A DNA stretch of 63,272 nucleotides from Thermodesulfobacteriota bacterium (GTDB lineage: Bacteria > Desulfobacterota > UBA8473): positions 1 to 63,272 of the forward strand of contig JBFLWQ010000020.1 of assembly GCA_040757775.1 (NCBI GenBank), read 5' to 3'. This document shows, one piece after another, positions 1 to 63,272 of the stretch (its first letter is position 1; every line of letters starts with the position of its first letter). The notes under the pieces were generated by a model. It was not told the origin of the DNA. It did no database searches and saw only the letters and a program-made list of their open reading frames with translations. The position numbers and the translations under genes were made by a program.

Positions 1-114
1 CTCCCTCTTCTCCAATATGTCAACCTTCTTCACTAACCAATCAGCCGGAAACGGAAGCTCTATCTCCAAACCCCTCTCCAAAAAAGCCTCGTTTACCTCC
101 CTTACTGTCGCCAT
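1..114 (-). CDS. Hypothetical protein, N-terminal part only
   Basis: The reading frame opens with ATG at 114 and runs off the left edge after 38 codons, beginning MATVREVNEAFLERG. A GGGAGG ribosome-binding site lies about 8 nt upstream of this ATG. It lies about 57 nt downstream of the TetR gene on the same strand, so the two may be cotranscribed and this could be a target of that regulator. I do not recognise the family from these 38 residues. Only the N-terminus is visible, and it shows no signal peptide or membrane segment. Confidence 0.6.
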   Translation of the reverse strand, partial: MATVREVNEAFLERGLEIELPFPADWLVKKVDILEKRE

Positions 115-171
115 AAATAAAGCCTCCCGAAAGTTCTTCGTTCTCTTCCAACTAATACTAACAAAAACATC

Positions 172-801
172 TTATTCAACCTTAATGGCTAAAACCATCA
201 GTTCCATATTCTTCCTAATTAAAGACTCAATATCAGTAGTCCTGCCTTTCAAATAATCTATGCTGGTTTGTAGTTGCATTATACCATTTAAACTGCTCCA
301 AAAAAGGCTGGTAATATCCCAGGTATCTATTTGTTTGAATATACCTATCTTAATCCCCTGCTTAATTACTTCACTAACCATTTTAAATATGGTATCGGTT
401 TTCTCGTCGATCTTATCCAGTAATTCAGGTGTCAACTTCAAATTCAGGTGTTCGTTAATAATAAAATTTAAAATCTTATAATGATCTGGATGATTTTTGC
501 AAAAGTTGCAATAGGTGGTAGCTATACTTACTAACAATTCGTCAGGTGCCACATCTTGTTTAAGGACTTCTTTAAGCTCATCAATAAGAATATCATAGGT
601 TTCGACTATCAGAGAAACATATAATTCTTCTTTTCTCGAAAAGTATAGGTAGATCGTTCCTGTACTTAGTTCAGATTCTTGAGCAATTTCTTCTATTGTG
701 GCATTCATGAATCCCTTTTTTGAAAAACTATTTTTCGCTGCCTCCAGAATATCTTTCCTTCTCCTTAGTTTTTCCCTTTCTTTTCTTTCCATTATGCCCA
801 T
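172..801 (-). CDS. TetR/AcrR family transcriptional regulator
   Basis: A 209-residue protein with the usual TetR layout. The N-terminal helix-turn-helix covers about residues 10-60 (RRKDILEAAKNSFSKKGF, then TIEEIAQESELSTGTIYLYF). The helical ligand-binding half ends with a helix typical of the family. It is expected to act as a cytoplasmic repressor, with its effector unknown. An AGAGG element lies just upstream of the ATG at 801; an internal Met at residue 4 is an alternative start. A perfect inverted repeat at 828-846 directly upstream is a good candidate for its own operator. The next gene downstream is cut off by the window edge, so the regulated pathway is not visible. Confidence 0.88.
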   Translation of the reverse strand: MGIMERKEREKLRRRKDILEAAKNSFSKKGFMNATIEEIAQESELSTGTIYLYFSRKEELYVSLIVETYDILIDELKEVLKQDVAPDELLVSIATTYCNFCKNHPDHYKILNFIINEHLNLKLTPELLDKIDEKTDTIFKMVSEVIKQGIKIGIFKQIDTWDITSLFWSSLNGIMQLQTSIDYLKGRTTDIESLIRKNMELMVLAIKVE

Positions 802-827
802 TCAAGCCTCTTCAAATTATATTAATT

Positions 828-846
828 AAATGAAGATTATTCATTT
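828..846. promoter_or_regulatory. Candidate TetR operator (perfect palindrome)
   Basis: The sequence AAATGAA-gatta-TTCATTT is a perfect inverted repeat with 7-bp arms and a 5-bp spacer. It sits 27 bp upstream of the TetR start codon. Its size and place fit an autoregulatory TetR-family operator. Binding is inferred. Confidence 0.5.
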
Positions 847-1228
847 TCTTAATTTAAGTTAAAAAAAAATGGCAAAAAAGTCAACAAAAAAATTAATCCA
901 GGAAGATTTTATTACAGGGATTTCATATCTAATCTATATTTCTTTAAAAATCTATCGCAATGCTGAGTACTGTGGGGGCGAGACGAACGTTGGGAAAAGC
1001 ACAGACGTTCAGACTACCCAATCACGAAATTCATGCCTCTGCCACTGTAGTCCGCTCCAGCAAAAAGTCAGGCAATAGCTTATATTCACCACAAAATTTT
1101 GTATCTAGCTTCTTGACCGATTTCTACATTGACTAAAATTTGTACCCTCCACCAAATGCTTGTCGTCTTTTCTCTTTTTGTGTTTTTGGGGGAAGTGACC
1201 TTTTTTGACCATCGCCAACTGTAAAAAT
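847..1228. other. Intergenic stretch between tetR and truncated kdpD
   Basis: About 380 bp between the tetR operator and the end of kdpD. I see no convincing gene. I looked on the minus strand for the missing KdpD kinase domain (H-box and N/G-box) and found no recognisable remnant, so the kinase half is absent and not merely frame-shifted nearby. Confidence 0.6.
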
Positions 1229-3196
1229 TCAGTGCTGCTGAGTGGAAGCAAACAACAGCATCCGTTCGATTGTGCTGGCAATCTGGCTGGCAAATGTTTC
1301 AAGCAAGGCTTTTTGTTCAATCAACAACGGTTCAGCGCGATGCGTGCGCACGCCGATGACGCCGACGGCTTGGCTGGGCGTGAGCAACGGAACGAAATAG
1401 GCTTCCGCCATTGGTAATGTATCAGTAAAGCGTCCAGCTGGTTTCCGCATCTCTAATACCCAAGCAGCGACGCTTAGGTCTTTTTCATTAAGCGTCAATG
1501 TGCTCGTTGGATGCGGCTTTAGAGAAAAAGGTGATACTTGATCGGGAAGTAAGATCGCAATTCTTGCACTAAACACGCTGCTCAATTGTTTAACGGCGGC
1601 AACTAAAATCTCATCAATATTTGTGGCATTGGCAACTTCACGCGCTAGCATGTAGAGTGCAGCTGCTTGTTCTTCGCGTTGTTGGAGGACAAGCTGCTGG
1701 GCGCGAATGCGGGAAGTGAGATTGCCAAGAATCGAAGCGACGACAAAATACATCACAAACATGAGTGTATCCTGCGGCTCCGCTATACGAAAAGTGAATG
1801 GCGGAGGAATAAAAAAGAAATTCCATATGAGTGCACTGAACGCAGCGGAAAAAAGCGCGGGACCACGTCCCAGAAAAAGTGCGAGCAGTATAATAGCAAA
1901 TAGCAAAATCAATCCAATCGCTTGATAGCCGATAATTGGCAGCGCAATGTAGCAAATTCCTGCCAAACCAATTAGTGTGAGCAAGCCATAGAGATACTGT
2001 CGCAATGGTGATAAGAAATTGAAGCTTAGCCGCTGTGGCTTGATCTTTTGTGCTTTGTCGCTCGCTACAACGCAGACATCAATATTACCGCTCTCTTCAA
2101 TGAGATTACTTACAAACGAGTTCCTGCGAAAAAGCTTCATCCTTGGTGAATCCTGGGTTTTACCAATAATGATCTGCGCCACATTGTGCTGTTGAGCTAC
2201 ACGCACAATTCCCGTCACGAGGTCAACATCTGTAGTCGTGACGATTTCAGCGCCCAGTTCGCGAGCCAATTCCAAATTTTTTTCTTGTCGTGCTTTTGCT
2301 TTAACTGAAAGTGGACTATGTGGCAATTCGACGCTTACTGCGATCCACGGCGATTGTAGGGCACATGTCATGTGTCGCGTCCATCGCACAAGCTGGGCAG
2401 ACAGCGGGCTTGGCCCAACGGCAACCAGCAATCGCTCACCGGATTTCCACGGACCAGAAATTTGGTGGAGCTGCATGTAGTCGCGCAACTGTTGATCGAC
2501 GTGTTGTGCGGTCAATCGCAATGACATCTCACGCAATGCGGTTAGATTACCGCGACGAAAGAATTTTTGCGCGGCAAGCTGTGCCTTATCCGGCACATAA
2601 ACTTTCCCCTCTGCAAGACGCTTCAACAATTCGTCCGGCGTAATATCGACAAGCTCGATCTCATCGGCGCGATCGAAAATCGAATCTGGAACTGTTTCGT
2701 GCATGACGACACCGGTAATCTGATGCACCGCATCAGAACGGCTTTCGAGATGTTGCACGTTAATTGTCGTGTAAACATCAATACCGGCATCGAGCAATTC
2801 GAGCACATCCTGATAACGCTTGGCATGGCGGCTGCCTGGGACGTTAGTATGAGCAAGTTCGTCAACCAGCACGAGCTGCGGTTTGCGGCTGAGAATGGCA
2901 TCCAAGTCCATCTCTTCGAACATCGTGCTGCGATATTCCATCTTACGGCGCGGAATGATCGGCAAATCCTGCAGCAACGCCTCGGTTTCACTGCGTCCAT
3001 GTGTTTCAACATAGCCCACCACAATGTTTACGTTCTCGGATAAAGCCTGACGAGCGGCTCGTAGCATCGCATAGGTTTTACCGACGCCGGCAGCCATGCC
3101 GAAAAAAATTTTTAGTGTGCTATGCTGCTGTCGCGTTTCTTCTTTTTGGATGGCGGCCAGAATCGCATCGGGGCTGGGGCGAAGTCTATTGTTCAC
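1229..3196 (-). CDS. kdpD: KdpD-type potassium sensor lacking the histidine kinase module
   Basis: A 655-residue protein, whereas full KdpD is about 890. The cytoplasmic KdpD domain carries a Walker A motif (GMAAGVGKT, residues 33-41) and a Walker B-like LVLVDELAHTN. A USP-like domain follows, then four closely spaced membrane segments of the DUF4118 type, then a GAF-like domain. The protein stops at about the linker where HisKA and HATPase domains should begin, ending ASTQQH. No H-box, N-box or G-box is present, and no kdpE response regulator is visible downstream. It lies 15 nt after kdpC in the same operon. It may act as a non-kinase potassium or c-di-AMP sensing module, partner with a kinase elsewhere, or be a decayed gene. 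Identity is secure; present function is not. Confidence 0.9.
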   Translation of the reverse strand: MNNRLRPSPDAILAAIQKEETRQQHSTLKIFFGMAAGVGKTYAMLRAARQALSENVNIVVGYVETHGRSETEALLQDLPIIPRRKMEYRSTMFEEMDLDAILSRKPQLVLVDELAHTNVPGSRHAKRYQDVLELLDAGIDVYTTINVQHLESRSDAVHQITGVVMHETVPDSIFDRADEIELVDITPDELLKRLAEGKVYVPDKAQLAAQKFFRRGNLTALREMSLRLTAQHVDQQLRDYMQLHQISGPWKSGERLLVAVGPSPLSAQLVRWTRHMTCALQSPWIAVSVELPHSPLSVKAKARQEKNLELARELGAEIVTTTDVDLVTGIVRVAQQHNVAQIIIGKTQDSPRMKLFRRNSFVSNLIEESGNIDVCVVASDKAQKIKPQRLSFNFLSPLRQYLYGLLTLIGLAGICYIALPIIGYQAIGLILLFAIILLALFLGRGPALFSAAFSALIWNFFFIPPPFTFRIAEPQDTLMFVMYFVVASILGNLTSRIRAQQLVLQQREEQAAALYMLAREVANATNIDEILVAAVKQLSSVFSARIAILLPDQVSPFSLKPHPTSTLTLNEKDLSVAAWVLEMRKPAGRFTDTLPMAEAYFVPLLTPSQAVGVIGVRTHRAEPLLIEQKALLETFASQIASTIERMLLFASTQQH

Positions 3197-3211
3197 AACT
3201 ATTATCTCCCA

Positions 3212-3784
3212 TCAATTAAGCTGGTTGAGTGCCACGTTCAAAAGAAAGACATTGACGCGATGCTCGCCCAAAATACCACATTGCGGCGGTTCAACAAATC
3301 GCTCAATCAGATCAGCCAGTTTTGTTTTTTGTTCTGGCGTAAAGCCGCGTGCTTTTGCGATGCGTTCAATCTGAAGTCGCGCTGCTTGCGGACTGATGTG
3401 CGGGTCAACACCACTGGCAGAAGCAAAGAGCATATCAACAGGTATGCTTGCATTTGATGAAAGTGCAACTGTTCTATTAATATGTGCTCGCCGCTGTTGC
3501 ACCGCCTTTTGTAAAACCTCACTCGTTGGGCTGAGGTTGGTAGCACCCGAAGGCATAGGATTGTAGTCTATTGCAGAAGGACGATCCCAGAAATAAAACT
3601 CGCCGACAAACTTCTGCCCAACCAGTTCCGAGCCTTTTACTTTTCCATCAACCATAATAATACTACCACTGGCTTGATATGGAAAAAACGCCTGTACGAT
3701 TCCAGTGATGGCAAGGGGGTATAGAAGCCCCGTCAAAACTGTCATAATTAGAAGAAGCCGTAAAGCAGCAAAAAAATGTTTCAT
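3212..3784 (-). CDS. kdpC: Potassium-transporting ATPase subunit C
   Basis: A 190-residue KdpC with one N-terminal membrane helix (LLLIMTVLTGLLYPLAITGI) followed by a periplasmic domain. Family signatures include LVGQKF and the ASGVDPHISPQAA stretch near residue 125. KdpC is the small subunit of the high-affinity K+ pump KdpFABC and stabilises the complex and its nucleotide affinity. Length is normal. It lies 9 nt after kdpB and 15 nt before kdpD on the same strand, so a single operon is likely. Confidence 0.96.
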   Translation of the reverse strand: MKHFFAALRLLLIMTVLTGLLYPLAITGIVQAFFPYQASGSIIMVDGKVKGSELVGQKFVGEFYFWDRPSAIDYNPMPSGATNLSPTSEVLQKAVQQRRAHINRTVALSSNASIPVDMLFASASGVDPHISPQAARLQIERIAKARGFTPEQKTKLADLIERFVEPPQCGILGEHRVNVFLLNVALNQLN

Positions 3785-3793
3785 GTATTAACC

Positions 3794-5908
3794 TCATACG
3801 AGTTTCAAAGCGACGATCAAAATATCAATAAGTTTAATACCGATGAATGGAACAATTAGGCCGCCGATACCATAAATAATCAAATTCCGCGTTAAAATGG
3901 TGCCAGCTCCTAGTGGACGATATTTGACACCACGCAATGCCAACGGAACCAGTGTAATGATGATGATCGCATTAAAAATAACTGCGGAGAGAATGGCGCT
4001 TTGAGGTGAGGCTAGCTTCATGATATTGAGTGTCGTTAATGGACCTGGACTTCCTGTCACAGCATAGAGCGTGCTGAAAAGTGCAGGTAATATCGCGAAA
4101 TATTTTGCCACGTCATTGGAGATGCTAAACGTGGTGAGTGCGCCACGCGTCATCAGCAACTGTTTACCGATTTCAACGATCTCTATCAGCTTGGTGGGAT
4201 TGCTATCTAAATCAACCATATTGCCTGCTTCACGGGCGGCTTGGGTACCAGTGTTCATGGCTACACCGACATCAGCCTGTGCTAGTGCTGGAGCGTCATT
4301 GGTGCCGTCGCCGATCATGGCAACCAGCCGACCATGCGCCTGTTCTTCGCGAATGCGTTGCAATTTAGTCTCTGGCGTGGCTTGCGCGATAAAATCATCT
4401 ACACCGGCCTCTGCTGCGATTGATGCTGTTGTGAGCGGATTATCGCCGGTGATCATTACAGTCCGAATGCCCATCGCCCGCAGTTGCTCGAAGCGTTCTT
4501 TGATGCCGCCTTTTACCACATCCTTCAGTTGAATGATCCCCAAAAGTTCAAGATTTTCCACTACCAACAGTGGCGTGCCTCCTGCCAGGGCAATATCGGT
4601 TCCAATCATCAACGCAACGTTCATATCTATGCTGGAAGCCTGCTCCATTGCTCCGCTCTCAACTAAATACTTGCGGATGGCTTCTAGAGAACCTTTTCGA
4701 ATGATTCGTGCTGGGTGTCCTTCAGCAGTGAGGATATCTACCCCACTCATCTGCGTCTGTGCACGGAAGGGAACAAACTGTGCTTGCAGTCCCTTGATAT
4801 CCCGCCCGCGTAGACCAAAGCGCTCTTTTGCCAACACCACAATTGAACGGCCTTCAGGTGTTTCGTCAGCCAGCGAGGCCAATTGGGCAGCATCGGCCAA
4901 ACGTTCCTCTGTTGCAGTTGGAGTAGGTATGAATTCCGTGGCTATGCGATTGCCAAGTGTGATCGTGCCAGTTTTATCTAAAAGCAGTACGTCGATATCG
5001 CCTGCCGCTTCGACCGCGCGACCGCTAGTGGCCAACACATTACGCCTGACCAGACGATCCATGCCGCTGATGCCAATGGCGCTGAGTAAACCTCCAATGG
5101 TCGTTGGTGCGAGACACACAAGCAGGGATACTAACACCGGAACCGTCAGCAAAGAGGATGTTCGCATTCCCGCAGCTTTTTCGCTATATATGTCAAAGGG
5201 CAGTAACGAGACGACGACCATCACAAAAATAAAGGTGAGCGCGACGAGCAAAATTGTCAATGCAATCTCATTCGGTGTTTTGCGGCGTTTGGCGCCTTCT
5301 ACCATCGCAATCATGCGGTCAAGAAAAGTGCTACCTGCTTCCGAGGTTATACGGATGATAATTTTGTCGCTTAACACGCGCGTACCGCCGGTGACGGCGC
5401 TACGATCGCCGCCACTCTCACGAATGACCGGGGCGGATTCGCCGGTGATGGCCGATTCATCAACGCTGGCAATACCCTCGATTACTTCGCCATCGCCTGG
5501 TATAATGTCACCGGCTTCACAGACCACCATATCGCCGACTTTCAATTCAGCCGCAGCGATTTTTTCTTCACAACCATTGACTAAGCAACGGGCCATGGTT
5601 TTTGTGCGCATTTTACGGAGGCTTTCTGCTTGGGCATTGCCACGACCTTCGGCAACAGCTTCCGCAAAATTTGCAAACAACAATGTAAGCCACAGCCAGA
5701 TCGTAATTTGAATATTGAAACTATTAAGGTTCCCTGTGATCAACTCGCGGATAACAGTAATAGTTGTCAGAATCGCTCCGACAAAGACAACGAACATAAC
5801 TGGATTTTTGACCTGCCAACGCGGGTTGAGCTTGACAAACGCATCCATGAGCGCGCGAGATATGATTGCTTTATCAAAAAGTTTGGGAGTTTTTCTTTTC
5901 ATGTCCAT
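3794..5908 (-). CDS. kdpB: Potassium-transporting P-type ATPase subunit B
   Basis: A 704-residue P-type ATPase, the energy-coupling subunit of the Kdp K+ pump. It has the actuator TGES motif (residues 155-158), the phosphorylation motif DKTGT with catalytic Asp311, and the hinge motif GDGTND. Membrane helices lie at about 36-80, 215-240 and 253-280, with more near the C-terminus. All catalytic residues seem intact, so the pump itself should work. It lies between kdpA and kdpC. Like the rest of the cluster it is richer in GC than the flanking genes, and its antisense strand is therefore open over long stretches. Confidence 0.97.
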
Positions 5909-5948
5909 TAAGCTTTAGAATGAATAATCAATCTGACAAGAAATATTA

Positions 5949-7640
5949 TTAGAATGCTCGACCAGCAAGCATGAGAAAATGTTCGATAAGTGGTCCAAGT
6001 GAAAGCGCCGGGAAGAACGTCAGTGCGCCAACAATGATGACGATAGCAAGAAGCAAGATGACGAACGTTGCATTGTCGGTTTGAAAGGTTCCGGCAGAAA
6101 ACGGCGCCGTTTTTTTGCTGGCCATGCTGCCAGCGATGGCCAAAACCGGCACGATGATCGCAAAACGCCCGATAAGCATGGCGATGCCAAGCAAAATATT
6201 GTAAAAATCGGTGTTGGTATTTAATCCGGCAAATGCGCTCCCATTGTTGCCCGCTGCTGAGGAGAAGGCATAAAGGATTTCGCTCAGCCCGTGCGGACCT
6301 TTGTTGGCAAGGCTCAATAGACCAGCGCCGGTTACACACGCAATCGCGGAGAATACTAGAATGATGAAGCTCGGCGCAATGACCGCTACCATGGACATTT
6401 TCACTTCAAAGGCTTCGATTTTTTTGCCAAGATATTCTGGAGTTCTGCCGACCATCAAACCTGCAATGAAAACCGTCAGAATCACAAAAACGAGCATCCC
6501 ATAAAGTCCCGCACCGACACCGCCGAAAATCACCTCACCGAGCATGATGTTGAGCATAGCTACCAAACCGGCAAGCGGTGAAAGGCTGCTGTGCATCGCA
6601 TTCACGGAACCGTTGGAGGCAACAGTGGTTGCGGTTGCCCACAGCAAGCTGTTGGCAACACCAAAACGTGTTTCCTTGCCCTCCATTGCAGCGGAGACAC
6701 CGGTCACAGGATTAAAGCCATATTCAGCCAAGAGCGACACGGTCAATCCAGTCAGAAAAAGAATCATCATTGCCGCGAAAATCGCCCAGCCTTGTCGGGT
6801 AGAACCAATCATTTTACCATAGGTGTAAGTCAAAGCGGCTGGAATCAATAGAATGGAAAACATCTGTAAAAAATTGCTAAGTGGTGTGGGGTTCTCGAGG
6901 GGATGCGAGCTGTTGGCATTGAAGAAACCACCGCCATTGGTGCCCAATTGTTTGATGGCGATTTGCGAAGCGGCTGGCCCGAGCGGAATGGTTTGACTAT
7001 AGCCTTCGAGTGTCTCAATTTTTACAGCAGGTGAGAACGTCTGCACTACACCTTGCCCAACGAGTACGATCGAAAGAATAAATGAAAGCGGCAAAAGAAT
7101 ATATAATGTTGAGCGGACGAGATCGACCCAGAAATTGCCAATGGTCTGCATTGCTCGCCGTACTAAACCACGCACCAACGCTAACAATACCGCAATGCCG
7201 GTTGCTGCGCTTAAAAAATTCTGCACGGTAATCCCTAGCATTTGGCTGAAATAGCTGAGTGTGGTTTCACCCGCATAGCTTTGCCAATTCGTATTCGTCA
7301 TGAAACTAACTGCCGTGTTGAACGCCAACGCAGCGGGCACGTTCGGCAACTCCTGGGGATTGAGCGGCAGTTTATCCTGAATCAGTTGCATGACGAAAAG
7401 AACAACGAAGCCAAGAAAATTGAAGATTAGCAGTGCCCAAGTGTATGTTGACCAATGCATTTCGGTTTTTTCATTAATTCCCGCAAGCCGGTAAATGAAT
7501 TTTTCTAATGGTCGCAGCAATGGTGTCAGCCAAGTTTGTTCACCGCTAAAAACTTTCGCCATGAACTGGCCAAGCAGAGGTGTCAACGCAATCAGCAAAC
7601 CGAGATAAAGAGCTAACTGCACGATCTCATGTAATGACAT
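5949..7640 (-). CDS. kdpA: Potassium-transporting ATPase subunit A
   Basis: A 563-residue KdpA, the K+-selective channel-like subunit with four pore-loop repeats. The selectivity loops are visible: TNTNWQSYAGE (about 115-125), TNGGGFFNANS (from 234) and NNGSAFAG near the C-terminus. About ten hydrophobic helices fit the superfamily of K+ transporters. It is the first gene of the kdpABCD run, and kdpB begins 40 nt downstream. I could not find a kdpF-like 25-30 residue hydrophobic peptide ahead of it. Length and motifs are normal. Confidence 0.97.
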   Translation of the reverse strand: MSLHEIVQLALYLGLLIALTPLLGQFMAKVFSGEQTWLTPLLRPLEKFIYRLAGINEKTEMHWSTYTWALLIFNFLGFVVLFVMQLIQDKLPLNPQELPNVPAALAFNTAVSFMTNTNWQSYAGETTLSYFSQMLGITVQNFLSAATGIAVLLALVRGLVRRAMQTIGNFWVDLVRSTLYILLPLSFILSIVLVGQGVVQTFSPAVKIETLEGYSQTIPLGPAASQIAIKQLGTNGGGFFNANSSHPLENPTPLSNFLQMFSILLIPAALTYTYGKMIGSTRQGWAIFAAMMILFLTGLTVSLLAEYGFNPVTGVSAAMEGKETRFGVANSLLWATATTVASNGSVNAMHSSLSPLAGLVAMLNIMLGEVIFGGVGAGLYGMLVFVILTVFIAGLMVGRTPEYLGKKIEAFEVKMSMVAVIAPSFIILVFSAIACVTGAGLLSLANKGPHGLSEILYAFSSAAGNNGSAFAGLNTNTDFYNILLGIAMLIGRFAIIVPVLAIAGSMASKKTAPFSAGTFQTDNATFVILLLAIVIIVGALTFFPALSLGPLIEHFLMLAGRAF

Positions 7641-7757
7641 ACCTTACCCTATGTGTGAAGTTTTTCTGCAGTTCCGACCCTTGCGCCATACTTTGCCTCT
7701 TCGAAGGGCCTAACTATTCTTTAGTTGCCAAGCTCCAGCAATTATTTCAACCTGTCT

Positions 7758-8033
7758 TCAATCCGTAATAACCTCTACCTTCTCTATTTCACTCCATTTA
7801 TAGCTCTCTGTGTGCGGATATACTACACCACAGCTTCCCATTATTTCGGGCTTATAGTTTTGGTATTCTTCCAGATTTTTAAACTCATCGGATATGCTAA
7901 TAGAATCACCTGCCTGGGTAATAACAAGCCCTCTTGCTGTCCTGTTATCTTTAAGTTTTATCTCTACATATTTACCCCAGAGGTTTTCTTTTTCCTCATC
8001 TGCCATTCGATTTGATGAACTTGTTTTTTTCAT
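7758..8033 (-). CDS. Small hypothetical protein, possible Sm-like beta fold
   Basis: A 91-residue protein. A GAGGG ribosome-binding site about 8 nt before the ATG at 8033 supports this start. The body (YVEIKLKDNRTARGLVI, then SISISDEF, then YKWSEIEKVEVI) alternates charged and hydrophobic residues like a small beta barrel, and loosely resembles Sm/Lsm-type folds. That is an impression, not an identification. It follows adenine deaminase by 33 nt on the same strand and is probably cotranscribed with it. The C-terminus lies next to the kdp cluster boundary. Confidence 0.65.
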   Translation of the reverse strand: MKKTSSSNRMADEEKENLWGKYVEIKLKDNRTARGLVITQAGDSISISDEFKNLEEYQNYKPEIMGSCGVVYPHTESYKWSEIEKVEVITD

Positions 8034-8066
8034 TCATTAACCCTCGCTATTAAAGGTTTATCCCTA

Positions 8067-9794
8067 CTATTCAAACAGGGGAACTATCCTAAATTCACTT
8101 ACATCCACCAGTCCTTTGTCTGTAATCTTTAATTCAGGAATAACGGGCAAGGCGAGAAAAGATAAAGCCATAAAGGGATCTCTGGCATCACACCCAAGAG
8201 TCTTTGCTGATACAAGAAGTCTTTTAATTCCATCGGCTACTTCCAAAAGTGGCATGTGGGACATCAACCCACCAATTGGCAAAGGCAGAGAAGCCAATAT
8301 GCTCCCGTTTGCTACAACCAGTTGTCCACCCCCCATCTTTTCTATTTCCATTACCGCTTTTAACATATCATCGTCATTGGTTCCCACCACCACTATATTA
8401 TGAGAATCGTGGGCAACCGAAGACCCTATAGCACCGGTTTTCAGCCCAAAACCCCTTACAAACCCCAATCCAATATTCCCCGTTCTGGTATGTCTTTCTA
8501 TTACCGCTATCTTAAGAATATCCCTTTCGATATCAGACAATGCATAACCGTTAACAATTCTTACCTTCTCAATTGATTTCTCTGTAATTATCTGATTCGG
8601 GACCAATTCTATTATCTTAGCATTCTCTGAAAATGCCTTTATTTTGAATTTGCCGCTATCCATATCTTTTATCATGATGGAGTTCTTTAGGATTGGTTTT
8701 TCCTCTTTTAGTGGTATTTCCAAAAGCCGGCCATCCTTTGCAACCAATTTACCACCTTTAAACACCATTTCGACTCTTAACTCTTTCAATGTGTTGAATA
8801 CGATAATGTCCGCTTTATACCCCGGCGCTATAGCACCCAATCCATTCAAACGGAAATACTCTGCAGGGTTCAGCGTGGCCATCTGGACAGCAATAACAGG
8901 ATCCAGTCCCTGCTTAATAGCCTTCCTTATCAGGAAGTCCATATGCCCCTCCTCAACCAGGTCAAGGGGATGTTTGTCATCGGTAACAAAGAGGCATCTT
9001 CTTGAATTAGCAGGGGTTACCAATGGGAGAAGGGTCTCCATGTTTTTTGCCACTGTTCCCTCTCGGATCATGATGTACATCCCTTTTCGGAGTTTTTCTC
9101 CGGCCTCTTTAAGAGTTGTACACTCATGGTCCGAACCTATTCCCACAGATATATAAGCATTGAGATCATTTCCAGCCAACATAGGTGCATGCCCATCAAT
9201 CCTTTTCCCCCCAGCCACTTCTATCTTTCTCAAAATCTCAGGGTCTTCATCTATGACCCCTGGAAAGTTCATAACCTCACCTAGGCCAAGCACCCATTCT
9301 TTGTGGACTATCTTCAAAAGGTCTGAACTAGATAACCTTGCGCCAGAGGTCTCCATATCTGTAGAAGGGACACAGGAGGGCAGCATTATGTATACAACCA
9401 GAGGGGTTAATTTGCCTGATTCAGCTATGTATTTAATGCCTTCTAATCCCATAACATTGGCTATTTCATGGGGATCAGCTACTATTGAAGTAGTTCCCAT
9501 GGGTATAACAGCCTTTGCAAATTCAGGTACTGAAATCATTGAACTTTCCACATGGATATGACCATCAATAAAGCTAGGGCAGAGAAACCTTCCCTTCAGG
9601 TCTATAACTTCCTTAGCATTATAATCTCCAAAACCTATGATTATTGAGTTGTTGATTGCAACATTGGCAGAAAAAATGCTGCCTGAAAATACATCCACAA
9701 CTCTGGCATTTTTGATTAAAAGGTCTGCCTTTTCTTTCCCACAGGCAGCCCTGATCCTGCTTTTCAATTGATCTTCCGTATCAAATATTCTCAT
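8067..9794 (-). CDS. ade: Adenine deaminase
   Basis: A 575-residue amidohydrolase that converts adenine to hypoxanthine and ammonia in purine salvage. The metal-binding HxH lies in DGHIHVESSM (His79 and His81). Further signatures are ADPHEIANVMG, DGHAPMLAG, a TDDKHP motif, and the C-terminal ade-specific domain with VGTNDDDM and GGGQLVVANG. Length matches the family. It is transcribed away from the restriction-modification island and probably together with the small gene downstream. I looked upstream for a purine riboswitch and saw none. Confidence 0.96.
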   Translation of the reverse strand: MRIFDTEDQLKSRIRAACGKEKADLLIKNARVVDVFSGSIFSANVAINNSIIIGFGDYNAKEVIDLKGRFLCPSFIDGHIHVESSMISVPEFAKAVIPMGTTSIVADPHEIANVMGLEGIKYIAESGKLTPLVVYIMLPSCVPSTDMETSGARLSSSDLLKIVHKEWVLGLGEVMNFPGVIDEDPEILRKIEVAGGKRIDGHAPMLAGNDLNAYISVGIGSDHECTTLKEAGEKLRKGMYIMIREGTVAKNMETLLPLVTPANSRRCLFVTDDKHPLDLVEEGHMDFLIRKAIKQGLDPVIAVQMATLNPAEYFRLNGLGAIAPGYKADIIVFNTLKELRVEMVFKGGKLVAKDGRLLEIPLKEEKPILKNSIMIKDMDSGKFKIKAFSENAKIIELVPNQIITEKSIEKVRIVNGYALSDIERDILKIAVIERHTRTGNIGLGFVRGFGLKTGAIGSSVAHDSHNIVVVGTNDDDMLKAVMEIEKMGGGQLVVANGSILASLPLPIGGLMSHMPLLEVADGIKRLLVSAKTLGCDARDPFMALSFLALPVIPELKITDKGLVDVSEFRIVPLFE

Positions 9795-9997
9795 ACGTTT
9801 CCAAAAGTAGAGACAAAATTAATTAACGACCAATAGCTGGTTAATCTATCATCACAGTTTCCTTTTGTCAAAAATTTTTAGCTTGAAACAATTTCTTTTA
9901 TGGTATAGGCTTATAACATATGTTGGCTGGGAAATAGACAATAGAAATAACTCCATGATAACATTTTAGAGACACTCATATACGCTAAGGAAACCGA

Positions 9998-10936
9998 ATG
10001 CATCTATTTGAAAAAGAATTATTAGTATCAAAAGAGGATATTGAACTTGTACTCCGTGGCTTTAAAGACATTAGTTGGATAGATTTTTGGCTTAACCCAA
10101 GAAGACTTCGAGGCAGCGACTTCCTAATGCGGTGGTCTCAAGGTGTTTGGAGTGAAAAACGCCTTATTGACGCAGTAAACAGAACTAATCAATTTTATGC
10201 GATTCCCTACGGACCAAGTGGAACAGCACCAACAGACGATGTAAGAGCATTTGAGCTTTATTTTGAGCGGCTTGAAGCTGCTGGACTTAGAAACATTAAA
10301 CGTCCTGACCTTTTGGTTTTCAAAATAGCAGACAAAGCTTTTGTTGACAATTTTTTACAGAACATTGGAGGCGATGAAGAATTGCCATTCATTATTGAAA
10401 ATAACCTGCAAGACCTAATAAACAAAGCTGTTGTAGCTGTTGAATGTGAAAACTCATTGTGGATAGCAGAAAAAATGCCTAACTACAATACTCCACTCAA
10501 ACCTCAGAAACGGCTTGGAGGCAAAGCAGGTCTTCCAAAAACTGCTGTACTGCCAACTGTAATTATAAAAGAAGAAGACCGTATACCTTTAGCAAGATGG
10601 CAAGAAGAAAACAATGTTCCAATTCATGTCTGGCACGTATTTTTTGACAGGGCATATGGTTTAGCATTTGATGAAGCTGAACGACTTGTGCGAGAAGGGC
10701 TGATAGAGCCAACTGTTCAAACTTTTCAAGCTCCAGGTGGGGCGACAACCAAGAAAGCAATCTACAAGTTCTATTATCGCTATGCGTATCCTCTTGGAAT
10801 ATCCGTTGAGCAACCGCGTTTGGTTCCAGATTTTATTGAAGATAAGAACGGGCATATTCTGCCGTATGTAAAATTTGAAGGCGGTTCTCTCGACATCACG
10901 CATGATGCATTAATCCTTTTGAGAAAAATGGAATGA
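9998..10936 (+). CDS. Type II restriction endonuclease (candidate AccI-like family)
   Basis: A 312-residue protein placed directly before, and overlapping by 4 nt, an adenine-specific DNA methyltransferase. A PD-(D/E)xK-type core is visible: PD at residues 103-104 (KRPDLLVF), then VAVECEN with Glu149 and Glu151 as the downstream acidic pair. The ECENSLW and AEKMPNY stretch recalls, from memory, AccI-type enzymes that pair with gamma-class methyltransferases. The recognition site cannot be read from sequence. The role as the nuclease partner of the downstream methylase is well supported by context; the family name is tentative. An AAGGA element precedes the ATG. Confidence 0.75.
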   Translation: MHLFEKELLVSKEDIELVLRGFKDISWIDFWLNPRRLRGSDFLMRWSQGVWSEKRLIDAVNRTNQFYAIPYGPSGTAPTDDVRAFELYFERLEAAGLRNIKRPDLLVFKIADKAFVDNFLQNIGGDEELPFIIENNLQDLINKAVVAVECENSLWIAEKMPNYNTPLKPQKRLGGKAGLPKTAVLPTVIIKEEDRIPLARWQEENNVPIHVWHVFFDRAYGLAFDEAERLVREGLIEPTVQTFQAPGGATTKKAIYKFYYRYAYPLGISVEQPRLVPDFIEDKNGHILPYVKFEGGSLDITHDALILLRKME

Positions 10937-12447
10937 AAGGACTAAAAACACATCAAAAAATACCCGTCGCATGGGACGAAAGAGAAAAACTTCGTGACAA
11001 GGGCCAATTTTGGACACCCCATTGGGTTGCGGAGGCGATGGTTTCATATGTTGCAGAAAGTACTGAATTAATTTTTGACCCTGCAACTGGTAGAGGCGCA
11101 TTTTTTGACGCCTTAAAAAGACTGCACAGTCCCAATATTTCATATTTCGGAACTGATATTGACCCCGAAATATTGTCAGACAATATCTATATTGATTCAA
11201 ATTGCCATGTTGAATTGCGTGATTTTATAAAAAATCCTCCTAAAAGAAAATTTAAGGCAATTGTTGCAAACCCGCCATACATAAGACACCACCGCATTGA
11301 CGATGAAACAAAAACATTCCTAAAGAAACTTTGTGCAAGCATAACAGGTTTTGTCATTGATGGTAGAGCCGGTTATCATATTTACTTCCTATTGCAAGCA
11401 TTGAACCACTTAGAAGCAGATGGGAAATTATCATTCATTATGCCTGCTGATACCTGCGAGGGAATATTTGCTAATAAGCTGTGGCGCTGGATTTCAGACA
11501 AATATTGTATTGAATGTGTTGTTACTTTTGATGAAGGGGCTACTCCTTTTCCAAATGTCGATACTAACGCTATAATATTCTTAATCAAAAATGCTAAGCC
11601 AAATAAAAAATTGTTTTGGGTAAAAGCTAAACAGGCATATTCTGATGACTTACTTCAATTCATTTCTTCTGGCTTCAAAAAACAAGAATTAGAAACAATC
11701 GAAATTACCAACCGCCATCTTGAAGAAGCCTTAGAGACAGGGTTTTCGAGACCAGAACAAAAGTATAATAGCTTTAAGTTTCATCTAAATGACTTCGCAA
11801 AAGTTATGCGTGGAATTGCTACAGGCGCAAATGAGTTTTTCCTTTTTACGAGTCAGCAAGTTAAGATACGTGAAATTCCTAATGATTTTTTAAAAACTGC
11901 AATTGGCAGGACAAGAGACATAAAAGGAAACATAATTACAATAACCGATATTAACATCTTGAAAGAAAAAGACCGTCCAATATACTTACTCTCAATAACT
12001 GGACATAAAATACTGCCTAAAGCAGTTTTAGACTATTTAAAGGTTGGCGAAAATCTCGAATTGCCAAATCGCCCACTTATTAAACAGCGTAAACCTTGGT
12101 ACAAGATGGAAAAAAGAAAAGTTCCACCTTTGCTTTTCGCCTACCTTGGCAGAAGAAATACAAGATTTATTAAAAATGAAGCCGGTATTCTTCCGCTAAC
12201 AGGGTTTCTTTGCGTCTATCCAAATTTTGATGACAAAGAATACATTGACAACTTATGGCAAGCATTAAATCATCCTGATACCCTAAATAATTTAAAACTT
12301 GTAGGCAAAAGTTATGGCTCGGGTGCAATAAAAGTTGAACCACGCAACCTTGACCGACTGCCAATTCCAGACCATATCGTTGAAAAATATAAACTTATAA
12401 GGCCAATTGAAACTTTCAAAAAACAGATTGAATTATTTCCCGCATAA
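10933..12447 (+). CDS. DNA adenine N6-methyltransferase of a type II R-M system
   Basis: A 504-residue gamma-class, TaqI/Eco57I-like methyltransferase. A motif X-like GQFWTP lies at residues 24-29, motif I (AdoMet) is DPATGRGAF at 49-57, and the catalytic motif IV is NPPY at 113-116 in VANPPYIRHH. The C-terminal half (from about residue 270) is a TaqI-like specificity domain ending in GSGAIKVEPRNLDRLPIP. The start codon overlaps the endonuclease stop, so the pair is translationally coupled, nuclease first. This order usually needs some delay of nuclease activity, but I see no C protein. It modifies adenine in the system's target site. Confidence 0.92.
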   Translation: MKGLKTHQKIPVAWDEREKLRDKGQFWTPHWVAEAMVSYVAESTELIFDPATGRGAFFDALKRLHSPNISYFGTDIDPEILSDNIYIDSNCHVELRDFIKNPPKRKFKAIVANPPYIRHHRIDDETKTFLKKLCASITGFVIDGRAGYHIYFLLQALNHLEADGKLSFIMPADTCEGIFANKLWRWISDKYCIECVVTFDEGATPFPNVDTNAIIFLIKNAKPNKKLFWVKAKQAYSDDLLQFISSGFKKQELETIEITNRHLEEALETGFSRPEQKYNSFKFHLNDFAKVMRGIATGANEFFLFTSQQVKIREIPNDFLKTAIGRTRDIKGNIITITDINILKEKDRPIYLLSITGHKILPKAVLDYLKVGENLELPNRPLIKQRKPWYKMEKRKVPPLLFAYLGRRNTRFIKNEAGILPLTGFLCVYPNFDDKEYIDNLWQALNHPDTLNNLKLVGKSYGSGAIKVEPRNLDRLPIPDHIVEKYKLIRPIETFKKQIELFPA

Positions 12448-12521
12448 CGAAATTTCGGACATGCGAAGAAGCAATATACTATGAAAATAGAACCTAGAAC
12501 CTCCTTTTATTTGGAGCTGAT

Positions 12522-13310
12522 ATGGCAAGCAACAGAGAATATTTTGTAACAAAGCTTTCCTTTAGAGAAGACGTAAATCTCATTAAAGATGTCTTCGCCT
12601 ATGAATATGATGGACATAATCTCTCAGAAGGCGAAGTACATCAGCGGCATTGGCTGGTAAATAGAACCAAGGAAAAATCACAAATCTCAATAATGACAAG
12701 AAATGAAAAAGGGGAATGGATAAGGGGAAATGTTTTTACTTACAATAATGGACTATACAGTTGGGGAACTATTCTGCCTAAAAACATAACAAAGAGAAAA
12801 TCATTTGTCAGTTACTATCATCATGACGACCAAAATTATCGAGAACGATTTGAAAATTTGTTTGGTGATTTGGTAGTAAGTAAATCTGTCGATGATGGCG
12901 ATATTGATTCTGGTAACAGCGCTGACTATATCAAGCAACTCATTCAAAGGAAATACCTCTCAGATACCACTGTTTTGATTGTTTTGATTGGCGCAAAAAC
13001 AAAAGGCAGAAAGCATGTTGACTGGGAGATCGCAGGTGCTTTGAATTATAAAGTGGGGGGTAACTACTCTGGTGTTCTCGGTTTATTTCTTCCTTCTCAT
13101 TCGGACTATGGCTTAGACAATTATCATCCATATTTAGTTCCATCGCGACTGACTGAAAATTTTAAGTCGGGTTACGCCATTGCACAGGATTGGACTGATG
13201 ATAGAGTAATTATGCAAGGGCATATTGAAAAAGCATTTACCGCAAGAAGTGAAACAGGCAAAATTGTTAATATGACCATTTCCCAAATGCAAAGGAATAC
13301 ATGCGAATGA
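12522..13310 (+). CDS. TIR-domain protein of ThsB/DUF1863 type with N-terminal extension
   Basis: A 262-residue protein. Residues about 92-192 form a TIR-like fold of the DUF1863/ThsB group: FVSYYHHDD opens the domain, SADYIKQLIQRKYLSDTT precedes the strand VLIVLIGAKT, and KHVDWEIAGAL carries a putative catalytic Glu169. In Thoeris and related systems such domains turn NAD into a signal or deplete it after phage infection. Residues 1-90 form a separate beta-rich extension ending in GLYSWGTILP, faintly like DUF3892. It starts 75 nt after the methylase with GGAG upstream, and overlaps the membrane-protein gene that follows. The TIR assignment is fairly sure; the defence role is inferred from neighbours. 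Confidence 0.8.
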   Translation: MASNREYFVTKLSFREDVNLIKDVFAYEYDGHNLSEGEVHQRHWLVNRTKEKSQISIMTRNEKGEWIRGNVFTYNNGLYSWGTILPKNITKRKSFVSYYHHDDQNYRERFENLFGDLVVSKSVDDGDIDSGNSADYIKQLIQRKYLSDTTVLIVLIGAKTKGRKHVDWEIAGALNYKVGGNYSGVLGLFLPSHSDYGLDNYHPYLVPSRLTENFKSGYAIAQDWTDDRVIMQGHIEKAFTARSETGKIVNMTISQMQRNTCE

Positions 13311-13963
13311 ACGATATAGCATCAACACACGAACTCATCCGACTTTCATTTAATTACGCCAAACCGTCACTGATCATTGAAAGTGATTGGATTATCATTA
13401 CGATCATAGCGGCGTTAATCCTCCTTACAGTTTATATCAAGAGAAACTTTTCAAAATGGTTCCGGTGGCATGAAATGCAAGTTGAAATATCTAGCTCGCC
13501 CAAAATGGTTTTCAAGGTTGAAAGAAATGATGAAAATTTATACATCGCCAACAGGATTTACATAGAACTCACAACGAGGAAAGCAGCCATCCCTATCGAT
13601 GAAAATAATGACGTCATAGAGGAAGTTTACGATTCATGGTATAAATTATTTGGGATTATCAGAGAGGAAATAAAATCAGTTCCTGGGAAATATTTAAGAG
13701 AGCATGATCCTACTTCCGCATTAATCGGTTTGACAAGAAAAATCCTGAATGAGGCATTACGCCCTCACTTAACAGAACATCAAGCAAGATTTAGGCGATG
13801 GTTGGAAGCAGAGAAAGAAGATCCAAATAACAAAAACAAGTCACCTCAAGAATTACAAAAAAGATATCCTGACTTTGCAAATCTTGTTACATCAATGAAA
13901 GAGGTTAATAAAATATTGATCGCTTATGCTAACGAACTTGACAAATTAATTAAAGGAAAATAA
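13301..13963 (+). CDS. Single-pass membrane protein, partner of the TIR gene
   Basis: A 220-residue protein of unrecognised family. One membrane helix lies at about residues 29-46 (DWIIITIIAALILLTVYI) and is followed by a basic patch (KRNFSKWFRW), suggesting the C-terminal part faces the cytoplasm. The soluble part, about 60-220, is mostly helical and highly charged, with an RxxLxEHQARFRRWLEAE-like stretch. A start at 13307 would give an ATGA overlap with the TIR stop; 13301 lies 4 nt after AAAGGA. The tight overlap makes it a likely functional partner, perhaps the membrane effector or anchor of a TIR signalling system. No ThsA-like SIR2, SLOG or macro domain is visible. Confidence 0.75.
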   Translation: MRMNDIASTHELIRLSFNYAKPSLIIESDWIIITIIAALILLTVYIKRNFSKWFRWHEMQVEISSSPKMVFKVERNDENLYIANRIYIELTTRKAAIPIDENNDVIEEVYDSWYKLFGIIREEIKSVPGKYLREHDPTSALIGLTRKILNEALRPHLTEHQARFRRWLEAEKEDPNNKNKSPQELQKRYPDFANLVTSMKEVNKILIAYANELDKLIKGK

Positions 13964-14082
13964 AAAACGGTGTACAACAAAAGCATCCAGCCAACATGGG
14001 ATTAGCCTGTTTCGTTTTTGTATCATACTGGTTGCCCAGTGCGGCTGATGCATCTCGTTGAACAAGTACACGGCAAACTGAC

Positions 14083-14529
14083 ATGGACAGGCAAGACAGG
14101 GATATATTGAATAGGATTCAGTCTAAATTCCCCATCAATTCCAGACCATTTAAAGTGCTGGGAGAGGAATTAAATATCTCTGAAGACAATATGATAGAGA
14201 GGGTTAAGCAATTGATACATAAAGGCTATATTCGACGCCTTGGTGCTTCCTTTGACTCAAAGAAACTGGGTTTTACAAGCACACTGTGTGCGGCCAGGGT
14301 CCCCCCTGAAAAGATTGAAGAATTTGTTAAAGTATTACATTCATATCGGGGCATAACTCATAACTACAAAAGAGAGCACGAGTATAATCTATGGTTTACT
14401 TTCATTGGTGAGTCCAAAGAGAAGATTAGAGATAGTCTCGCTGATATATCAAAAAAAACAGCCATTAAAGACATTATTAATCTCCCCGCCAAAAAAATCT
14501 TTAAGGTAAATGTTGAGTTTGAGACATGA
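14083..14529 (+). CDS. Siroheme decarboxylase-like (AhbA/AhbB) Lrp/AsnC-family protein
   Basis: A 148-residue protein with an N-terminal AsnC-like winged helix (residues 1-60) and a C-terminal ferredoxin-like domain. The stretch GITHNYKREHEYNLWFT (from residue 90) is the hallmark of siroheme decarboxylases AhbA/AhbB and NirD/G/H/L, with His93 and His99 in place. These enzymes decarboxylate siroheme to didecarboxysiroheme in the alternative heme pathway of sulfate reducers and archaea, or in heme d1 synthesis. Normally two related subunits occur together with other heme genes. Here a single copy overlaps metG by 4 nt, which is unusual. It could also be a regulator derived from the family. Confidence 0.8.
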   Translation: MDRQDRDILNRIQSKFPINSRPFKVLGEELNISEDNMIERVKQLIHKGYIRRLGASFDSKKLGFTSTLCAARVPPEKIEEFVKVLHSYRGITHNYKREHEYNLWFTFIGESKEKIRDSLADISKKTAIKDIINLPAKKIFKVNVEFET

Positions 14530-16061
14530 GCAAAACATTATATATAACCACTCCTATATACTATGTAAATGCTGAACCTCATCTGGGTCATGCCTACACT
14601 ACCATTGCCGCAGATGTTCTCAACCGTTTCAACAGATTATCCGGGGGGGAAACTTTTTTCGTTACAGGAACGGATGAGCACGGCGATAAAGTTGTTAGAG
14701 CTGCCGAGGCTGCTGGAGAAAGCCCAAAAGAATATACTGACAGGATAAGCATGCTATTCCGAAATATCTGGCCGGAGCTTTCCATTTCTAATGACTACTT
14801 TATCAGGACAACCGATGAAAACCATAAGAAAGTCGTTCAATTGATTCTTCAGAAAGTATATGATGCGGGGGATATTTACTTTGGCGAATATGGGGGATAC
14901 TATTGTTTTGGATGCGAACGTTTTTACTATGAAAAGGAACTTGCAGATGGCAAATGTCCGGATCATAAGGTTGCCCCTGAGTTTATAAAGGAAAAGAACT
15001 ATTTCTTTAGAATGAGCAAGTATCAGAATTGGTTGATAGAGCATATCAACTCTCACCCTGGTTTTATTCGCCCTGAAAGATACAGCAATGAGGTATTGGC
15101 CTTCTTGAGAGACCCTTTAGAAGACCTGTGCATTTCTCGTCCAAAATCAAGGCTGGATTGGGGGATAACTCTGCCATTTGACGAAGATTATGTAACCTAT
15201 GTCTGGTTTGATGCCCTTATCAATTATCTAACCTCTGTTGGTTATCCTGACTCTGACATTTATCACAAATTCTGGCCATCAGCCCAACACCTGATCGCGA
15301 AGGATATATTGAAACCCCACGGTATTTACTGGCCAACCATCCTGAAGGCTTCTGGCATTGAACCATACCATCATTTAAATGTTCATGGCTACTGGAACAT
15401 AGATGAAAACAAGATATCCAAGAGTCTTGGGAATATCATAAAACCCCTCAGCTTAAAAGACAAGTATGGTCTCGATGCCTTTCGGTATTTTCTTATGCGG
15501 GAGATGGTCTTTGGATTGGATGCCAATTTCAGCGAGAGTGCCCTGGTTAATAGATTGAATTCTGATCTGGCAAATGACCTTGGGAATTTGGTGAGTCGCA
15601 GTTTGGCAATGGTTATTAAATACTTTAGAGGGGCACTTCATAACCCAGCCGGACATCTGGAGATTGATGAAAGATTGAGAAATGATGCTTCAAAGACTGT
15701 TAAAGACGTAATTAATCAGATGGCTCAACTGGCATTTAACAAGGCATTAATTGTTATCTGGGGATTCATAGCCGCTGTGAATAAGTACATAGACGAGACT
15801 TCGCCCTGGATCCTGGCAAAGGAAGAAAATCAAACAGAAAGATTGAATGCCGTATTGTACAATATCGTAGAAGCCCTTAGGGTTATTACTGTTCTTCTCT
15901 TTCCCTTTATGCCAACAACTGCGGAGAAGATATGGGCATCTTTAGGGATAAAAGAGGATTTACACACTCAGAGATTGAAGGATATAACCGAGTGGGGTAA
16001 AATAGGAGAGAACACCATCGTCTCAAAGATTGAACCTATTTTCCCAAGGGTTGAGGGGTAA
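14526..16061 (+). CDS. metG: Methionyl-tRNA synthetase
   Basis: A 511-residue class I synthetase charging tRNA-Met with methionine in the cytoplasm. The HIGH motif appears as HLGH (residues 19-22) and the KMSKS motif as KISKSLGN. A metal knuckle is present with Cys127, Cys130, Cys144 and His147. The C-terminal anticodon-binding helical domain is complete, but the extra tRNA-binding domain found in longer forms is absent, so this is the short type. It overlaps the upstream decarboxylase-like gene by 4 nt, and the next gene begins right at its stop. Confidence 0.97.
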   Translation: MSKTLYITTPIYYVNAEPHLGHAYTTIAADVLNRFNRLSGGETFFVTGTDEHGDKVVRAAEAAGESPKEYTDRISMLFRNIWPELSISNDYFIRTTDENHKKVVQLILQKVYDAGDIYFGEYGGYYCFGCERFYYEKELADGKCPDHKVAPEFIKEKNYFFRMSKYQNWLIEHINSHPGFIRPERYSNEVLAFLRDPLEDLCISRPKSRLDWGITLPFDEDYVTYVWFDALINYLTSVGYPDSDIYHKFWPSAQHLIAKDILKPHGIYWPTILKASGIEPYHHLNVHGYWNIDENKISKSLGNIIKPLSLKDKYGLDAFRYFLMREMVFGLDANFSESALVNRLNSDLANDLGNLVSRSLAMVIKYFRGALHNPAGHLEIDERLRNDASKTVKDVINQMAQLAFNKALIVIWGFIAAVNKYIDETSPWILAKEENQTERLNAVLYNIVEALRVITVLLFPFMPTTAEKIWASLGIKEDLHTQRLKDITEWGKIGENTIVSKIEPIFPRVEG

Positions 16062-17318
16062 GTGCAAGAAATACATAATCCTTATATAGAATTCGAGACT
16101 GGGGGGAAATTAGTAGATCCAAAACAGACAGGGGTCACTTTTAAGTACTTGTCCAGATGCTATCCAAGACACAAAGAGAAAAAAAATCTTTCAAGAGACA
16201 GGATCTACTTTTCCAAAAAGCTAAAGTACAAAAAAGACCTTTATGGTGCTGTAGGCAGATTTAAAACTGTAACTATTATTGGTGTAAGCGGAGCAATGGG
16301 AAGCGAAATTCTCAAGCTTATCCTAAGGGAACAAGCATTACCAGACTGCAAAAAGATCCAGCTATTCGGCAGGCCAAAAAAGGCTTCTCAAGGGAAAGAC
16401 AAGAACTTTTATTACGCCTTGATTGAAAAGTTAAAAGACGGGATGGATGGGGTTTTACCAAATATCGAATTTGTCGATTCTTATGATAGAGTTGATGGGG
16501 AACTTCTAATAATGTGTTCGGGGAAGACTATTCCAAAAGGTACAGGTAAGGCCTCCGATAGAACAACACTGATGCATGTGAATAAGACTATTTTTGATAA
16601 TTGTGCTAAATCTATTAAAGAAAATCCTTCCCGTGATCCTGAAATGGTAATAGTGGTAAGCAATCCAAATGAGTTATGCACGTGGGTCTTTTCCAGGTAT
16701 TTCAGGAGGGTTGTTGCCATAGGACCTGTGTTGGATTCTATGAGGTTTGGGAGAGAAATAAGGAACGAGTTAAATTTGCCTGTAGAAATCTCTGTAGATG
16801 GGTTGGTTGGCGGCAATCATGAATTGAAAGGTATGGTAATTTATAAGAGTATGCTTCGGATAAATTGCGAACCACCAGCACCCCAAATATTGAAAAATGT
16901 ATCTTCTACCCTTAAGGATAATCCAGATGTGGATGAGGTATACAACAAGGCTTATGAGATGGTTCGGAAGGGGGATGAAGGGGTCTTTAATTATATCAAC
17001 AGCTATCCTATACCTACACGGTTATCTGTTAAACCAATTATTGAATACTACTGTGGAGGAAGGGCGGATTTTCCTGTTGGGATTGCTGTAATAGCAATCA
17101 TAAAAGCATTTTTCAGCAATATCCGCAATATTGTAACTCTGACTAAGAAAACATGCATAGGGAAAAGTGAACTATGTCTCGGACTTCCTCTTTTTATAAG
17201 TAAAAATGGTATAGAAGAAATAGATTTGGACTCCATAGAAAACTTCAGAGCATATAAGGATGATGAACAGTTATTTAGAGCTGCAGAGGTCTTTAAAAGT
17301 AAATACTCTACTATCTAA
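16062..17318 (+). CDS. Divergent malate/lactate dehydrogenase-fold oxidoreductase
   Basis: A 418-residue protein starting with GTG immediately after the metG stop codon. After an unusual 65-residue N-terminal extension comes a Rossmann fold with GVSGAMG (about 74-80). The LDH/MDH core can be followed through VVSNPNEL, VLDSMRFGREI (Asp225 and Arg228, matching the Asp168/Arg171 pair) and GNHEL (His253, the likely proton acceptor). A mobile-loop Arg (Arg167) is present, but the specificity loop SGKTIPKGTGKASDR is longer than usual and lacks the PRKPG of malate or the Gln of lactate dehydrogenases. It is probably NAD-dependent on an unknown 2-hydroxy acid. Family is likely, substrate unknown. Confidence 0.72.
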   Translation: MQEIHNPYIEFETGGKLVDPKQTGVTFKYLSRCYPRHKEKKNLSRDRIYFSKKLKYKKDLYGAVGRFKTVTIIGVSGAMGSEILKLILREQALPDCKKIQLFGRPKKASQGKDKNFYYALIEKLKDGMDGVLPNIEFVDSYDRVDGELLIMCSGKTIPKGTGKASDRTTLMHVNKTIFDNCAKSIKENPSRDPEMVIVVSNPNELCTWVFSRYFRRVVAIGPVLDSMRFGREIRNELNLPVEISVDGLVGGNHELKGMVIYKSMLRINCEPPAPQILKNVSSTLKDNPDVDEVYNKAYEMVRKGDEGVFNYINSYPIPTRLSVKPIIEYYCGGRADFPVGIAVIAIIKAFFSNIRNIVTLTKKTCIGKSELCLGLPLFISKNGIEEIDLDSIENFRAYKDDEQLFRAAEVFKSKYSTI

Positions 17319-17338
17319 TTAAATAGGAAGGCATTAAC

Positions 17339-17641
17339 TTGGAATACAGTATTCCTTTTGATGAACCAGTTAGAATTCCTATAGAAGACACTATAGACCT
17401 TCACACATTCTCGCCCAGGGATATACCATCATTATTGGAAGAATACTTAAAGGAATGCCTTAGTCACGGTATCTTTCAGGTGCGTATCATCCATGGCAAG
17501 GGGCGGGGCATCCAGAGAAAAATAGTTCATTCGCTCTTGAATAATAACCCCCATGTCCATTCCTTTTCCCAGGCGCTTCCAGAGGCTGGCGGCTGGGGAG
17601 CCACGATAGCCATTCTAAAGAGCAAAAAGAAAGCCAGATAA
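17339..17641 (+). CDS. Smr-domain protein
   Basis: A 100-residue protein that is essentially a stand-alone Smr domain, the DNA/RNA-nicking or binding module first seen at the C-terminus of MutS2. Signatures are DLHTFSP (Asp20-His22) and IIHGKGRG (about 50-57), with a GGWGATIAIL end. The start is TTG with AGGAAGG upstream. It follows the dehydrogenase-like gene by 20 nt and is probably the last gene of the metG operon. Cytoplasmic; the exact role of solo Smr proteins is unsettled. Confidence 0.88.
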   Translation: MEYSIPFDEPVRIPIEDTIDLHTFSPRDIPSLLEEYLKECLSHGIFQVRIIHGKGRGIQRKIVHSLLNNNPHVHSFSQALPEAGGWGATIAILKSKKKAR

Positions 17642-17760
17642 CCTGCTTAATATCCCTTTACTCCCTATTCTTTTAACCTAAATCAGCGAATACCTCCCCA
17701 GCGTTTAACCATTGAGGTTCTCCCACTATTTTTTCAATGACTTTAAATAGCCCATTATTT

Positions 17761-17776
17761 TACAGATTAATCTGTA
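17761..17776. promoter_or_regulatory. Candidate operator, perfect 16-bp palindrome
   Basis: TACAGATTAATCTGTA is a perfect 16-bp palindrome, 58 bp upstream of a strong promoter for the TetR gene at 17916. It could be a site for that regulator or for another dimeric regulator. Confidence 0.45.
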
Positions 17777-17833
17777 TATTTAAAATAACTCGCCTTTAAT
17801 ATGAAGCATTTTTATGCATTATATGATTTATCG

Positions 17834-17862
17834 TTGACAAATTTGGATATTTATCTTAATAT
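17834..17862 (+). promoter_or_regulatory. Sigma70-type promoter for the TetR gene
   Basis: TTGACA at 17834-17839 and TAATAT at 17857-17862 are separated by 17 bp, close to the sigma70 ideal. It lies about 55 bp ahead of the GTG start of the regulator and may also drive the receptor gene behind it. Confidence 0.6.
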
Positions 17863-17915
17863 TATTAAAAATTTATTGATTGAACAGTAAATTTAATCTG
17901 TTTAAGGAGTATATT

Positions 17916-18647
17916 GTGTCTACAAAAGATAAACTTATAAAAGCAGCAAAGAAACTTTTCTATGAAAAAGGATACCATGCAACCTCTCTGAAGGATCTGG
18001 CGAAAGAAATGGGTGCAGCTACAAGCATCATCTATTATTATTTCAAAAACAAGGAAGAACTTCTGGTAAGGCTATATGAAGGTGCGCTCGAGGAAACAAT
18101 AGATGATATTTCGAAAATAGCTCAATCTGATATGACCACAACTGAAAAAATGACCGAGATCATCAAATACCATGGAAGGTTCGTAATGGGAAACCAAACG
18201 TGGTCGAAGATTTTTTTTGAAGAGGAATCGGCACTTCCTTCTGATTTTCAAAAATCGATATCGGAGAAAAAACGACAGTATAACAAAATAGTAGAGGATA
18301 TATACTCTAACGGTATAAGGGAAGGGGTATTTAAGCCAGTATCAGACCCAAGGATATTTGTAAATGCTATTCTCGGCATGTGTAATTGGTTATATAAATG
18401 GTATAGGCGTGACAAAGGGGGCGATCCCGAAAAAATTTCTCAACAGTTTGCAGATATTTTAACAGAAGGTTACATTGTCTCGAAAAAGAAATATTTGGAT
18501 CAAGAACAAGAAGCTATTCCGCTTGACACAGGAACACGAGAATTATCTAAAGCTGACAACAAACAGGAAGAGATAATTAGTAAAATTCAAATTCTTACCT
18601 CAATGACGGAATCAATAGCTGAAAAATTAGATGCTATTCGTAAATGA
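17916..18647 (+). CDS. TetR family transcriptional regulator
   Basis: A regulator of about 243 residues when started at GTG 17916, which has AAGGAG 7 nt upstream. An upstream in-frame TTG at 17880 has no such site. The helix-turn-helix lies in the first 60 residues (KLIKAAKKLFYEKGYHATSL, then ATSIIYYYFKNKEELL). The ligand-binding half resembles regulators of fatty-acid or acyl-CoA genes. The tail from about residue 200 adds a charged helix, possibly a coiled coil. It stands at the head of the receptor, dehydratase and mutase cluster, and the first receptor gene starts 45 nt downstream, so it probably controls at least part of the cluster in response to an acyl-CoA or related ligand. Confidence 0.88.
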   Translation: MSTKDKLIKAAKKLFYEKGYHATSLKDLAKEMGAATSIIYYYFKNKEELLVRLYEGALEETIDDISKIAQSDMTTTEKMTEIIKYHGRFVMGNQTWSKIFFEEESALPSDFQKSISEKKRQYNKIVEDIYSNGIREGVFKPVSDPRIFVNAILGMCNWLYKWYRRDKGGDPEKISQQFADILTEGYIVSKKKYLDQEQEAIPLDTGTRELSKADNKQEEIISKIQILTSMTESIAEKLDAIRK

Positions 18648-18692
18648 TTGAGGAAGGATATAGTCAATTCATGTCTATGAAAGGAGCGAACC

Positions 18693-19400
18693 ATGAAAAA
18701 ATTATCGGTTGTTTTATTCACATTGCTACTAATCTGTTATTTATCTGCAAATGTAAGGTCGGGCAATGCAGGAGAGGTCAGAGGTGTAACTGATGACACC
18801 CTAAAGATCGGAATGATTTCTGATCAAACTGGTCCTGCTGCAAATGTCACCGTGCCTCTTACCGATGCTGTAAAAAGGCATAATGTAAACAACATTATAT
18901 TGTGTGGTTTTATCCCTCAACCTGCTGGTTTACTGCTCCGGGAATTGAAAAAGTTTGGTATGAACGTGCCTGTTTTTGCTAACGTGGCCGCAGCCTCTGA
19001 AGAGGTGATATACATGGCTGCCGGAGGAGCTGAAAAATACTATGTAATATCCCCTTGGGCCTCGTGGTATGATGAGGGTGAGGGTGTAGCTCTCATGAGG
19101 AAGATAACACTCAAGTATGAGCCTGGCACAGAAAAACAGTATAGAGGGAAACTCCATACATACGGTTGGACAATTGGAATGGTGTTGCAGGAAGGACTTT
19201 TAAGGGCCGGCAGGGATATAGATGGAGAGCGGTTGGTAACAGCCCTTGAGACACTAAAAGATTTTGATATGAAAGGGCTATCTGGTCCTATGAATTTTAG
19301 TTCTACCAATCATAAAGGAATGAATTCAGCGCAAATCTCTAAGGCTGACCCTGCAAGCGGAAAGTTTGCCCCTGTAACCGGGTGGATAAAAACCGATTAA
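18693..19400 (+). CDS. Branched-chain-type ABC receptor with large in-frame internal deletion
   Basis: A 235-residue member of the periplasmic-binding family (Peripla_BP_6, LivJ-like). It begins with a Sec signal peptide and the local family motif RGVTDDTLKIG. After VPLTDAV the sequence jumps to KRHNVNNIIL, which in the intact paralogue at 26618 lies about 164 residues later. The C-terminal part then continues unbroken (ASWYDEG, KYEPGTEK, GWIKTD). The deletion removes most of lobe 1 and part of lobe 2, so normal ligand binding is unlikely, yet the frame and the ribosome-binding site (AAGGAG) are intact. It is either a degrading gene or a shortened receptor with a new role. Confidence 0.85.
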   Translation: MKKLSVVLFTLLLICYLSANVRSGNAGEVRGVTDDTLKIGMISDQTGPAANVTVPLTDAVKRHNVNNIILCGFIPQPAGLLLRELKKFGMNVPVFANVAAASEEVIYMAAGGAEKYYVISPWASWYDEGEGVALMRKITLKYEPGTEKQYRGKLHTYGWTIGMVLQEGLLRAGRDIDGERLVTALETLKDFDMKGLSGPMNFSSTNHKGMNSAQISKADPASGKFAPVTGWIKTD

Positions 19401-19580
19401 CTTGATATTGGCTCCTCATGGTTTTGATCATTTCTATTCTCCTGGAAGAAGGGTTTTTAGGAAAAGCTCTTTAATGATGAAGAAAACCAGGTCTCGTTAG
19501 ATAGTCGCATTTAAATACAGAGTGATAATCAATAAGCTATAAGGAACGGGTACAAATTTTACTAGAGGGGGAATAAATTT

Positions 19581-20969
19581 ATGTATACAGATTTTTTGAA
19601 ATTATGTGGTTATGAGGATGAAGAATTAAAGAAGGAAATGCCCAGGATAGACAAGGCGTTTGATATCCTCGGGATAGGGAAGGAGGACATAAGCCGGGCA
19701 GAAAAACGTGTTCGGGAGAGTTTCGATATTGAGCTTGAGGGTGTACGGAAGTTTCTTAGAGTATATATGGAGGAGCTTGTATCCTTACCTTTATGTCGGG
19801 AGGAGTACAGGAAGGTCATCTATACTGACTGGCCTTTTCCTGGTGCCATGTTGATGGCAATTGAGAAGCTATCGGGCGATGTCTTTATCAGTGCATATGG
19901 AGAAGTACTGAATGTCGGTATGGGCATGATCTTTGACAAACTCAGCCCGATTATGGAAGCAGGTGAACAGACTGGACTGGGTGTAGGATCTGCTCACTGT
20001 GCCCTCTGGCAGACCCATGTGGGAGCCATTGCAAAAGGGATACTGCCATTACCCGACTTGATGATTTCATCTGGTTGGTATTGTGATCAGGCTGCGGAAG
20101 CAGACCAGCTTTTAGCTGAACTCTATAGTATCCCTACCGTTTATATGGACGGTTGCCTGGACGCCCAGTGGGGGGAATGGCCTGATCACTTGAGCGAGAG
20201 GATGACCCGATATAGCGGAGGTCAGCTGGAGAAAGTTTTTAAAAGACTAGAGGAGGTAACAGGTTATACGATAACAGAAGAGATGCGCAAGGCCGGTCGC
20301 AGAGACCAAGGAAAGTTTTATTATAACCTTAGCACCCTGGCAGAGATGGTGGGAAAAAGCGATCCTCAGGCAATCAGTCAAGCTGTTATTAACCTTCCAT
20401 TCTGGCTGACTGGCAGCCCTATGAGGAAAAGAGAAGATGCGAATACTGCCTTGATTACATTGATTAGAGAAACGAAAGAACGGATAGAAAGGGGCGAGGG
20501 AGTAGTTGAAAAGGGTGCTCCCAAGATATACTTTGGGCTCCGGATGGCTGTTGATGCATCTGTACTCAAGATGGTAGAAAGTCTTGGACTGGCTATCTCT
20601 CTATGTTTTATCGATTGGATAACCCCGGAGGAGCGTACAACAAGAGGAAAAGCAACCGACTTTGGCCAGAAGGTAATGGAAGGGTGGTTTAGACGAGGGC
20701 TGATGTATTCTGCACAGGGAGCAATAGACTATTTTGCAGATTACTGTAAAGCATGGAATGTGGATGGGGCTATTCTCTGTTATCCGTATTCATGTCGTCC
20801 ATATGCCATTCATCCATTGATGGGAAAAAAGACGATAAAGGAAAGGTTAGGTATACCCGTGTTGGTCCTGGAGGGAGATGCCTATGATACTCGAAATTAC
20901 AGTGCCGGTCAGTTAAGAACAAGGGTTGAAACATTTGCAGAACTGTTGAAGATGAGGAAAGGTACTTAG
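19581..20969 (+). CDS. 2-hydroxyacyl-CoA dehydratase / benzoyl-CoA reductase family subunit
   Basis: A 462-residue protein of the HgdB/FldB/BcrB-C family, whose members bind a [4Fe-4S] cluster and carry out radical dehydration of 2-hydroxyacyl-CoA or reductive dearomatisation. Likely ligand-region cysteines are seen in GSAHCALW, WYCDQAAE, GCLDAQWGEW and YPYSCRPYAIH. The C-terminus has the typical LEGDAYDTRNYSAGQLRTR signature. Such enzymes normally need a second homologous subunit and an ATP-dependent activase (HgdC-like); neither is in the window. It lies between two receptor genes with the same orientation. The family is clear; substrate and completeness are not. Confidence 0.82.
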   Translation: MYTDFLKLCGYEDEELKKEMPRIDKAFDILGIGKEDISRAEKRVRESFDIELEGVRKFLRVYMEELVSLPLCREEYRKVIYTDWPFPGAMLMAIEKLSGDVFISAYGEVLNVGMGMIFDKLSPIMEAGEQTGLGVGSAHCALWQTHVGAIAKGILPLPDLMISSGWYCDQAAEADQLLAELYSIPTVYMDGCLDAQWGEWPDHLSERMTRYSGGQLEKVFKRLEEVTGYTITEEMRKAGRRDQGKFYYNLSTLAEMVGKSDPQAISQAVINLPFWLTGSPMRKREDANTALITLIRETKERIERGEGVVEKGAPKIYFGLRMAVDASVLKMVESLGLAISLCFIDWITPEERTTRGKATDFGQKVMEGWFRRGLMYSAQGAIDYFADYCKAWNVDGAILCYPYSCRPYAIHPLMGKKTIKERLGIPVLVLEGDAYDTRNYSAGQLRTRVETFAELLKMRKGT

Positions 20970-21072
20970 TTCATCCTGCTCATGTTCGCTCCAAAAGAAA
21001 TTTTTCATTTTTCAGGGTGGACTGGAATACGTTAACTGTCAAATAAACGTATTATAACAGGAGGATATAACT

Positions 21073-22296
21073 ATGAAAAAAGAACTTTTGGTTAGGGGGT
21101 GTACTTTTGCGGCCATATGTCTTTCGGTAATAGCCTTGATGTTCCTTTTGGGAAGCAACTACGCAGACTCTGCGGAGATGAGGGGTGTTACCAAAGACAC
21201 TATAAAGATTGGTTTGATACTCGATCAGACAGGTCCTTCAACGTTTCTGACTGTCCCGATAACGAAAGGGGCTAAGATGTATCTCACGCACGTTAATGAA
21301 CAGGGAGGAATAAATGGGAGAAAGATAAAGCTCATAATAGAAGATGATCATTATTCAGTACCTATAGCTGTGGCCGCATTTAAGAAACTGGTATCAAAGG
21401 ACGGAGTGCTTGCTATCCTCGGGACAGGGGGTACTTCCATGACCAAAGCCCTATGGTCAAAGATAGAGAAAGAAAGGGTGCCATGTTTCACTGTGAGTCT
21501 GGCAGAGATTCAGGTTAACCCGACTAAGCGATACCTCTTTACACCTGTTGCCAGTTATGAGGACGAGATTAAGATCATATTTAATTATCTAATGAATGTT
21601 TTAAAAGTAAAAAATCCTCGAATAGCCATGGCCTGTCTGGATTTGGACTATGGTAAAATCGGTTTCGCTGCTGCAGAGAAGGAGGCCAAGTCTTTTGGCT
21701 TAAAGATAGTGGATAAGGAGTTAGTCGCTTTAGGAGCATTGGAGGCGAGTACTCAAGTGCTCGGTCTGAAGCGGGCACAAGCTGATTATGTTATTCTCCA
21801 TCTAGAGCCAGCCGCGGGGGCAGCAGTCCTAAGGGATGCCTTTAAACTAGGATTTAAAACCCAATGGATCGGAACTTACTATACGACCAGTGAGGATCTT
21901 CTGAGGGTCTCTCGCAAGGCGGCAGAGGGCTTCATTGGAGTCCATTCCTATAACTCCTGGTATGAAGATGCACCGGCGATGGCTGAATTGAGAAAGATCA
22001 CCCTGAAATACGAACCCGGAACGGAAAAACCATATCGTCCCAAATATTATGTCCAGGGATGGGTGGACGCCTTGATTTTGAGCGAAGGGATGAGAAGGGC
22101 AGGGCAGAACTTGACACCTGAAGCGCTGGTGGAGGGCATAGAAAGCATAAAAAACTTCGATACTAAAGGTTTGTGCGGACCGATTACCTATGGCCCCGAT
22201 AAACACAAGGGAAATGAGTATTGCAGGTTTTACAAAGCCGACACTGACAACGCTATACTTATACCCATTACCGACTGGATGAAACCGTCAGAGTGA
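21073..22296 (+). CDS. Branched-chain-type ABC transporter substrate-binding protein
   Basis: A 407-residue periplasmic receptor, second of five paralogues here. A Sec signal peptide of about 35 residues ends near DSAEMRG. The mature part starts RGVTKDTIKIGLILDQTGP and contains GGINGRKIKLIIEDD, the hinge-side ASTQVLGLKRA and HSYNSWYEDAP. Length is normal for LivJ/HAAT receptors. No lipobox is visible, so it should be soluble in the periplasm. AGGAGG lies just upstream. No LivHMGF permease or ATPase genes accompany it. The ligand may be an amino acid, aromatic or short-chain acid and cannot be fixed from sequence. Confidence 0.93.
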   Translation: MKKELLVRGCTFAAICLSVIALMFLLGSNYADSAEMRGVTKDTIKIGLILDQTGPSTFLTVPITKGAKMYLTHVNEQGGINGRKIKLIIEDDHYSVPIAVAAFKKLVSKDGVLAILGTGGTSMTKALWSKIEKERVPCFTVSLAEIQVNPTKRYLFTPVASYEDEIKIIFNYLMNVLKVKNPRIAMACLDLDYGKIGFAAAEKEAKSFGLKIVDKELVALGALEASTQVLGLKRAQADYVILHLEPAAGAAVLRDAFKLGFKTQWIGTYYTTSEDLLRVSRKAAEGFIGVHSYNSWYEDAPAMAELRKITLKYEPGTEKPYRPKYYVQGWVDALILSEGMRRAGQNLTPEALVEGIESIKNFDTKGLCGPITYGPDKHKGNEYCRFYKADTDNAILIPITDWMKPSE

Positions 22297-22368
22297 TAGT
22301 GGCGATATATTAACATTATTATAAACTTGACATCACACCCCCCCTATATTATAACCTTTACGATAAAC

Positions 22369-22430
22369 CTCCGTCGACAGGAGTCGGCGGCTTCTTCCTT
22401 TCCAAGCTTCGCTTGAACCCCTAGGGCAGC
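22369..22430 (-). mobile_element. Possible IS200/IS605-type right end or omega-RNA-like remnant
   Basis: Read on the minus strand, this stretch has a short CCCTAGGG palindrome, a perfect hairpin (CAAGC-GAA-GCTTG) and then GAAGCCGCCGACTCCTGTC, which folds into an 8-bp stem with one mismatch. This order and the GAAGCC...CGAC start resemble the right ends of IS605-family elements, which also form the 3' scaffold of TnpB guide RNAs. No tnpA or tnpB is nearby, so at most this is a relic. Confidence 0.4.
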
Positions 22431-22477
22431 CACTCCATCACCAGACAGGAGTCTATAGTGAACAACCTCGAAAAGTA

Positions 22478-22568
22478 GTCATTGCGAGGAGCGAGTGAGC
22501 CAAAGCCCTGAGCGAAGTCAAAGGAACGTGGCAATCCCAAGATATTGCTTCAGTTGGTTCGCAATGAC
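22478..22568. repeat. Short inverted-repeat element (REP-like)
   Basis: GTCATTGCGA at 22478-22487 and TCGCAATGAC at 22559-22568 are perfect 10-bp inverted repeats around 71 bp. Related ends (GTCATTTCGA / TCGGAATGAC and GTAATTCCGA / TCGAAATGAC) occur at 38019 and 52096, so this is a dispersed family. Confidence 0.7.
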
Positions 22569-22652
22569 AAATGCTGGATGTTAACTTATTTATGTCATTC
22601 ACTATAGTGTGTTATGTGGCATAATAAAACGAATTTATAAGGAGGGGAGAAA

Positions 22653-23855
22653 ATGAATAAAAAGAGTGTATTTCCCTTAATAATCCTGTTCTTAGTTTTG
22701 TTATGGGTATTTTCCACAACCCGTGTTATACAAGCCGGTGATACGACGGGTGTGACCGATGATACGATAGCGCTCGGGCATATTTTAGATTATACAGGTC
22801 CAGCGGCTGAAACCACTTTGCAAATTAGCAAAGCTATTGAGGCCTATTTTAGAGATTTCAACGAACGGGGTGGGGTTAATGGAAGAAAGATTGAATTTTT
22901 AAAAGAAGATGATCGTTACTCAATACCTGGAGCAATCGCAGCATTTAAAAAATTGGTCTTTAAAGATAAGGTATTTGTGTGTCTCAGTGTTGGAGGAACA
23001 GGGCAAACCCTTGCTCTGTCTGAACAAATAGCTAAGAATAAGATACCCTGTATTGTTATAAGCAAGTCTCGCGTAATGACAGAGCCTTTAAAGAAATATA
23101 TATTTACTGGAGGTCCTTCCCATGATGACATCACTGCTGTTTTAATAGATTACATAGTAAAAGACCTGAGGGCGAAAAGCCCTAAGGTAGCTATTGGATA
23201 CCCTGATGTTAGCTATGGAAAAGAGGTCTTAGATGGGCTAACCAAACGGCTTAAACACCATGGTTTAGAACCGGTAGCTATAGAGGTTATTCCCATTGGG
23301 GCTGTGGATGCTTCGTCTCAAGCCCTGAATGTAAAAAAGAAAGGGGCAGAATATGCCATTATGATAGGGACACCGGTCATGTCTATCGCTTTTATGAAGT
23401 TTTCAAATGTATATGGTTATAAACCGGTGCACATAGGCTATTATTATAATTGCTCAGAGACTATTCCGAAAGCCCTTGGTAAAATTGCAGAAGGGTTTTT
23501 GGGGGTTCATGCTTTTGTCTCCTGGGATAATGATGTACCAGGAATGATAAAGGCAAAAAAGATATCACTTAAATATTATCCAGGCTGGAAGGCTACTGAC
23601 ATAGGTTTTGCAGAAGGTATAGTAAACTCCATACTCACTGAAGATGCGTTAAGAAGGGCTGGAAGGGACTTAAGCAGAGAGAAGTTTATTGAAGCCCTCG
23701 AATCTACAAAAAACCTGGAGGTAGGGGGGATAGGTGCCCCTTTAACCATTACTCCTACAAATCATAAGGCAAGTGATTCTGCCATAATATTCAAGGCAGA
23801 TCTTAAGGAAAAGATTATGGTACCTGTAGGAGGCTGGAGGAAACCGCTTCCTTAA
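22653..23855 (+). CDS. Branched-chain-type ABC transporter substrate-binding protein
   Basis: A 400-residue periplasmic receptor, third paralogue. It has a Sec signal peptide (about 30 residues, ending QAGD) and then TGVTDDTIALGHILDYTGP. GGVNGRKIEFLKEDDRYS and HAFVSWDNDVPG match the family, while the usual KYEPGTEK is replaced by KYYPGWKA, marking it as the most divergent of the five. A strong AAGGAGG lies upstream. Its ligand pocket probably differs from its siblings. No transporter subunits are linked to it. Confidence 0.92.
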   Translation: MNKKSVFPLIILFLVLLWVFSTTRVIQAGDTTGVTDDTIALGHILDYTGPAAETTLQISKAIEAYFRDFNERGGVNGRKIEFLKEDDRYSIPGAIAAFKKLVFKDKVFVCLSVGGTGQTLALSEQIAKNKIPCIVISKSRVMTEPLKKYIFTGGPSHDDITAVLIDYIVKDLRAKSPKVAIGYPDVSYGKEVLDGLTKRLKHHGLEPVAIEVIPIGAVDASSQALNVKKKGAEYAIMIGTPVMSIAFMKFSNVYGYKPVHIGYYYNCSETIPKALGKIAEGFLGVHAFVSWDNDVPGMIKAKKISLKYYPGWKATDIGFAEGIVNSILTEDALRRAGRDLSREKFIEALESTKNLEVGGIGAPLTITPTNHKASDSAIIFKADLKEKIMVPVGGWRKPLP

Positions 23856-24091
23856 TTTGATCCTAAAGACAAACTTGGAATATTGAAAAATGAACAGGAT
23901 TAAATGGAGCAGGGGTACTGGCCAGACGGACCGTTAAACTGGCAAAAATAATAAACTACCCTGTAACAAACTACAGAGAGGTATTATTTAGCTTCGGCTC
24001 TGAAATCTCGATACAAAACTTAGCAGAAGAAAATTCTATAGGTTTTGACCGGGGGCAGTAGTTCAATCTTTGCTTATATGGAGGTCAAGAT

Positions 24092-25777
24092 ATGGAAGAA
24101 CGTCATCGTGTTTTCAACGAGCAATCGTTGCAACAGATCGAAAGGGAGACAGAAACGTGGAAGAACGGGCTCCCCAAAAAGGATGAGGATGGTCAATTTG
24201 AATCCCTTTCTGGAGTTCTTGTCGAGCCCATCTATACCCCTAACCACATCGCCAAAATGGATTACCTTCAGGACATTGGCTTTCCCGGACAGCCACCCTT
24301 TGTGCGAGGGGTTTATCCGGATATGTACAGGGGAAGACTTTGGACCATGAGGCAATTAGCGGGCTTTGGCCCCCCTGAAGAGACCAACAAACGGTACAGA
24401 TTTTTACTCGATCAGGGAGCAACGGGGCTGAACGGAACGTTCGATTATCCTACCCTCAGGGGTTATGACTCCACCGATCCTATGGCCGAGGCGGATACGG
24501 GAAGAGGTGGTGTCGCCATTGACACAGTTGAGGACATGGTAATACTCTTCAACGGAATCCCGATCGATCAGGTCAGTGTTTCTCTGGTGACTTGCCAGCC
24601 AATCTGCAACATCTCCGTTCAATCTATGTATTTTGCCTATGCACAATCAATGGGGATTCCTCTCGATCGTCTCACAGGAACCAGCCAGAATGACTTTATG
24701 ATGGAGACAGCAATAACCATTGCACCTGGGGTTTTGCCCCCCGATGCCTCTTTCAAGCTCTGCTGTGATGCTATTGAGTACTGTGCACACCATGCCCGCC
24801 GGTGGAACCCGGTGAGTTTTGCGGGTTATAATTACCGGGAGGCAGGGTGTACGGCTGCAGAGGAGATCGCTTTCGTGTTCCAGAATGCGATTGGTTGCAT
24901 CGAGGAACTGATCAAGAGGGGATTGCAGGTTGACAGTTTTGCACCAAGGCTTAGCTTCTTCTTCTCCTCTCACAGTGATTTTTTTGAGGAGATTGCCAAA
25001 TACAGGGCCGCGAGAAGGATATGGAACAAGATCATGAAAGACCGTTTTGGTGCCGAAAACCCTCGTTCCTGTGCCCTTCGTTTTCACGTGCAGACGGCTG
25101 GTGTCAGCCTTACAGCGCAGCAGCCCCTGAACAATATCTCGAGATCTGCATACCAGGCTCTTTCCGCCGTTCTTGGTGGGGCACAGTCCGTTCATGTAGA
25201 CGCTTATGATGAAGCCCTGTGTACACCTACCGAACTTTCGTCCTTAACGGCACTTAGGACCCAGCACATCCTGCAGCATGAAACTCGAACTACCCATACG
25301 GTGGACCCCCTCGGAGGGTCCTACTTCGTAGAATCCCTCACAGAGGAGATTGAGAAAAGAATACTTTCCCTGGTAGATGAAATCGATTCTATGGGAGGAA
25401 TCGTAAAGGCCGTCTCGTCAGGGTGGATTCATGGTGCAATCGCCCGATCTGCTTATGAATACCAGAAGGACATTGAGACTGGAAAAATGAAAGTAGTAGG
25501 ATTGAACTGTTACCGTATTGAGGATGAGGTTTTACCAATCGAGCTTTTTGAGGTGCCGGAGACGGTTGAAGTTCAGAGGAGAAAGCTTGAAAGGATAAAG
25601 AAGGAACGAAGTGCTCAGAAAGTTAAAGCCGCACTGGACACTCTCGCAAAGGCTTGTGAGGCAGGTGAAAATCTTATGGAGGTTATTGTAGATTGTGTCA
25701 AGGAGCGAGTTACTGAAGGGGAAATTTCGGCTGTTTTAAAGTCGCACTTCGGAACATGGTACCCTCCCCTTTTCTGA
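24092..25777 (+). CDS. Cobalamin-dependent acyl-CoA mutase, large subunit, atypical active site
   Basis: A 561-residue protein homologous to the TIM-barrel catalytic part of methylmalonyl-CoA mutase, without a B12 domain; that domain is encoded by the next gene. Core motifs are conserved ([35 protein letters not shown]). Three residues that define known mutases are changed: the Tyr89 position is Leu89 (RQLAGF), the Arg207 position is Thr209, and His244 is Asn247 (GYN in place of GYH). Tyr/Arg marks methylmalonyl-CoA mutase and Phe/Gln isobutyryl-CoA mutase, so Leu/Thr suggests another substrate or altered catalysis. GGAGG precedes the ATG. The family is certain; the reaction is unknown. Confidence 0.88.
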   Translation: MEERHRVFNEQSLQQIERETETWKNGLPKKDEDGQFESLSGVLVEPIYTPNHIAKMDYLQDIGFPGQPPFVRGVYPDMYRGRLWTMRQLAGFGPPEETNKRYRFLLDQGATGLNGTFDYPTLRGYDSTDPMAEADTGRGGVAIDTVEDMVILFNGIPIDQVSVSLVTCQPICNISVQSMYFAYAQSMGIPLDRLTGTSQNDFMMETAITIAPGVLPPDASFKLCCDAIEYCAHHARRWNPVSFAGYNYREAGCTAAEEIAFVFQNAIGCIEELIKRGLQVDSFAPRLSFFFSSHSDFFEEIAKYRAARRIWNKIMKDRFGAENPRSCALRFHVQTAGVSLTAQQPLNNISRSAYQALSAVLGGAQSVHVDAYDEALCTPTELSSLTALRTQHILQHETRTTHTVDPLGGSYFVESLTEEIEKRILSLVDEIDSMGGIVKAVSSGWIHGAIARSAYEYQKDIETGKMKVVGLNCYRIEDEVLPIELFEVPETVEVQRRKLERIKKERSAQKVKAALDTLAKACEAGENLMEVIVDCVKERVTEGEISAVLKSHFGTWYPPLF

Positions 25778-25953
25778 GTTTCAGATTTTTTCAGGTTCAC
25801 CACTATGAACAGTGACATGAACACAATCTCACCATTGAAGGATACAGTGAGGGAGTCCAAAATAAGACCTCAGATTTACCGACAGATTGATTATACGCCA
25901 GTTACAAGGCGTAGTTGAAACCAAGAGACAGTAAGATTTGGAAAGGCAGGAAG

Positions 25954-26346
25954 ATGGATAAGAAAATTCGCGTTGTTATGGCGCGCCTCGGACTTGATGC
26001 ACACTGGCGGGGTAGCATAATTGTTGCCCAGGCATTGAGGGACGCAGGCATGGAGGTAATCTACGTTGGAAACAAAATGCCCGATGCGATTGTCGAGACA
26101 GCTTTACAAGAAGATGCAGATATAATTGGATTAAGCACCCTTTCAGGAAATCACTCTATCCTTGCCCCCAGGGTTGTTGAAATACTGAGGCAAAAGGGAG
26201 AGTACAATATTCCAGTCATTCTGGGAGGGACCATTCCACCAGGAGATGTTCCTAAGCTCAAGGATGCCGGAATTTCAGAGGTCTTCGGACCGGGGAGTTC
26301 GCTCGAGAGGATTATTGAGTTCGTCTTATCTACACAGCGTACCTAA
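25954..26346 (+). CDS. B12-binding subunit of the atypical acyl-CoA mutase
   Basis: A 130-residue cobalamin-binding domain, read from ATG 25954 with an AGGCAGGA site upstream; an in-frame TTG at 25915 is less likely. The base-off signature is DAHWRG with Asp15 and His17 (the lower ligand), followed by GLSTLSG and ILGGTIP. In methylmalonyl-CoA mutase this motif reads KPGLDGHDRG; here the conserved Lys (Lys604 equivalent) is Arg11 and GHD is AHW. It lies about 175 nt after the large subunit and must supply the coenzyme to it. Its unusual motif parallels the changed residues in the large subunit. Confidence 0.87.
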   Translation: MDKKIRVVMARLGLDAHWRGSIIVAQALRDAGMEVIYVGNKMPDAIVETALQEDADIIGLSTLSGNHSILAPRVVEILRQKGEYNIPVILGGTIPPGDVPKLKDAGISEVFGPGSSLERIIEFVLSTQRT

Positions 26347-26617
26347 ACCGCCTTTTCCAAAGCGTAGGTCCTACTTCTCCCCATAACCACTGAAACAGGG
26401 GCATTTTGGAAGGTACATGGAGAGGTATCATTTTACCCAACTAAATCAACAGCGCCGCCATTAGCCCCTTTTCCGAATAATTCCCTGTGGAACGGCCACA
26501 AGACATTCAATCTATTGTCAGTCCCTCGGCTATCCAACAGGAGCCTTTTAAGAATACCCGTCAATGCGAAGTAACGTTAGGTCAATTTTTAATTCACCAC
26601 CGTGAAAGGGGGGAATC

Positions 26618-27817
26618 ATGCAAAGGTTATCTATTATTTCAATATTAGTACTGATCCTTCTTTTTTTTGCAGGCACAAGGTTGAGTCAAGCAAAAGAGGT
26701 CAGAGGTGTAACAGACAAATCAATCAAAATTGGTGCTGTTCTTGATCAAACAGGGCCTGCTGCATCTGCAACTGTTCCATTCACTCAGGGGATAAGGAGC
26801 TATGTCAGGTTTATTAATGAAGGAGGCGGTATTCATGGAAGAAAATTAGATCTGATTGTAGAAGATGACCGTTATTCAATTGCCGCCACTATTGCTGCAT
26901 TTAAGAAGCTGGTTTATAAGGATAATATATTTGCTTATATAGGTCCTGGGTCTGGGGGGTTTTTTAATGTACTCTGGAGCAAGATGCAAAAAGAGAAATT
27001 ACCAACTATAGCTCTACCAATGCCTGAAATCGCTGTTGAGCCTTTTAAAAGGTACATCTTTATTACCAGTGATACCTATGAGGGGCAGATAAGAGTCCTT
27101 GTCGACTATATTATAAAAGACTATGGACTAAAGGAACCAAGAATCGGCTTGATTTATCCTGATACAGAGGTAGGTAAAATTGATATGAGGGCTGCGCTAC
27201 CGAGATTAAAAAAGTACAATTTAGAACCTGTAACCAAGGAGGTCCTGATGGCTGGTGCAATAGATGCCAGTTCCCAGGTTATGAACTTAAAGAGGTATAA
27301 GGTCAACTGTGTACTTAGTGTCGGGAGTATCACCTCTACGGCTGTGACCTTATTACGAGAATTAAGGAAGTTTGGTCTAAATATACCGGTCTTTAATAGT
27401 TGGGCATCAATGACTACGGAGGATCTGAATTACATTGGTGAAGCTGCAAATCAGGCATATTCAATTCATGCGAATTCTCCCTGGTACGGTGAAGGTCCTG
27501 GGGTAGCAAAGATGAGAGAAATTACTCTGAAATATAATCCAGGAACAGAAAAGCCTTATCGTGGTCCCTTATACACGCATGGATGGGTAGTTTCGACTAT
27601 TATGACAGAGGGGCTTAAGAAAGCTGGTAGAGATCTGGATGTAGAAGTCTTCGTAGATGCTCTAGAGACCATAAAGAATTATGATACTGGTGGGCTCTGC
27701 AATCCTATCACTTTCAGTTCGGTAAGCCACAAAGGCGGGGATTCATGGAAGGTTTACAAAGCAGACCCCGTTGGAAAAAAATATGTCGCTATTACGGGAT
27801 GGAGAAAGTCAGAGTAG
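26618..27817 (+). CDS. Branched-chain-type ABC transporter substrate-binding protein
   Basis: A 399-residue periplasmic receptor, fourth paralogue. A Sec signal peptide ends near SQAKEV, followed by [37 protein letters not shown] and NSPWYGEGPG. It is the closest intact match to the internally deleted receptor at 18693, especially at ATVPFTQGI, KRYKVN and KYNPGTEKPYRG, and gives the reference for that deletion. GGGG-rich ribosome-binding site upstream. It follows the mutase pair by about 270 nt and precedes the fifth receptor by 48 nt, with which it is probably cotranscribed. Confidence 0.93.
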   Translation: MQRLSIISILVLILLFFAGTRLSQAKEVRGVTDKSIKIGAVLDQTGPAASATVPFTQGIRSYVRFINEGGGIHGRKLDLIVEDDRYSIAATIAAFKKLVYKDNIFAYIGPGSGGFFNVLWSKMQKEKLPTIALPMPEIAVEPFKRYIFITSDTYEGQIRVLVDYIIKDYGLKEPRIGLIYPDTEVGKIDMRAALPRLKKYNLEPVTKEVLMAGAIDASSQVMNLKRYKVNCVLSVGSITSTAVTLLRELRKFGLNIPVFNSWASMTTEDLNYIGEAANQAYSIHANSPWYGEGPGVAKMREITLKYNPGTEKPYRGPLYTHGWVVSTIMTEGLKKAGRDLDVEVFVDALETIKNYDTGGLCNPITFSSVSHKGGDSWKVYKADPVGKKYVAITGWRKSE

Positions 27818-27865
27818 TATTAAGCGTATTGCAGTAGCTAAAGTAATAAAGAAAAGAGGTGAAAA

Positions 27866-29068
27866 ATGAAAAGAACGGTATTTGTGGCAATTGCATTGTT
27901 AGGCAGTATTTTTTTCATTACCGCTTCACACGGTAAGGCAGCGGAAGTCAGGGGAGTAACGGATACCTTGATAAAAATAGGGTCAATAGGCGATCACACA
28001 GGGCCTACCTCGAATTTCATTGTTCCAGTTGTCGAAGCCAGCAAAAACTATTTTAGATACATAAACGATCAAGGGGGCATACACGGACGGAAGTTACAAT
28101 TAATCGCAGAGGATTCCCGTTATTCAATTCCCACATCAGTAGCGGCATTTAAGAAGCTGATATCTAAAGATCAAGTGCTGGCAATTTTAGGCCCTGTCTC
28201 CACTGGTGAGACCAGGGTACTGTTTCGGCATATTGAAAAGGACAAGGTGCCTTCATTAGTATATGCCGCAGACAGATCCGTTATGGAACCGTATAAGAGA
28301 TATATATTCCCGACCACCAGCCTGTATGATATGGAATGGGGAGTAGTTTTTGATTATATTTTTAATGAGTTGAAGCCCGTAAGCCCGAAGATTGCCAGCT
28401 GCTATCCGGATATTGAATCGGGAAAAGTTTCCCATAGAGGAGCCGAGAAATGGGCAAAGTTTTTCAACGTAAAGCTTCATACAGAGATAATTCCCTTAAG
28501 CGCTATTGATGTTACCTCTCAGGTTCTTTCAATGAAGAAAGCGGGAGTAACCCATGTCCTGATATTTCACGTTGCACCACCGGTCGCCTTGCTCCTTAGT
28601 GAATTAAAAAGGTTTGGTCTCAACATACCTGTCTTTGGGATCAGTGCTTCAACCACGGAAGACCTTATTAAGATAGCTGGCGAAAAAGCAAAGAATTTCA
28701 TAGGTGCCAGTCATTACAGCTCCTGGTACGAAGAGAACCCCGGGGCAAAGAATATGGCGGAGATAAGCCTGAAATATTTCCCAGACGCTTTAAAACTTTA
28801 TGGAGTCAGGAGTTACACTGTAGGGTGGGTTAGATCTCTTGTTCTCTGTGAAGGGATCAAGAGAGCAGGGAAGGACTTAAATGCTGAAAGCCTTGTGGGT
28901 GCATTGGAAACCCTGAAGGATTTCGATACACAAGGGCTCTGCGGGCCCATAACATATACACCCACTATGCATTATGTGTTGAACTACAATAAGGTTTTCA
29001 AGACCAATCCTGCGAGTGGCAAATTTATACCAATTACTGATTGGAGACTGCCGCCTTCAGAAAAATGA
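27866..29068 (+). CDS. Branched-chain-type ABC transporter substrate-binding protein
   Basis: A 400-residue periplasmic receptor, fifth paralogue. It has a Sec signal peptide (cleavage near GKAAEV), then [49 protein letters not shown] and [12 protein letters not shown]. Length is normal. AGAGGTG lies ahead of the ATG. It is the last of the receptor series and shares the family's N-terminal motif, but the lobe-1 ligand loop (STGETRVL) differs from its siblings. Confidence 0.93.
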
Positions 29069-29121
29069 CAGGCAAAGAGGCAGGATTAGACAAATCCTAT
29101 AATATCTTTGATGGTGAAGAG

Positions 29122-29409
29122 ATGGCAAAAATTTTCAGTGGTGAAAAGAAGGCAAAATTAGGCACGGGAAAGAAGCCCGCTGTTGTTCATGTACAAACAG
29201 AAGAAAGATTGGAAGAAGTAGCATCAATATTTGAAAAAAACAGTTGGAAATATACAATTGGATTGGAACCAGATAAACCAGAGGATATTACCGATTTAGA
29301 AATATTATTGAATCCACCAAAACCAAAGATAGCCGAAAAGAAAGTTGGACGCAATGAGCCCTGCCCATGTGGAAGCGGGAAAAAGTATAAAAAATGCTGT
29401 GGCAAATAG
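29122..29409 (+). CDS. SEC-C motif small metal-binding protein (PBPRA1643-like)
   Basis: About 95 residues from ATG 29122. The C-terminus carries the SEC-C zinc motif in [16 protein letters not shown], preceded by [17 protein letters not shown] and a [11 protein letters not shown] stretch that recall the PBPRA1643 family of small SEC-C proteins. I prefer this start because family members begin just before the KxGTxxNPA-like segment; in-frame ATGs at 29065 and 29041 would overlap the receptor gene, and 29065 makes an ATGA overlap with its stop. Function is unknown; SEC-C tails often bind zinc and other proteins. Confidence 0.75.
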
Positions 29410-29582
29410 GGCTATTGTCCATTCCAAAAGATAACTCTGCACATAACCACCTGTTTTATTCTGACGAGTGGAGAATAGTATAGTATAGTCGGGACGTTAT
29501 ATATCCTCAGTAATTAGGTGACTCTTTTGCTATAATGTATAATGATGATAATTCTACCAACCCGAATCACAAAGGGGTGATT

Positions 29583-29861
29583 ATGAAGGCGTCTTTCTTT
29601 AATTCCTAGAATTACAGGAGCAACGAGAAAGGACAAGTTGTTATTCCTGAAAACATACGGAAACAACTCAATTTAAAGGCTGGGGCTCAGTTTGTCGTTG
29701 TCGGTGATAAGGATGTTGTTATTCTTAAAAACATAGCGCCTCCATCCATTGATGAATTTGATGTTCTAATTACTGACGCCAGAAAAAAAGGGAAACAAGC
29801 CAGATTAAAAAAGTCTGATATTAAGGATGCGATATTAAAAGCTCGAGGGAAGAAAAAATGA
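29583..29861 (+). pseudogene. VapB/AbrB-type antitoxin, disrupted
   Basis: From ATG 29583 (AAAGGGG upstream and a TATAAT box further up) the frame reads MKASFFNS and then meets TAG. Beyond it, in the same frame, an AbrB/SpoVT swapped-hairpin domain continues: KGQVVIPENIRKQLNLKAG, then a VapB-like tail ending ILKARGKKK. The remaining frame has no good start codon after the stop. The nonsense codon, or a small frameshift around it (the +1 frame gives RITGATRK), inactivates the antitoxin. The stop overlaps the toxin start as in intact vapBC operons. Confidence 0.75.
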
Positions 29862-29992
29862 AAATCATCCTTGATACGAATGTTTTCATATCAGGGATAT
29901 TTTTTAGTGGCCCTCCTTCTCAAATCCTCAAGGCATGGCAAAACTCAAGACTACAAATTGTACTTTCGCAGGGTCTAGGGATCAGGTCTTGA
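29858..29992 (+). pseudogene. VapC PIN-domain toxin, truncated
   Basis: The start MKIILDTNVFISGIFFSGPP is a typical PIN-domain N-terminus with the first catalytic Asp (residue 6). After about 37 residues (LQIVLS) the similarity ends abruptly and the frame stops at residue 44. The other acidic residues of the PIN active site are missing, so no nuclease can be made. The break point leads straight into the dinB-like fragment, which suggests a deletion joined two genes. Confidence 0.75.
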
Positions 29993-30191
29993 AAAGTAAG
30001 TTTTTGGCAGCAAAAGTGATTTCCCAAGACCCCCGTCCCATTCCTCATCAAACGACCCTCTCAGTAGGGAAGATGAGATAAAACATCTGGCCTTTTCCTG
30101 TCTCAAAAGGGTTGACCTGGCCAGCAAGAAGGTAAGGCTTGTCGGTGTCCGGGTCGGCAATCTGGGGAAAAATGAAATTGCTGATAGTTAA
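29993..30191 (+). pseudogene. C-terminal fragment of a DinB-type DNA polymerase IV
   Basis: Only the end of the gene remains. The frame closing at TAA 30189-30191 encodes DEIKHLAFSCLKRVDL and then KKVRLVGVRVGNL, the characteristic end of the little-finger domain of Y-family polymerase IV. Upstream the frame is closed by TAA within about 60 residues, and no polymerase palm motifs exist. It is a relic next to the broken vapBC pair. Confidence 0.5.
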
Positions 30192-30241
30192 GGTTCATCT
30201 CCCAAAGAATTGGTCGATGAAAAGGATTCAAGGGGTCAAGG

Positions 30242-30262
30242 ATTTAAGCGAAATGCTTAAAT
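30242..30262 (-). terminator. Hairpin downstream of tRNA-Leu
   Basis: ATTTAAGC-GAAAT-GCTTAAAT forms a perfect 8-bp stem with a 5-nt loop, 20 nt past the 3' end of the tRNA on the minus strand. It may end the secG-tRNA transcript, but no clear T-run follows. Confidence 0.35.
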
Positions 30263-30282
30263 TTAAGGATAAACTATATGAA

Positions 30283-30369
30283 TGGTGCCGAAGGCGGGAC
30301 TCGAACCCGCACGGGGATTGCCCACCACCCCCTCAAGATGGCGTGTCTACCAAATTCCACCACTTCGGC
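30283..30369 (-). tRNA. tRNA-Leu (anticodon GAG)
   Basis: An 87-nt tRNA including an encoded CCA. The acceptor stem GCCGAAG pairs with CTTCGGC, the discriminator is A, and the T-arm contains GGGTTCGAGTCCC. The anticodon stem CCATC/GGTGG encloses the loop TTGAGGG, giving anticodon GAG. A long variable arm is present, as expected for leucine. It lies 25 nt downstream of secG on the same strand, the same neighbourhood as secG-leuU in Escherichia coli. Confidence 0.96.
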
Positions 30370-30394
30370 ACAAATTTCAGGATTGTTGTTCCTG

Positions 30395-30706
30395 TTATTT
30401 GTTTTTTGGAGAATCAGGGGATTTTGGAATATTTTGTTTAGCCGGTGTAGACCCCTCTTGCATAATCGACGAAGCCGGTCGTTGAGAAGAAAAATACGCC
30501 AGAGTAAGAGAAGTTAGCATAAAGACAATGGCGGCGGCGGCGGTTAATTTTTCAAGAAAGCTGCCAGGTCCGCTACTACCAAAAATAGTTGAGCTGGAAC
30601 CTCCAAAAGCGGCTCCCATCTCAGCGCCCTTTCCGGTTTGCAAGAGTACAATCATAATCAGCGCAATGCACACGATTATATGTATAGTTATAATCAAGGT
30701 AAGCAT
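30395..30706 (-). CDS. secG: Preprotein translocase subunit SecG
   Basis: A 103-residue inner-membrane protein with two hydrophobic helices, about 3-22 and 52-72. The conserved stretch between them runs LLQTGKGAEMGAAFGGSSST and then GSSGPGSFLEKLT. SecG assists SecYE during Sec-dependent export. The Ser/Pro-rich C-terminal tail after residue 75 is normal for the family. It is followed by a tRNA-Leu gene on the same strand. Confidence 0.95.
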   Translation of the reverse strand: MLTLIITIHIIVCIALIMIVLLQTGKGAEMGAAFGGSSSTIFGSSGPGSFLEKLTAAAAIVFMLTSLTLAYFSSQRPASSIMQEGSTPAKQNIPKSPDSPKNK

Positions 30707-30809
30707 TAAAAATTAGCCCCCGTTTTTTCTTCAATTATTAATTGTGATTGTATATGGTGAAAATCTTATTACCATTATTTCAATAAAAAGTAAAGGGATA
30801 ATTAATAAG

Positions 30810-33050
30810 TTATTTAGTCTCCATTGTAAATACCCCATCCCAATCTTCAGGTGGTGGAGCTTCCATCAGATTTTTGCTTCTCTTCAAGTAGAGTTTTGAT
30901 GGGTAATCATCTGGCTTCAGGTCCAAAACCTTATTAAAGGTCTCACTGGCTTCTTGCCATTTCCTTCCCTTGTATTCTTCAAGACCCTGGTGAAATAGAC
31001 AAAGTATGTCTTTAACCTCATCAGGCACCTCGTTTCTTCCAACCAATTCATATATCTTAACTGGCAGATCCTTTCCCTTAACCCTCACAGAATCTAATTC
31101 TCTACAGAGAAACTTATCCTTGACTTTTTCATAGGTTACTTCACCAATTATTATATTTGTATTATATTGCTTGTTAGCACCCTCTAATCGGGAACTCAGA
31201 TTGACGCTATCTCCCATTACTGTGTAGTCAAACCTTCTCTGTGAGCCCATGTTTCCAACCACCATTGGCCCGGAGTTTATGCCTATACCTATATTGAATC
31301 TAGGTGTTCCCTCGGCTTCCCATCTTTCTTGGAGAACTTTAAGCTCATCCATCATATCCAGGGCAGTATAGCATGCCCTTTCGGCATGGTCTTCTTGATC
31401 CAGCGGAGCCCCATAAACCGCCATAATGGCATCTCCCATGTATTTATCCAGGAGACCATCGTATTTAAAGACTATGTCTGTCATGACAGTCAGATATTCA
31501 TTTAGCAGTTTAACGAGCATCTCTGGAGATAGCCCTTCTGAGATTGTGGTAAAACCCCTTATATCAGAGAATAAAACTGTAAGATCCTTTTTTTCTCCCC
31601 CAAGTTTTAGCTTTTCTGGATTCTTTAGCATCTCATTAATCACAGAAGCAGTGAGATAGTAGTGAAACGCCCCTTTTATCTTCTTCTTTTCTCTCTCCTC
31701 TGTCATATAACGGAATATAGTTACCCCAATATAAACCAGGAGAAGAGTCAAGAAAGGGTATACAATATTTATCCATACCCCTTGGTACACGAATAGATAT
31801 CTATTCAACGTAAAGAAACCAAAAAAGAAAAGGACAGTAGCAAGAGCGCCCCAGACAGCTTTCAATTTAGGCAATACAAAACCCAGAACCAGTCCCAACC
31901 CCAAAATAACTAAAATATCCAAAACAGCAGTCCAGTCCGGACGAATCAGGAAATGCTGACGAAGTATATTGTCGATAACGTTGGCGTGGATCTCTATCCC
32001 GGGATATACACTGCTAAATGGGGTAACTCTCATATCATAGATTCCTGTAGCAGTTGCTCCTACAAGTACAATCTTGTCCTTTAAGTTAGCAGCGGGGATA
32101 CGATTACCCAGAATATCTGCAATAGAATAGTGGGGAAAAGTCTTTTGCTGACCGGCATAGTTAATAAGCATTCTCCCCTTTTCATCAGTCGGGATCATAA
32201 TCCCCCCAAGCCGGATCCCATCTATACCATAATCTGCAATCTTAAGTGATAAGAGTGGAGAACCGAGATAATGGTGTAGAACCCTCAATGATAACGGCGG
32301 AAAGAATTGGTCTTTGTATTGGACCACTAAAGGACACCAACGGACAGTTCCATCCCTGTCTGGAAAAATGTTGAAATAACCACTTCCTCTGGCAGTAGTT
32401 GAGATCTTATTAAGGTTGCTCTCTACTGCATATGCCTCTGTCAAAAAGACCTTTTTAGCTTCCTTGGATTGATACCTGACAGAAGGATACTTCGATGGTA
32501 ATATGTTCTTTAATTCTAAACTGATTTCTTCTTCTTTCAGGTGCTCAAGCCCTTTTTTTGATGTATGGAAAAAGTACCCCAGGATTATTCTATCCGATCT
32601 CTTTATAGTCTTTGCAAGTATCTCATCATTGTCAGCCTCTCTCTCAGCCATGGATATATATTCTGTTAATTCCCGACTGGTTATCCTCAATTCTTCAACC
32701 TTTTTCTTAAAAGAAGCTGTCCTCTCTAAATCAGAATTCTCATCAGGTTCAGCAAATACTATATCAAAACCTATACTCCTGACCCCATATCTGGTCAAGG
32801 TATCAATAAGTCCTGCGATCTTTTTCCGAGACCAGGGCCATCTTCCCAGCTCATCAACACTTTTTTCATCTATAGCTGCAATTACGACCTCATTTCCTGG
32901 CTTCACTGAACCACGAGAAACAAACCGTAAATCCAGGGCTTTGAGTTCCATTAAATCCAAGAAAGGAACTCCTATCAGATAAATAGTAATTACCAGCAGA
33001 GTAATAACTAAGCTGATCTTAAAGCAATTTAATTTCAAAGGTTTTCTCAA
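30810..33050 (-). CDS. CHASE2 domain adenylate/guanylate cyclase
   Basis: A 746-residue membrane receptor cyclase. One N-terminal membrane helix is followed by an extracytoplasmic CHASE2 domain (about 35-380, with AIDEKSVDELGRWPW and FDIVFAEPD) and a group of three C-terminal helices (about 385-460). The class III cyclase domain covers about 495-670, with metal-binding aspartates in LFSDIRGF and KYMGDAIMAVYG and substrate-site residues in FDYTVMGDSVNLSSRLEG, which favour adenylate cyclase. A TPR-like helical tail follows (KWQEASETFNKVLDLKPDD). It should make cAMP in the cytoplasm in response to an unknown outside signal. It stands between secG and ricT, probably in its own unit. Confidence 0.9.
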   Translation of the reverse strand: MRKPLKLNCFKISLVITLLVITIYLIGVPFLDLMELKALDLRFVSRGSVKPGNEVVIAAIDEKSVDELGRWPWSRKKIAGLIDTLTRYGVRSIGFDIVFAEPDENSDLERTASFKKKVEELRITSRELTEYISMAEREADNDEILAKTIKRSDRIILGYFFHTSKKGLEHLKEEEISLELKNILPSKYPSVRYQSKEAKKVFLTEAYAVESNLNKISTTARGSGYFNIFPDRDGTVRWCPLVVQYKDQFFPPLSLRVLHHYLGSPLLSLKIADYGIDGIRLGGIMIPTDEKGRMLINYAGQQKTFPHYSIADILGNRIPAANLKDKIVLVGATATGIYDMRVTPFSSVYPGIEIHANVIDNILRQHFLIRPDWTAVLDILVILGLGLVLGFVLPKLKAVWGALATVLFFFGFFTLNRYLFVYQGVWINIVYPFLTLLLVYIGVTIFRYMTEEREKKKIKGAFHYYLTASVINEMLKNPEKLKLGGEKKDLTVLFSDIRGFTTISEGLSPEMLVKLLNEYLTVMTDIVFKYDGLLDKYMGDAIMAVYGAPLDQEDHAERACYTALDMMDELKVLQERWEAEGTPRFNIGIGINSGPMVVGNMGSQRRFDYTVMGDSVNLSSRLEGANKQYNTNIIIGEVTYEKVKDKFLCRELDSVRVKGKDLPVKIYELVGRNEVPDEVKDILCLFHQGLEEYKGRKWQEASETFNKVLDLKPDDYPSKLYLKRSKNLMEAPPPEDWDGVFTMETK

Positions 33051-33107
33051 ATCAGATCCCCCTCAACAGTCTTCAAAGAGATTTTTTATATTCATCTACA
33101 TTTCCAT

Positions 33108-33932
33108 TTAACGTTTTTTCTTGTGTTTTCTTAGGGTTCCCTCTTCTTTGATTCCACTGATAGAAACCTTCACTTCTTTCCCGTCTTCCAGTTCGACAAT
33201 AACCTTCTGTCCGATTATATTTTGCTCTACAACCCTTCCTCTTCCCTGAAGAGTTAATAACGTCTGACCGATTTTTGGCATATCTTTTTTAAAATCAACA
33301 TAGGTTTCGTGTTCAAAAGCCAAACAACACATTAACCTTCCACAAACACCAGAGATTTTTGCAGGATTTAAAGCCAGATTTTGGTCTTTTGCAATTTTAA
33401 TGGATACTGGTTCAAAGCCTTTTAAAAAGGTTGAACAACAGAATTCCCTTCCGCAATTCCCTATGCCTCCTACCATCTTTGTCTCATTTCTCACCCCTAT
33501 CTGACGCATCTCAATTTTTGTATGGAGTCTCTGGGCAAGCCTCTTTACTAATTCTCGGAAATCCACCCTGCTTTCGGAAGTAAAGTAAAAGATAATCTTA
33601 GAACCATCAAATAAACATTCCACTTCTACCAGCTTCATCGGCAGGTTACAGTTCTGTATCTCATTTAAACATATTTTATGTATTTCTTTCTCCTTTTCCT
33701 GATTCACTATTTCAGCGTTTAAATCGTTTTCGTCAGCTTTTCTGAGTATCTTTTTAAGCGACTTATCTAATAAGGTGATATCTTCTAAATTCGTCATTTT
33801 GACAACAGTTCCTATTCCAACGCCCTTCTCTGTTCCCACAACTACTCGATCATTGACATAAAGATTCAGATCCCCTGCATTGAAATCATAAATTTTGCCG
33901 CTATCTCTAAATTTTACCCCTGCAACCTTCAT
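33108..33932 (-). CDS. ricT: PSP1-domain protein, RicT/YaaT-like
   Basis: A 274-residue protein with the PSP1 C-terminal domain. The cysteine-rich centre GNCGREFCCSTFLKG and SGVCGRLMCCLAFEH is typical of RicT (YaaT), whose complex binds Fe-S clusters and affects RNase Y-mediated RNA processing in Bacillus. In this window it lies downstream of tmk and holB on the same strand, which is the conserved tmk-holB-yaaT order. A repeat element separates it from holB. Cytoplasmic; its function in this organism is inferred. Confidence 0.88.
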   Translation of the reverse strand: MKVAGVKFRDSGKIYDFNAGDLNLYVNDRVVVGTEKGVGIGTVVKMTNLEDITLLDKSLKKILRKADENDLNAEIVNQEKEKEIHKICLNEIQNCNLPMKLVEVECLFDGSKIIFYFTSESRVDFRELVKRLAQRLHTKIEMRQIGVRNETKMVGGIGNCGREFCCSTFLKGFEPVSIKIAKDQNLALNPAKISGVCGRLMCCLAFEHETYVDFKKDMPKIGQTLLTLQGRGRVVEQNIIGQKVIVELEDGKEVKVSISGIKEEGTLRKHKKKR

Positions 33933-33963
33933 CTATTCCCCCGCATCTCACTTGTCTATCACT

Positions 33964-34098
33964 TTGATGATCTCGCAAAAAGTGCTAAAGACACCTTTCT
34001 TGTCATTCCCGCGGAAGCGGGAATCCAGTAAAATCAATTAGTTCTGGACTCCCGTTTTCATGGGAGTGACGGTTTTATGACTTTTTAAAAGTCCATCA
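33964..34098. mobile_element. MITE-like element, copy A
   Basis: A 135-bp non-coding element between ricT and holB, nearly identical to an inverted copy at 51931-52066. Its ends form imperfect terminal inverted repeats (TTGATGATCTCGCAAAAAGT against ACTTTTTAAAAGTCCATCA). Inside are two hairpins, one around ATTCCCGCGGAAGCGGGAAT and one around ACTCCCGTTTTCATGGGAGT. Confidence 0.8.
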
Positions 34099-34142
34099 CT
34101 CTTGCTCAATGAAAATATGCCTTTCGCGGTTGCCTTGACCCC

Positions 34143-35117
34143 TTATTGACAGATCTCTCCTAACATCACTTCCAGTGTCAGCCGCTTATTGGAATTTCGC
34201 AGTAATGCCGATTCGGCATCATTTATTATCCTTAATTTCCTCAATAAATCTGTTGTAGTAAGCCTTCCCGAAAGTCTTTTTATCTCTTCTAAAAAATCAG
34301 CATTTATCAATCGATCCGATGGACAGTCCTCTTTAAAGATTAAAATATCTCTAAACCAAGCTTTTAGAAATTGAAGGGCAATAATAAGCTCTTCTTTTTC
34401 CTTTGACATTTCTTCTGCAAACTCGAAGGTTTCATTGATGTTATTGGGGGAAAGGGCACTAATCTTTTCAATAAGTCTATTTCTATACTCCAGAGTAGTC
34501 CCTTTAGACAATTCATATGCCCTATTCAGGCTTCCGCTTGCCAACGATGCTATCTTCAAAGAGGCATCTTCATCTTTTCCCAGTTTCTCTTTGATTATTT
34601 TGGAGATTAAATCATTGGTCAATGGCTGAAATTTAAGCTTTTGACACCTGGAACTAACAGTCGGTAACAACAGATGAGAACTGGCAGTTATCAATATAAG
34701 TATTATGTCAGGGGATGGCTCCTCCAGAGTCTTAAGAATGGAATTTGCTGCTGCTGGATTCATCTTTTCAGCGTTTGGTATGATGCATACCCTTTTTTTA
34801 CCCTCATAAGGCTTATATTTGAGAAATCTCTGCATTTCTCTAATCTGGTCGATCTTTATTGAGATTCCCTCTGGCTCAACAACAGTAACATCAGGGTGAT
34901 TCCCGTTTATGATCTTTCTGCATGATATACATTCATCACAGGAATCAGCAAGTTCAGCAGAGCAGTTTAATGCCTTGGCCAGCGTTAATGCAACACGTCT
35001 TTTCCCTACACCTTCTTCCCCAAGAAAAAGATAGGCATGTGGTACCCGATTATTTTTTATTGCCTTCTTTATTATCTCAATCTGTCTATCCTGTCCAAGT
35101 ACGTCTTTAAACGACAT
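34143..35117 (-). CDS. holB: DNA polymerase III subunit delta prime
   Basis: A 324-residue AAA+ protein of the clamp-loader. P-loop-like GEEGVGKRR (about 33-41), a zinc knuckle CDECISCRKI (preceded by an NCS Cys), the SRC motif (TVSSRCQKLKF) and the lid domain mark it as HolB. It loads the sliding clamp during replication. Its start overlaps the end of tmk by 11 nt, which suggests coupled translation, and ricT follows. Confidence 0.93.
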   Translation of the reverse strand: MSFKDVLGQDRQIEIIKKAIKNNRVPHAYLFLGEEGVGKRRVALTLAKALNCSAELADSCDECISCRKIINGNHPDVTVVEPEGISIKIDQIREMQRFLKYKPYEGKKRVCIIPNAEKMNPAAANSILKTLEEPSPDIILILITASSHLLLPTVSSRCQKLKFQPLTNDLISKIIKEKLGKDEDASLKIASLASGSLNRAYELSKGTTLEYRNRLIEKISALSPNNINETFEFAEEMSKEKEELIIALQFLKAWFRDILIFKEDCPSDRLINADFLEEIKRLSGRLTTTDLLRKLRIINDAESALLRNSNKRLTLEVMLGEICQ

Positions 35118-35757
35118 CCATCTCTCTTTTCATAATTTTGGGAAACACGGTCTTACATATCTCCTCGTGGATTATTTCTATATCTTTGGTTCCATCAATA
35201 ACTATAATACTTTCATTTCTTCTAGCAACCTTCAAATATCCTTCTCTGACTTTTTCGTGGAAGCTTCTATCCTCTCTTTCAAATCTATCCTCTCTTGCCT
35301 GATTTGCTTCTGAACGTATCCTCCCAATTGCTCTCGTTATTCCAATATCTACCGGACAGTCAAAAAGTATGGTAATATCAGAAGTTAAACCGGAAGTGGC
35401 AAGTTGATTCAATTTCTTGACCAGCTTAAGGTCAAATCCTCTGGCATACACCTGATAGGCAATGGTGGCATAACTAAAGCGATCACAGAGTACGATTTTT
35501 TTGTTCACCAGAGCCGGCTTAATTACCTCTTTAATATGCTGAGCCCTGCTGGCTAAATATAGAAATAACTCAGTGGTAAGACTCATGTCTTTATTCTGAG
35601 AGGACAATAGTATTTTTCTTATTTCTTCCCCTATCTCAGTACCACCAGGTTCCCTTGTAATTATATAAGGAAGCCCTTTTGTATCAAGGAAATTCCCCAG
35701 CAGGCTAATCTGGGTGGTCTTGCCACACCCCTCTATCCCCTCAAATGTAATAAACAT
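35107..35757 (-). CDS. tmk: Thymidylate kinase
   Basis: A 216-residue kinase phosphorylating dTMP to dTDP. The P-loop EGIEGCGKTTQ is at the N-terminus, followed by REPGGTEIGEEIR, the DR(F/Y) motif LCDRFSYATIAYQ, and a lid rich in Arg (GRIRSEANQAREDRFE). Length is normal. It lies between a B12-binding subunit gene and holB in one strand-consistent run; it overlaps holB. Confidence 0.95.
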   Translation of the reverse strand: MFITFEGIEGCGKTTQISLLGNFLDTKGLPYIITREPGGTEIGEEIRKILLSSQNKDMSLTTELFLYLASRAQHIKEVIKPALVNKKIVLCDRFSYATIAYQVYARGFDLKLVKKLNQLATSGLTSDITILFDCPVDIGITRAIGRIRSEANQAREDRFEREDRSFHEKVREGYLKVARRNESIIVIDGTKDIEIIHEEICKTVFPKIMKREMDVV

Positions 35758-35807
35758 ATCCTAAACCCATTTCTTGACAGGCTGTTGTTCAAACAGAAAT
35801 TCCCCTC

Positions 35808-36215
35808 TTATCTTCTTTGCCTAACATTGGTTTTAACCCAGTTAACGGCGTCTTCAATCTTGGTTCCAGGCCGGAAGACTGCCCTTATCCCGATCCCTAT
35901 GAGTTCAGGAATGTCCTCATCGGGGATAATACCCCCTCCAAAAACTATTATATCACCTGCCACATTTTTCTCCAACAGTTTGAGTACCTGTAAGAACAAA
36001 TGCTTATGTGCCCCTGCTAAACTGCTAAGCCCAATGGCATCCACATCCTCCTGAATGGCAGCATTTACAATCTGTTCAGGGGTTTGATGCAGACCTGTAT
36101 ATATCACCTCAAATCCAGCATCCCTAAGCCCTCTAGCAATTATCTTTGCACCCCGATCATGTCCGTCCAGTCCAGGTTTCGCAATCATTATCCTCACTCT
36201 CACATCAGAATCCAT
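35808..36215 (-). CDS. B12-binding subunit of an acyl-CoA mutase
   Basis: A 135-residue cobalamin domain with the full canonical signature AKPGLDGHDRG, then GLSSLAG and FGGGIIP. Lys, Asp and His of the base-off motif are all present. It lies 47 nt after the ICM-like large subunit and is surely its partner, forming a split-type mutase. tmk follows 50 nt downstream on the same strand. Confidence 0.92.
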   Translation of the reverse strand: MDSDVRVRIMIAKPGLDGHDRGAKIIARGLRDAGFEVIYTGLHQTPEQIVNAAIQEDVDAIGLSSLAGAHKHLFLQVLKLLEKNVAGDIIVFGGGIIPDEDIPELIGIGIRAVFRPGTKIEDAVNWVKTNVRQRR

Positions 36216-36262
36216 TTTCCCTCCTGTATTTATCCTCTTTTGAGATAAATCTCCAACGGGAT

Positions 36263-37939
36263 TTAAAACATCCCAGGATCACGATGTACTCCAAAGACTT
36301 CCCTAAACACATCGCATATCTCCTGCAATGTGGCGTATTCTTTAACTGCATCAAGTATAGGAGGCATCACATTCCCATTGCCTTCACAGGCACTCCGGAT
36401 ATTATCTAAACAGGAATTCACCTTATTGTTATCTCGACTTTCCTTTATGTTCCTTGTTCTGGCTATCTGTTTTTCCTCCAGATCCGGCGATATCTTAAGT
36501 GTTTCGATAGGAATAGTCTCTTCCATCACATACCTGTTAACACCAACCATTGTCTTTTCTTCTCTATCAAGCTGTTGTTGATAATGGTATGCAGCCTTGG
36601 CTATTTCATTTTGTGGATAACCTCTTTCAATGGCTTCAATAATCCCTCCCATCTCATCAATCTTGTTTATATATTCCATTGCCTCTTCTTCCATCCTGTT
36701 GGTTAGGGATTCCACAAAGTAAGAACCACCCAGGGGGTCAATAGTATTTGCTACCCCTGTTTCTTCGGCAATGATCTGTTGGGTTCGTAGTGCGATAGTT
36801 GCTGACTGCTCAGTTGGTAAAGCCAGTACTTCATCCAGGGAATTGGTATGTAATGATTGGGTACCTCCCAAAACTGCTGCCAGGGCTTCAAAAGCAGTCC
36901 TTACCACGTTATTGTAAGGCTGCTGGGCACTTAGAGAACATCCTGCCGTTTGCGTGTGAAATCGCAATAGCCATGAACGAGGGTCCTTTGCTCTAAATCT
37001 TTCCTTCATCACTCTTGCCCAGATTCTCCTGGCAGCACGGTATTTGGCTATTTCTTCAAAAAAATCTATATGGGCATTAAAGAAGAAAGAAAGCCTGGAG
37101 GCAAAGCTGTCCACGTCCAGTCCTCTTTCAATGGCTGCCTGTACATAACCTATCCCATCAGCCAGGGTAAAAGCTAACTCCTGTACCGCAGTCGACCCTG
37201 CCTCTCTGATATGGTATCCGCTAATGCTTATGGTATTCCAGCGCGGAACCTCTTTTGTACAGTACTCAATAGTATCTACTATAACCCTCACTGAAGGTTT
37301 AGGAGGACACATGAAGGTCTTTTGGGCTATAAACTCCTTCAGCATGTCATTCTGAATGGTTCCACCAACCTGTTTCTTGCTTACCCCTTGTTTTTCCGCA
37401 ACAGCTATATACATTGCCAGGAGAATGGCAGCAGGGGGATTTATAGTCATGGAGGTAGTAACCTTGTCCAGGGGGATCCCATGGAACAGGATCTCCATAT
37501 CCTTCAAAGTATCGATGGCAACTCCGCATTTGCCCACCTCACCCCTTGCCAGAGGAGAGTCTGAATCATATCCCATGAGGGTAGGCATGTGAAACGCAAC
37601 ACTGAGACCTGTTTGTCCCTGAGATAGCAGATAGTGGTATCTCTTATTGGTATCCTCAGCAGACCCAAAACCAGAAAACATCCTCATAGTCCAGTGTCTT
37701 CCTCTGTACATTGAAGGTTGAACCCCTCGTGTAAATGGATACTCTCCCGGGAAATTCAGATCCCTTTGGAAATCAAATCCCAGAATGTCTTCGGGAGTAT
37801 AGAGTCTGCCTATCTCCATATCAGAAACAGTAGAAAACCTCTCCTTTATTTCAGGAGCCTTGGTTAGACTCTTCTCAAGTTTCTCTTCCCATTTTCCCCT
37901 ATCCTTTTTAATCTCTATTATTTCATCTTCCTTAAACAT
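36263..37939 (-). CDS. Acyl-CoA mutase large subunit, isobutyryl-CoA mutase-like
   Basis: A 558-residue catalytic subunit of the methylmalonyl-CoA mutase family without a B12 domain. The two residues that separate known specificities can be read: the Tyr89 position is Phe88 (RMFSGFG) and the Arg207 position is Gln206 (EFIAQKT). This Phe/Gln pair is that of isobutyryl-CoA mutase (IcmA), which interconverts isobutyryl-CoA and n-butyryl-CoA. His243 in GYH is retained. The partner B12 subunit lies 47 nt downstream. General annotation would call it methylmalonyl-CoA mutase; the residues argue against that. No G-protein chaperone (MeaB/ArgK) is seen nearby. Confidence 0.9.
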
Positions 37940-38018
37940 TCTCTATCTCCTTTAATCTTTGTAAACGTTTAAACGATCGGCAATCAGTAATAACTATAGT
38001 AAACGATATAAGTAAATT

Positions 38019-38071
38019 GTCATTTCGACCAAAGGGAGAAATCTAAGATTCCTCGCGTCGCTCGGAATGAC
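38019..38071. repeat. REP-like inverted-repeat element
   Basis: GTCATTTCGA at 38019-38028 and TCGGAATGAC at 38062-38071 bound a 53-bp element with GAGAAATCT...AGATTCCTCG in the middle. It belongs to the same loose family as 22478-22568 and 52096-52174. Confidence 0.6.
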
Positions 38072-38151
38072 AGAGCAAGGTTCGGAGTAACATTTTTACA
38101 TGTTAACCTTATTTAAGCCGTTCCCTATAGTAGTACGATTCATTAAATACG

Positions 38152-38194
38152 CTAAAATATACCATCCCGCAAGAGGCGAAGTCAAGGGGAAAAG
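38152..38194. repeat. Short dispersed repeat, copy 1
   Basis: CTAAAATATACCATCCCG and then GAAGTCAAGGGGAAAAG: 43 bp, with a close match at 42463-42506. Both copies lie between divergently transcribed genes. Confidence 0.6.
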
Positions 38195-38582
38195 TCCTGG
38201 CATATAAGCTTATGCCTTTATGTAAAATCTCAAGGACAGAGGCGTTATGAATAGAATAATTTTTTTCTGTTTTTTTTCCTTGACAATTGGATACATCCAT
38301 GGTAGAGAAGTTTCAATTCATATATCTCGAACACGAGCAAACTCTTAATACCAGTCTTTTGATCCTCACTGCCCTTTCCAGGATAGCGTACAAACGGCTT
38401 ATAATCAGGGGGGCTAATTCTTACAGCGCGACCAAAATTATTTCTTTAAAAAAGTCTTTCCTAGTGTCTAACAAAGAGAGTTTTGCAATATTTTGGTTTA
38501 AGGAATCTTACGGAGTAGCCGATTTTTAAAGACTTTATACAGACAGAGGCAGTTCGATTCCAGGAGGGAGGTTAAACTGAGT

Positions 38583-39584
38583 ATGAGAAGATATTATGCT
38601 TTTACCGCGATACTTATATTTATAATAATCTTTATCTCAGTTAACGTTCATGCCAATGTAACCTATATAAAAGAAGGCAATAACCCACAAAAAATAGCCA
38701 AAAAGAATAAAAAACAAACTCATCGAAAGAATAAAAATAAGCATAATCCTGCCTCCCTCCCCCTTAATACCACATTTCACAAAGCAAAAAAGGGCGATAC
38801 TTTACTCTCTTTATCAAAAAAGTACTCTCTATCAGTAAGTGAACTCAAAGAAATCAATAATCTCAGGTCAACAAAGATAAAAATCGGGCAAAGGATTGTT
38901 TTAAAACGAAGCAAAGCAAACACTTACGCTGGAAGCAAAATAAAGACTTACACTGTAAAACGAGGGGACAGCATATGGAAGATTGCAAAAAGGTTTAACA
39001 TTGACGCTGATGAATTAAAGGGTATCAACAATCTTAAAACAGACCGATTAAAACCAGGGTCAAAAATCCTTTTGGAACAAAAAGCGGAGCCGGTAAAAAC
39101 AAAAACCAATGAGATACCCCTCTTGCAGGCACATACTGACGAAGAGATAGAAGGGGTATTAGAATCAGAAAAATATAGTCTCGAGAAGAAAGTTACGCTC
39201 ATTGCAAAAAAATTTCTTAACATACCTTACAGGTTCGGTGGAAACAGTCTTAATGGTATCGACTGTTCAGCATTCGTTAAGAAGGTTTATGGCATGATCG
39301 ATATAAACCTTCCCCGCTCTGCAAGAGAGCAATTTTCCGAAGGAAATTCTGTTGTTAAAGAAGAGCTCTCTGTAGGCGATCTCGTATTTTTCAGGACATA
39401 TGCATCCTTTCCTTCACATGTGGGGATTTATCTCGGTGACAACCTGTTTATACATGCATCATCAATAGACAAGAAGGTCACAATTGATAGTCTGGAAACC
39501 CCGTACTATATGAAAAGATTTATTGGAGGGAAAAAGGTTATCGAGGAAAAAAACGACCAAGAAAAACTTGATGAAGAAGGATAA
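38583..39584 (+). CDS. LysM and NlpC/P60 peptidoglycan hydrolase
   Basis: A 333-residue exported protein. A signal peptide (about 1-25) is followed by a Lys-rich linker and two LysM repeats: KKGDTLLSLSKKYSLSVSEL (about 68-110) and VKRGDSIWKIAKRFNIDADE (about 124-165). An NlpC/P60 domain lies at about 200-310, with catalytic Cys in GIDCSAF, His in SHVGIYLG and a further His in FIHASS. It should bind peptidoglycan and cut peptide stems during wall remodelling. It is single-standing and convergent with proS. All three catalytic positions are present. Confidence 0.92.
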   Translation: MRRYYAFTAILIFIIIFISVNVHANVTYIKEGNNPQKIAKKNKKQTHRKNKNKHNPASLPLNTTFHKAKKGDTLLSLSKKYSLSVSELKEINNLRSTKIKIGQRIVLKRSKANTYAGSKIKTYTVKRGDSIWKIAKRFNIDADELKGINNLKTDRLKPGSKILLEQKAEPVKTKTNEIPLLQAHTDEEIEGVLESEKYSLEKKVTLIAKKFLNIPYRFGGNSLNGIDCSAFVKKVYGMIDINLPRSAREQFSEGNSVVKEELSVGDLVFFRTYASFPSHVGIYLGDNLFIHASSIDKKVTIDSLETPYYMKRFIGGKKVIEEKNDQEKLDEEG

Positions 39585-39593
39585 CTAACTTTA

Positions 39594-41306
39594 CTACTCT
39601 CCATTAAGACGTTTGACCACCTCATCCACAACCTCCCCCCTCTTAACCATAATAACCTCTCCCGTCTTTCTTAGCTTCATTTCCACCATATCGTTTTTAA
39701 GTGTTCTGCTGCTAACAGTCAGACGAATGGGTATGCCTATAAGGTCAGCATCTTTAAATTTTATCCCGGGACTCTCTTCTCGATCATCAAATAGCACATC
39801 GTAACCCTTCTCACTGATGGAGAGGTATATGGCTTCGGATGCATCCCTTACTTCTTTTTGATTGATGTTGACAGGTAGAATTGACACCAGAAAAGGGGCT
39901 ATAGGCATCGGGAAGATAATGCCATTCTCATCGTGATTCTGTTCAATAGCAGCAGCCACTGTCCTTCCCACTCCAATACCGTAGCAACCCATTACAATCA
40001 ACTGCTCCCTCCCATGAGCGTCAAGATAGGTTGCCCCCAGAGCCTCACTGTATTTGGTGCCTAGCTTAAAGACGTGCCCTACCTCAATTCCTCTGCTAAA
40101 TCTCAGCTTCCCATTACATCTGGGACATGGATCATCTTTATTTATCACTCTTAGGTCAGCAAAGTTGTCGACTTTGAAATCCCTAAGATTTACATTGATC
40201 AGGTGTGTATCCTTTTCATTTCCTCCTGTGACAAAATTGGACATCTCAGAAACGGCGTTATCGGCAACTATCCTTGTCCTCAAACCCACAGGTCCAGCGA
40301 ACCCTATTGGAGCACGGGTTATTTCCCTGATTCTTTCATCCTGGGCAAGGTTCAGGTAACTACAGTCAAGTAAGTTTTTCACCTTAACCTCGTTGACCTC
40401 ATGATCCCCTCTGACCAGTACAGCAACAGCCCCTTTATCGGTTTCATATATAAGGGTTTTAACAAGGTCTTTGGGGGTTACCTTTAAGAAACCCGTAACC
40501 TCTTCTACTGTCTTCATGTCCGGAGTGTGAACCTTCTGGATATTCACTGGAAGTGCTGATTCTCTCTCCTGAATACCGGGGTTTGAGTGTCTCGCCTCTG
40601 CCTTCTCCACATTTGCAGCGTAACTGCAGGAACAACAACTCACAATTGCACTTTCCCCGTAGTCTGCCATAACCATAAATTCATGGGAAAAGCTTCCACC
40701 GATTGCCCCGGAATCTGCCTCTACTGCCCTAAATTCCAGTCCACATCTCTCAAATATTTGATTATATGCCTGAAATATCCGGTTATAACTCTCTTCCGCA
40801 CTAGCTTCATCGACATCAAAGCTGTAGGCATCCTTCATGGTAAACTCTCTGCCCCTCATTAATCCGAAACGTGGGCGTACCTCATCACGAAACTTGGTTT
40901 GAATCTGGTACAGGATCAAGGGCAATTGACGGTAAGACTTAATCTCCCTTCTGACCAAATCAGTAATTACCTCTTCATGGGTAGGCCCCAGACAGAAATC
41001 ACGGTCATTGCGATCTCTGAACCTCAAGAGTTCCTTCCCGTAGATGTCCCATCTTCCGCTCTCCTGCCAAATGTCAGAAGGCTGAACCCCGGGAAGGGTT
41101 ACTTCTTGAGCCCCTGCCCTGTTCATCTCTTCCCGGATTATCTGTTCCACCTTACTGAATGTCCTTATTGCAAGTGGCAGATACGAGTAAATACCTGCTG
41201 CCAGTTTCCGAATCATGCCAGCCCGAAGCATCAGTTTATGGCTTATCACCTCAGCCTCAGCCGGGTCTTCTTTTAAAGTTGGAATTAACATCCTCGAATA
41301 ACGCAT
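39594..41306 (-). CDS. proS: Prolyl-tRNA synthetase
   Basis: A 570-residue class II synthetase of the bacterial type. Motif 2 lies near [17 protein letters not shown], and motif 3 near [17 protein letters not shown]. The YbaK-like editing insertion is present between about residues 225 and 385 ([16 protein letters not shown]). The C-terminal anticodon-binding domain is complete. It charges tRNA-Pro and edits misacylated alanine. It follows ispG by about 35 nt on the same strand. Confidence 0.97.
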
Positions 41307-41340
41307 AGTCCCTTCCCTGAATGTCCCTTCACTGTTTCCG

Positions 41341-42402
41341 TTAAAGATCCTTAACCATTTCTTCTACCTCTTTTACAAGCACATCTGCAAGCTCTTTTTC
41401 TTTAAGCTTTTTAACCACCCTACCCTTCTTAAATAAGAGACCCACTCCTTTACCACCGGCAATCCCTATCTCTGCCTCCTCAGCCTCACCAGGCCCATTG
41501 ACTACACAGCCCATAATGGCTACATTCAAAGGCACGGAAATATGGGCTAGTCTCACTTCTACCTCATTGGTTAGCTCTATCAGGTCAATCTCACACCTGC
41601 CACAAGTAGGACATGATATGAGGTTTATGCCGCGGTAACGGAGTCCCAATGCTTTGAGAATCTCATATCCAGCTCGGACTTCTTCCACAGGATCAGCAGT
41701 TAATGATACACGAATAGTATCCCCTATTCCTTCATTCAGAAGGATACCAATCCCCACAGATGACTTTATTGTTCCAGAAAAGGATGTCCCTGCCTCTGTA
41801 ATACCTACATGAAGTGGATAGTCAACCTTTTCTGAGATTAATCTATAAGCCTCAATAGTATCAAGGACATTAGATGCCTTTAAAGAAACCTTAATATCAT
41901 GGAAGTTCAAAGATTCAAGAATAGCAATATTGCTTAGTGCACTTTCAACCATGGCATCAGGAGTAGGATGACCATACTTGGAAAGGAGCTTTTTTTCTAT
42001 GGAGCCAGAATTGACCCCTATTCTTATTGGTATTTTTCTTTCTTTAGCCGCCTCCACCACAGACTTAATCTTTACCTTGCCACCAATATTTCCAGGATTG
42101 ATCCTTAAACCATCTACTCCTTCCTCAACAGCCCTAAGTGCCAATCTATAGTCAAAATGGATGTCAGCTATGAGAGGGATACTTATACCCTTTTTTATTT
42201 CACCCAGTTTCTCCGCTGCTTCCATATCTGGAACAGCAACCCTTATGATCTCACACCCTACTGATTCCAATCGATGGATCTGGGAGATGGTAGACAGGTA
42301 ATCCCTGGTATCGGTATTGGTCATGGATTGAACCGAAATGGGAGCACTACCGCCTATTTTAACATTGCCTATTGAAATCTGTCTGGTCTTTCTCCTTTTC
42401 AT
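41341..42402 (-). CDS. ispG: 4-hydroxy-3-methylbut-2-enyl diphosphate synthase
   Basis: A 353-residue IspG (GcpE), the [4Fe-4S] enzyme that reductively opens the cyclodiphosphate in the methylerythritol phosphate isoprenoid pathway. The N-terminal TIM barrel begins with [11 protein letters not shown]. The C-terminal cluster-binding part has [12 protein letters not shown] and [10 protein letters not shown], giving the three Cys ligands and the catalytic Glu. Probably cotranscribed with proS, an arrangement common in many bacteria (ispG-proS). Confidence 0.97.
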
Positions 42403-42462
42403 AACTCATTCCCAGCAGAAAAAATAGTATCTGATCTTTAACAGTAACTCCTGTTAAATCCT

Positions 42463-42506
42463 CTAAAAATATAGCATCCCGTGAAAGGTGAAGTCAAGGG
42501 GAAAAG
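42463..42506. repeat. Short dispersed repeat, copy 2
   Basis: CTAAAAATATAGCATCCCG and then GAAGTCAAGGGGAAAAG, matching 38152-38194 at nearly every position. It lies just before the promoter of the oxidoreductase operon. Confidence 0.6.
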
Positions 42507-42525
42507 ATTTTTATAATTTTCTGTA

Positions 42526-42554
42526 TTGACAATGGAAACATTTCAAACTATGTT
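42526..42554 (+). promoter_or_regulatory. Sigma70-type promoter of the oxidoreductase operon
   Basis: TTGACA at 42526-42531 and TATGTT at 42549-42554 are separated by 17 bp. It lies about 120 bp before the alpha-subunit gene. Confidence 0.45.
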
Positions 42555-42675
42555 CAAATACAATATTATTCTGCAAATGATGCGGAATGACATCTCTTAA
42601 TACTTGGAAAGTACGCAAATCGAAACTTCTTGAAATTGCTGCAATTTTTCTTTTAACGCATTGAAGGGGGCAAAT

Positions 42676-43752
42676 ATGGGGGAAAAGTTGTTTATTCATG
42701 GCTACGAGGCTGTAGGACGTGGAGCTTTGAATGCGGGATGTCTGCATTTCTTTGGTTATCCTATTACGCCGCAAAACGAGATAACGGAGTTTTTTGCCCG
42801 TGAATTACCAAAATTAGGCGGGCGTTTTGTACAGGCTGAGAGTGAATCATCATCTGCCTCTATGGTCTTTGGAGCTGCTACTGCGGGGGTCAGGGTGATG
42901 ACATCTACAGCCAGCCCTGGTTGGGGATTGATGCAGGAGATACTATCCCATATAAGTTTTTGTGAATTACCCTGCGTTGTAGTGAATGTTCAAAGAGGGG
43001 GGCCTGGTCAGGGCACCACCCGTCACGCCCAGACCGATTATCTGTCAGCTACACGAGGAGGCGGACAGGGAGGGTATAAGAGCATTGTTCTCGCCCCTTC
43101 ATCGGTTCAGGAATGCCATGACTTAATGCAGCTTGCCTTTTACCTGGCAGATAAGTATCGCATCCTTACAGTAGTTTTGGCAGACGGTATACTTATCCAG
43201 ATAGCCGAGTATATCAATGTAAAACCTCTGGATTTCGGCCCATTACCTCCAAAGGACTGGGCATTGAAAGGTATAGACAAGAAAGGCGGCAGATGTGATC
43301 ATATCCATTCAACAAGGGGACTAATACCCCCCGTTTACAAAACCATCGTTGAACAGATTCACGAAAAATATAAGAAGATAACTGAATCTGAAGTAAGGTA
43401 TCGAACTTATCAGGCAGAAGATGCTGAATTGCTCCTAATATCTTATGGGTACGTGGCCCGTTGCTGTGAGGAAGCTGTAAATATGGCTCGCAGCAACGGA
43501 TTAAAAGCAGGTCTGATCCAGCCCATAACCCTTTGGCCATTTCCATATGAAATACTGGCACAAAAGGCCTCACGGGGATGCAGATTCCTCGCTGTTGAAG
43601 ACAGCATGGGCCAGCTATTGGAGGATGTATGGCTGGGTGTTGAGAATAAAAGCCGCGTTTCGTTTTTAGGGATGCCTTCCAGGCATGTTGATGGAGAATT
43701 GGGGATGATCTTCCCAGAGACTATCTTTGAGGAGGTTAAAAAATTAATATGA
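42676..43752 (+). CDS. 2-oxoacid:ferredoxin oxidoreductase, alpha subunit
   Basis: About 358 residues from ATG 42676, with AAGGGGG upstream; a TTG at 42661 is a weaker alternative. The pyrimidine-binding part contains YPITPQNEI and QAESESSSASMVFGAA, and VNVQRGGPGQGTTRHAQTD is typical of VorB/KorA. The C-terminal domain II closes with DVWLGVENKSRV. It oxidatively decarboxylates 2-oxo acids to acyl-CoA with reduction of ferredoxin. It overlaps the beta subunit by 4 nt. VorB-like (branched-chain 2-oxoacid) or KorA-like specificity cannot be settled. Confidence 0.92.
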   Translation: MGEKLFIHGYEAVGRGALNAGCLHFFGYPITPQNEITEFFARELPKLGGRFVQAESESSSASMVFGAATAGVRVMTSTASPGWGLMQEILSHISFCELPCVVVNVQRGGPGQGTTRHAQTDYLSATRGGGQGGYKSIVLAPSSVQECHDLMQLAFYLADKYRILTVVLADGILIQIAEYINVKPLDFGPLPPKDWALKGIDKKGGRCDHIHSTRGLIPPVYKTIVEQIHEKYKKITESEVRYRTYQAEDAELLLISYGYVARCCEEAVNMARSNGLKAGLIQPITLWPFPYEILAQKASRGCRFLAVEDSMGQLLEDVWLGVENKSRVSFLGMPSRHVDGELGMIFPETIFEEVKKLI

Positions 43753-44528
43753 ACGAAAAAAGTGTTTCCTTGAAGAAGGAGAAGATTTATGGTCCGTCTG
43801 ATTATACCTTGAACCTTCCGCTACCATCCTGCCCGGGTTGCGGTTCCCCCCTTGCAGGTAAAATTGTCATGGAAGCCCTTGAGGAACTGGGGATAATTGA
43901 AAAGGCAGTATGCGTTATAGGTGTTGGTTGTGCTGGTATGAAATTCTTCACAACAAAAATTGATTGGACCCTCTGTTCCCACGGTCCATCCCCTTCTGTC
44001 GCTAACGGTATAAAACATGGTAACTATGATGACGCTATTGTCTTTACTATCCAGGGCGACGGCGATTGTGCTGCCATAGGTGCAGGTTATCTGATTAACT
44101 CCGCAGCCAGAGGAGACAAGATTACTATATTTATGCTCAATAATACGAATTATGGAACTACTGGAGGGCAAATGGCGCCAACAACACTGATCGACCAGGT
44201 AACAACAACTACTCCCCAGGGAAGGGACGGTATAACCCATGGGTATCCCCTTCACGTACCGGAAATGTTAGCCACAATAAGGGGGGTAGCCTATAGTGCT
44301 CGGGGGTCAGTACACAACTTTGCCAGCTATCAGCGTACCAAAAAATACGCAAAACTTGCACTTCAAAAACAGATAAACGGAGTTGGACTCGGCTTTTTGG
44401 AAATATTAACTTCTTGCCCGGTTAATTGGCGCATGGAACCATCTAAGGCAATGAAATGGATCGAAAGAAGGGTTGTGGCCGAGTATCCCCTTGGTGAATT
44501 TAAAAATGTGGATTCTACCACAGATTGA
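43749..44528 (+). CDS. 2-oxoacid:ferredoxin oxidoreductase, beta (TPP-binding) subunit
   Basis: A 259-residue subunit binding thiamine diphosphate. The Fe-S/TPP region has CPGCGSPLAGK and GVGCAGMKF, and the TPP-Mg motif is GDGDCAAIG followed by LNNTNYGTTGGQ. SHGPSPSVANGIK matches the family's HGR-type substrate loop only partly (HGP). Translationally coupled to alpha and followed by gamma. Function depends on all three subunits. Confidence 0.93.
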   Translation: MNEKSVSLKKEKIYGPSDYTLNLPLPSCPGCGSPLAGKIVMEALEELGIIEKAVCVIGVGCAGMKFFTTKIDWTLCSHGPSPSVANGIKHGNYDDAIVFTIQGDGDCAAIGAGYLINSAARGDKITIFMLNNTNYGTTGGQMAPTTLIDQVTTTTPQGRDGITHGYPLHVPEMLATIRGVAYSARGSVHNFASYQRTKKYAKLALQKQINGVGLGFLEILTSCPVNWRMEPSKAMKWIERRVVAEYPLGEFKNVDSTTD

Positions 44529-44544
44529 TTTATAAGGAGGAAAC

Positions 44545-45117
44545 ATGGAGCATAGACAGAATGGTAAAGGAGAATTACTTATAGCAGGGGTTGGAGGATG
44601 GGGCATTGTAACCATAGGAGACATACTGGCTAAAGCTGCCCTTAAAGAGTTTGAAAATGTTGCGTGGTTTCCCAGTTATGCAACTATGATGCGTGGGGGT
44701 GAAAGCGAGTGCTGTATTATGTTCTCACATAAAAGAATTTCATCACCTGTAATATATAAAAGCTCCGGTGTAATGGTTCTGGGGGCTTCGAGAATACCGG
44801 ATTTTGAAAACAGGGTTAAACCTGGCGGTTTGATGTTGATAGAGTCCACAGGTATAAATGAGGAAACTAAAGTAAAGAGAAATGATATGGACGTCAGGTA
44901 TGTATCTGCAATGGAGGAGGCAACAAAGCTGGGAAGTATAATGAATGCCAATCTTGTCATGCTCGGAGCCTATGTAGCTGCAACAGGTCTGATATCAAAA
45001 GAGTCAATCCTGCAGGAGATTAAGACCAGATTCGCGGGAAAGGGGAAGCATAAAATAGTTTCAGCCTGTAACGAAGCCTTTCTTGCAGGGCTGAAACTCA
45101 TTCAACAGCGAGCTTAA
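44545..45117 (+). CDS. 2-oxoacid:ferredoxin oxidoreductase, gamma subunit
   Basis: A 190-residue gamma domain (POR/KorC type) with GVGGWGIVTIGDILAKAA at the N-terminus and MMRGGESECCIMFS. A strong AAGGAGG lies upstream. It completes an alpha-beta-gamma set. No ferredoxin-like delta subunit is encoded next to it, so electrons must go to a separate ferredoxin. Its end converges with the CorC-like gene, with a near-palindromic AGCGAGCTTAAGCTTGCT at the stop codon that could act as a weak bidirectional stem. Confidence 0.92.
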   Translation: MEHRQNGKGELLIAGVGGWGIVTIGDILAKAALKEFENVAWFPSYATMMRGGESECCIMFSHKRISSPVIYKSSGVMVLGASRIPDFENRVKPGGLMLIESTGINEETKVKRNDMDVRYVSAMEEATKLGSIMNANLVMLGAYVAATGLISKESILQEIKTRFAGKGKHKIVSACNEAFLAGLKLIQQRA

Positions 45118-45125
45118 GCTTGCTG

Positions 45126-46403
45126 TTATAGCCCACTGTTATTTAAATCCTCTGTCTCTTCTTTCTTAATCCGTACCCTTCCTATTGAGCGATCTTCAAC
45201 TTTACATATCTTGATCCTGTAGCGGTCTATGGTCAATTCTTCACCCTCTTCAGGAATTCTACCCATCTCCTTCAATATCAGAGCCCCCAAGGTAGGATTG
45301 TCCTCTTCCGGCAAAGAGATAGTCAGTAACCTGTTAACATCCCTAATTTTTATGTCACTTTCAATAAGGATTGAACCGTCCTTCTGTAACACGTAGGGAC
45401 TCTTTATTAGATCAGATTCATCATATATCTCACCTGTAATCTCTTCTATGATGTCCTCCATGGTTACGATACCTCTTATGTTCCCGTATTCATCTACAAC
45501 AAATGCCATGTGTGCCCTCTCTTTCTGAAAATCCAGAAGCTGGACGTAAACGACCTTTGTCTCCGGGATGAAAAGAGGTTGACGGATAATATCCTTAATA
45601 TCTAAATCAGGTCTATTCTTCCCCTTAAAAAAATCTTTAACATGAATGTAGCCAAGAATATTGTTTATATCCTTTTCGTAAACTGGGTACCGCGAAAACA
45701 CATTTTCCGTAATCACTCTTTCAATTTCATTTAATCCCATACTCACTTCAATAGAAACAATGTCGTTCACAGGAACCATTAAATCTTCAACAGTCAAATC
45801 GGTTAAGTCAAATATACCCGCAAGCATTCTTCCCTTTCTGGGTTCAAAGGTTCCCTCTTCCTCACCCGCCTCTATCAGTGTTTCGATTTCCTCTTCAGTT
45901 ATAGGCGACCAGCGTGATTTACCCTTTTGGCCCATCATAAGCAATAGAAGATGGGAAATCTTTGAAATTACCCATACAATTGGATGAAAAAGAACAGTAA
46001 AAAAACGGACAGGATAGATGGCTACCAAGGAAAATTTCAAGGCGTTGTAGGCTGCATAGGTTTTGGGAGTAATCTCACCGAAGATCAAGAGGAGAAGAGT
46101 CATACAGACAGTTGCAATAAATACCCCTTCTTCTCCGAATACTGAGATGGCAATGGCTGTAGCCAATGCCGTAGCAGCAATACTAACTATATTACTGCCT
46201 ACCAGGATAGTGCCTATAAGCTGATCCGGCTCCTTCAATATTTTTTCAATCCCTTTCCCTATATTGGGCCTATCTTTTCCCAGTTGTTTCACCCGTAACT
46301 TGCTCAATGAGAGGAAAGCTGTCTCAGCTCCAGAAAAAAAGGCTGAACAGATGAGAAAAAAAACAACCAAAAGGTACATATACAAATCTTGTATGCCTTC
46401 CAT
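45126..46403 (-). CDS. CNNM/CorC-HlyC family membrane protein
   Basis: A 425-residue protein with the standard order: an N-terminal DUF21 (CNNM) membrane domain of about four helices (1-190, with FFSGAETAFLSLSKLRV), a pair of CBS domains (about 205-330, PVNDIVSIE to VVDEYGNIRGIVTMEDI) and a C-terminal CorC_HlyC domain (about 345-420). Such proteins take part in Mg2+/Co2+ transport or homeostasis; the haemolysin label is historical. It stands alone between convergent oxidoreductase genes and a repeat-bearing gap. Confidence 0.93.
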   Translation of the reverse strand: MEGIQDLYMYLLVVFFLICSAFFSGAETAFLSLSKLRVKQLGKDRPNIGKGIEKILKEPDQLIGTILVGSNIVSIAATALATAIAISVFGEEGVFIATVCMTLLLLIFGEITPKTYAAYNALKFSLVAIYPVRFFTVLFHPIVWVISKISHLLLLMMGQKGKSRWSPITEEEIETLIEAGEEEGTFEPRKGRMLAGIFDLTDLTVEDLMVPVNDIVSIEVSMGLNEIERVITENVFSRYPVYEKDINNILGYIHVKDFFKGKNRPDLDIKDIIRQPLFIPETKVVYVQLLDFQKERAHMAFVVDEYGNIRGIVTMEDIIEEITGEIYDESDLIKSPYVLQKDGSILIESDIKIRDVNRLLTISLPEEDNPTLGALILKEMGRIPEEGEELTIDRYRIKICKVEDRSIGRVRIKKEETEDLNNSGL

Positions 46404-46798
46404 TTAATTTCCCCTTAGAAACTTCTAATCGTTATTTTTGAGAGACCTGCAAAAGTCTTTGCCTTATGCACTAAGTACTCTGGTTCATAAATTCGGTAAC
46501 GTATTTTCAGCTTCACTCCCACCCTGCCCTCTCCCTTCAAGGGGGAGGGTTTGGGTAGGGGGTGTGTAAATATTTTCCATAAATCTTAAAAGGTTGGAGG
46601 AAAAAGGTGTTTTTCCTTTAAAAGGGTTTTAGCACAAAATCTAAAAAGAGAGGAAAATCGCTCATGAAAGTAAAGATAAGTGTATCAGAGGTAGCTAGTA
46701 TTTTCAAGGAGATTCAGGAGTATTAGTATCCCTATTCAAAGCTCTCACCAATTTATCCTAGGAGAGAGCCATAAATAGGGTCAAGGAAAGCGTAATAT
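46404..46798. other. Intergenic region with a GC-rich hairpin
   Basis: A 395-bp gap. At about 46524-46550 a hairpin-forming stretch CCCTCTCCCTTCAAGGGGGAGGG resembles widespread repetitive elements. A 20-codon transposase-like relic lies at 46664-46726. No other gene is apparent. Confidence 0.5.
46664..46726 (+). pseudogene. Possible transposase N-terminal relic (20 codons)
   Basis: The frame reads MKVKISVSEVASIFKEIQEY and then stops. From memory, this resembles the start of IS256/mutator-type transposases (VKISVPEVV..LLKEIQ). GAGAGGA lies upstream. It is too short for certainty; nothing downstream continues the family. Confidence 0.3.
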
Positions 46799-47740
46799 TT
46801 ATTCACCGCTCACAATAGCAACTGTTGGATTCTGGCACCGTTGAAGCACCGTGGGACTAACCCCTCCCAGCAGCAAGTCTTTAATGGCAGAACGCCCCTT
46901 GCGACCCATGATGATCAGGTTGTAGTTCCCTTCCTCTGCCTCTCTAAGGATTTCCTCATATGGTATTCCTATCTCTACTCTGGTATCAATAAGTCCTTCC
47001 GAAATACCTGCTCTGAGAAAAACTGTCCGGGCATCTTCCAATATTCTCTGTGCCTCATCTTCATGGTCTACCCCTTCTTTAAGCCTTTCTATGTAAAGTG
47101 CCAGATTGATAACCTTCAGGAGGGTAATTTTAGTGATACCCTCTAACCGGCTGGACAGATAGACGGCATGTTCCACTCCCTTCATGGAGTAGGGTGAACC
47201 GTCAACAGGGATGAGTATCCTGGGGATGGGACATTTATTGTCCTCCAGAACTTTATGGCCAACTATATACACGGTCTGCCTGCTTGCCGTGTGAACCACC
47301 CCACTGGAGACACTGCCCAGAAAGAATCCCTTTATTTCTGAGAGCCCCCTCCTTGCCATGATAATGGTCGAGAAATTTTCTTTGTTGGCTAATTGCACGA
47401 TTTCCCGGGCAGGGTCCCCGTCTGCTACCTGCTTTTCGATCTCGACTTTGATGCCAGATTCTTTCAGGATCCTTTCCCCTTCTTCTAATAAAGGCTTGAC
47501 CTTTTCATTAAAGTACTGCTTCTGGAATGCCTCTGACTGCGTGAGGTCCATCGCCCAAAAGTCAATATACCCCAAGTGATGGGACATGTAGCCTCCGGCG
47601 GCTACATGAAACAGGGTAATACCTGAAAGGCTCTTACCCAGGGATGACCCTAACTGCCCGGCAAATTTTAAAGCCCGCCGGGAATTCTCACTTCCATCTA
47701 TTGGAAGAAGTATCTTTGTTGTTAAATTCTGTTGTTTCAT
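46799..47740 (-). CDS. Tandem universal stress protein
   Basis: A 313-residue protein with two UspA domains, about 8-155 and 170-312. Each opens with a KILLPIDGS or RILIPVDGS strand and has the ATP-binding type end GxxGxxGx(9)G(S): ARRGLSEIKGFFLGSVSSG in the first and GRKGRSAIKDLLLGGVSPT in the second. It lies 22 nt after a membrane transporter gene and is probably cotranscribed; Usp proteins are often adjuncts of transporters. Cytoplasmic. Confidence 0.94.
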   Translation of the reverse strand: MKQQNLTTKILLPIDGSENSRRALKFAGQLGSSLGKSLSGITLFHVAAGGYMSHHLGYIDFWAMDLTQSEAFQKQYFNEKVKPLLEEGERILKESGIKVEIEKQVADGDPAREIVQLANKENFSTIIMARRGLSEIKGFFLGSVSSGVVHTASRQTVYIVGHKVLEDNKCPIPRILIPVDGSPYSMKGVEHAVYLSSRLEGITKITLLKVINLALYIERLKEGVDHEDEAQRILEDARTVFLRAGISEGLIDTRVEIGIPYEEILREAEEGNYNLIIMGRKGRSAIKDLLLGGVSPTVLQRCQNPTVAIVSGE

Positions 47741-47761
47741 TGTGATTTCCTCTTTTAGTTG

Positions 47762-49507
47762 TTAATAAAAAATAAGTAACCATACATTAGCGATGGCAAC
47801 GCTGATGAGCATATAGGCAAAGGCATACTTCATGAAGGCAAAGAACTTTATCGGATAGCCTGCTGCCTCTGCAATACCAATGGTAACTACATTTGCACTT
47901 GCCCCGATCATCGTCCCATTTCCCCCTAAACACGCCCCCAGTGCCAGTGCCCACCATAGTACATTGGAATCTGCTGCCCCGGGAATTACCTTTGTCAGAT
48001 ATGCGGTAATGGGAAGCATTGTAGCAGTAAAGGGAATGTTGTCTACAAAGGCACTCATGATAGCTGATACCCACAGAATCAGACAGATGGCAGCAATCAG
48101 GTTGCCATGAGAGAGGTGTAATACCCAGTCTGCTATCAGGGCAAGCAGCCCTGTCTCCTCTACTGCACCTACCACGATGAAAAGGAAGATGAAGAAGAGA
48201 AGGGTCGTCCATTCAATATCCTTCTCGATAAGCTCTAACATCTTAACCTTTTTAGTCAATATGCCGTAAGTAAAGAGGAGACCGGCACCAAAGAGCGCCG
48301 GGATACTGACCTCCATATGCCAGTATCCATGGGTGACAAAGAAGGTGACCACCAGCCCCATAATAAATAATCCATATCCAAGGAGGGTCTTATCCGTGAT
48401 CTTGTACTCTTCCTTCAGGGAGGCAATTAACCCGTCAACATCCTTAACCTTGGCCTCAGCATAATCCTTGCCGTAAAAAAACTTGTTATAGATAACAAGA
48501 GCCACCATCGCTATGGCACATACTATCGTTAGGTTAGACACAAACTGCATGAATGTAAGCCCTGTATAGGAGCCGATCATGATATTAGGAGGGTCGCCTA
48601 TCAGGGTAGCAGTACCACCTACATTTGATGCCATAATACCTGGGATTAAGAGAGTCAGAGGTGAAATCTTCAAAACAAGGGCAATCTGAATAAGCACAGG
48701 GGTATAGAGAAGCATTGTCGTCACATTGTCTAAGAATGCCGATGTAATCGCAATAAAGACCATCGAAATAACGGAGAGGTTAAAGATATTACCCCTGGCA
48801 AGTTTAAAGGACATGTAGGCACACCACTGGAAGACACCTGTGTGCTTCAGGACACCGACGATGATCATCATCCCCATTAGCAGAAAGATCACATTCATAT
48901 CTATGGCATGAATTGCCCTTTCAAATGAGATAATCTGATAATCAGGGACAAGTGTCCCCACGGTATAGGTAACAAGAAGCATAACGGCTGCCCCTATCAT
49001 GGAGGCTATGGTTCTGTGTAGAAGTTCGAAAGAGATCGCAATATATGCAAGGAGAAAAATGACAGTTGCTATATAAAAGGCAGGTCCAAGGATTCGTAAC
49101 ATCTTCACGTCCCTTAGTGCATAAAAGCCCTGACCTTTCTGGGCAAGGTCTCCTTTATTTAATTCTACAACCGCTCTCCGATAGCTCGGTTTGGAGATTT
49201 CGAGTTGAATACGGGCTGAATCAATCTTATACCGGGGAAGTTTAAACTCAGCCTGATAGGTACCGTGAGAGGATGTCTCTGTCTCCTCCTTCCACTTATG
49301 CTCTACCATGACCTTCTGTGACTGCCCATCTACGATAACCCTGACATGTGCCTCCCTGACAGGCTCCTCATGAGAATCAACGACAGTGCCCGAGATAAAG
49401 AATCCATCAACTCCAACCGCTTCTTCAGAGGCAAAGGACCGGCTCCCAGAAAAGAGGCATAATGTCACTAAAACTACATGCAAAACTACGAGAATATGTT
49501 TTTTCAT
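47762..49507 (-). CDS. ArsB/NhaD-like ion transporter with N-terminal exported Ig-like domain
   Basis: About 581 residues from ATG 49507, which has AGGGGG 5 nt upstream; an in-frame start 12 codons earlier lacks support. A signal peptide (1-27) is followed by a carboxypeptidase-regulatory or transthyretin-like beta domain (about 35-130, GTVVDSHEEPVREAHVRV). Then come about 12 membrane helices of the ion-transporter superfamily (ArsB/NhaD/CitM), with two pseudo-symmetrical loops FLDNVTTMLLYTPV and AFVDNIPFTATMLP. Ion specificity is unclear: arsenite, Na+/H+ or dicarboxylate are options. The exported domain in front is unusual. Likely operon with the Usp gene. Confidence 0.88.
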   Translation of the reverse strand: MKKHILVVLHVVLVTLCLFSGSRSFASEEAVGVDGFFISGTVVDSHEEPVREAHVRVIVDGQSQKVMVEHKWKEETETSSHGTYQAEFKLPRYKIDSARIQLEISKPSYRRAVVELNKGDLAQKGQGFYALRDVKMLRILGPAFYIATVIFLLAYIAISFELLHRTIASMIGAAVMLLVTYTVGTLVPDYQIISFERAIHAIDMNVIFLLMGMMIIVGVLKHTGVFQWCAYMSFKLARGNIFNLSVISMVFIAITSAFLDNVTTMLLYTPVLIQIALVLKISPLTLLIPGIMASNVGGTATLIGDPPNIMIGSYTGLTFMQFVSNLTIVCAIAMVALVIYNKFFYGKDYAEAKVKDVDGLIASLKEEYKITDKTLLGYGLFIMGLVVTFFVTHGYWHMEVSIPALFGAGLLFTYGILTKKVKMLELIEKDIEWTTLLFFIFLFIVVGAVEETGLLALIADWVLHLSHGNLIAAICLILWVSAIMSAFVDNIPFTATMLPITAYLTKVIPGAADSNVLWWALALGACLGGNGTMIGASANVVTIGIAEAAGYPIKFFAFMKYAFAYMLISVAIANVWLLIFY

Positions 49508-49636
49508 AGAATCCCCCTGGTATAAATCTTGACCTCTAAGCAAGAGGTGTTATATTTAAGTGTGATAACTTTAAAGTTTCAAGTCTATTTGTCAAATCTA
49601 ATTTAAGTTGAATTTATCAATAGTTAATCCTGTTTA

Positions 49637-50425
49637 TTAATAAACAACTTTAATCTCGCTTCCCTTATTCACCTTGAGCTTTTCTTGAGCATTTCGACCT
49701 CTTACAGATATCTCCAGGTAGCCAGAGCTTCCAAAAAGGGCAAGAGCCTGTTCTTCTTTCGCCTCAGAATACGACTCTTTAATATCCCCTAATACCTCCC
49801 CGGCAATAGATATCTCATACATCCCCTTTCCTACCAACTCTCTGAATAAAACCTCAGGTATATTGGATATAAGATTACCAAACCTATCTACATGAAGCAC
49901 TACTCCCTTGATTATGCCTTTTTCTGTCTCAGGTTCCGGTATATCAAACCTTACAACATCATTGCAGATTTCCCCAAATTCCTCAAAAGGAGCCCCCTTA
50001 GACAGGTATGCAGCGGCTGGTGCGAATATGTCACGACCATGAAAGGTGTTGCTTATATATGGAAGAAAGTATTTCTTGTTCGTCAACTCAACAACCTTTT
50101 TTATCTTTTCAGACTCATATATAAAGGTAAAAACGCCGTTATCAGGACCGATGAAAAAATGGTTGCCAGCCTCTATAATAATTGCCCTCCTCTTGCTCCC
50201 AACCCCCGGGTCAACTACAACCAGATGGATTGACTTATCTGGAAAATACCTGTATGAGTTTTTCAAGATAAAGCCTGCCTCGAAAATATCCTGAGGTGAT
50301 ATATCATGGGTAATATCAACCAACCTCACCAAAGGGTTTATCTTTAAAATTACCCCTTTCATCGTACCTACGTAGCCATCCCTGGTCCCGAAATCTGTTA
50401 TAAGGGTAATAACCCCTCTGTCCAT
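49637..50425 (-). CDS. SAM hydrolase / DUF62 family (adenosine-forming)
   Basis: A 262-residue member of the fluorinase/chlorinase fold family whose common bacterial forms hydrolyse S-adenosylmethionine to adenosine and methionine. Signatures: LITDFGTRDGYVG at the N-terminus, the Asp-Arg-His triad region with VVVDPGVGS and FHGRDIFAPAAA, and HVDRFGNLISN in the C-terminal domain. Length is typical. It precedes a HAD hydrolase gene pair on the same strand. Confidence 0.93.
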   Translation of the reverse strand: MDRGVITLITDFGTRDGYVGTMKGVILKINPLVRLVDITHDISPQDIFEAGFILKNSYRYFPDKSIHLVVVDPGVGSKRRAIIIEAGNHFFIGPDNGVFTFIYESEKIKKVVELTNKKYFLPYISNTFHGRDIFAPAAAYLSKGAPFEEFGEICNDVVRFDIPEPETEKGIIKGVVLHVDRFGNLISNIPEVLFRELVGKGMYEISIAGEVLGDIKESYSEAKEEQALALFGSSGYLEISVRGRNAQEKLKVNKGSEIKVVY

Positions 50426-50435
50426 CTCTTTAAAC

Positions 50436-51071
50436 CTAATGGCTTAACCCTATCTCGCCAAGCACCCTATCCATGCCAAATATATCTTCAATTATAAAGT
50501 CCGCACCAGCAGTATCTTCTTTTCCAACAAGAACTGTTGTCATGCCCAGTTTTTTAGCAGGAAGCAGATTCTTAGTCAAATCCTCCACTATCAAACAATC
50601 CCTACCCTCTACTCCTAAAGCATCCAACACCTTCTTATATGACCAGAGATTGGGTTTTGCCAGATAACCCATAAATTTAATGTCAAATATTTGAGAGAAA
50701 TATTTGTCTACCCCCAGGATTTTTAAGACCCTTATAGCATAGCTGAAAGATCCATTGGTAAAGATAACCTTATCTAATACTATACGTTCCAGTAGTTTGC
50801 GCAACTCAAAATTAGTTGACAACAGCTCTTCTAAAGCTATGTCATGGACATAATGGAGGTATTGATCCGGGTCCACCTTATGATGAATGATTAGCCCTCC
50901 AAGGGTAGTACCATATTGATCCATGTATTTCAATCGAAGGTTCTCTACCAGATCATAACCTATACCCAACTTTATCCTCATATAGTCGTTTATTCTTTGA
51001 TCTACTAATTTGAACAGCCCCAGTTCTTTTGGGTACAGGGTATTATCAAGATCGAAGATTACGTACTTCAT
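50436..51071 (-). CDS. HAD family hydrolase (pyrimidine 5'-nucleotidase-like)
   Basis: A 211-residue HAD-superfamily phosphatase. Motif I is FDLDNTLYPKE, motif II is IFTNGS, and motif III/IV is KPNLWSYKKVLD followed by IVEDLTKN. The YPKELGLF/RINDYM pattern matches the SDT1/Phm8-type pyrimidine nucleotidase group. It converts a nucleoside monophosphate or other phosphate ester to product; substrate unproved. Located 10 nt after the second HAD-linked unit and directly before the SAM hydrolase, suggesting a joint salvage operon. Confidence 0.9.
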   Translation of the reverse strand: MKYVIFDLDNTLYPKELGLFKLVDQRINDYMRIKLGIGYDLVENLRLKYMDQYGTTLGGLIIHHKVDPDQYLHYVHDIALEELLSTNFELRKLLERIVLDKVIFTNGSFSYAIRVLKILGVDKYFSQIFDIKFMGYLAKPNLWSYKKVLDALGVEGRDCLIVEDLTKNLLPAKKLGMTTVLVGKEDTAGADFIIEDIFGMDRVLGEIGLSH

Positions 51072-51146
51072 AAAAAATACATCTTATTATTATAAAAAAG
51101 CCTCTTGCAGAGGCTAGCGTCACAGACCAGATAAACAATTGTACTG

Positions 51147-51755
51147 TCAAGAACAATCCACCCCTAGTTCTTTCAACCCTTTTATCAATTGTCCTATCGA
51201 TCTGTAAACAATACTGTTAATGCCCAGAGCTTCGGCTGCCCTGCAAAACTCTTCTCTGTCATCTATATACACACAGTCTTCCGGGGACGAGCCTGCCCTT
51301 TTCAATGCCTCTCTAAATATTTCTTTATGGGGCTTCGAATACCCGATCCTATATGACAGAACAAGGTCATCAAACAGCTCTATTACTTTGAAATTCTCTC
51401 TTATAAAATCAAAGTGCAGCTCATTCGTATTAGAAACCAATATCAGGTAGTAACCATTATTTTTTAATGCCGACAATACTGTCGCAACAGAGTCATTTAA
51501 AGAAAAGATGTCTGACCAGACACTCTTAAACATATCATAAGAAATATTAATATCGAACCTTCTCAATACCCACTGGAATAAATCTCCTGATTTAACCTTG
51601 CCCTTATCGTACAGCTCAAATATTTCTGAGTTAAAACCAAGTTGATATACATCATTGCTGGAGTATTTTGAATATCTGGCTATCCCCTCACAGATCAACA
51701 TATGATCAAAACTAAGGACGACATTACCTAAATCAAATATAACGGTCTTTATCAT
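51147..51755 (-). CDS. HAD-IA family hydrolase
   Basis: A 202-residue HAD phosphatase with motif I FDLGNVVLSFD, motif II LVSNTNELHF, motif III GYSKPHKEIF and motif IV YIDDREEF. The first Asp of motif I pairs with Gly in place of the second Asp (DLG), as in YihX/epoxide hydrolase-like HADs that act on sugar phosphates. Substrate unknown. It lies downstream of the small basic-protein gene and upstream of the SDT1-like HAD gene on the same strand. Confidence 0.9.
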   Translation of the reverse strand: MIKTVIFDLGNVVLSFDHMLICEGIARYSKYSSNDVYQLGFNSEIFELYDKGKVKSGDLFQWVLRRFDINISYDMFKSVWSDIFSLNDSVATVLSALKNNGYYLILVSNTNELHFDFIRENFKVIELFDDLVLSYRIGYSKPHKEIFREALKRAGSSPEDCVYIDDREEFCRAAEALGINSIVYRSIGQLIKGLKELGVDCS

Positions 51756-51760
51756 TTAAT

Positions 51761-51868
51761 TTACTTATTCTTTGTCTTCTGCCTGTTTACACGTCGGGAT
51801 AATCTGGCAATTCTGTTTTTCCTCCGATTTCTATCTTTAACTTTAGCCATATGTCTTGATTTTGACAT
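51761..51868 (-). CDS. 35-residue highly basic protein
   Basis: A short frame that nonetheless has a strong GGAGG site 10 nt before its ATG at 51868. It encodes 35 residues, of which about half are Lys or Arg (MAKVKDRNRRKNRIARLSRR at the centre). Such sequences are typical of small ribosome- or RNA-associated proteins (bTHX, bS22 or mS38-like), but I cannot place it in a named family. It ends 5 nt before the HAD start codon and is likely the first gene of that operon. Confidence 0.6.
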   Translation of the reverse strand: MSKSRHMAKVKDRNRRKNRIARLSRRVNRQKTKNK

Positions 51869-51930
51869 AATCTTGCAACCCTCCTGTATATCGCTTTTTG
51901 GTTTCTAACAATTATTCAATCTTAACAACT

Positions 51931-52066
51931 TTGATGAACTCGTAAAAAGTCATAAAACCATCACTCCCGTGAAAACGGGAGTCCAGAACTAATTGATTTT
52001 ACTGGATTCCCGCTTCCGCGGGAATGACAAGAAAGGTGTCTTTGGCACTTTTTACGAGACCATCAA
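51931..52066. mobile_element. MITE-like element, copy B (inverted relative to copy A)
   Basis: Terminal inverted repeats TTGATGAACTCGTAAAAAGT (left) and ACTTTTTACGAGACCATCAA (right) match at 18 of 20 positions. The 136-bp element is nearly identical, in reverse orientation, to 33964-34098 and has the same two internal hairpins. It has no coding capacity. Confidence 0.8.
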
Positions 52067-52095
52067 CTTTGTAAAAGTCCCAAAAGACACCTCCA

Positions 52096-52174
52096 GTAAT
52101 TCCGAACGAATGTGAGGAATCTTAACATGCTAATTTTATTAATCATTAAGATTTCTCGGATTGCTCGAAATGAC
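52096..52174. repeat. REP-like inverted-repeat element
   Basis: GTAATTCCGA (52096-52105) and TCGAAATGAC (52165-52174) flank GAGGAATCTT...AAGATTTCTC, a nested inverted repeat. Same loose family as the elements at 22478 and 38019. Confidence 0.55.
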
Positions 52175-52411
52175 AAAAAAGAGAATTGTGATATAGTCTC
52201 TTCGCGGGAATTACGAGTTTTTACTGGATCATTCGTGCCATTATTTTGCATATTTCTTCAGAAAAGGCAAGATAATTTCTCGCAATTAATTTTTTTCTTG
52301 TACATGATGTAACGTATGCTATAGTTACAAGTATAAGTGTCTTGCCCTTGCCAAGACCCACATATCAGATATGCTAAAATCGTTGAAAGAACATAATCAG
52401 ATGGAGTGTAA

Positions 52412-52750
52412 TTGAATACATATCGCCCTTGGGGATTTTATCAAATCCTGTCCGACATGCCTGACCACAAAATAAAGAGGATAACTGTTTATCCTAGCCA
52501 ACGCTTGAGTTATCAGCGCCACTTTCATCGCTCCGAACACTGGTATGTTTTAAAGGGATGCGCCATATTGACGAAAAACGGCAAGGAAATTGAATTGACA
52601 ACTGGCATGTCCATAGACGTGCCATCAGGATCATGGCACAGGATCAAAAACCACGGTGAAGATAACCTGGTTTTTATCGAGGTTCAAACAGGAGACTACA
52701 TCGGCGAGGACGACATCGAGAGATCGGAGGACGATTATGGCAGGGTCTAA
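52412..52750 (+). CDS. Cupin-domain phosphomannose isomerase-like protein
   Basis: A 112-residue single cupin like the C-terminal isomerase domain of type II mannose-6-phosphate isomerase/ManC. It shows RPWGFYQIL, metal-binding histidines in YQRHFHRSEHW and the second cupin motif in VPSGSWHRIKN, then VFIEVQTGDYIGEDDIERSEDDYGR, the signature of this group. Start is TTG with GGAG upstream. Without the guanylyltransferase domain it may isomerise mannose-6-phosphate alone. It stands between repeat elements, apart from any operon. Confidence 0.87.
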   Translation: MNTYRPWGFYQILSDMPDHKIKRITVYPSQRLSYQRHFHRSEHWYVLKGCAILTKNGKEIELTTGMSIDVPSGSWHRIKNHGEDNLVFIEVQTGDYIGEDDIERSEDDYGRV

Positions 52751-52771
52751 GCTATTCTTTTAGTTTTCTGG

Positions 52772-52814
52772 ATTCCTGCGCTTGCCCCGTACTTGATACG
52801 GGATTCGCAGGAAT
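52772..52814. repeat. Inverted-repeat hairpin element
   Basis: ATTCCTGCG (52772-52780) and CGCAGGAAT (52806-52814) are perfect 9-bp arms around an inner hairpin CCCGTA-CTTGA-TACGGG. It lies between the convergent cupin and greA genes and could serve as a bidirectional terminator as well as a repeat. Confidence 0.6.
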
Positions 52815-52864
52815 GACTATTGAAACCCTGTAGCAAGTATCAAGTTAAAAAAGGAGAGACAAGT

Positions 52865-53335
52865 TCAATTAATCCCCAAGATAGTATACTCTTTTATCCC
52901 TGCGGGGACTTTAATCTTAACCAATGCTCCTACTTCCTTTCCAATAAGTGCCCTGGCTATTGGAGAGTGAACAGAGATTTTCCTCTGTCGTGGATCAGCC
53001 TCATCAGCCCCTACTATCTGGTAATTCAATTCATTCCCGTCGTTTTCATCTCTAAGGTGGACTACTGTACCAAATACAACCCTGTTTGTATCATTTTCAT
53101 TGGTATCAATCACCTCAGCCCGGGAAAGTTTGTCTTCTATCTCCCGGATTCTACCTTCAATCAAAGACTGCTTTTCTTTTGCTGCGTCATACTCTGCATT
53201 TTCAGATAGGTCACCATGCTCTCTGGCTATTGCAATTTCGTTAATAATCTTGGGCCTTTCTTTAGCCTTTAATCGACGCAGTTCTCTTGTTAATGATTCG
53301 TGTCCTTCCCTGGTCATGGGAACTTTTCCACTCAT
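52865..53335 (-). CDS. greA: Transcription elongation factor GreA
   Basis: A 156-residue GreA with the N-terminal coiled coil (LTRELRRLKAKERP, then the tip DLSENAEYDAAKEKQ with the acidic Asp/Glu pair) and a C-terminal FKBP-like domain ending VKIKVPAGIKEYTILGI. It rescues backtracked RNA polymerase by promoting RNA cleavage. Its start overlaps the sir2 stop by 4 nt, so translation is probably coupled. Confidence 0.97.
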   Translation of the reverse strand: MSGKVPMTREGHESLTRELRRLKAKERPKIINEIAIAREHGDLSENAEYDAAKEKQSLIEGRIREIEDKLSRAEVIDTNENDTNRVVFGTVVHLRDENDGNELNYQIVGADEADPRQRKISVHSPIARALIGKEVGALVKIKVPAGIKEYTILGIN

Positions 53336-54123
53336 GTGTTGCTCCCCCTCACCCTTTCCATCACTTTTAACATGGTGTTCCCTGCACCCTCATAAATACG
53401 AATGTGGGAAGCCCTATCCATATGAGTAGGTTCTCGGTTGATTATCACGAGTTTTGCACCAGCATTAACTGCATAGGTAGGCATGTATGCCGCTGGATAA
53501 ACAACCAGCGAAGAACCAATAACAATGAAAAGATCACACTTAGTTGAACGAGTTGTAGCTTCGTTTAATTCCCTGTAAGGAAGCGTTTCTCCAAAGAACA
53601 CTGCATCGGGTTTTAGAATCCCTCCACATTTTTCACACCCCGGGTCATCTACCCCCTGCTTTACCCTATTTATAACATCTTCCAGAGGGTATCGTTTACT
53701 ACAGCCAAGACAGATCGCACGCACCATATTACCATGAAGCTGGAATACCTTGTCTTCAGAATTGCCGGCTTTTTGATGTAATCCATCTACGTTTTGTGTA
53801 ATGACACAGTCCAATTTACCCATCTTCTCTAATTCGGCAATTGCGTAATGGGCAGGATTAGGGTTAGTATCAGCCATCAGACCGCTCTCCTCAAGCATCC
53901 CGTACATCTTCTTTCTTGCCTCTTTGCTGCTAACGAATTTTTGATAGGTAAAATCTTCCGGGTCATATTTCGTCCAGATACCATCAGGGCTTCTGAAATC
54001 AGGGATACCAGATTCAGTACTCACCCCAGCCCCTGTGAAGACAACAATCCTCTTAGACTTAATGATCAAATCTGCCAACTGGCCTATGAGTAATTCCATG
54101 TTTGAATCTTCTTTCATCGCCAT
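53332..54123 (-). CDS. SIR2-family NAD-dependent protein deacylase
   Basis: A 263-residue sirtuin. The NAD-binding motif GAGVSTESGIPDFRS lies near residue 35, TQNVDGLHQKAG supplies the catalytic region, the active-site His is in LHGNMV, and a zinc site is formed by CLGC and CEKCGG. GSSLVVYPAA completes the Rossmann fold. It removes acetyl or other acyl groups from lysines and, in acyl-CoA-rich organisms, often controls acyl-CoA synthetases. AAGGAG precedes the ATG. Cytoplasmic; cotranscribed with greA. Confidence 0.95.
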   Translation of the reverse strand: MAMKEDSNMELLIGQLADLIIKSKRIVVFTGAGVSTESGIPDFRSPDGIWTKYDPEDFTYQKFVSSKEARKKMYGMLEESGLMADTNPNPAHYAIAELEKMGKLDCVITQNVDGLHQKAGNSEDKVFQLHGNMVRAICLGCSKRYPLEDVINRVKQGVDDPGCEKCGGILKPDAVFFGETLPYRELNEATTRSTKCDLFIVIGSSLVVYPAAYMPTYAVNAGAKLVIINREPTHMDRASHIRIYEGAGNTMLKVMERVRGSNT

Positions 54124-54183
54124 GTCTACTCCTTTTTTATATTTTTAGTGCCAATTTCCCCTCTTCAGTCTGACGTCTGAAGT

Positions 54184-54597
54184 CTATAGTCTTAATGTCT
54201 GAGTTATATTAGCCTTAATGTACTCTATCATTGGGCCAGTCAATGTCCCGGCTGTAAATACCTCATTTACCCCCATCTCTTTAAGTACAGGGATATCCTC
54301 CAGGGGTATAACCCCTCCAATTATAAATAAAACACCATCCATTCTTTTCTCTCTAAGCAATTTCATTATCCTTGGAGTAAAGGTAATATGTTCCCCGGAG
54401 AGGCAACTCAACCCAATGACATCAACATCTTCCTCTATAGCAGCCCTCACTATCTTCTCAGGGGTTTGAAACATTCCTAAGTAAACAACCTCCATTCCAG
54501 CCTCTTTAAGAAGGGATGAAACCACTTTTGCTCCCCTATCATGACCATCCAGACCAACCTTTGTAATTAAGACCTTTATCTTACGTTCCGATTCCAT
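54184..54597 (-). CDS. B12-binding domain protein without adjacent mutase
   Basis: A 137-residue cobalamin domain with the canonical TKVGLDGHDRG, GLSCLSG and IIGGVIP motifs. All three base-off residues are present. No large subunit is next to it; instead it lies between ybeY and sir2 in a housekeeping run. It might serve one of the mutases in this window or another elsewhere, or act as a sensor. Third such subunit in the window. Confidence 0.9.
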   Translation of the reverse strand: MESERKIKVLITKVGLDGHDRGAKVVSSLLKEAGMEVVYLGMFQTPEKIVRAAIEEDVDVIGLSCLSGEHITFTPRIMKLLREKRMDGVLFIIGGVIPLEDIPVLKEMGVNEVFTAGTLTGPMIEYIKANITQTLRL

Positions 54598-54611
54598 GCT
54601 AAGTTCCTTTT

Positions 54612-55049
54612 CTAATGTTTTATTGTGTTAGCAAAGAGTTCCTTTTCTTTTGCCCGCATAACCTGTGCCTCAGCAACTGACCCTTCATGGTCATAGCCAA
54701 GAAGATGCAAAATACCATGGATAAGGAAAAAATCTAGCATCTCTTCCATGGAAATTTCACTTTCCTCAGCCTGACGTTTCGCAGTTTCTACTGAAATAAC
54801 CACATCACCTAAAACATGGGGATTAATTCCAGCGAAGTCCCCCTCTGCCATAGGAAAAGAGATAACATTAGTCGGACCACTTCTACTAAGATAATGTTTA
54901 TTTATCTTTTCTATCCACATATCGTCAACCATAAGGATACTTATTTCACAATCAGGACATCCCAAGTCTTTTAAGATCTTTCTCGCTGTTTTTCTTATCC
55001 TCGATTCGCTTATTTCTATCTTCTTTTGTTGATTTTTTATCAATATCAT
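54612..55049 (-). CDS. ybeY: Endoribonuclease YbeY
   Basis: A 145-residue metalloenzyme for rRNA maturation and quality control. The zinc motif HGILHLLGYDHE (His-x3-His-x5-His) is intact, and ISFPMAEGD and LGDVVIS are typical. Its start lies about 98 nt inside the end of the preceding pgpH-like gene, an unusually long overlap supported by the family-typical N-terminus MILIKNQQKK. Confidence 0.95.
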   Translation of the reverse strand: MILIKNQQKKIEISESRIRKTARKILKDLGCPDCEISILMVDDMWIEKINKHYLSRSGPTNVISFPMAEGDFAGINPHVLGDVVISVETAKRQAEESEISMEEMLDFFLIHGILHLLGYDHEGSVAEAQVMRAKEKELFANTIKH

Positions 55050-57384
55050 TAAGCTTCTTCTTTCCTTCAGTTTCTTTATAAGCCGGCTCCGGATAGTCTA
55101 TCCTGTGGTGGAATATCCCCGTCAGGATCTTATTGAAACTTTTAGCTATTTCATTCAAATCTTTCAGGGTCAGCTCACATTCGTTTAACTGCTCATCTGC
55201 AAATATATTGTTGATAATCCTATGAACCATTCCCTGGATTCGGGATGGCGATGGATCGGGAAGGGTCTTGGATGCAGCTTCTACAGCATCGGCAAGCAAT
55301 ACAAGTCCTGCCTCCTTAGTCTGGGGCTTGGGACCTGGATACCTGTAATCCTTTTCATCTACCGGATAAAGCTCTGGGTTCTCTTTATTTTTTGCCTTTT
55401 GATAAAAGAAATTAATAAGGCTGGTTCCATGATGTTGTCGTATAATGTCTATTATTGGCTGTCCAAGCCTGCTCTCCCTGGCCATTTCCACTCCATCTTT
55501 AACATGGGACAGCAAAATCAGACTGCTCATACTTGGAGCCAACTTTTCGTGTTTATTCTCACTACCTATCTGGTTTTCTATAAAGTATAACGGTTTTTTT
55601 ATCTTTCCAATATCATGGTAGTAAGCACTTACCCTGGCCAGAAGCGGGTTTGCATTAATAGCCTCTGCTGCAGCCTCTGCCAATGTTCCAACAATTATAC
55701 TATGGTGATAAGTACCCGGGGCCCGTACTATCAGATCTCTCAGTTTAGGACTGTCAAGATTTGCCAGTTCAAGCAATTTAATATCTGTCGTATAACCAAA
55801 TAGTGCTTCAAATAAAGGCGTAGTTCCAATTACTATAAATCCAACAAGGAGTCCACCAAGAAAGCCAAAAGCAATGTCAAAAACTGTCGCAAAGGTAAAC
55901 AGGGAACCCTTGATCATATTAATAGAAAATATGGTTACCACATTTGTCAGACCAACTATAGAACCGGCCTTTATCAGAGCTGCCCTGAACTTGGTCAGGA
56001 TTACACCATGAGCAGCCACGACACTGCCGAAAAGGGAATATATAAAAAATTCCAGTCTATTTTCGAATAGTATCCCGGATAAGATTGATATCATAATAGA
56101 AAAAATCAAAGCAACTCTGACATTTAATAAAATACTTATAAGCATTGCTCCAGAGGCTATGGGAATCACATAGAGGCAGGAATCAAGAAGTAGAAAAGGG
56201 AAGCTGTTGCTTACAGCTTCGCAAATCAGGATGGCAAGTTTTACAAATAAAACGACCATCCCCATAGTTATAGTCAATAATAAAAGGTCTCTGTTATCAA
56301 TTGAGGTCCCTTTAAAATTCTTGAGCGAGAAATTATACAGGATATAACATAGCAAAACCACTAAAAGAATAATCCCAAGGGATGTTAATATTAAACTGTG
56401 GTACTTCTTTGCTCTCTGAAATACCTTCAGTTTGACCAGGTGTTCATTCTTTATTCTCTCTCCTTCTCGTACTATTATTTCTCCCTTTTTAACTTGATAA
56501 AAAACCGGTTTAACACTCTCTCTTACTATGCTCCTTCTCAGTTCTGTATCATTCTTGTTAAAGGTTAAGTTAGGCTCTATCAGCCTTTGAGAGATTGTTG
56601 TTACAGTTTTTCTTAATGAACCCTCTAAACCATCCAGAATCTTGTTTGAACTTACCTCGATGGCTTTTTTGGCATCTTTTAAATCAATTATTGATAATAT
56701 ATCCTTCGCCTTTGCCTCCTCTTTTGTCTCAATATTCCTTATAATAATTCCGATGTCCTTCTCTTTATACAGAAGTTTCTTATTGCTAACTATCTCCTTC
56801 TCTAACGGTGCACTTGTCAGTATCCGTATATATCTTTCTATGCTCTTGTTAAACCGGTACCTTTCCAATACCCCAAATTCCTCATCGTTAATATCTATTA
56901 ATATCTTCTGGAATTCATTCCTCTTGGTATTAATCTGATCCCTGAAAGGGGCTAAATTGAGCTTTGTTGTTTTAACCGCGGCTCTCCTTCTAATCTCATT
57001 GTCGATCTCTTTATAGAGGTCCCTCATAAGGGTAAAAGAAGATGCCAGTTTTGTTCGAATCTCAGAAGGCATATTTGGATTAAAGTCATAAACTACAATT
57101 ACACCTTTTTCTGCTTCTTTAATCCTCTGGTCTGTTGATTGTTTATCCTCGATAAGGAAGTCCTGGGGAGATTTTATGTTTTTTGAGGCAATATCACCCA
57201 GCTCGTAGTGTATGGAAGGTAACTCAACGTTTGGATAGAGGAAAAAGGTTACAAATACACCCAATAAGATAGCCATGAACCATCTTTGAAATGAAGGGTT
57301 CTTAAACATTTCAAAACTAGATGCCCTGAAAAACAAACTAAGCAATTCTGCTTTCCTTTTTTTCTCTCCGTTTGTAGTTGACAC
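54952..57384 (-). CDS. 7TM receptor with HD phosphohydrolase domain (PgpH-like)
   Basis: An 810-residue membrane protein. After a first helix (about 32-50) comes a large extracytoplasmic 7TMR-HDED domain (about 60-310), then about seven helices (330-540) and a cytoplasmic HD domain (about 550-730) with AAAEAINANPLLARVSAYYHDIGKIKKP-type HD residues (split here as YYHDIGK) and a later DAVEAASKTL. Proteins of this family degrade c-di-AMP. The Lys/Glu-rich tail overlaps ybeY. It is found in the conserved phoH-pgpH-ybeY order. Confidence 0.93.
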   Translation of the reverse strand: MSTTNGEKKRKAELLSLFFRASSFEMFKNPSFQRWFMAILLGVFVTFFLYPNVELPSIHYELGDIASKNIKSPQDFLIEDKQSTDQRIKEAEKGVIVVYDFNPNMPSEIRTKLASSFTLMRDLYKEIDNEIRRRAAVKTTKLNLAPFRDQINTKRNEFQKILIDINDEEFGVLERYRFNKSIERYIRILTSAPLEKEIVSNKKLLYKEKDIGIIIRNIETKEEAKAKDILSIIDLKDAKKAIEVSSNKILDGLEGSLRKTVTTISQRLIEPNLTFNKNDTELRRSIVRESVKPVFYQVKKGEIIVREGERIKNEHLVKLKVFQRAKKYHSLILTSLGIILLVVLLCYILYNFSLKNFKGTSIDNRDLLLLTITMGMVVLFVKLAILICEAVSNSFPFLLLDSCLYVIPIASGAMLISILLNVRVALIFSIMISILSGILFENRLEFFIYSLFGSVVAAHGVILTKFRAALIKAGSIVGLTNVVTIFSINMIKGSLFTFATVFDIAFGFLGGLLVGFIVIGTTPLFEALFGYTTDIKLLELANLDSPKLRDLIVRAPGTYHHSIIVGTLAEAAAEAINANPLLARVSAYYHDIGKIKKPLYFIENQIGSENKHEKLAPSMSSLILLSHVKDGVEMARESRLGQPIIDIIRQHHGTSLINFFYQKAKNKENPELYPVDEKDYRYPGPKPQTKEAGLVLLADAVEAASKTLPDPSPSRIQGMVHRIINNIFADEQLNECELTLKDLNEIAKSFNKILTGIFHHRIDYPEPAYKETEGKKKLNDIDKKSTKEDRNKRIEDKKNSEKDLKRLGMS

Positions 57385-57408
57385 TGTGTTTCCTTTAACT
57401 TGACAATT

Positions 57409-57428
57409 CCCTGTAGCTTGCTACAGGG
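57409..57428. repeat. Perfect hairpin between phoH and pgpH-like gene
   Basis: CCCTGTAGC-TT-GCTACAGGG is a perfect 9-bp stem with a 2-nt loop. Near it lies a second repeat-like segment (GTCATTCTCTGG...CAGGGAATGAC, about 57440-57480), so the 178-bp gap is a repeat insertion in an otherwise tight operon. Confidence 0.55.
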
Positions 57429-57562
57429 TTTCCTTGTGTCATTCTCTGGCTTGCCCCCATATCGAATCAGGGAATGACGATGTGCTTTGTATAATTTTCA
57501 CTTGAATCCTTGACCCCTTGAATCCTCTAATCCATTAACTAATTTGAAGATGATCCATAATA

Positions 57563-58546
57563 TTATACACTATCTCTCGATCTCTCATAGCGTTCATATG
57601 CCCTGATAACGTCTTGAACTAAACGGTGCCTTACTACATCCTTTTCTGAAAAATAAGTAAAGTTTATTCCTTCGATCCCTTTAAGGATCTTTTGGGCTTC
57701 TATTAATCCAGATGTTTTCCCCGCAGACAGATCAATTTGGGTAATATCTCCTGTGATAACAGCCTTTGAACTGTAACCCAATCTGGTTAAAAACATCTTC
57801 ATCTGCTCAGAAGTTGTATTCTGGGCTTCATCCAGGATGACAAAAGAATCGTTTAATGTCCGCCCTCTCATAAAGGCTAGAGGAGCGACTTCGATAATTC
57901 CTCTCTGTACCAAGCCGGAAGCTTTTTCAAAGTCAATCATGTCATGGAGGGCATCGTACAGGGGCCTGAGATAGGGATTTACCTTTTCGTATAGATCCCC
58001 TGGTAAAAAGCCCAGTTTTTCACCTGCTTCAACAGCAGGTCTGGCAAGGATAATCCGGTCAACTTCCTTCTTCATCAAAAAGGATATTGCCAGAGCCATT
58101 GCCAGATAAGTCTTGCCTGTCCCGGCTGGACCTATCCCAAATACTATGTCAAAATTTCTTATAGCATCAATGTATTCTTTTTGGCATAAACTCTTTGGGG
58201 TTATCAGCCTCTTTCTGGAAGATATATAAACAGTATCCAGAAATATATGTTTGAGATTTGCCGAACTATCATTACTTACAATCCTTACTGCATAATCAAC
58301 GTCATTTGGATATATTGGGTAACCTGACCCCACTAATGAATAGAGTTCAACCAGGACTTTTTCTGCAATCTTTACATCAAAACAATCGCCACTGATACTT
58401 ATCTCATTACCTTTTACATTAATACTTACTCCTAAGGTCTTTCCGATGTATCTCAGGTTTTTGTTATGCTCACCCAAAAGGGTTCTGAGCAGATTGTTGT
58501 CATCAAAACTCAGTTTTACTGTATTTTCGTCGATTTCGCTTCTCAA
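57563..58546 (-). CDS. phoH: PhoH-like ATPase
   Basis: A 327-residue cytoplasmic ATPase. The Walker A motif is GPAGTGKTYLA (about 139-149) and Walker B is FVILDEAQNTT. An N-terminal KH-like part of about 80 residues precedes the PhoH domain. It belongs to the YbeZ group, which works with YbeY in rRNA processing, in line with its upstream position in the phoH-pgpH-ybeY run. Confidence 0.95.
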   Translation of the reverse strand: MRSEIDENTVKLSFDDNNLLRTLLGEHNKNLRYIGKTLGVSINVKGNEISISGDCFDVKIAEKVLVELYSLVGSGYPIYPNDVDYAVRIVSNDSSANLKHIFLDTVYISSRKRLITPKSLCQKEYIDAIRNFDIVFGIGPAGTGKTYLAMALAISFLMKKEVDRIILARPAVEAGEKLGFLPGDLYEKVNPYLRPLYDALHDMIDFEKASGLVQRGIIEVAPLAFMRGRTLNDSFVILDEAQNTTSEQMKMFLTRLGYSSKAVITGDITQIDLSAGKTSGLIEAQKILKGIEGINFTYFSEKDVVRHRLVQDVIRAYERYERSRDSV

Positions 58547-58835
58547 AAAATCCTTTCTCCACCTTCAGGAATTATAACTCTTTCGGCTAATACTCATTCC
58601 CTATCATCTAAACGGTGTAATATTACCACTATCAATCTTCGATTGCAAAACTTTTTCTTTAACTTGAAGGGTTATGTCCTGCTTCAGTTTGAAGTTCAAT
58701 AAATGCTAACTCTATTGTTTTTTTCTCTTGTAAAAATTAAAATTTTTTTCTATTTATATACCACATTTTATCAAGTGATTCAAAAACTTCTTGTTCTATT
58801 AAGAAAAAACGACCTTTTCCTTAGGAGGAATAATT

Positions 58836-59624
58836 TTGCAGGACGCTAACTTGAAAGATTTTGAAAAGCTAATCCAAATAATGAAAAGATTGAGGGGGCC
58901 GGAAGGATGTCCCTGGGATAGAGAGCAGACCAGAGACAAATTGAAATGGTATCTAGTAGAGGAATGCTATGAAGTATTGGAGGCGATTGAAAAAGGACTG
59001 GATGAAAAGATAAAGGAAGAGCTGGGGGATATCCTTTTTCAAGTCATCTTTCTGGCAGAGATTTCAGAAGAAGAGGGAGGTTTCAATATTTTTGATGTGA
59101 TTAACTCTGTGAGAGAAAAGATGGTCCGTCGTCATCCTCATGTATTTCATGACGAAAATGCAAAGGACAGCGGAGAAGTCAAAAAGATATGGTGGAGGAT
59201 AAAGGAAGAGGAAAAAGGTAAAGAAGAAGACTGCTCTATCTTAGACTCTATCCCTCCCGCCCTGCCTTCCCTTCTGAGAGCTTTCAGGATTACAAAAAGA
59301 GCTGCCCATATTGGTTTTGATTGGGATAACGTGGAAGGGGTGTTTGATAAGATTGAAGAAGAGATAGAGGAGTTAAGAGAAACCTTAAAAGATAAGAACG
59401 AAGAAAGAATGGAAGATGAATTGGGAGATATTCTGTTCTCGGTAGTAAATCTGGGTAGGTTCTTAGAGATCAACCCTGAGGAGGCATTAAGGAAGACTAT
59501 TGATAAGTTTATAACAAGATTTAAAGATATAGAAGTGTCGTTGAAAAAAAAGCATAAAAAAATAGGACATGTGACCATGAAAGAAATGGATAATCTCTGG
59601 AATGAAGCAAAGAAAAAGGGATAG
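58836..59624 (+). CDS. mazG: Nucleoside triphosphate pyrophosphohydrolase MazG
   Basis: A 262-residue protein with tandem MazG repeats. The N-terminal repeat has GCPWDREQT, LVEECYEVLEAIE and EELGDILFQVIF; the C-terminal one has EEIEELRETL and EDELGDILFSVVNLGRF with the ExxE/ExxD metal residues. It hydrolyses (d)NTPs, including non-canonical ones, to monophosphates. The start is TTG with AGGAGGA just before it. Single gene divergent from phoH. Confidence 0.95.
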   Translation: MQDANLKDFEKLIQIMKRLRGPEGCPWDREQTRDKLKWYLVEECYEVLEAIEKGLDEKIKEELGDILFQVIFLAEISEEEGGFNIFDVINSVREKMVRRHPHVFHDENAKDSGEVKKIWWRIKEEEKGKEEDCSILDSIPPALPSLLRAFRITKRAAHIGFDWDNVEGVFDKIEEEIEELRETLKDKNEERMEDELGDILFSVVNLGRFLEINPEEALRKTIDKFITRFKDIEVSLKKKHKKIGHVTMKEMDNLWNEAKKKG

Positions 59625-59645
59625 GATTCCGGTTATGCCCCAAAG

Positions 59646-59993
59646 CTATTCGCATTTATAAGGATAATCGTATAGTTCGAAGCTTAACTTAACATTTTGA
59701 CTACCCTTATATGACAGGTGACAATCTTTATCCTCTTTCGAATAAGACAACGATAAACTGGCTAACTTATGTTTTTTCAGGCTAAACCCTATTTCTTTTA
59801 ACTCTTCGATAGTGTAGATCTTTCCGGATAGTCTCCTGATAATTTCCAGATCGACTTGCTCCTCTTTATTTAGCCCCTGGGCAAATATTAAGAGAAGGAT
59901 ATACAGCTTAAGTTCATCGGTGGAGAGGTTTCTGAATATCTTCAACCTGCAAACCTTTTTTAGAATCTCTATCTTTTCCATATATTGCACCAT
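59646..59993 (-). CDS. Hypothetical protein, possible winged-helix
   Basis: A 115-residue protein of no family I recognise. Helix-rich N-terminal part (MEKIEILKKVCRLKIFRNLS, then DELKLYILLLIFA) with an IYTIEELKEIGFSLKKH segment that could be a recognition helix, then a beta-rich C-terminus ending YDYPYKCE. The Met at residue 5 (59981) is an equally good start. Convergent with mazG by 21 nt. Moderately likely to be real, judging from its amino-acid make-up. Confidence 0.6.
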   Translation of the reverse strand: MVQYMEKIEILKKVCRLKIFRNLSTDELKLYILLLIFAQGLNKEEQVDLEIIRRLSGKIYTIEELKEIGFSLKKHKLASLSLSYSKEDKDCHLSYKGSQNVKLSFELYDYPYKCE

Positions 59994-60097
59994 TTGATAT
60001 TTTAATAGGGATATTGAAGATTTATCCCTGACTTGATCAGGGGTTTAGAGGAGAAATCGTACAAGCTGATATCTTTTCCTGTTATGTAAAATAATAT

Positions 60098-60222
60098 GTA
60101 ACTATTCAGCCTTTATCTAAAGCCTTGTATTTTAGACAGCTGATCCGCTTTGGCGGACTACGTCGTAGGTAGTTATACAACACAGTAGGACAGCGTCTCG
60201 GCTGTCATGGCTGAATAGTTAC
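60098..60222. mobile_element. Inverted-repeat-bounded element (MITE-like)
   Basis: GTAACTATTCAGCC (60098-60111) and GGCTGAATAGTTAC (60209-60222) are perfect 14-bp terminal inverted repeats around 97 bp. Internal hairpins include GACAGCGTCTCGGCTGTC. The ends look like those of small non-autonomous elements in related bacteria (from memory). No coding content. Confidence 0.65.
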
Positions 60223-60325
60223 AATAATCTATTAATAGGACACATATTCTATTTTGTCAATATAAAAAAGATTATTTATCAAATTTTTGGTCTATCTCCA
60301 AAAAAGTTGGAAAAAACATTATCTA

Positions 60326-60354
60326 TTGACTATCTCCAAAAATTGAGATAGAAT
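60326..60354 (+). promoter_or_regulatory. XRE promoter with operator between -35 and -10
   Basis: TTGACT (60326-60331) and TAGAAT (60349-60354) are 17 bp apart. Overlapping this spacer, TATCTC (60331-60336) and GAGATA (60345-60350) form an inverted repeat. The half-site TATCTCCAAAAA also occurs at 60293. This is a classic arrangement for an autorepressor. Confidence 0.65.
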
Positions 60355-60378
60355 TTTTAACAATTTAAGGAGGTTAAA

Positions 60379-60873
60379 TTGAGAAGCGAGATCGGTAAGA
60401 GATTAAAAAAGATAAGAAAGGAAAGGGGACTAACTCAGAGAGAGCTTGCGTTAAAGGTAAGCGGCGAGGTTGATTATACCTATATCGGAAAGATCGAAAG
60501 GAACAGACAGTTTCCATCAATTGGAGTATTGAAGAGGATTAGTGATGCACTATCTGTTCCATTGAGTTATTTCTTTTTAGAAGAAGGAACAGCAGCATTA
60601 TTAAAACTGTTACCCGAAGATTTAAAGGAGATTGCGAAAAGCGAGAAAAAACAGGTATTCTTAAAGGCATTAAAGGAGGTTAATGAAGAAGACATTCCTT
60701 TTTTTGTCGAGATTATTAATGTCTTAAATAAACATCGTAGGCTTCGCAGAAAAGATGAATTAAGCTATAAAGAAGAAGGACAACCTTTTGTAAGTGCAAA
60801 AGAGAAGCAAGAATATCTGAAAGCAGCCGATAACAGAGAAGGCTATGGTGAGAAAGACAGTAACACAGACTAG
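60379..60873 (+). CDS. XRE family helix-turn-helix regulator
   Basis: A 164-residue protein beginning with TTG, preceded by AAGGAGG. The N-terminal Cro/CI-type helix-turn-helix covers about residues 5-62 (IGKRLKKIRKERGLTQRELA, then YIGKIERNRQFPSIGVLKRI). The middle (65-115) is helical and charged, and may be for dimerisation; the tail is hydrophilic. Inverted and direct repeats in its own promoter suggest autoregulation. No neighbouring target gene is evident, and the gap after it is 224 bp. Confidence 0.88.
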   Translation: MRSEIGKRLKKIRKERGLTQRELALKVSGEVDYTYIGKIERNRQFPSIGVLKRISDALSVPLSYFFLEEGTAALLKLLPEDLKEIAKSEKKQVFLKALKEVNEEDIPFFVEIINVLNKHRRLRRKDELSYKEEGQPFVSAKEKQEYLKAADNREGYGEKDSNTD

Positions 60874-61097
60874 CAATTGAAGAAAATGAATGCCGAGGTC
60901 CCCACCCCCATCCCTTCCACCTTTCAACATCTTTTGTGGATAACCTGTTTATAACCCTGTGAAATAGTAGCCTGGAAGCCTAAAAAATTGCAGGTTTCTA
61001 CCTGTTTGCACAATCTTTAATCAAGCTAAATTATTATGTAATATCAATATTTTATCATATTATTAAAGGATTTAAAGTAGTTACGGCATGAATGGCA

Positions 61098-61907
61098 TCA
61101 AAGGGTTAAGATTAATTTTGCCTTATTATTTTTCAAATACATCCCAAATGGGTCTATCTCATCCCTCAATATCCTTATCTCTTCTTCTGTTGGGGGATTA
61201 GCAACTTTTACATTCTCGGATACCTTTATATCCCATTGGAAACCCTTTTTAACTTCTTCTATACTCCCCCCCGGGTAATAGGTATCTACGTACATCTCCC
61301 TGGTATCCTTGTGAAATCTGAAAATGCCCAGTGTAGTTATAACCGCACCGGGGCCTGTACCAGGTCTCAAGCCTGCTTCCTCTCTTGAATTCAATCCGTT
61401 TAGATACCCTGGTGTTGTTATGAAATCTACCCTTTCAGGGAACCTCTGCCTCTCATGTTCAAGCATCGTTATAACTCTTTTTGCCAGACTCCCAAAATCA
61501 CATGCACCACCACTACCACCAAGGCGAAATTTTGGTCTCGAATAATCTCCAAAGCAGGTTGTATTGACATTGCCATATCTATCTACATTTGCTCCGGGAA
61601 GGAAGGCTATGTCAGGATACCCGGCATGGAGTACCATCCCAAGAGTATCCAGAGAATCGTTCAGCAATACCGAATTGGATGCTATGCATGGATCACCTGT
61701 AAAGAGAGGAATCCTATCTGGAATAGATTCCAGGACAACTCCACCTTCGTAACAGATGGTGATATCCGGGGCATGGGTCTTCTTGGCGAATAGCGTTGTA
61801 ATGATAGGCCATTGAGTACCCACAATCAATATCTGGCCGTTTTCTATCTCTCTAGCACCAGCTATTATCATCATCTCAATGGGTGAATAGTCTGTTGAAT
61901 ATTTCAT
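61098..61907 (-). CDS. Family I CoA-transferase, beta subunit (GctB-like)
   Basis: A 269-residue subunit resembling glutaconate CoA-transferase B and its relatives. ITICYEGGVV places a Glu at residue 54, the same position as the catalytic Glu54 of glutaconate CoA-transferase, so transferase rather than the IpdAB-type hydrolase activity is favoured. Further signatures are FLPGANVDRYGNVNTT and GSGGACDFGSLAKR. It overlaps the alpha gene by 4 nt. It moves CoA between acids such as acetate and a dicarboxylic or hydroxy acid; which one is unknown. Confidence 0.87.
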   Translation of the reverse strand: MKYSTDYSPIEMMIIAGAREIENGQILIVGTQWPIITTLFAKKTHAPDITICYEGGVVLESIPDRIPLFTGDPCIASNSVLLNDSLDTLGMVLHAGYPDIAFLPGANVDRYGNVNTTCFGDYSRPKFRLGGSGGACDFGSLAKRVITMLEHERQRFPERVDFITTPGYLNGLNSREEAGLRPGTGPGAVITTLGIFRFHKDTREMYVDTYYPGGSIEEVKKGFQWDIKVSENVKVANPPTEEEIRILRDEIDPFGMYLKNNKAKLILTL

Positions 61908-62869
61908 AAGATATAATCCTCCTGATATTGAGCACAGTACCCATAATCAATCGAACTACTACTCCACGGCTTTGGCTTCAGGGCATCAAGATTCTTTTTG
62001 CCGATCTTTTTTATATATTCACTTCTGTCTCTAATATCATAAACCCATTCTTTAAGATAATTTTCGAAGCCATCCAGACTCTCTGTCGCTTTGTCGTAAA
62101 AAGAGAAGTACCTCCAATCTATATCATAGCAGCCAGTAACATAAGACGGATGACTTCCCCATGGTTCTTCAACAACAGCGCTTACCTTGAAACCAGGGAT
62201 TATTGTACGAGCTGGGTCCATTTTGATGACTTCGGTGTCCACAATCTCTTCAGCACATATAATCACCCTTGAACAAGAATTTATCCCATACTTACTGTCC
62301 CCCATTACTCCCCAGGCTTGTGCATTGCCAATACTGTCAGCCCTCTGAACCTGCATTATACCTATATCGTGTTTAAGGGGCGGTATCAGACACACCTTCT
62401 CCCCATTAAATGGAGAATCTATTATTTTCAGTTTATTCTCGCCAAGGAAACTCGAGTTTTTTGCCAAATCAGAACCAATTAGCGTCTTTGTCGCAACGAA
62501 AGGCAAATCAAGGGCGCCAGCAAAATAAGACAAGGTAAGGCTTAAGATAGAGTACTCTTCCATCTGGATTTCATGGGGAATCCCCTTTTCCATACACCTT
62601 CTTAAGGCATGAGCCGGCTTAGGCAGTGGGTTCCAGGTATAGGTGGTGATTACTCTATCTAAACACCCTGCCCCTATAAGCTGATCCAGTGCTATCATAC
62701 CCGCACAGCTTGATACTGTTAATCCCTTTTTTCTCTGTCTTATAATCTCGTGTATAGCAGCATATGGATCGTGCTGAATAAAACCTCCCAGGTAAACTAC
62801 ATCACCATCTCTAACAAATTCTTTGACTGCTTCACTCATTGTCATTATCTTGCTCTTCATATTATCCAA
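61904..62869 (-). CDS. Family I CoA-transferase, alpha subunit (GctA-like)
   Basis: A 321-residue subunit with the usual opening (MTMSEAVKEFVRDGDVVYLGG) and the HDIGIMQVQRADSIGNAQAWG stretch (here quoted in parts: QVQRADSIGNAQ) of the GctA/IpdA group. Coupled to the beta subunit by a 4-nt overlap. The acyl-CoA synthetase fragment upstream on the same strand suggests a CoA-activation cluster. Length is normal. Confidence 0.87.
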   Translation of the reverse strand: MDNMKSKIMTMSEAVKEFVRDGDVVYLGGFIQHDPYAAIHEIIRQRKKGLTVSSCAGMIALDQLIGAGCLDRVITTYTWNPLPKPAHALRRCMEKGIPHEIQMEEYSILSLTLSYFAGALDLPFVATKTLIGSDLAKNSSFLGENKLKIIDSPFNGEKVCLIPPLKHDIGIMQVQRADSIGNAQAWGVMGDSKYGINSCSRVIICAEEIVDTEVIKMDPARTIIPGFKVSAVVEEPWGSHPSYVTGCYDIDWRYFSFYDKATESLDGFENYLKEWVYDIRDRSEYIKKIGKKNLDALKPKPWSSSSIDYGYCAQYQEDYIL

Positions 62870-63036
62870 TCAGTCCTTTCGCATCTAATAATGTCAACTA
62901 CCCCGGTATAATCAGGGCTAAAACCAATGGCTTGAGGGTTCAAGTCCGCCAGAGGCGGAAAGTGGTCAAGTGACCAAGGGGGAAATCCTTTATTGACCAC
63001 TGTTATCTGATATCTAAAAACTGTCACAACAACCCT

Positions 63037-63272
63037 CTATGTATTCAGTACAACCAGAGCATCTACAGCAACTGGTTTGTCGCCGTTTATTATTAAGGGA
63101 TTTATATCTATCTCCTTAATCTGTTCAAATTCTAATCCGATGTTGCCAATCGATATCAATGCATCACATAGAATATCCATATTAATAGAGGGCTTGCCAC
63201 GAAAAGCATCCAGCATCTTATGCCCTCTTATTTCCATTGCCATCTCCATAGCATCCCTCTTTTCTAACGGCG
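63037..63272 (-). CDS. ADP-forming acyl-CoA synthetase, C-terminal fragment
   Basis: The gene runs off the right edge; about 77 C-terminal residues are visible. AMEIRGHKMLDAFRGKP, then IKEIDINPLII and VAVDALVVL, match the end of the ATP-grasp beta domain of acetate-CoA ligase (ADP-forming). Such enzymes make ATP from acyl-CoA in anaerobes. The frame is open upstream of the first Met at 63249, in line with a longer protein. Confidence 0.82.
   Translation of the reverse strand, partial: PLEKRDAMEMAMEIRGHKMLDAFRGKPSINMDILCDALISIGNIGLEFEQIKEIDINPLIINGDKPVAVDALVVLNT

What the first reader, a model, noticed from the sequence alone, without database searches (positions are those of the whole stretch)
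18693..19400. Receptor gene with clean in-frame deletion of about 164 codons
Aligned to the paralogue at 26618, the protein passes directly from VPLTDAV to KRHNVNNIIL with no frame change, and ends are intact. This removes most of one lobe. As first gene behind the TetR regulator it would still be translated. It may be a recent deletion or a shortened form with a purpose such as dimerising or a decoy.
Basis: seen in the sequence. Interest (0 to 1): 0.5.

Follow-up and report, generated by a model that had tools for sequence, protein, structure and literature searches.

The report
Receptor gene gutted by internal deletion
One of many copies of a nutrient-binding protein gene in an uncultured bacterium has lost about two fifths of its length without losing its reading frame, most likely through an ordinary copying slip between two short repeats, and probably no longer works as a receptor.

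Summary
ORF 18693-19400 (235 aa) is a Peripla_BP_6 solute receptor lacking exactly 165 codons (495 bp) relative to full-length relatives, with frame, start, RBS-like sequence and stop kept. The closest full-length copy in the genome (G000:C17, 85% aa identity after the join) carries TATAAAAAG at both deletion ends in the same codon phase, so a deletion between short direct repeats explains it (6-10 bp, depending on which relative stands in for the lost parent). None of the relatives searched showed the same short form; the neighbouring TetR and HGD-D genes had no close match in four congeners, so no orthologous locus could be compared. The deletion guts both lobes, not one; AlphaFold2 models the short protein poorly (pLDDT 60, against 79 for a full-length relative). 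The genome has 78 matches to this receptor family, and a second internally deleted copy is out of frame, so this is most likely a remnant in a redundant family. dN/dS (0.145) shows no relaxation on the branch but cannot separate before from after the deletion. A selected role (decoy, half-receptor) is not excluded but has no positive support. The 5' leader resembles another receptor subfamily.

The parts
17880..18647 (+). TetR-family regulator gene upstream (scanned from 17916: TetR_N plus TetR_C_24)
   Evidence: ORF; Pfam PF00440 E 3.6e-17, PF17932 E 2.2e-26; best NCBIfam model FadR, 87 bits against a cut-off of 200
18680..18686 (+). AAAGGAG, ribosome-binding-site-like, 6 bases before the ATG
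   Evidence: read; kept in the related leader of G000:C31 (alignment)
18693..19400 (+). internally deleted Peripla_BP_6 receptor gene, 235 aa
18666..18832 (+). leader segment (bases upstream of the start, signal-peptide region, start of the mature part) most like G000:C31 (79% DNA over 167 bases), unlike the leader of the C17 relative
18780..18878 (+). segment up to the join, most like G000:C17 (82% DNA over 99 bases)
18870..18878 (+). deletion junction GTAAAAAGG; the matching arms in G000:C17 are TATAAAAAGG (left) and TATAAAAAGA (right), 495 bp apart
18871..19409 (+). part downstream of the join, most like G000:C17 (85.6% DNA over 540 columns; 85% aa)
19581..20969 (+). HGD-D (2-hydroxyacyl-CoA dehydratase D-component-like) gene, next downstream
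   Evidence: PF06050 E 2.8e-33; five paralogues at 70-79% in the same genome, none at E<=1e-100 in four congeners
21073..29068 (+). rest of the island: full-length receptors 21073, 22653, 26618, 27866; methylmalonyl-CoA-mutase-type large subunit 24092-25777 and B12-binding subunit 25915-26346

Best explanation
The gene is one copy of a large family of branched-chain-amino-acid-type solute receptors that has lost 495 bp by deletion between two short direct repeats (an AAAAGG-centred stretch coding Lys-Lys/Arg in the same phase at both places), by replication slippage or a similar event. Because the repeats sit in the same phase the frame survived; by chance alone one deletion in three keeps frame. 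The product would still carry an export signal but lacks the core of the first lobe and half of the second, so it most likely cannot close on a ligand and is a non-functional or nearly non-functional remnant, tolerated because the family is so redundant. Shown: the deletion, its size and phase, the repeats in the closest intact copy, and its absence from the relatives searched. Inferred: the slippage mechanism, the loss of ligand binding, the lack of a function.
For: Single 165-codon gap with both flanks aligning. TATAAAAAG at both ends in the closest intact copy, 495 bp apart; a scan of that gene for repeats of 9 bp or more at least 30 bp apart gave 9 listings, 7 distinct pairs, one of them exactly this pair; of 88,410 in-frame junctions of 300-717 bp in that gene 281 (0.32%) have 6 bp or more of homology and 21 (0.024%) have 9 or more. 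Of the 14 rows that four congeners give at E<=1e-60, 11 lie in full-length frames of 406-444 aa, one (G001:C267) is cut by a contig edge, one (G003:C262) is split by a frame change without loss, one (G003:C113) near a contig edge is inconclusive. With a 59-aa junction peptide over 59 genomes, no listed row but the gene itself covers the whole peptide (the list was cut at its weak end). Redundancy: 78 PF13458 matches in the genome against 15 to the permease family PF02653. A second internally deleted copy at G000:C25:6536-6927 (N part to about residue 90, C part from about residue 353, 7-nt overlap of the two homologies, different frames) shows that such losses happen here. AlphaFold2: short protein mean pLDDT 59.6, residues 19-63 under 50, against 78.7 for a full-length relative with the same seven sequences.
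Against: The part after the join shows no decay: omega on the short branch 0.145, background 0.204, omega = 1 rejected (2 x lnL difference 12.5), like the intact C17 branch at 0.144; of 103 columns invariant in eight relatives the short gene departs at 11 and C17 at 12, several of them shared. No stop in 235 codons; in 300 simulated trials per point, neutral substitution over the whole branch leaves no stop in 1%, over a fifth of it in 38%. So if the gene is dead it died late; if the deletion is old, the product has been kept. These data cannot place the deletion on the branch. With C1 instead of C17 as stand-in for the right arm the exact homology shrinks to AAAAGG, 6 bp, and just after the join the gene is closer to C1 (31 identical bases from 18883; 0.93 against 0.84 in the first 45 bases).
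Confidence: 0.72

Rival explanations
1. The short protein is kept by selection: it is exported, folds as a partial receptor and acts as a decoy, a partner of a full-length receptor, or a regulator.
For: Frame, leader, RBS-like sequence and stop are kept; no relaxation on the branch; isolated halves of ribose-binding protein fold and form a heterodimer (PMC10601554, abstract seen), so half-receptors are physically possible.
Against: The retained part is not a whole lobe: strand 1 with the start of helix 1, then the second half of lobe 2 and the C-terminal segment (elements against the missing residues 61-225 of L039:4329-5531; lobe limits recalled). The model is poor, residues 19-63 not placed. 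None of the relatives searched has it.
Confidence: 0.1
2. Fusion of two neighbouring receptors of the same subfamily: the deletion ran from the first part of one copy into the last half of the next, rather than within one gene.
For: This subfamily does occur as a tandem pair in congener G004 (L039:4329-5534 and 5610-6842), and the same arms would serve. The leader resembles another subfamily, so recombination between copies has probably happened. The first 45 bases after the join are closer to C1 than to C17.
Against: The segments on both sides of the join are, taken whole, closest to the same gene, G000:C17 (0.83 of bases over the last 14 codons before the join; 0.85 over the part after it), which one intragenic event explains most simply.
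Confidence: 0.09
3. Assembly error: the join was made by the assembler or by chimeric reads.
For: The genome is in 50 contigs and holds many paralogues; reads could not be mapped.
Against: The exact homology at the join is at most 10 bp, short against the k-mers usual in assembly (about 21 or more; general knowledge). In the 35 other own-genome loci named in the script (those held, not the whole genome) no exact word of 18-39 bases spanning the join (about 18869-18884) is shared, and the longest exact word shared with the gene is 31 bp, from 18883, beside the join and not across it. The next best match in the genome is the 85% copy C17.
Confidence: 0.06
4. The short form is the old state and the full-length genes are derived.
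For: None found.
Against: The full-length fold is shared with solved receptors of this kind, and the short copy groups with C17 (support 0.993) among full-length genes (tree).
Confidence: 0.01

Closest known systems
Peripla_BP_6 / LivJ-LBP-type branched-chain amino acid ABC receptors (PF13458; solved relatives 3lkb, 4n03, 4q6w, 2lbp, 1usg)
   Same: Homologous over the retained length; a full-length relative superposes on 3lkb at Z 39.3, rmsd 2.8, 360 aligned.
   Different: Lacks 165 central codons; only profile positions 193-339 match; the short model, of low confidence, aligns best to LBP 2lbp, chain range 170-346, Z 9.1, rmsd 2.8, 96 aligned.
Expanded 'orphan' solute-receptor families (TTT/Bug receptors; PMC5994714, passages seen)
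   Same: Many receptor copies and few membrane partners in one genome (here 78 against 15 domain matches).
   Different: Another receptor family (ABC, type I fold) and another group of bacteria; in that paper's main text 'truncated' and 'pseudogene' have 0 occurrences.
Deletions between short direct repeats in bacteria (e.g. PMC3411829, Salmonella; abstract and the section on junction sequences seen)
   Same: Short direct repeat at both endpoints, material between lost with one copy of the repeat.
   Different: The confirmed Salmonella junctions had more than 10 bp of microhomology (abstract); here 6-10 bp. That paper also finds deletions enriched between genes and suggests that intragenic ones are selected against.

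Membership tests
Peripla_BP_6 receptor (functional solute-binding protein) | Sequence homology to PF13458 above its cut-off | tested here: met
   58.5 bits, cut-off 31.7
Peripla_BP_6 receptor (functional solute-binding protein) | Complete two-lobed domain | tested here: not met
   only profile 193-339 of 343; 165 codons missing
Peripla_BP_6 receptor (functional solute-binding protein) | Export signal | tested here: inconclusive
   hydrophobic N-terminus like its paralogues; no signal-peptide program was run
Peripla_BP_6 receptor (functional solute-binding protein) | Ligand binding | not testable with these tools
   needs protein
Deletion between short direct repeats | Direct repeat at both ends in the undeleted form, one copy left at the join | tested here: met
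   TATAAAAAG at both ends in G000:C17; 6 bp if C1 is the stand-in for the right arm; tested on paralogues, the true parent is not available
Pseudogene | Relaxed selection after the lesion | tested here: inconclusive
   omega 0.145 over the whole branch, not separable into before and after the deletion

The most novel reading that the evidence does not exclude
The deletion created a new small secreted protein, a partial type I receptor half, that is translated and selected and pairs with or competes against one of the full-length receptors of the same island.
Probability: 0.07. Interest if true: 0.5.

Novelty: new member of a known kind. Interest (0 to 1): 0.18.

Why it matters
As an in-frame remnant it is ordinary. 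Its value is as a well-delimited example, with both arms still readable in a sister gene, of how copies in a very large receptor family are lost and shuffled: one in-frame and one out-of-frame internal deletion, a tail fragment, and a leader that resembles another subfamily. If the short protein proved to be folded and kept, it would be a natural case of a half-receptor.

Tried and rejected
Looked for the same short form in relatives: the own genome and 29 relatives with the whole protein at E<=1e-60, the own genome and 58 relatives with the 59-aa junction peptide; not found. In one search some weak rows cross the join in part (for example peptide positions 13-58 or 1-44, 28-37% identity); they lie in longer frames and I take them for loose extensions, opening only G001:C293, where that frame holds the central part. 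Partial frames in congeners were opened: G001:C267 is cut by the contig edge; G003:C262 and a second receptor in G001:C293 carry both halves in two frames (frame change, no internal loss); G003:C113 lies near a contig edge and its upstream part is unclear. An 838-aa open frame reported for G001:C55 was opened and is two adjacent receptor frames of normal length; not pursued. The family search lists only its best rows, so it could not be used to count short forms.

Looked for the locus elsewhere: no match of 17900-19600 in plasmid records; genome contigs gave two loci, the congener JACQWO010000058 (titled a Desulfobacterales groundwater MAG) and a distant Myxococcales receptor. TetR (E<=1e-20) and HGD-D (E<=1e-100) gave no match in the four congeners, so I had no orthologous locus to compare.

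Looked for decay: branch dN/dS, invariant columns and stop survival gave none that can be dated; I therefore do not call it a pseudogene outright. The dN/dS program is my own GY94/F3x4 likelihood on 174 codons and 11 genes, topology from FastTree; the approximate 95% upper bound for omega on the short branch lies between 0.3 and 0.4 (lnL table). The stop simulation has substitutions only, no indels.

Promoter- and terminator-like scans were not clearly richer than shuffles (9 against a mean of 8.7; 4 against 2.6). Literature searches listed no paper on this case that I recognised; I saw listings, not the papers, except for three: PMC5994714 (passages), PMC3411829 (abstract and one section), PMC10601554 (abstract). 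NCBIfam names no family for the short protein. Lobe limits of LBP and the usual k-mer size are recalled, from no call.

Full report
What was checked. The ORF at 18693-19400 is real: ATG, 235 aa, AAAGGAG six bases upstream, 45 bases after the stop of a TetR-family gene. Aligned to the four other receptors of the window it shows one gap of 165 columns, between VPLTDAV and KRHNVNN. Pfam finds PF13458 only from profile position 193 on.

The genome. The window is contig C20 of a 3.1-Mb genome in 50 contigs. One congener, G004, appears to be JACQWO01, titled a Desulfobacterales groundwater MAG (its contig and G004:C33 share the length 98,211). The genome has 78 matches to PF13458, its four congeners 41, 37, 37 and 23, against 15 matches of the own genome to the permease family PF02653. 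With the short protein as query the own genome gives 136 rows at E<=0.001, many genes giving two rows; 5 rows lie in frames under 399 aa, from four places: the short gene itself, G000:C25:6605-6927 (two rows), G000:C28:2680-2826 and G000:C17:62261-62404. C25 and C28 were read and are broken copies; C17:62261 was translated on the other strand only and so was not read.

The closest intact gene and the arms. G000:C17 (419-aa open frame) is 85% identical in protein after the join and 85.6% in DNA over 540 columns. In that gene the two places that correspond to the join both read TATAAAAAG, 495 bp apart and in the same phase. Among 88,410 in-frame junctions of 300-717 bp in this gene, 281 (0.32%) have 6 bp or more of homology and 21 (0.024%) have 9 or more. 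A caveat: just after the join the short gene looks more like G000:C1 (31 identical bases from 18883; RH where C17 has RE), and with C1's right arm the exact homology is AAAAGG, 6 bp. So 6-10 bp is the range; the true parent is gone.

A mosaic leader. From 18666, upstream of the start codon, to about 18832 the gene resembles G000:C31 (79% DNA over 167 bases). Over 28 leader codons, compared without gaps, the identity is 0.76 to C31 and 0.41 to C17; over the last 14 codons before the join it is 0.48 and 0.83 (35 receptors held as loci from the genome and its congeners, not all 78). So a leader of another receptor subfamily was probably joined to a C17-type body, in addition to the deletion.

What is lost. 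In the full-length relative L039:4329-5531 the missing stretch is residues 61-225 (alignments). The AlphaFold2 model of that protein (pLDDT 78.7) has there the rest of helix 1, strands at 77-85, 107-110, 132-134, 149-153, 178-182 and 208-211 and the helices between. By the lobe limits of LBP, which I recall, this takes the core of lobe 1 and the first half of lobe 2. The short protein with the same seven sequences gives pLDDT 59.6, with residues 19-63 under 50; its low-confidence model aligns best to LBP (2lbp, chain range 170-346, Z 9.1, rmsd 2.8, 96 aligned), while the full-length relative reaches Z 39.3 with 3lkb. Low confidence with a shallow alignment is weak evidence that the protein is unfolded, but the control had the same alignment depth.

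Selection. On 174 codons after the join and 11 genes, omega on the short branch is 0.145, background 0.204; omega = 1 is rejected (12.5), equality with the background is not (0.5); the intact C17 branch gives 0.144. Of 103 columns invariant in eight relatives the short gene departs at 11, C17 at 12. Neutral simulation over 20% of the branch leaves the frame free of stops in 38% of 300 trials, over the whole branch in 1%. The gene was under selection for most of the branch; whether the deletion came near its end cannot be told.

Relatives. Of the 14 rows from four congeners at E<=1e-60, 11 are full-length, one is cut by a contig edge, one is split by a frame change, one is unclear. The junction peptide over 59 genomes gave no other listed row that covers all of it (the list was cut at its weak end). 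TetR and HGD-D of this island have no match in the four congeners at the limits used.

A second case. G000:C25:6536-6927 keeps an N-terminal part (to about residue 90) and a C-terminal part (from about residue 353) with 7 nt of overlap between the two homologies, in different frames. It is the out-of-frame counterpart of the finding and the best argument that such deletions are by-products here.

Verdict. A real, cleanly delimited, in-frame deletion, best explained by recombination or slippage between short direct repeats, in one copy of a very large receptor family; most likely a remnant; a function for the short protein is possible but unsupported.

Noticed in passing
G000:C25:6536-6927 (L030:6536-6927): A second internally deleted receptor: N part to about residue 90, C part from about residue 353, 7-nt overlap of homology at the join, out of frame.
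   Followed up: partly
window 18666-18832: The leader and signal-peptide region of the short receptor resemble a receptor of another subfamily (G000:C31, 79% DNA), including bases upstream of the start codon: probable leader exchange between paralogues.
   Followed up: yes
whole genome G000: 78 Peripla_BP_6 matches against 15 PF02653 permease matches: a large, mostly orphan receptor family. In one search the first look with the short protein gave 37-147 candidates in the five genomes of the genus and 0-15 in the 25 other genomes.
   Followed up: partly
G000:C28:2680-2826 (L031) and G000:C17:62261-62404 (L032): Further short receptor stretches; C28 is a C-terminal tail just after a full-length receptor; C17 was listed and not read on the right strand.
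   Followed up: no
G003:C262 (L022) and G001:C293 (L050): Receptors of congeners split in two frames but otherwise full length: frame change by mutation or assembly error.
   Followed up: partly
G000:C28:513-2605 (L031): The closest TetR paralogue (67%) also sits directly before a receptor gene, but that receptor is of another subfamily (46% to the short gene): regulator and receptor are paired without keeping the same receptor.
   Followed up: no
window 19581-26346 and loci L052-L055 (G000:C23, C33, C2, C28): HGD-D genes of this kind recur five more times in the genome (70-79%); in the window, C23 and C28 a methylmalonyl-CoA-mutase-type pair lies beside or near them: repeated acyl-CoA islands.
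   Followed up: no
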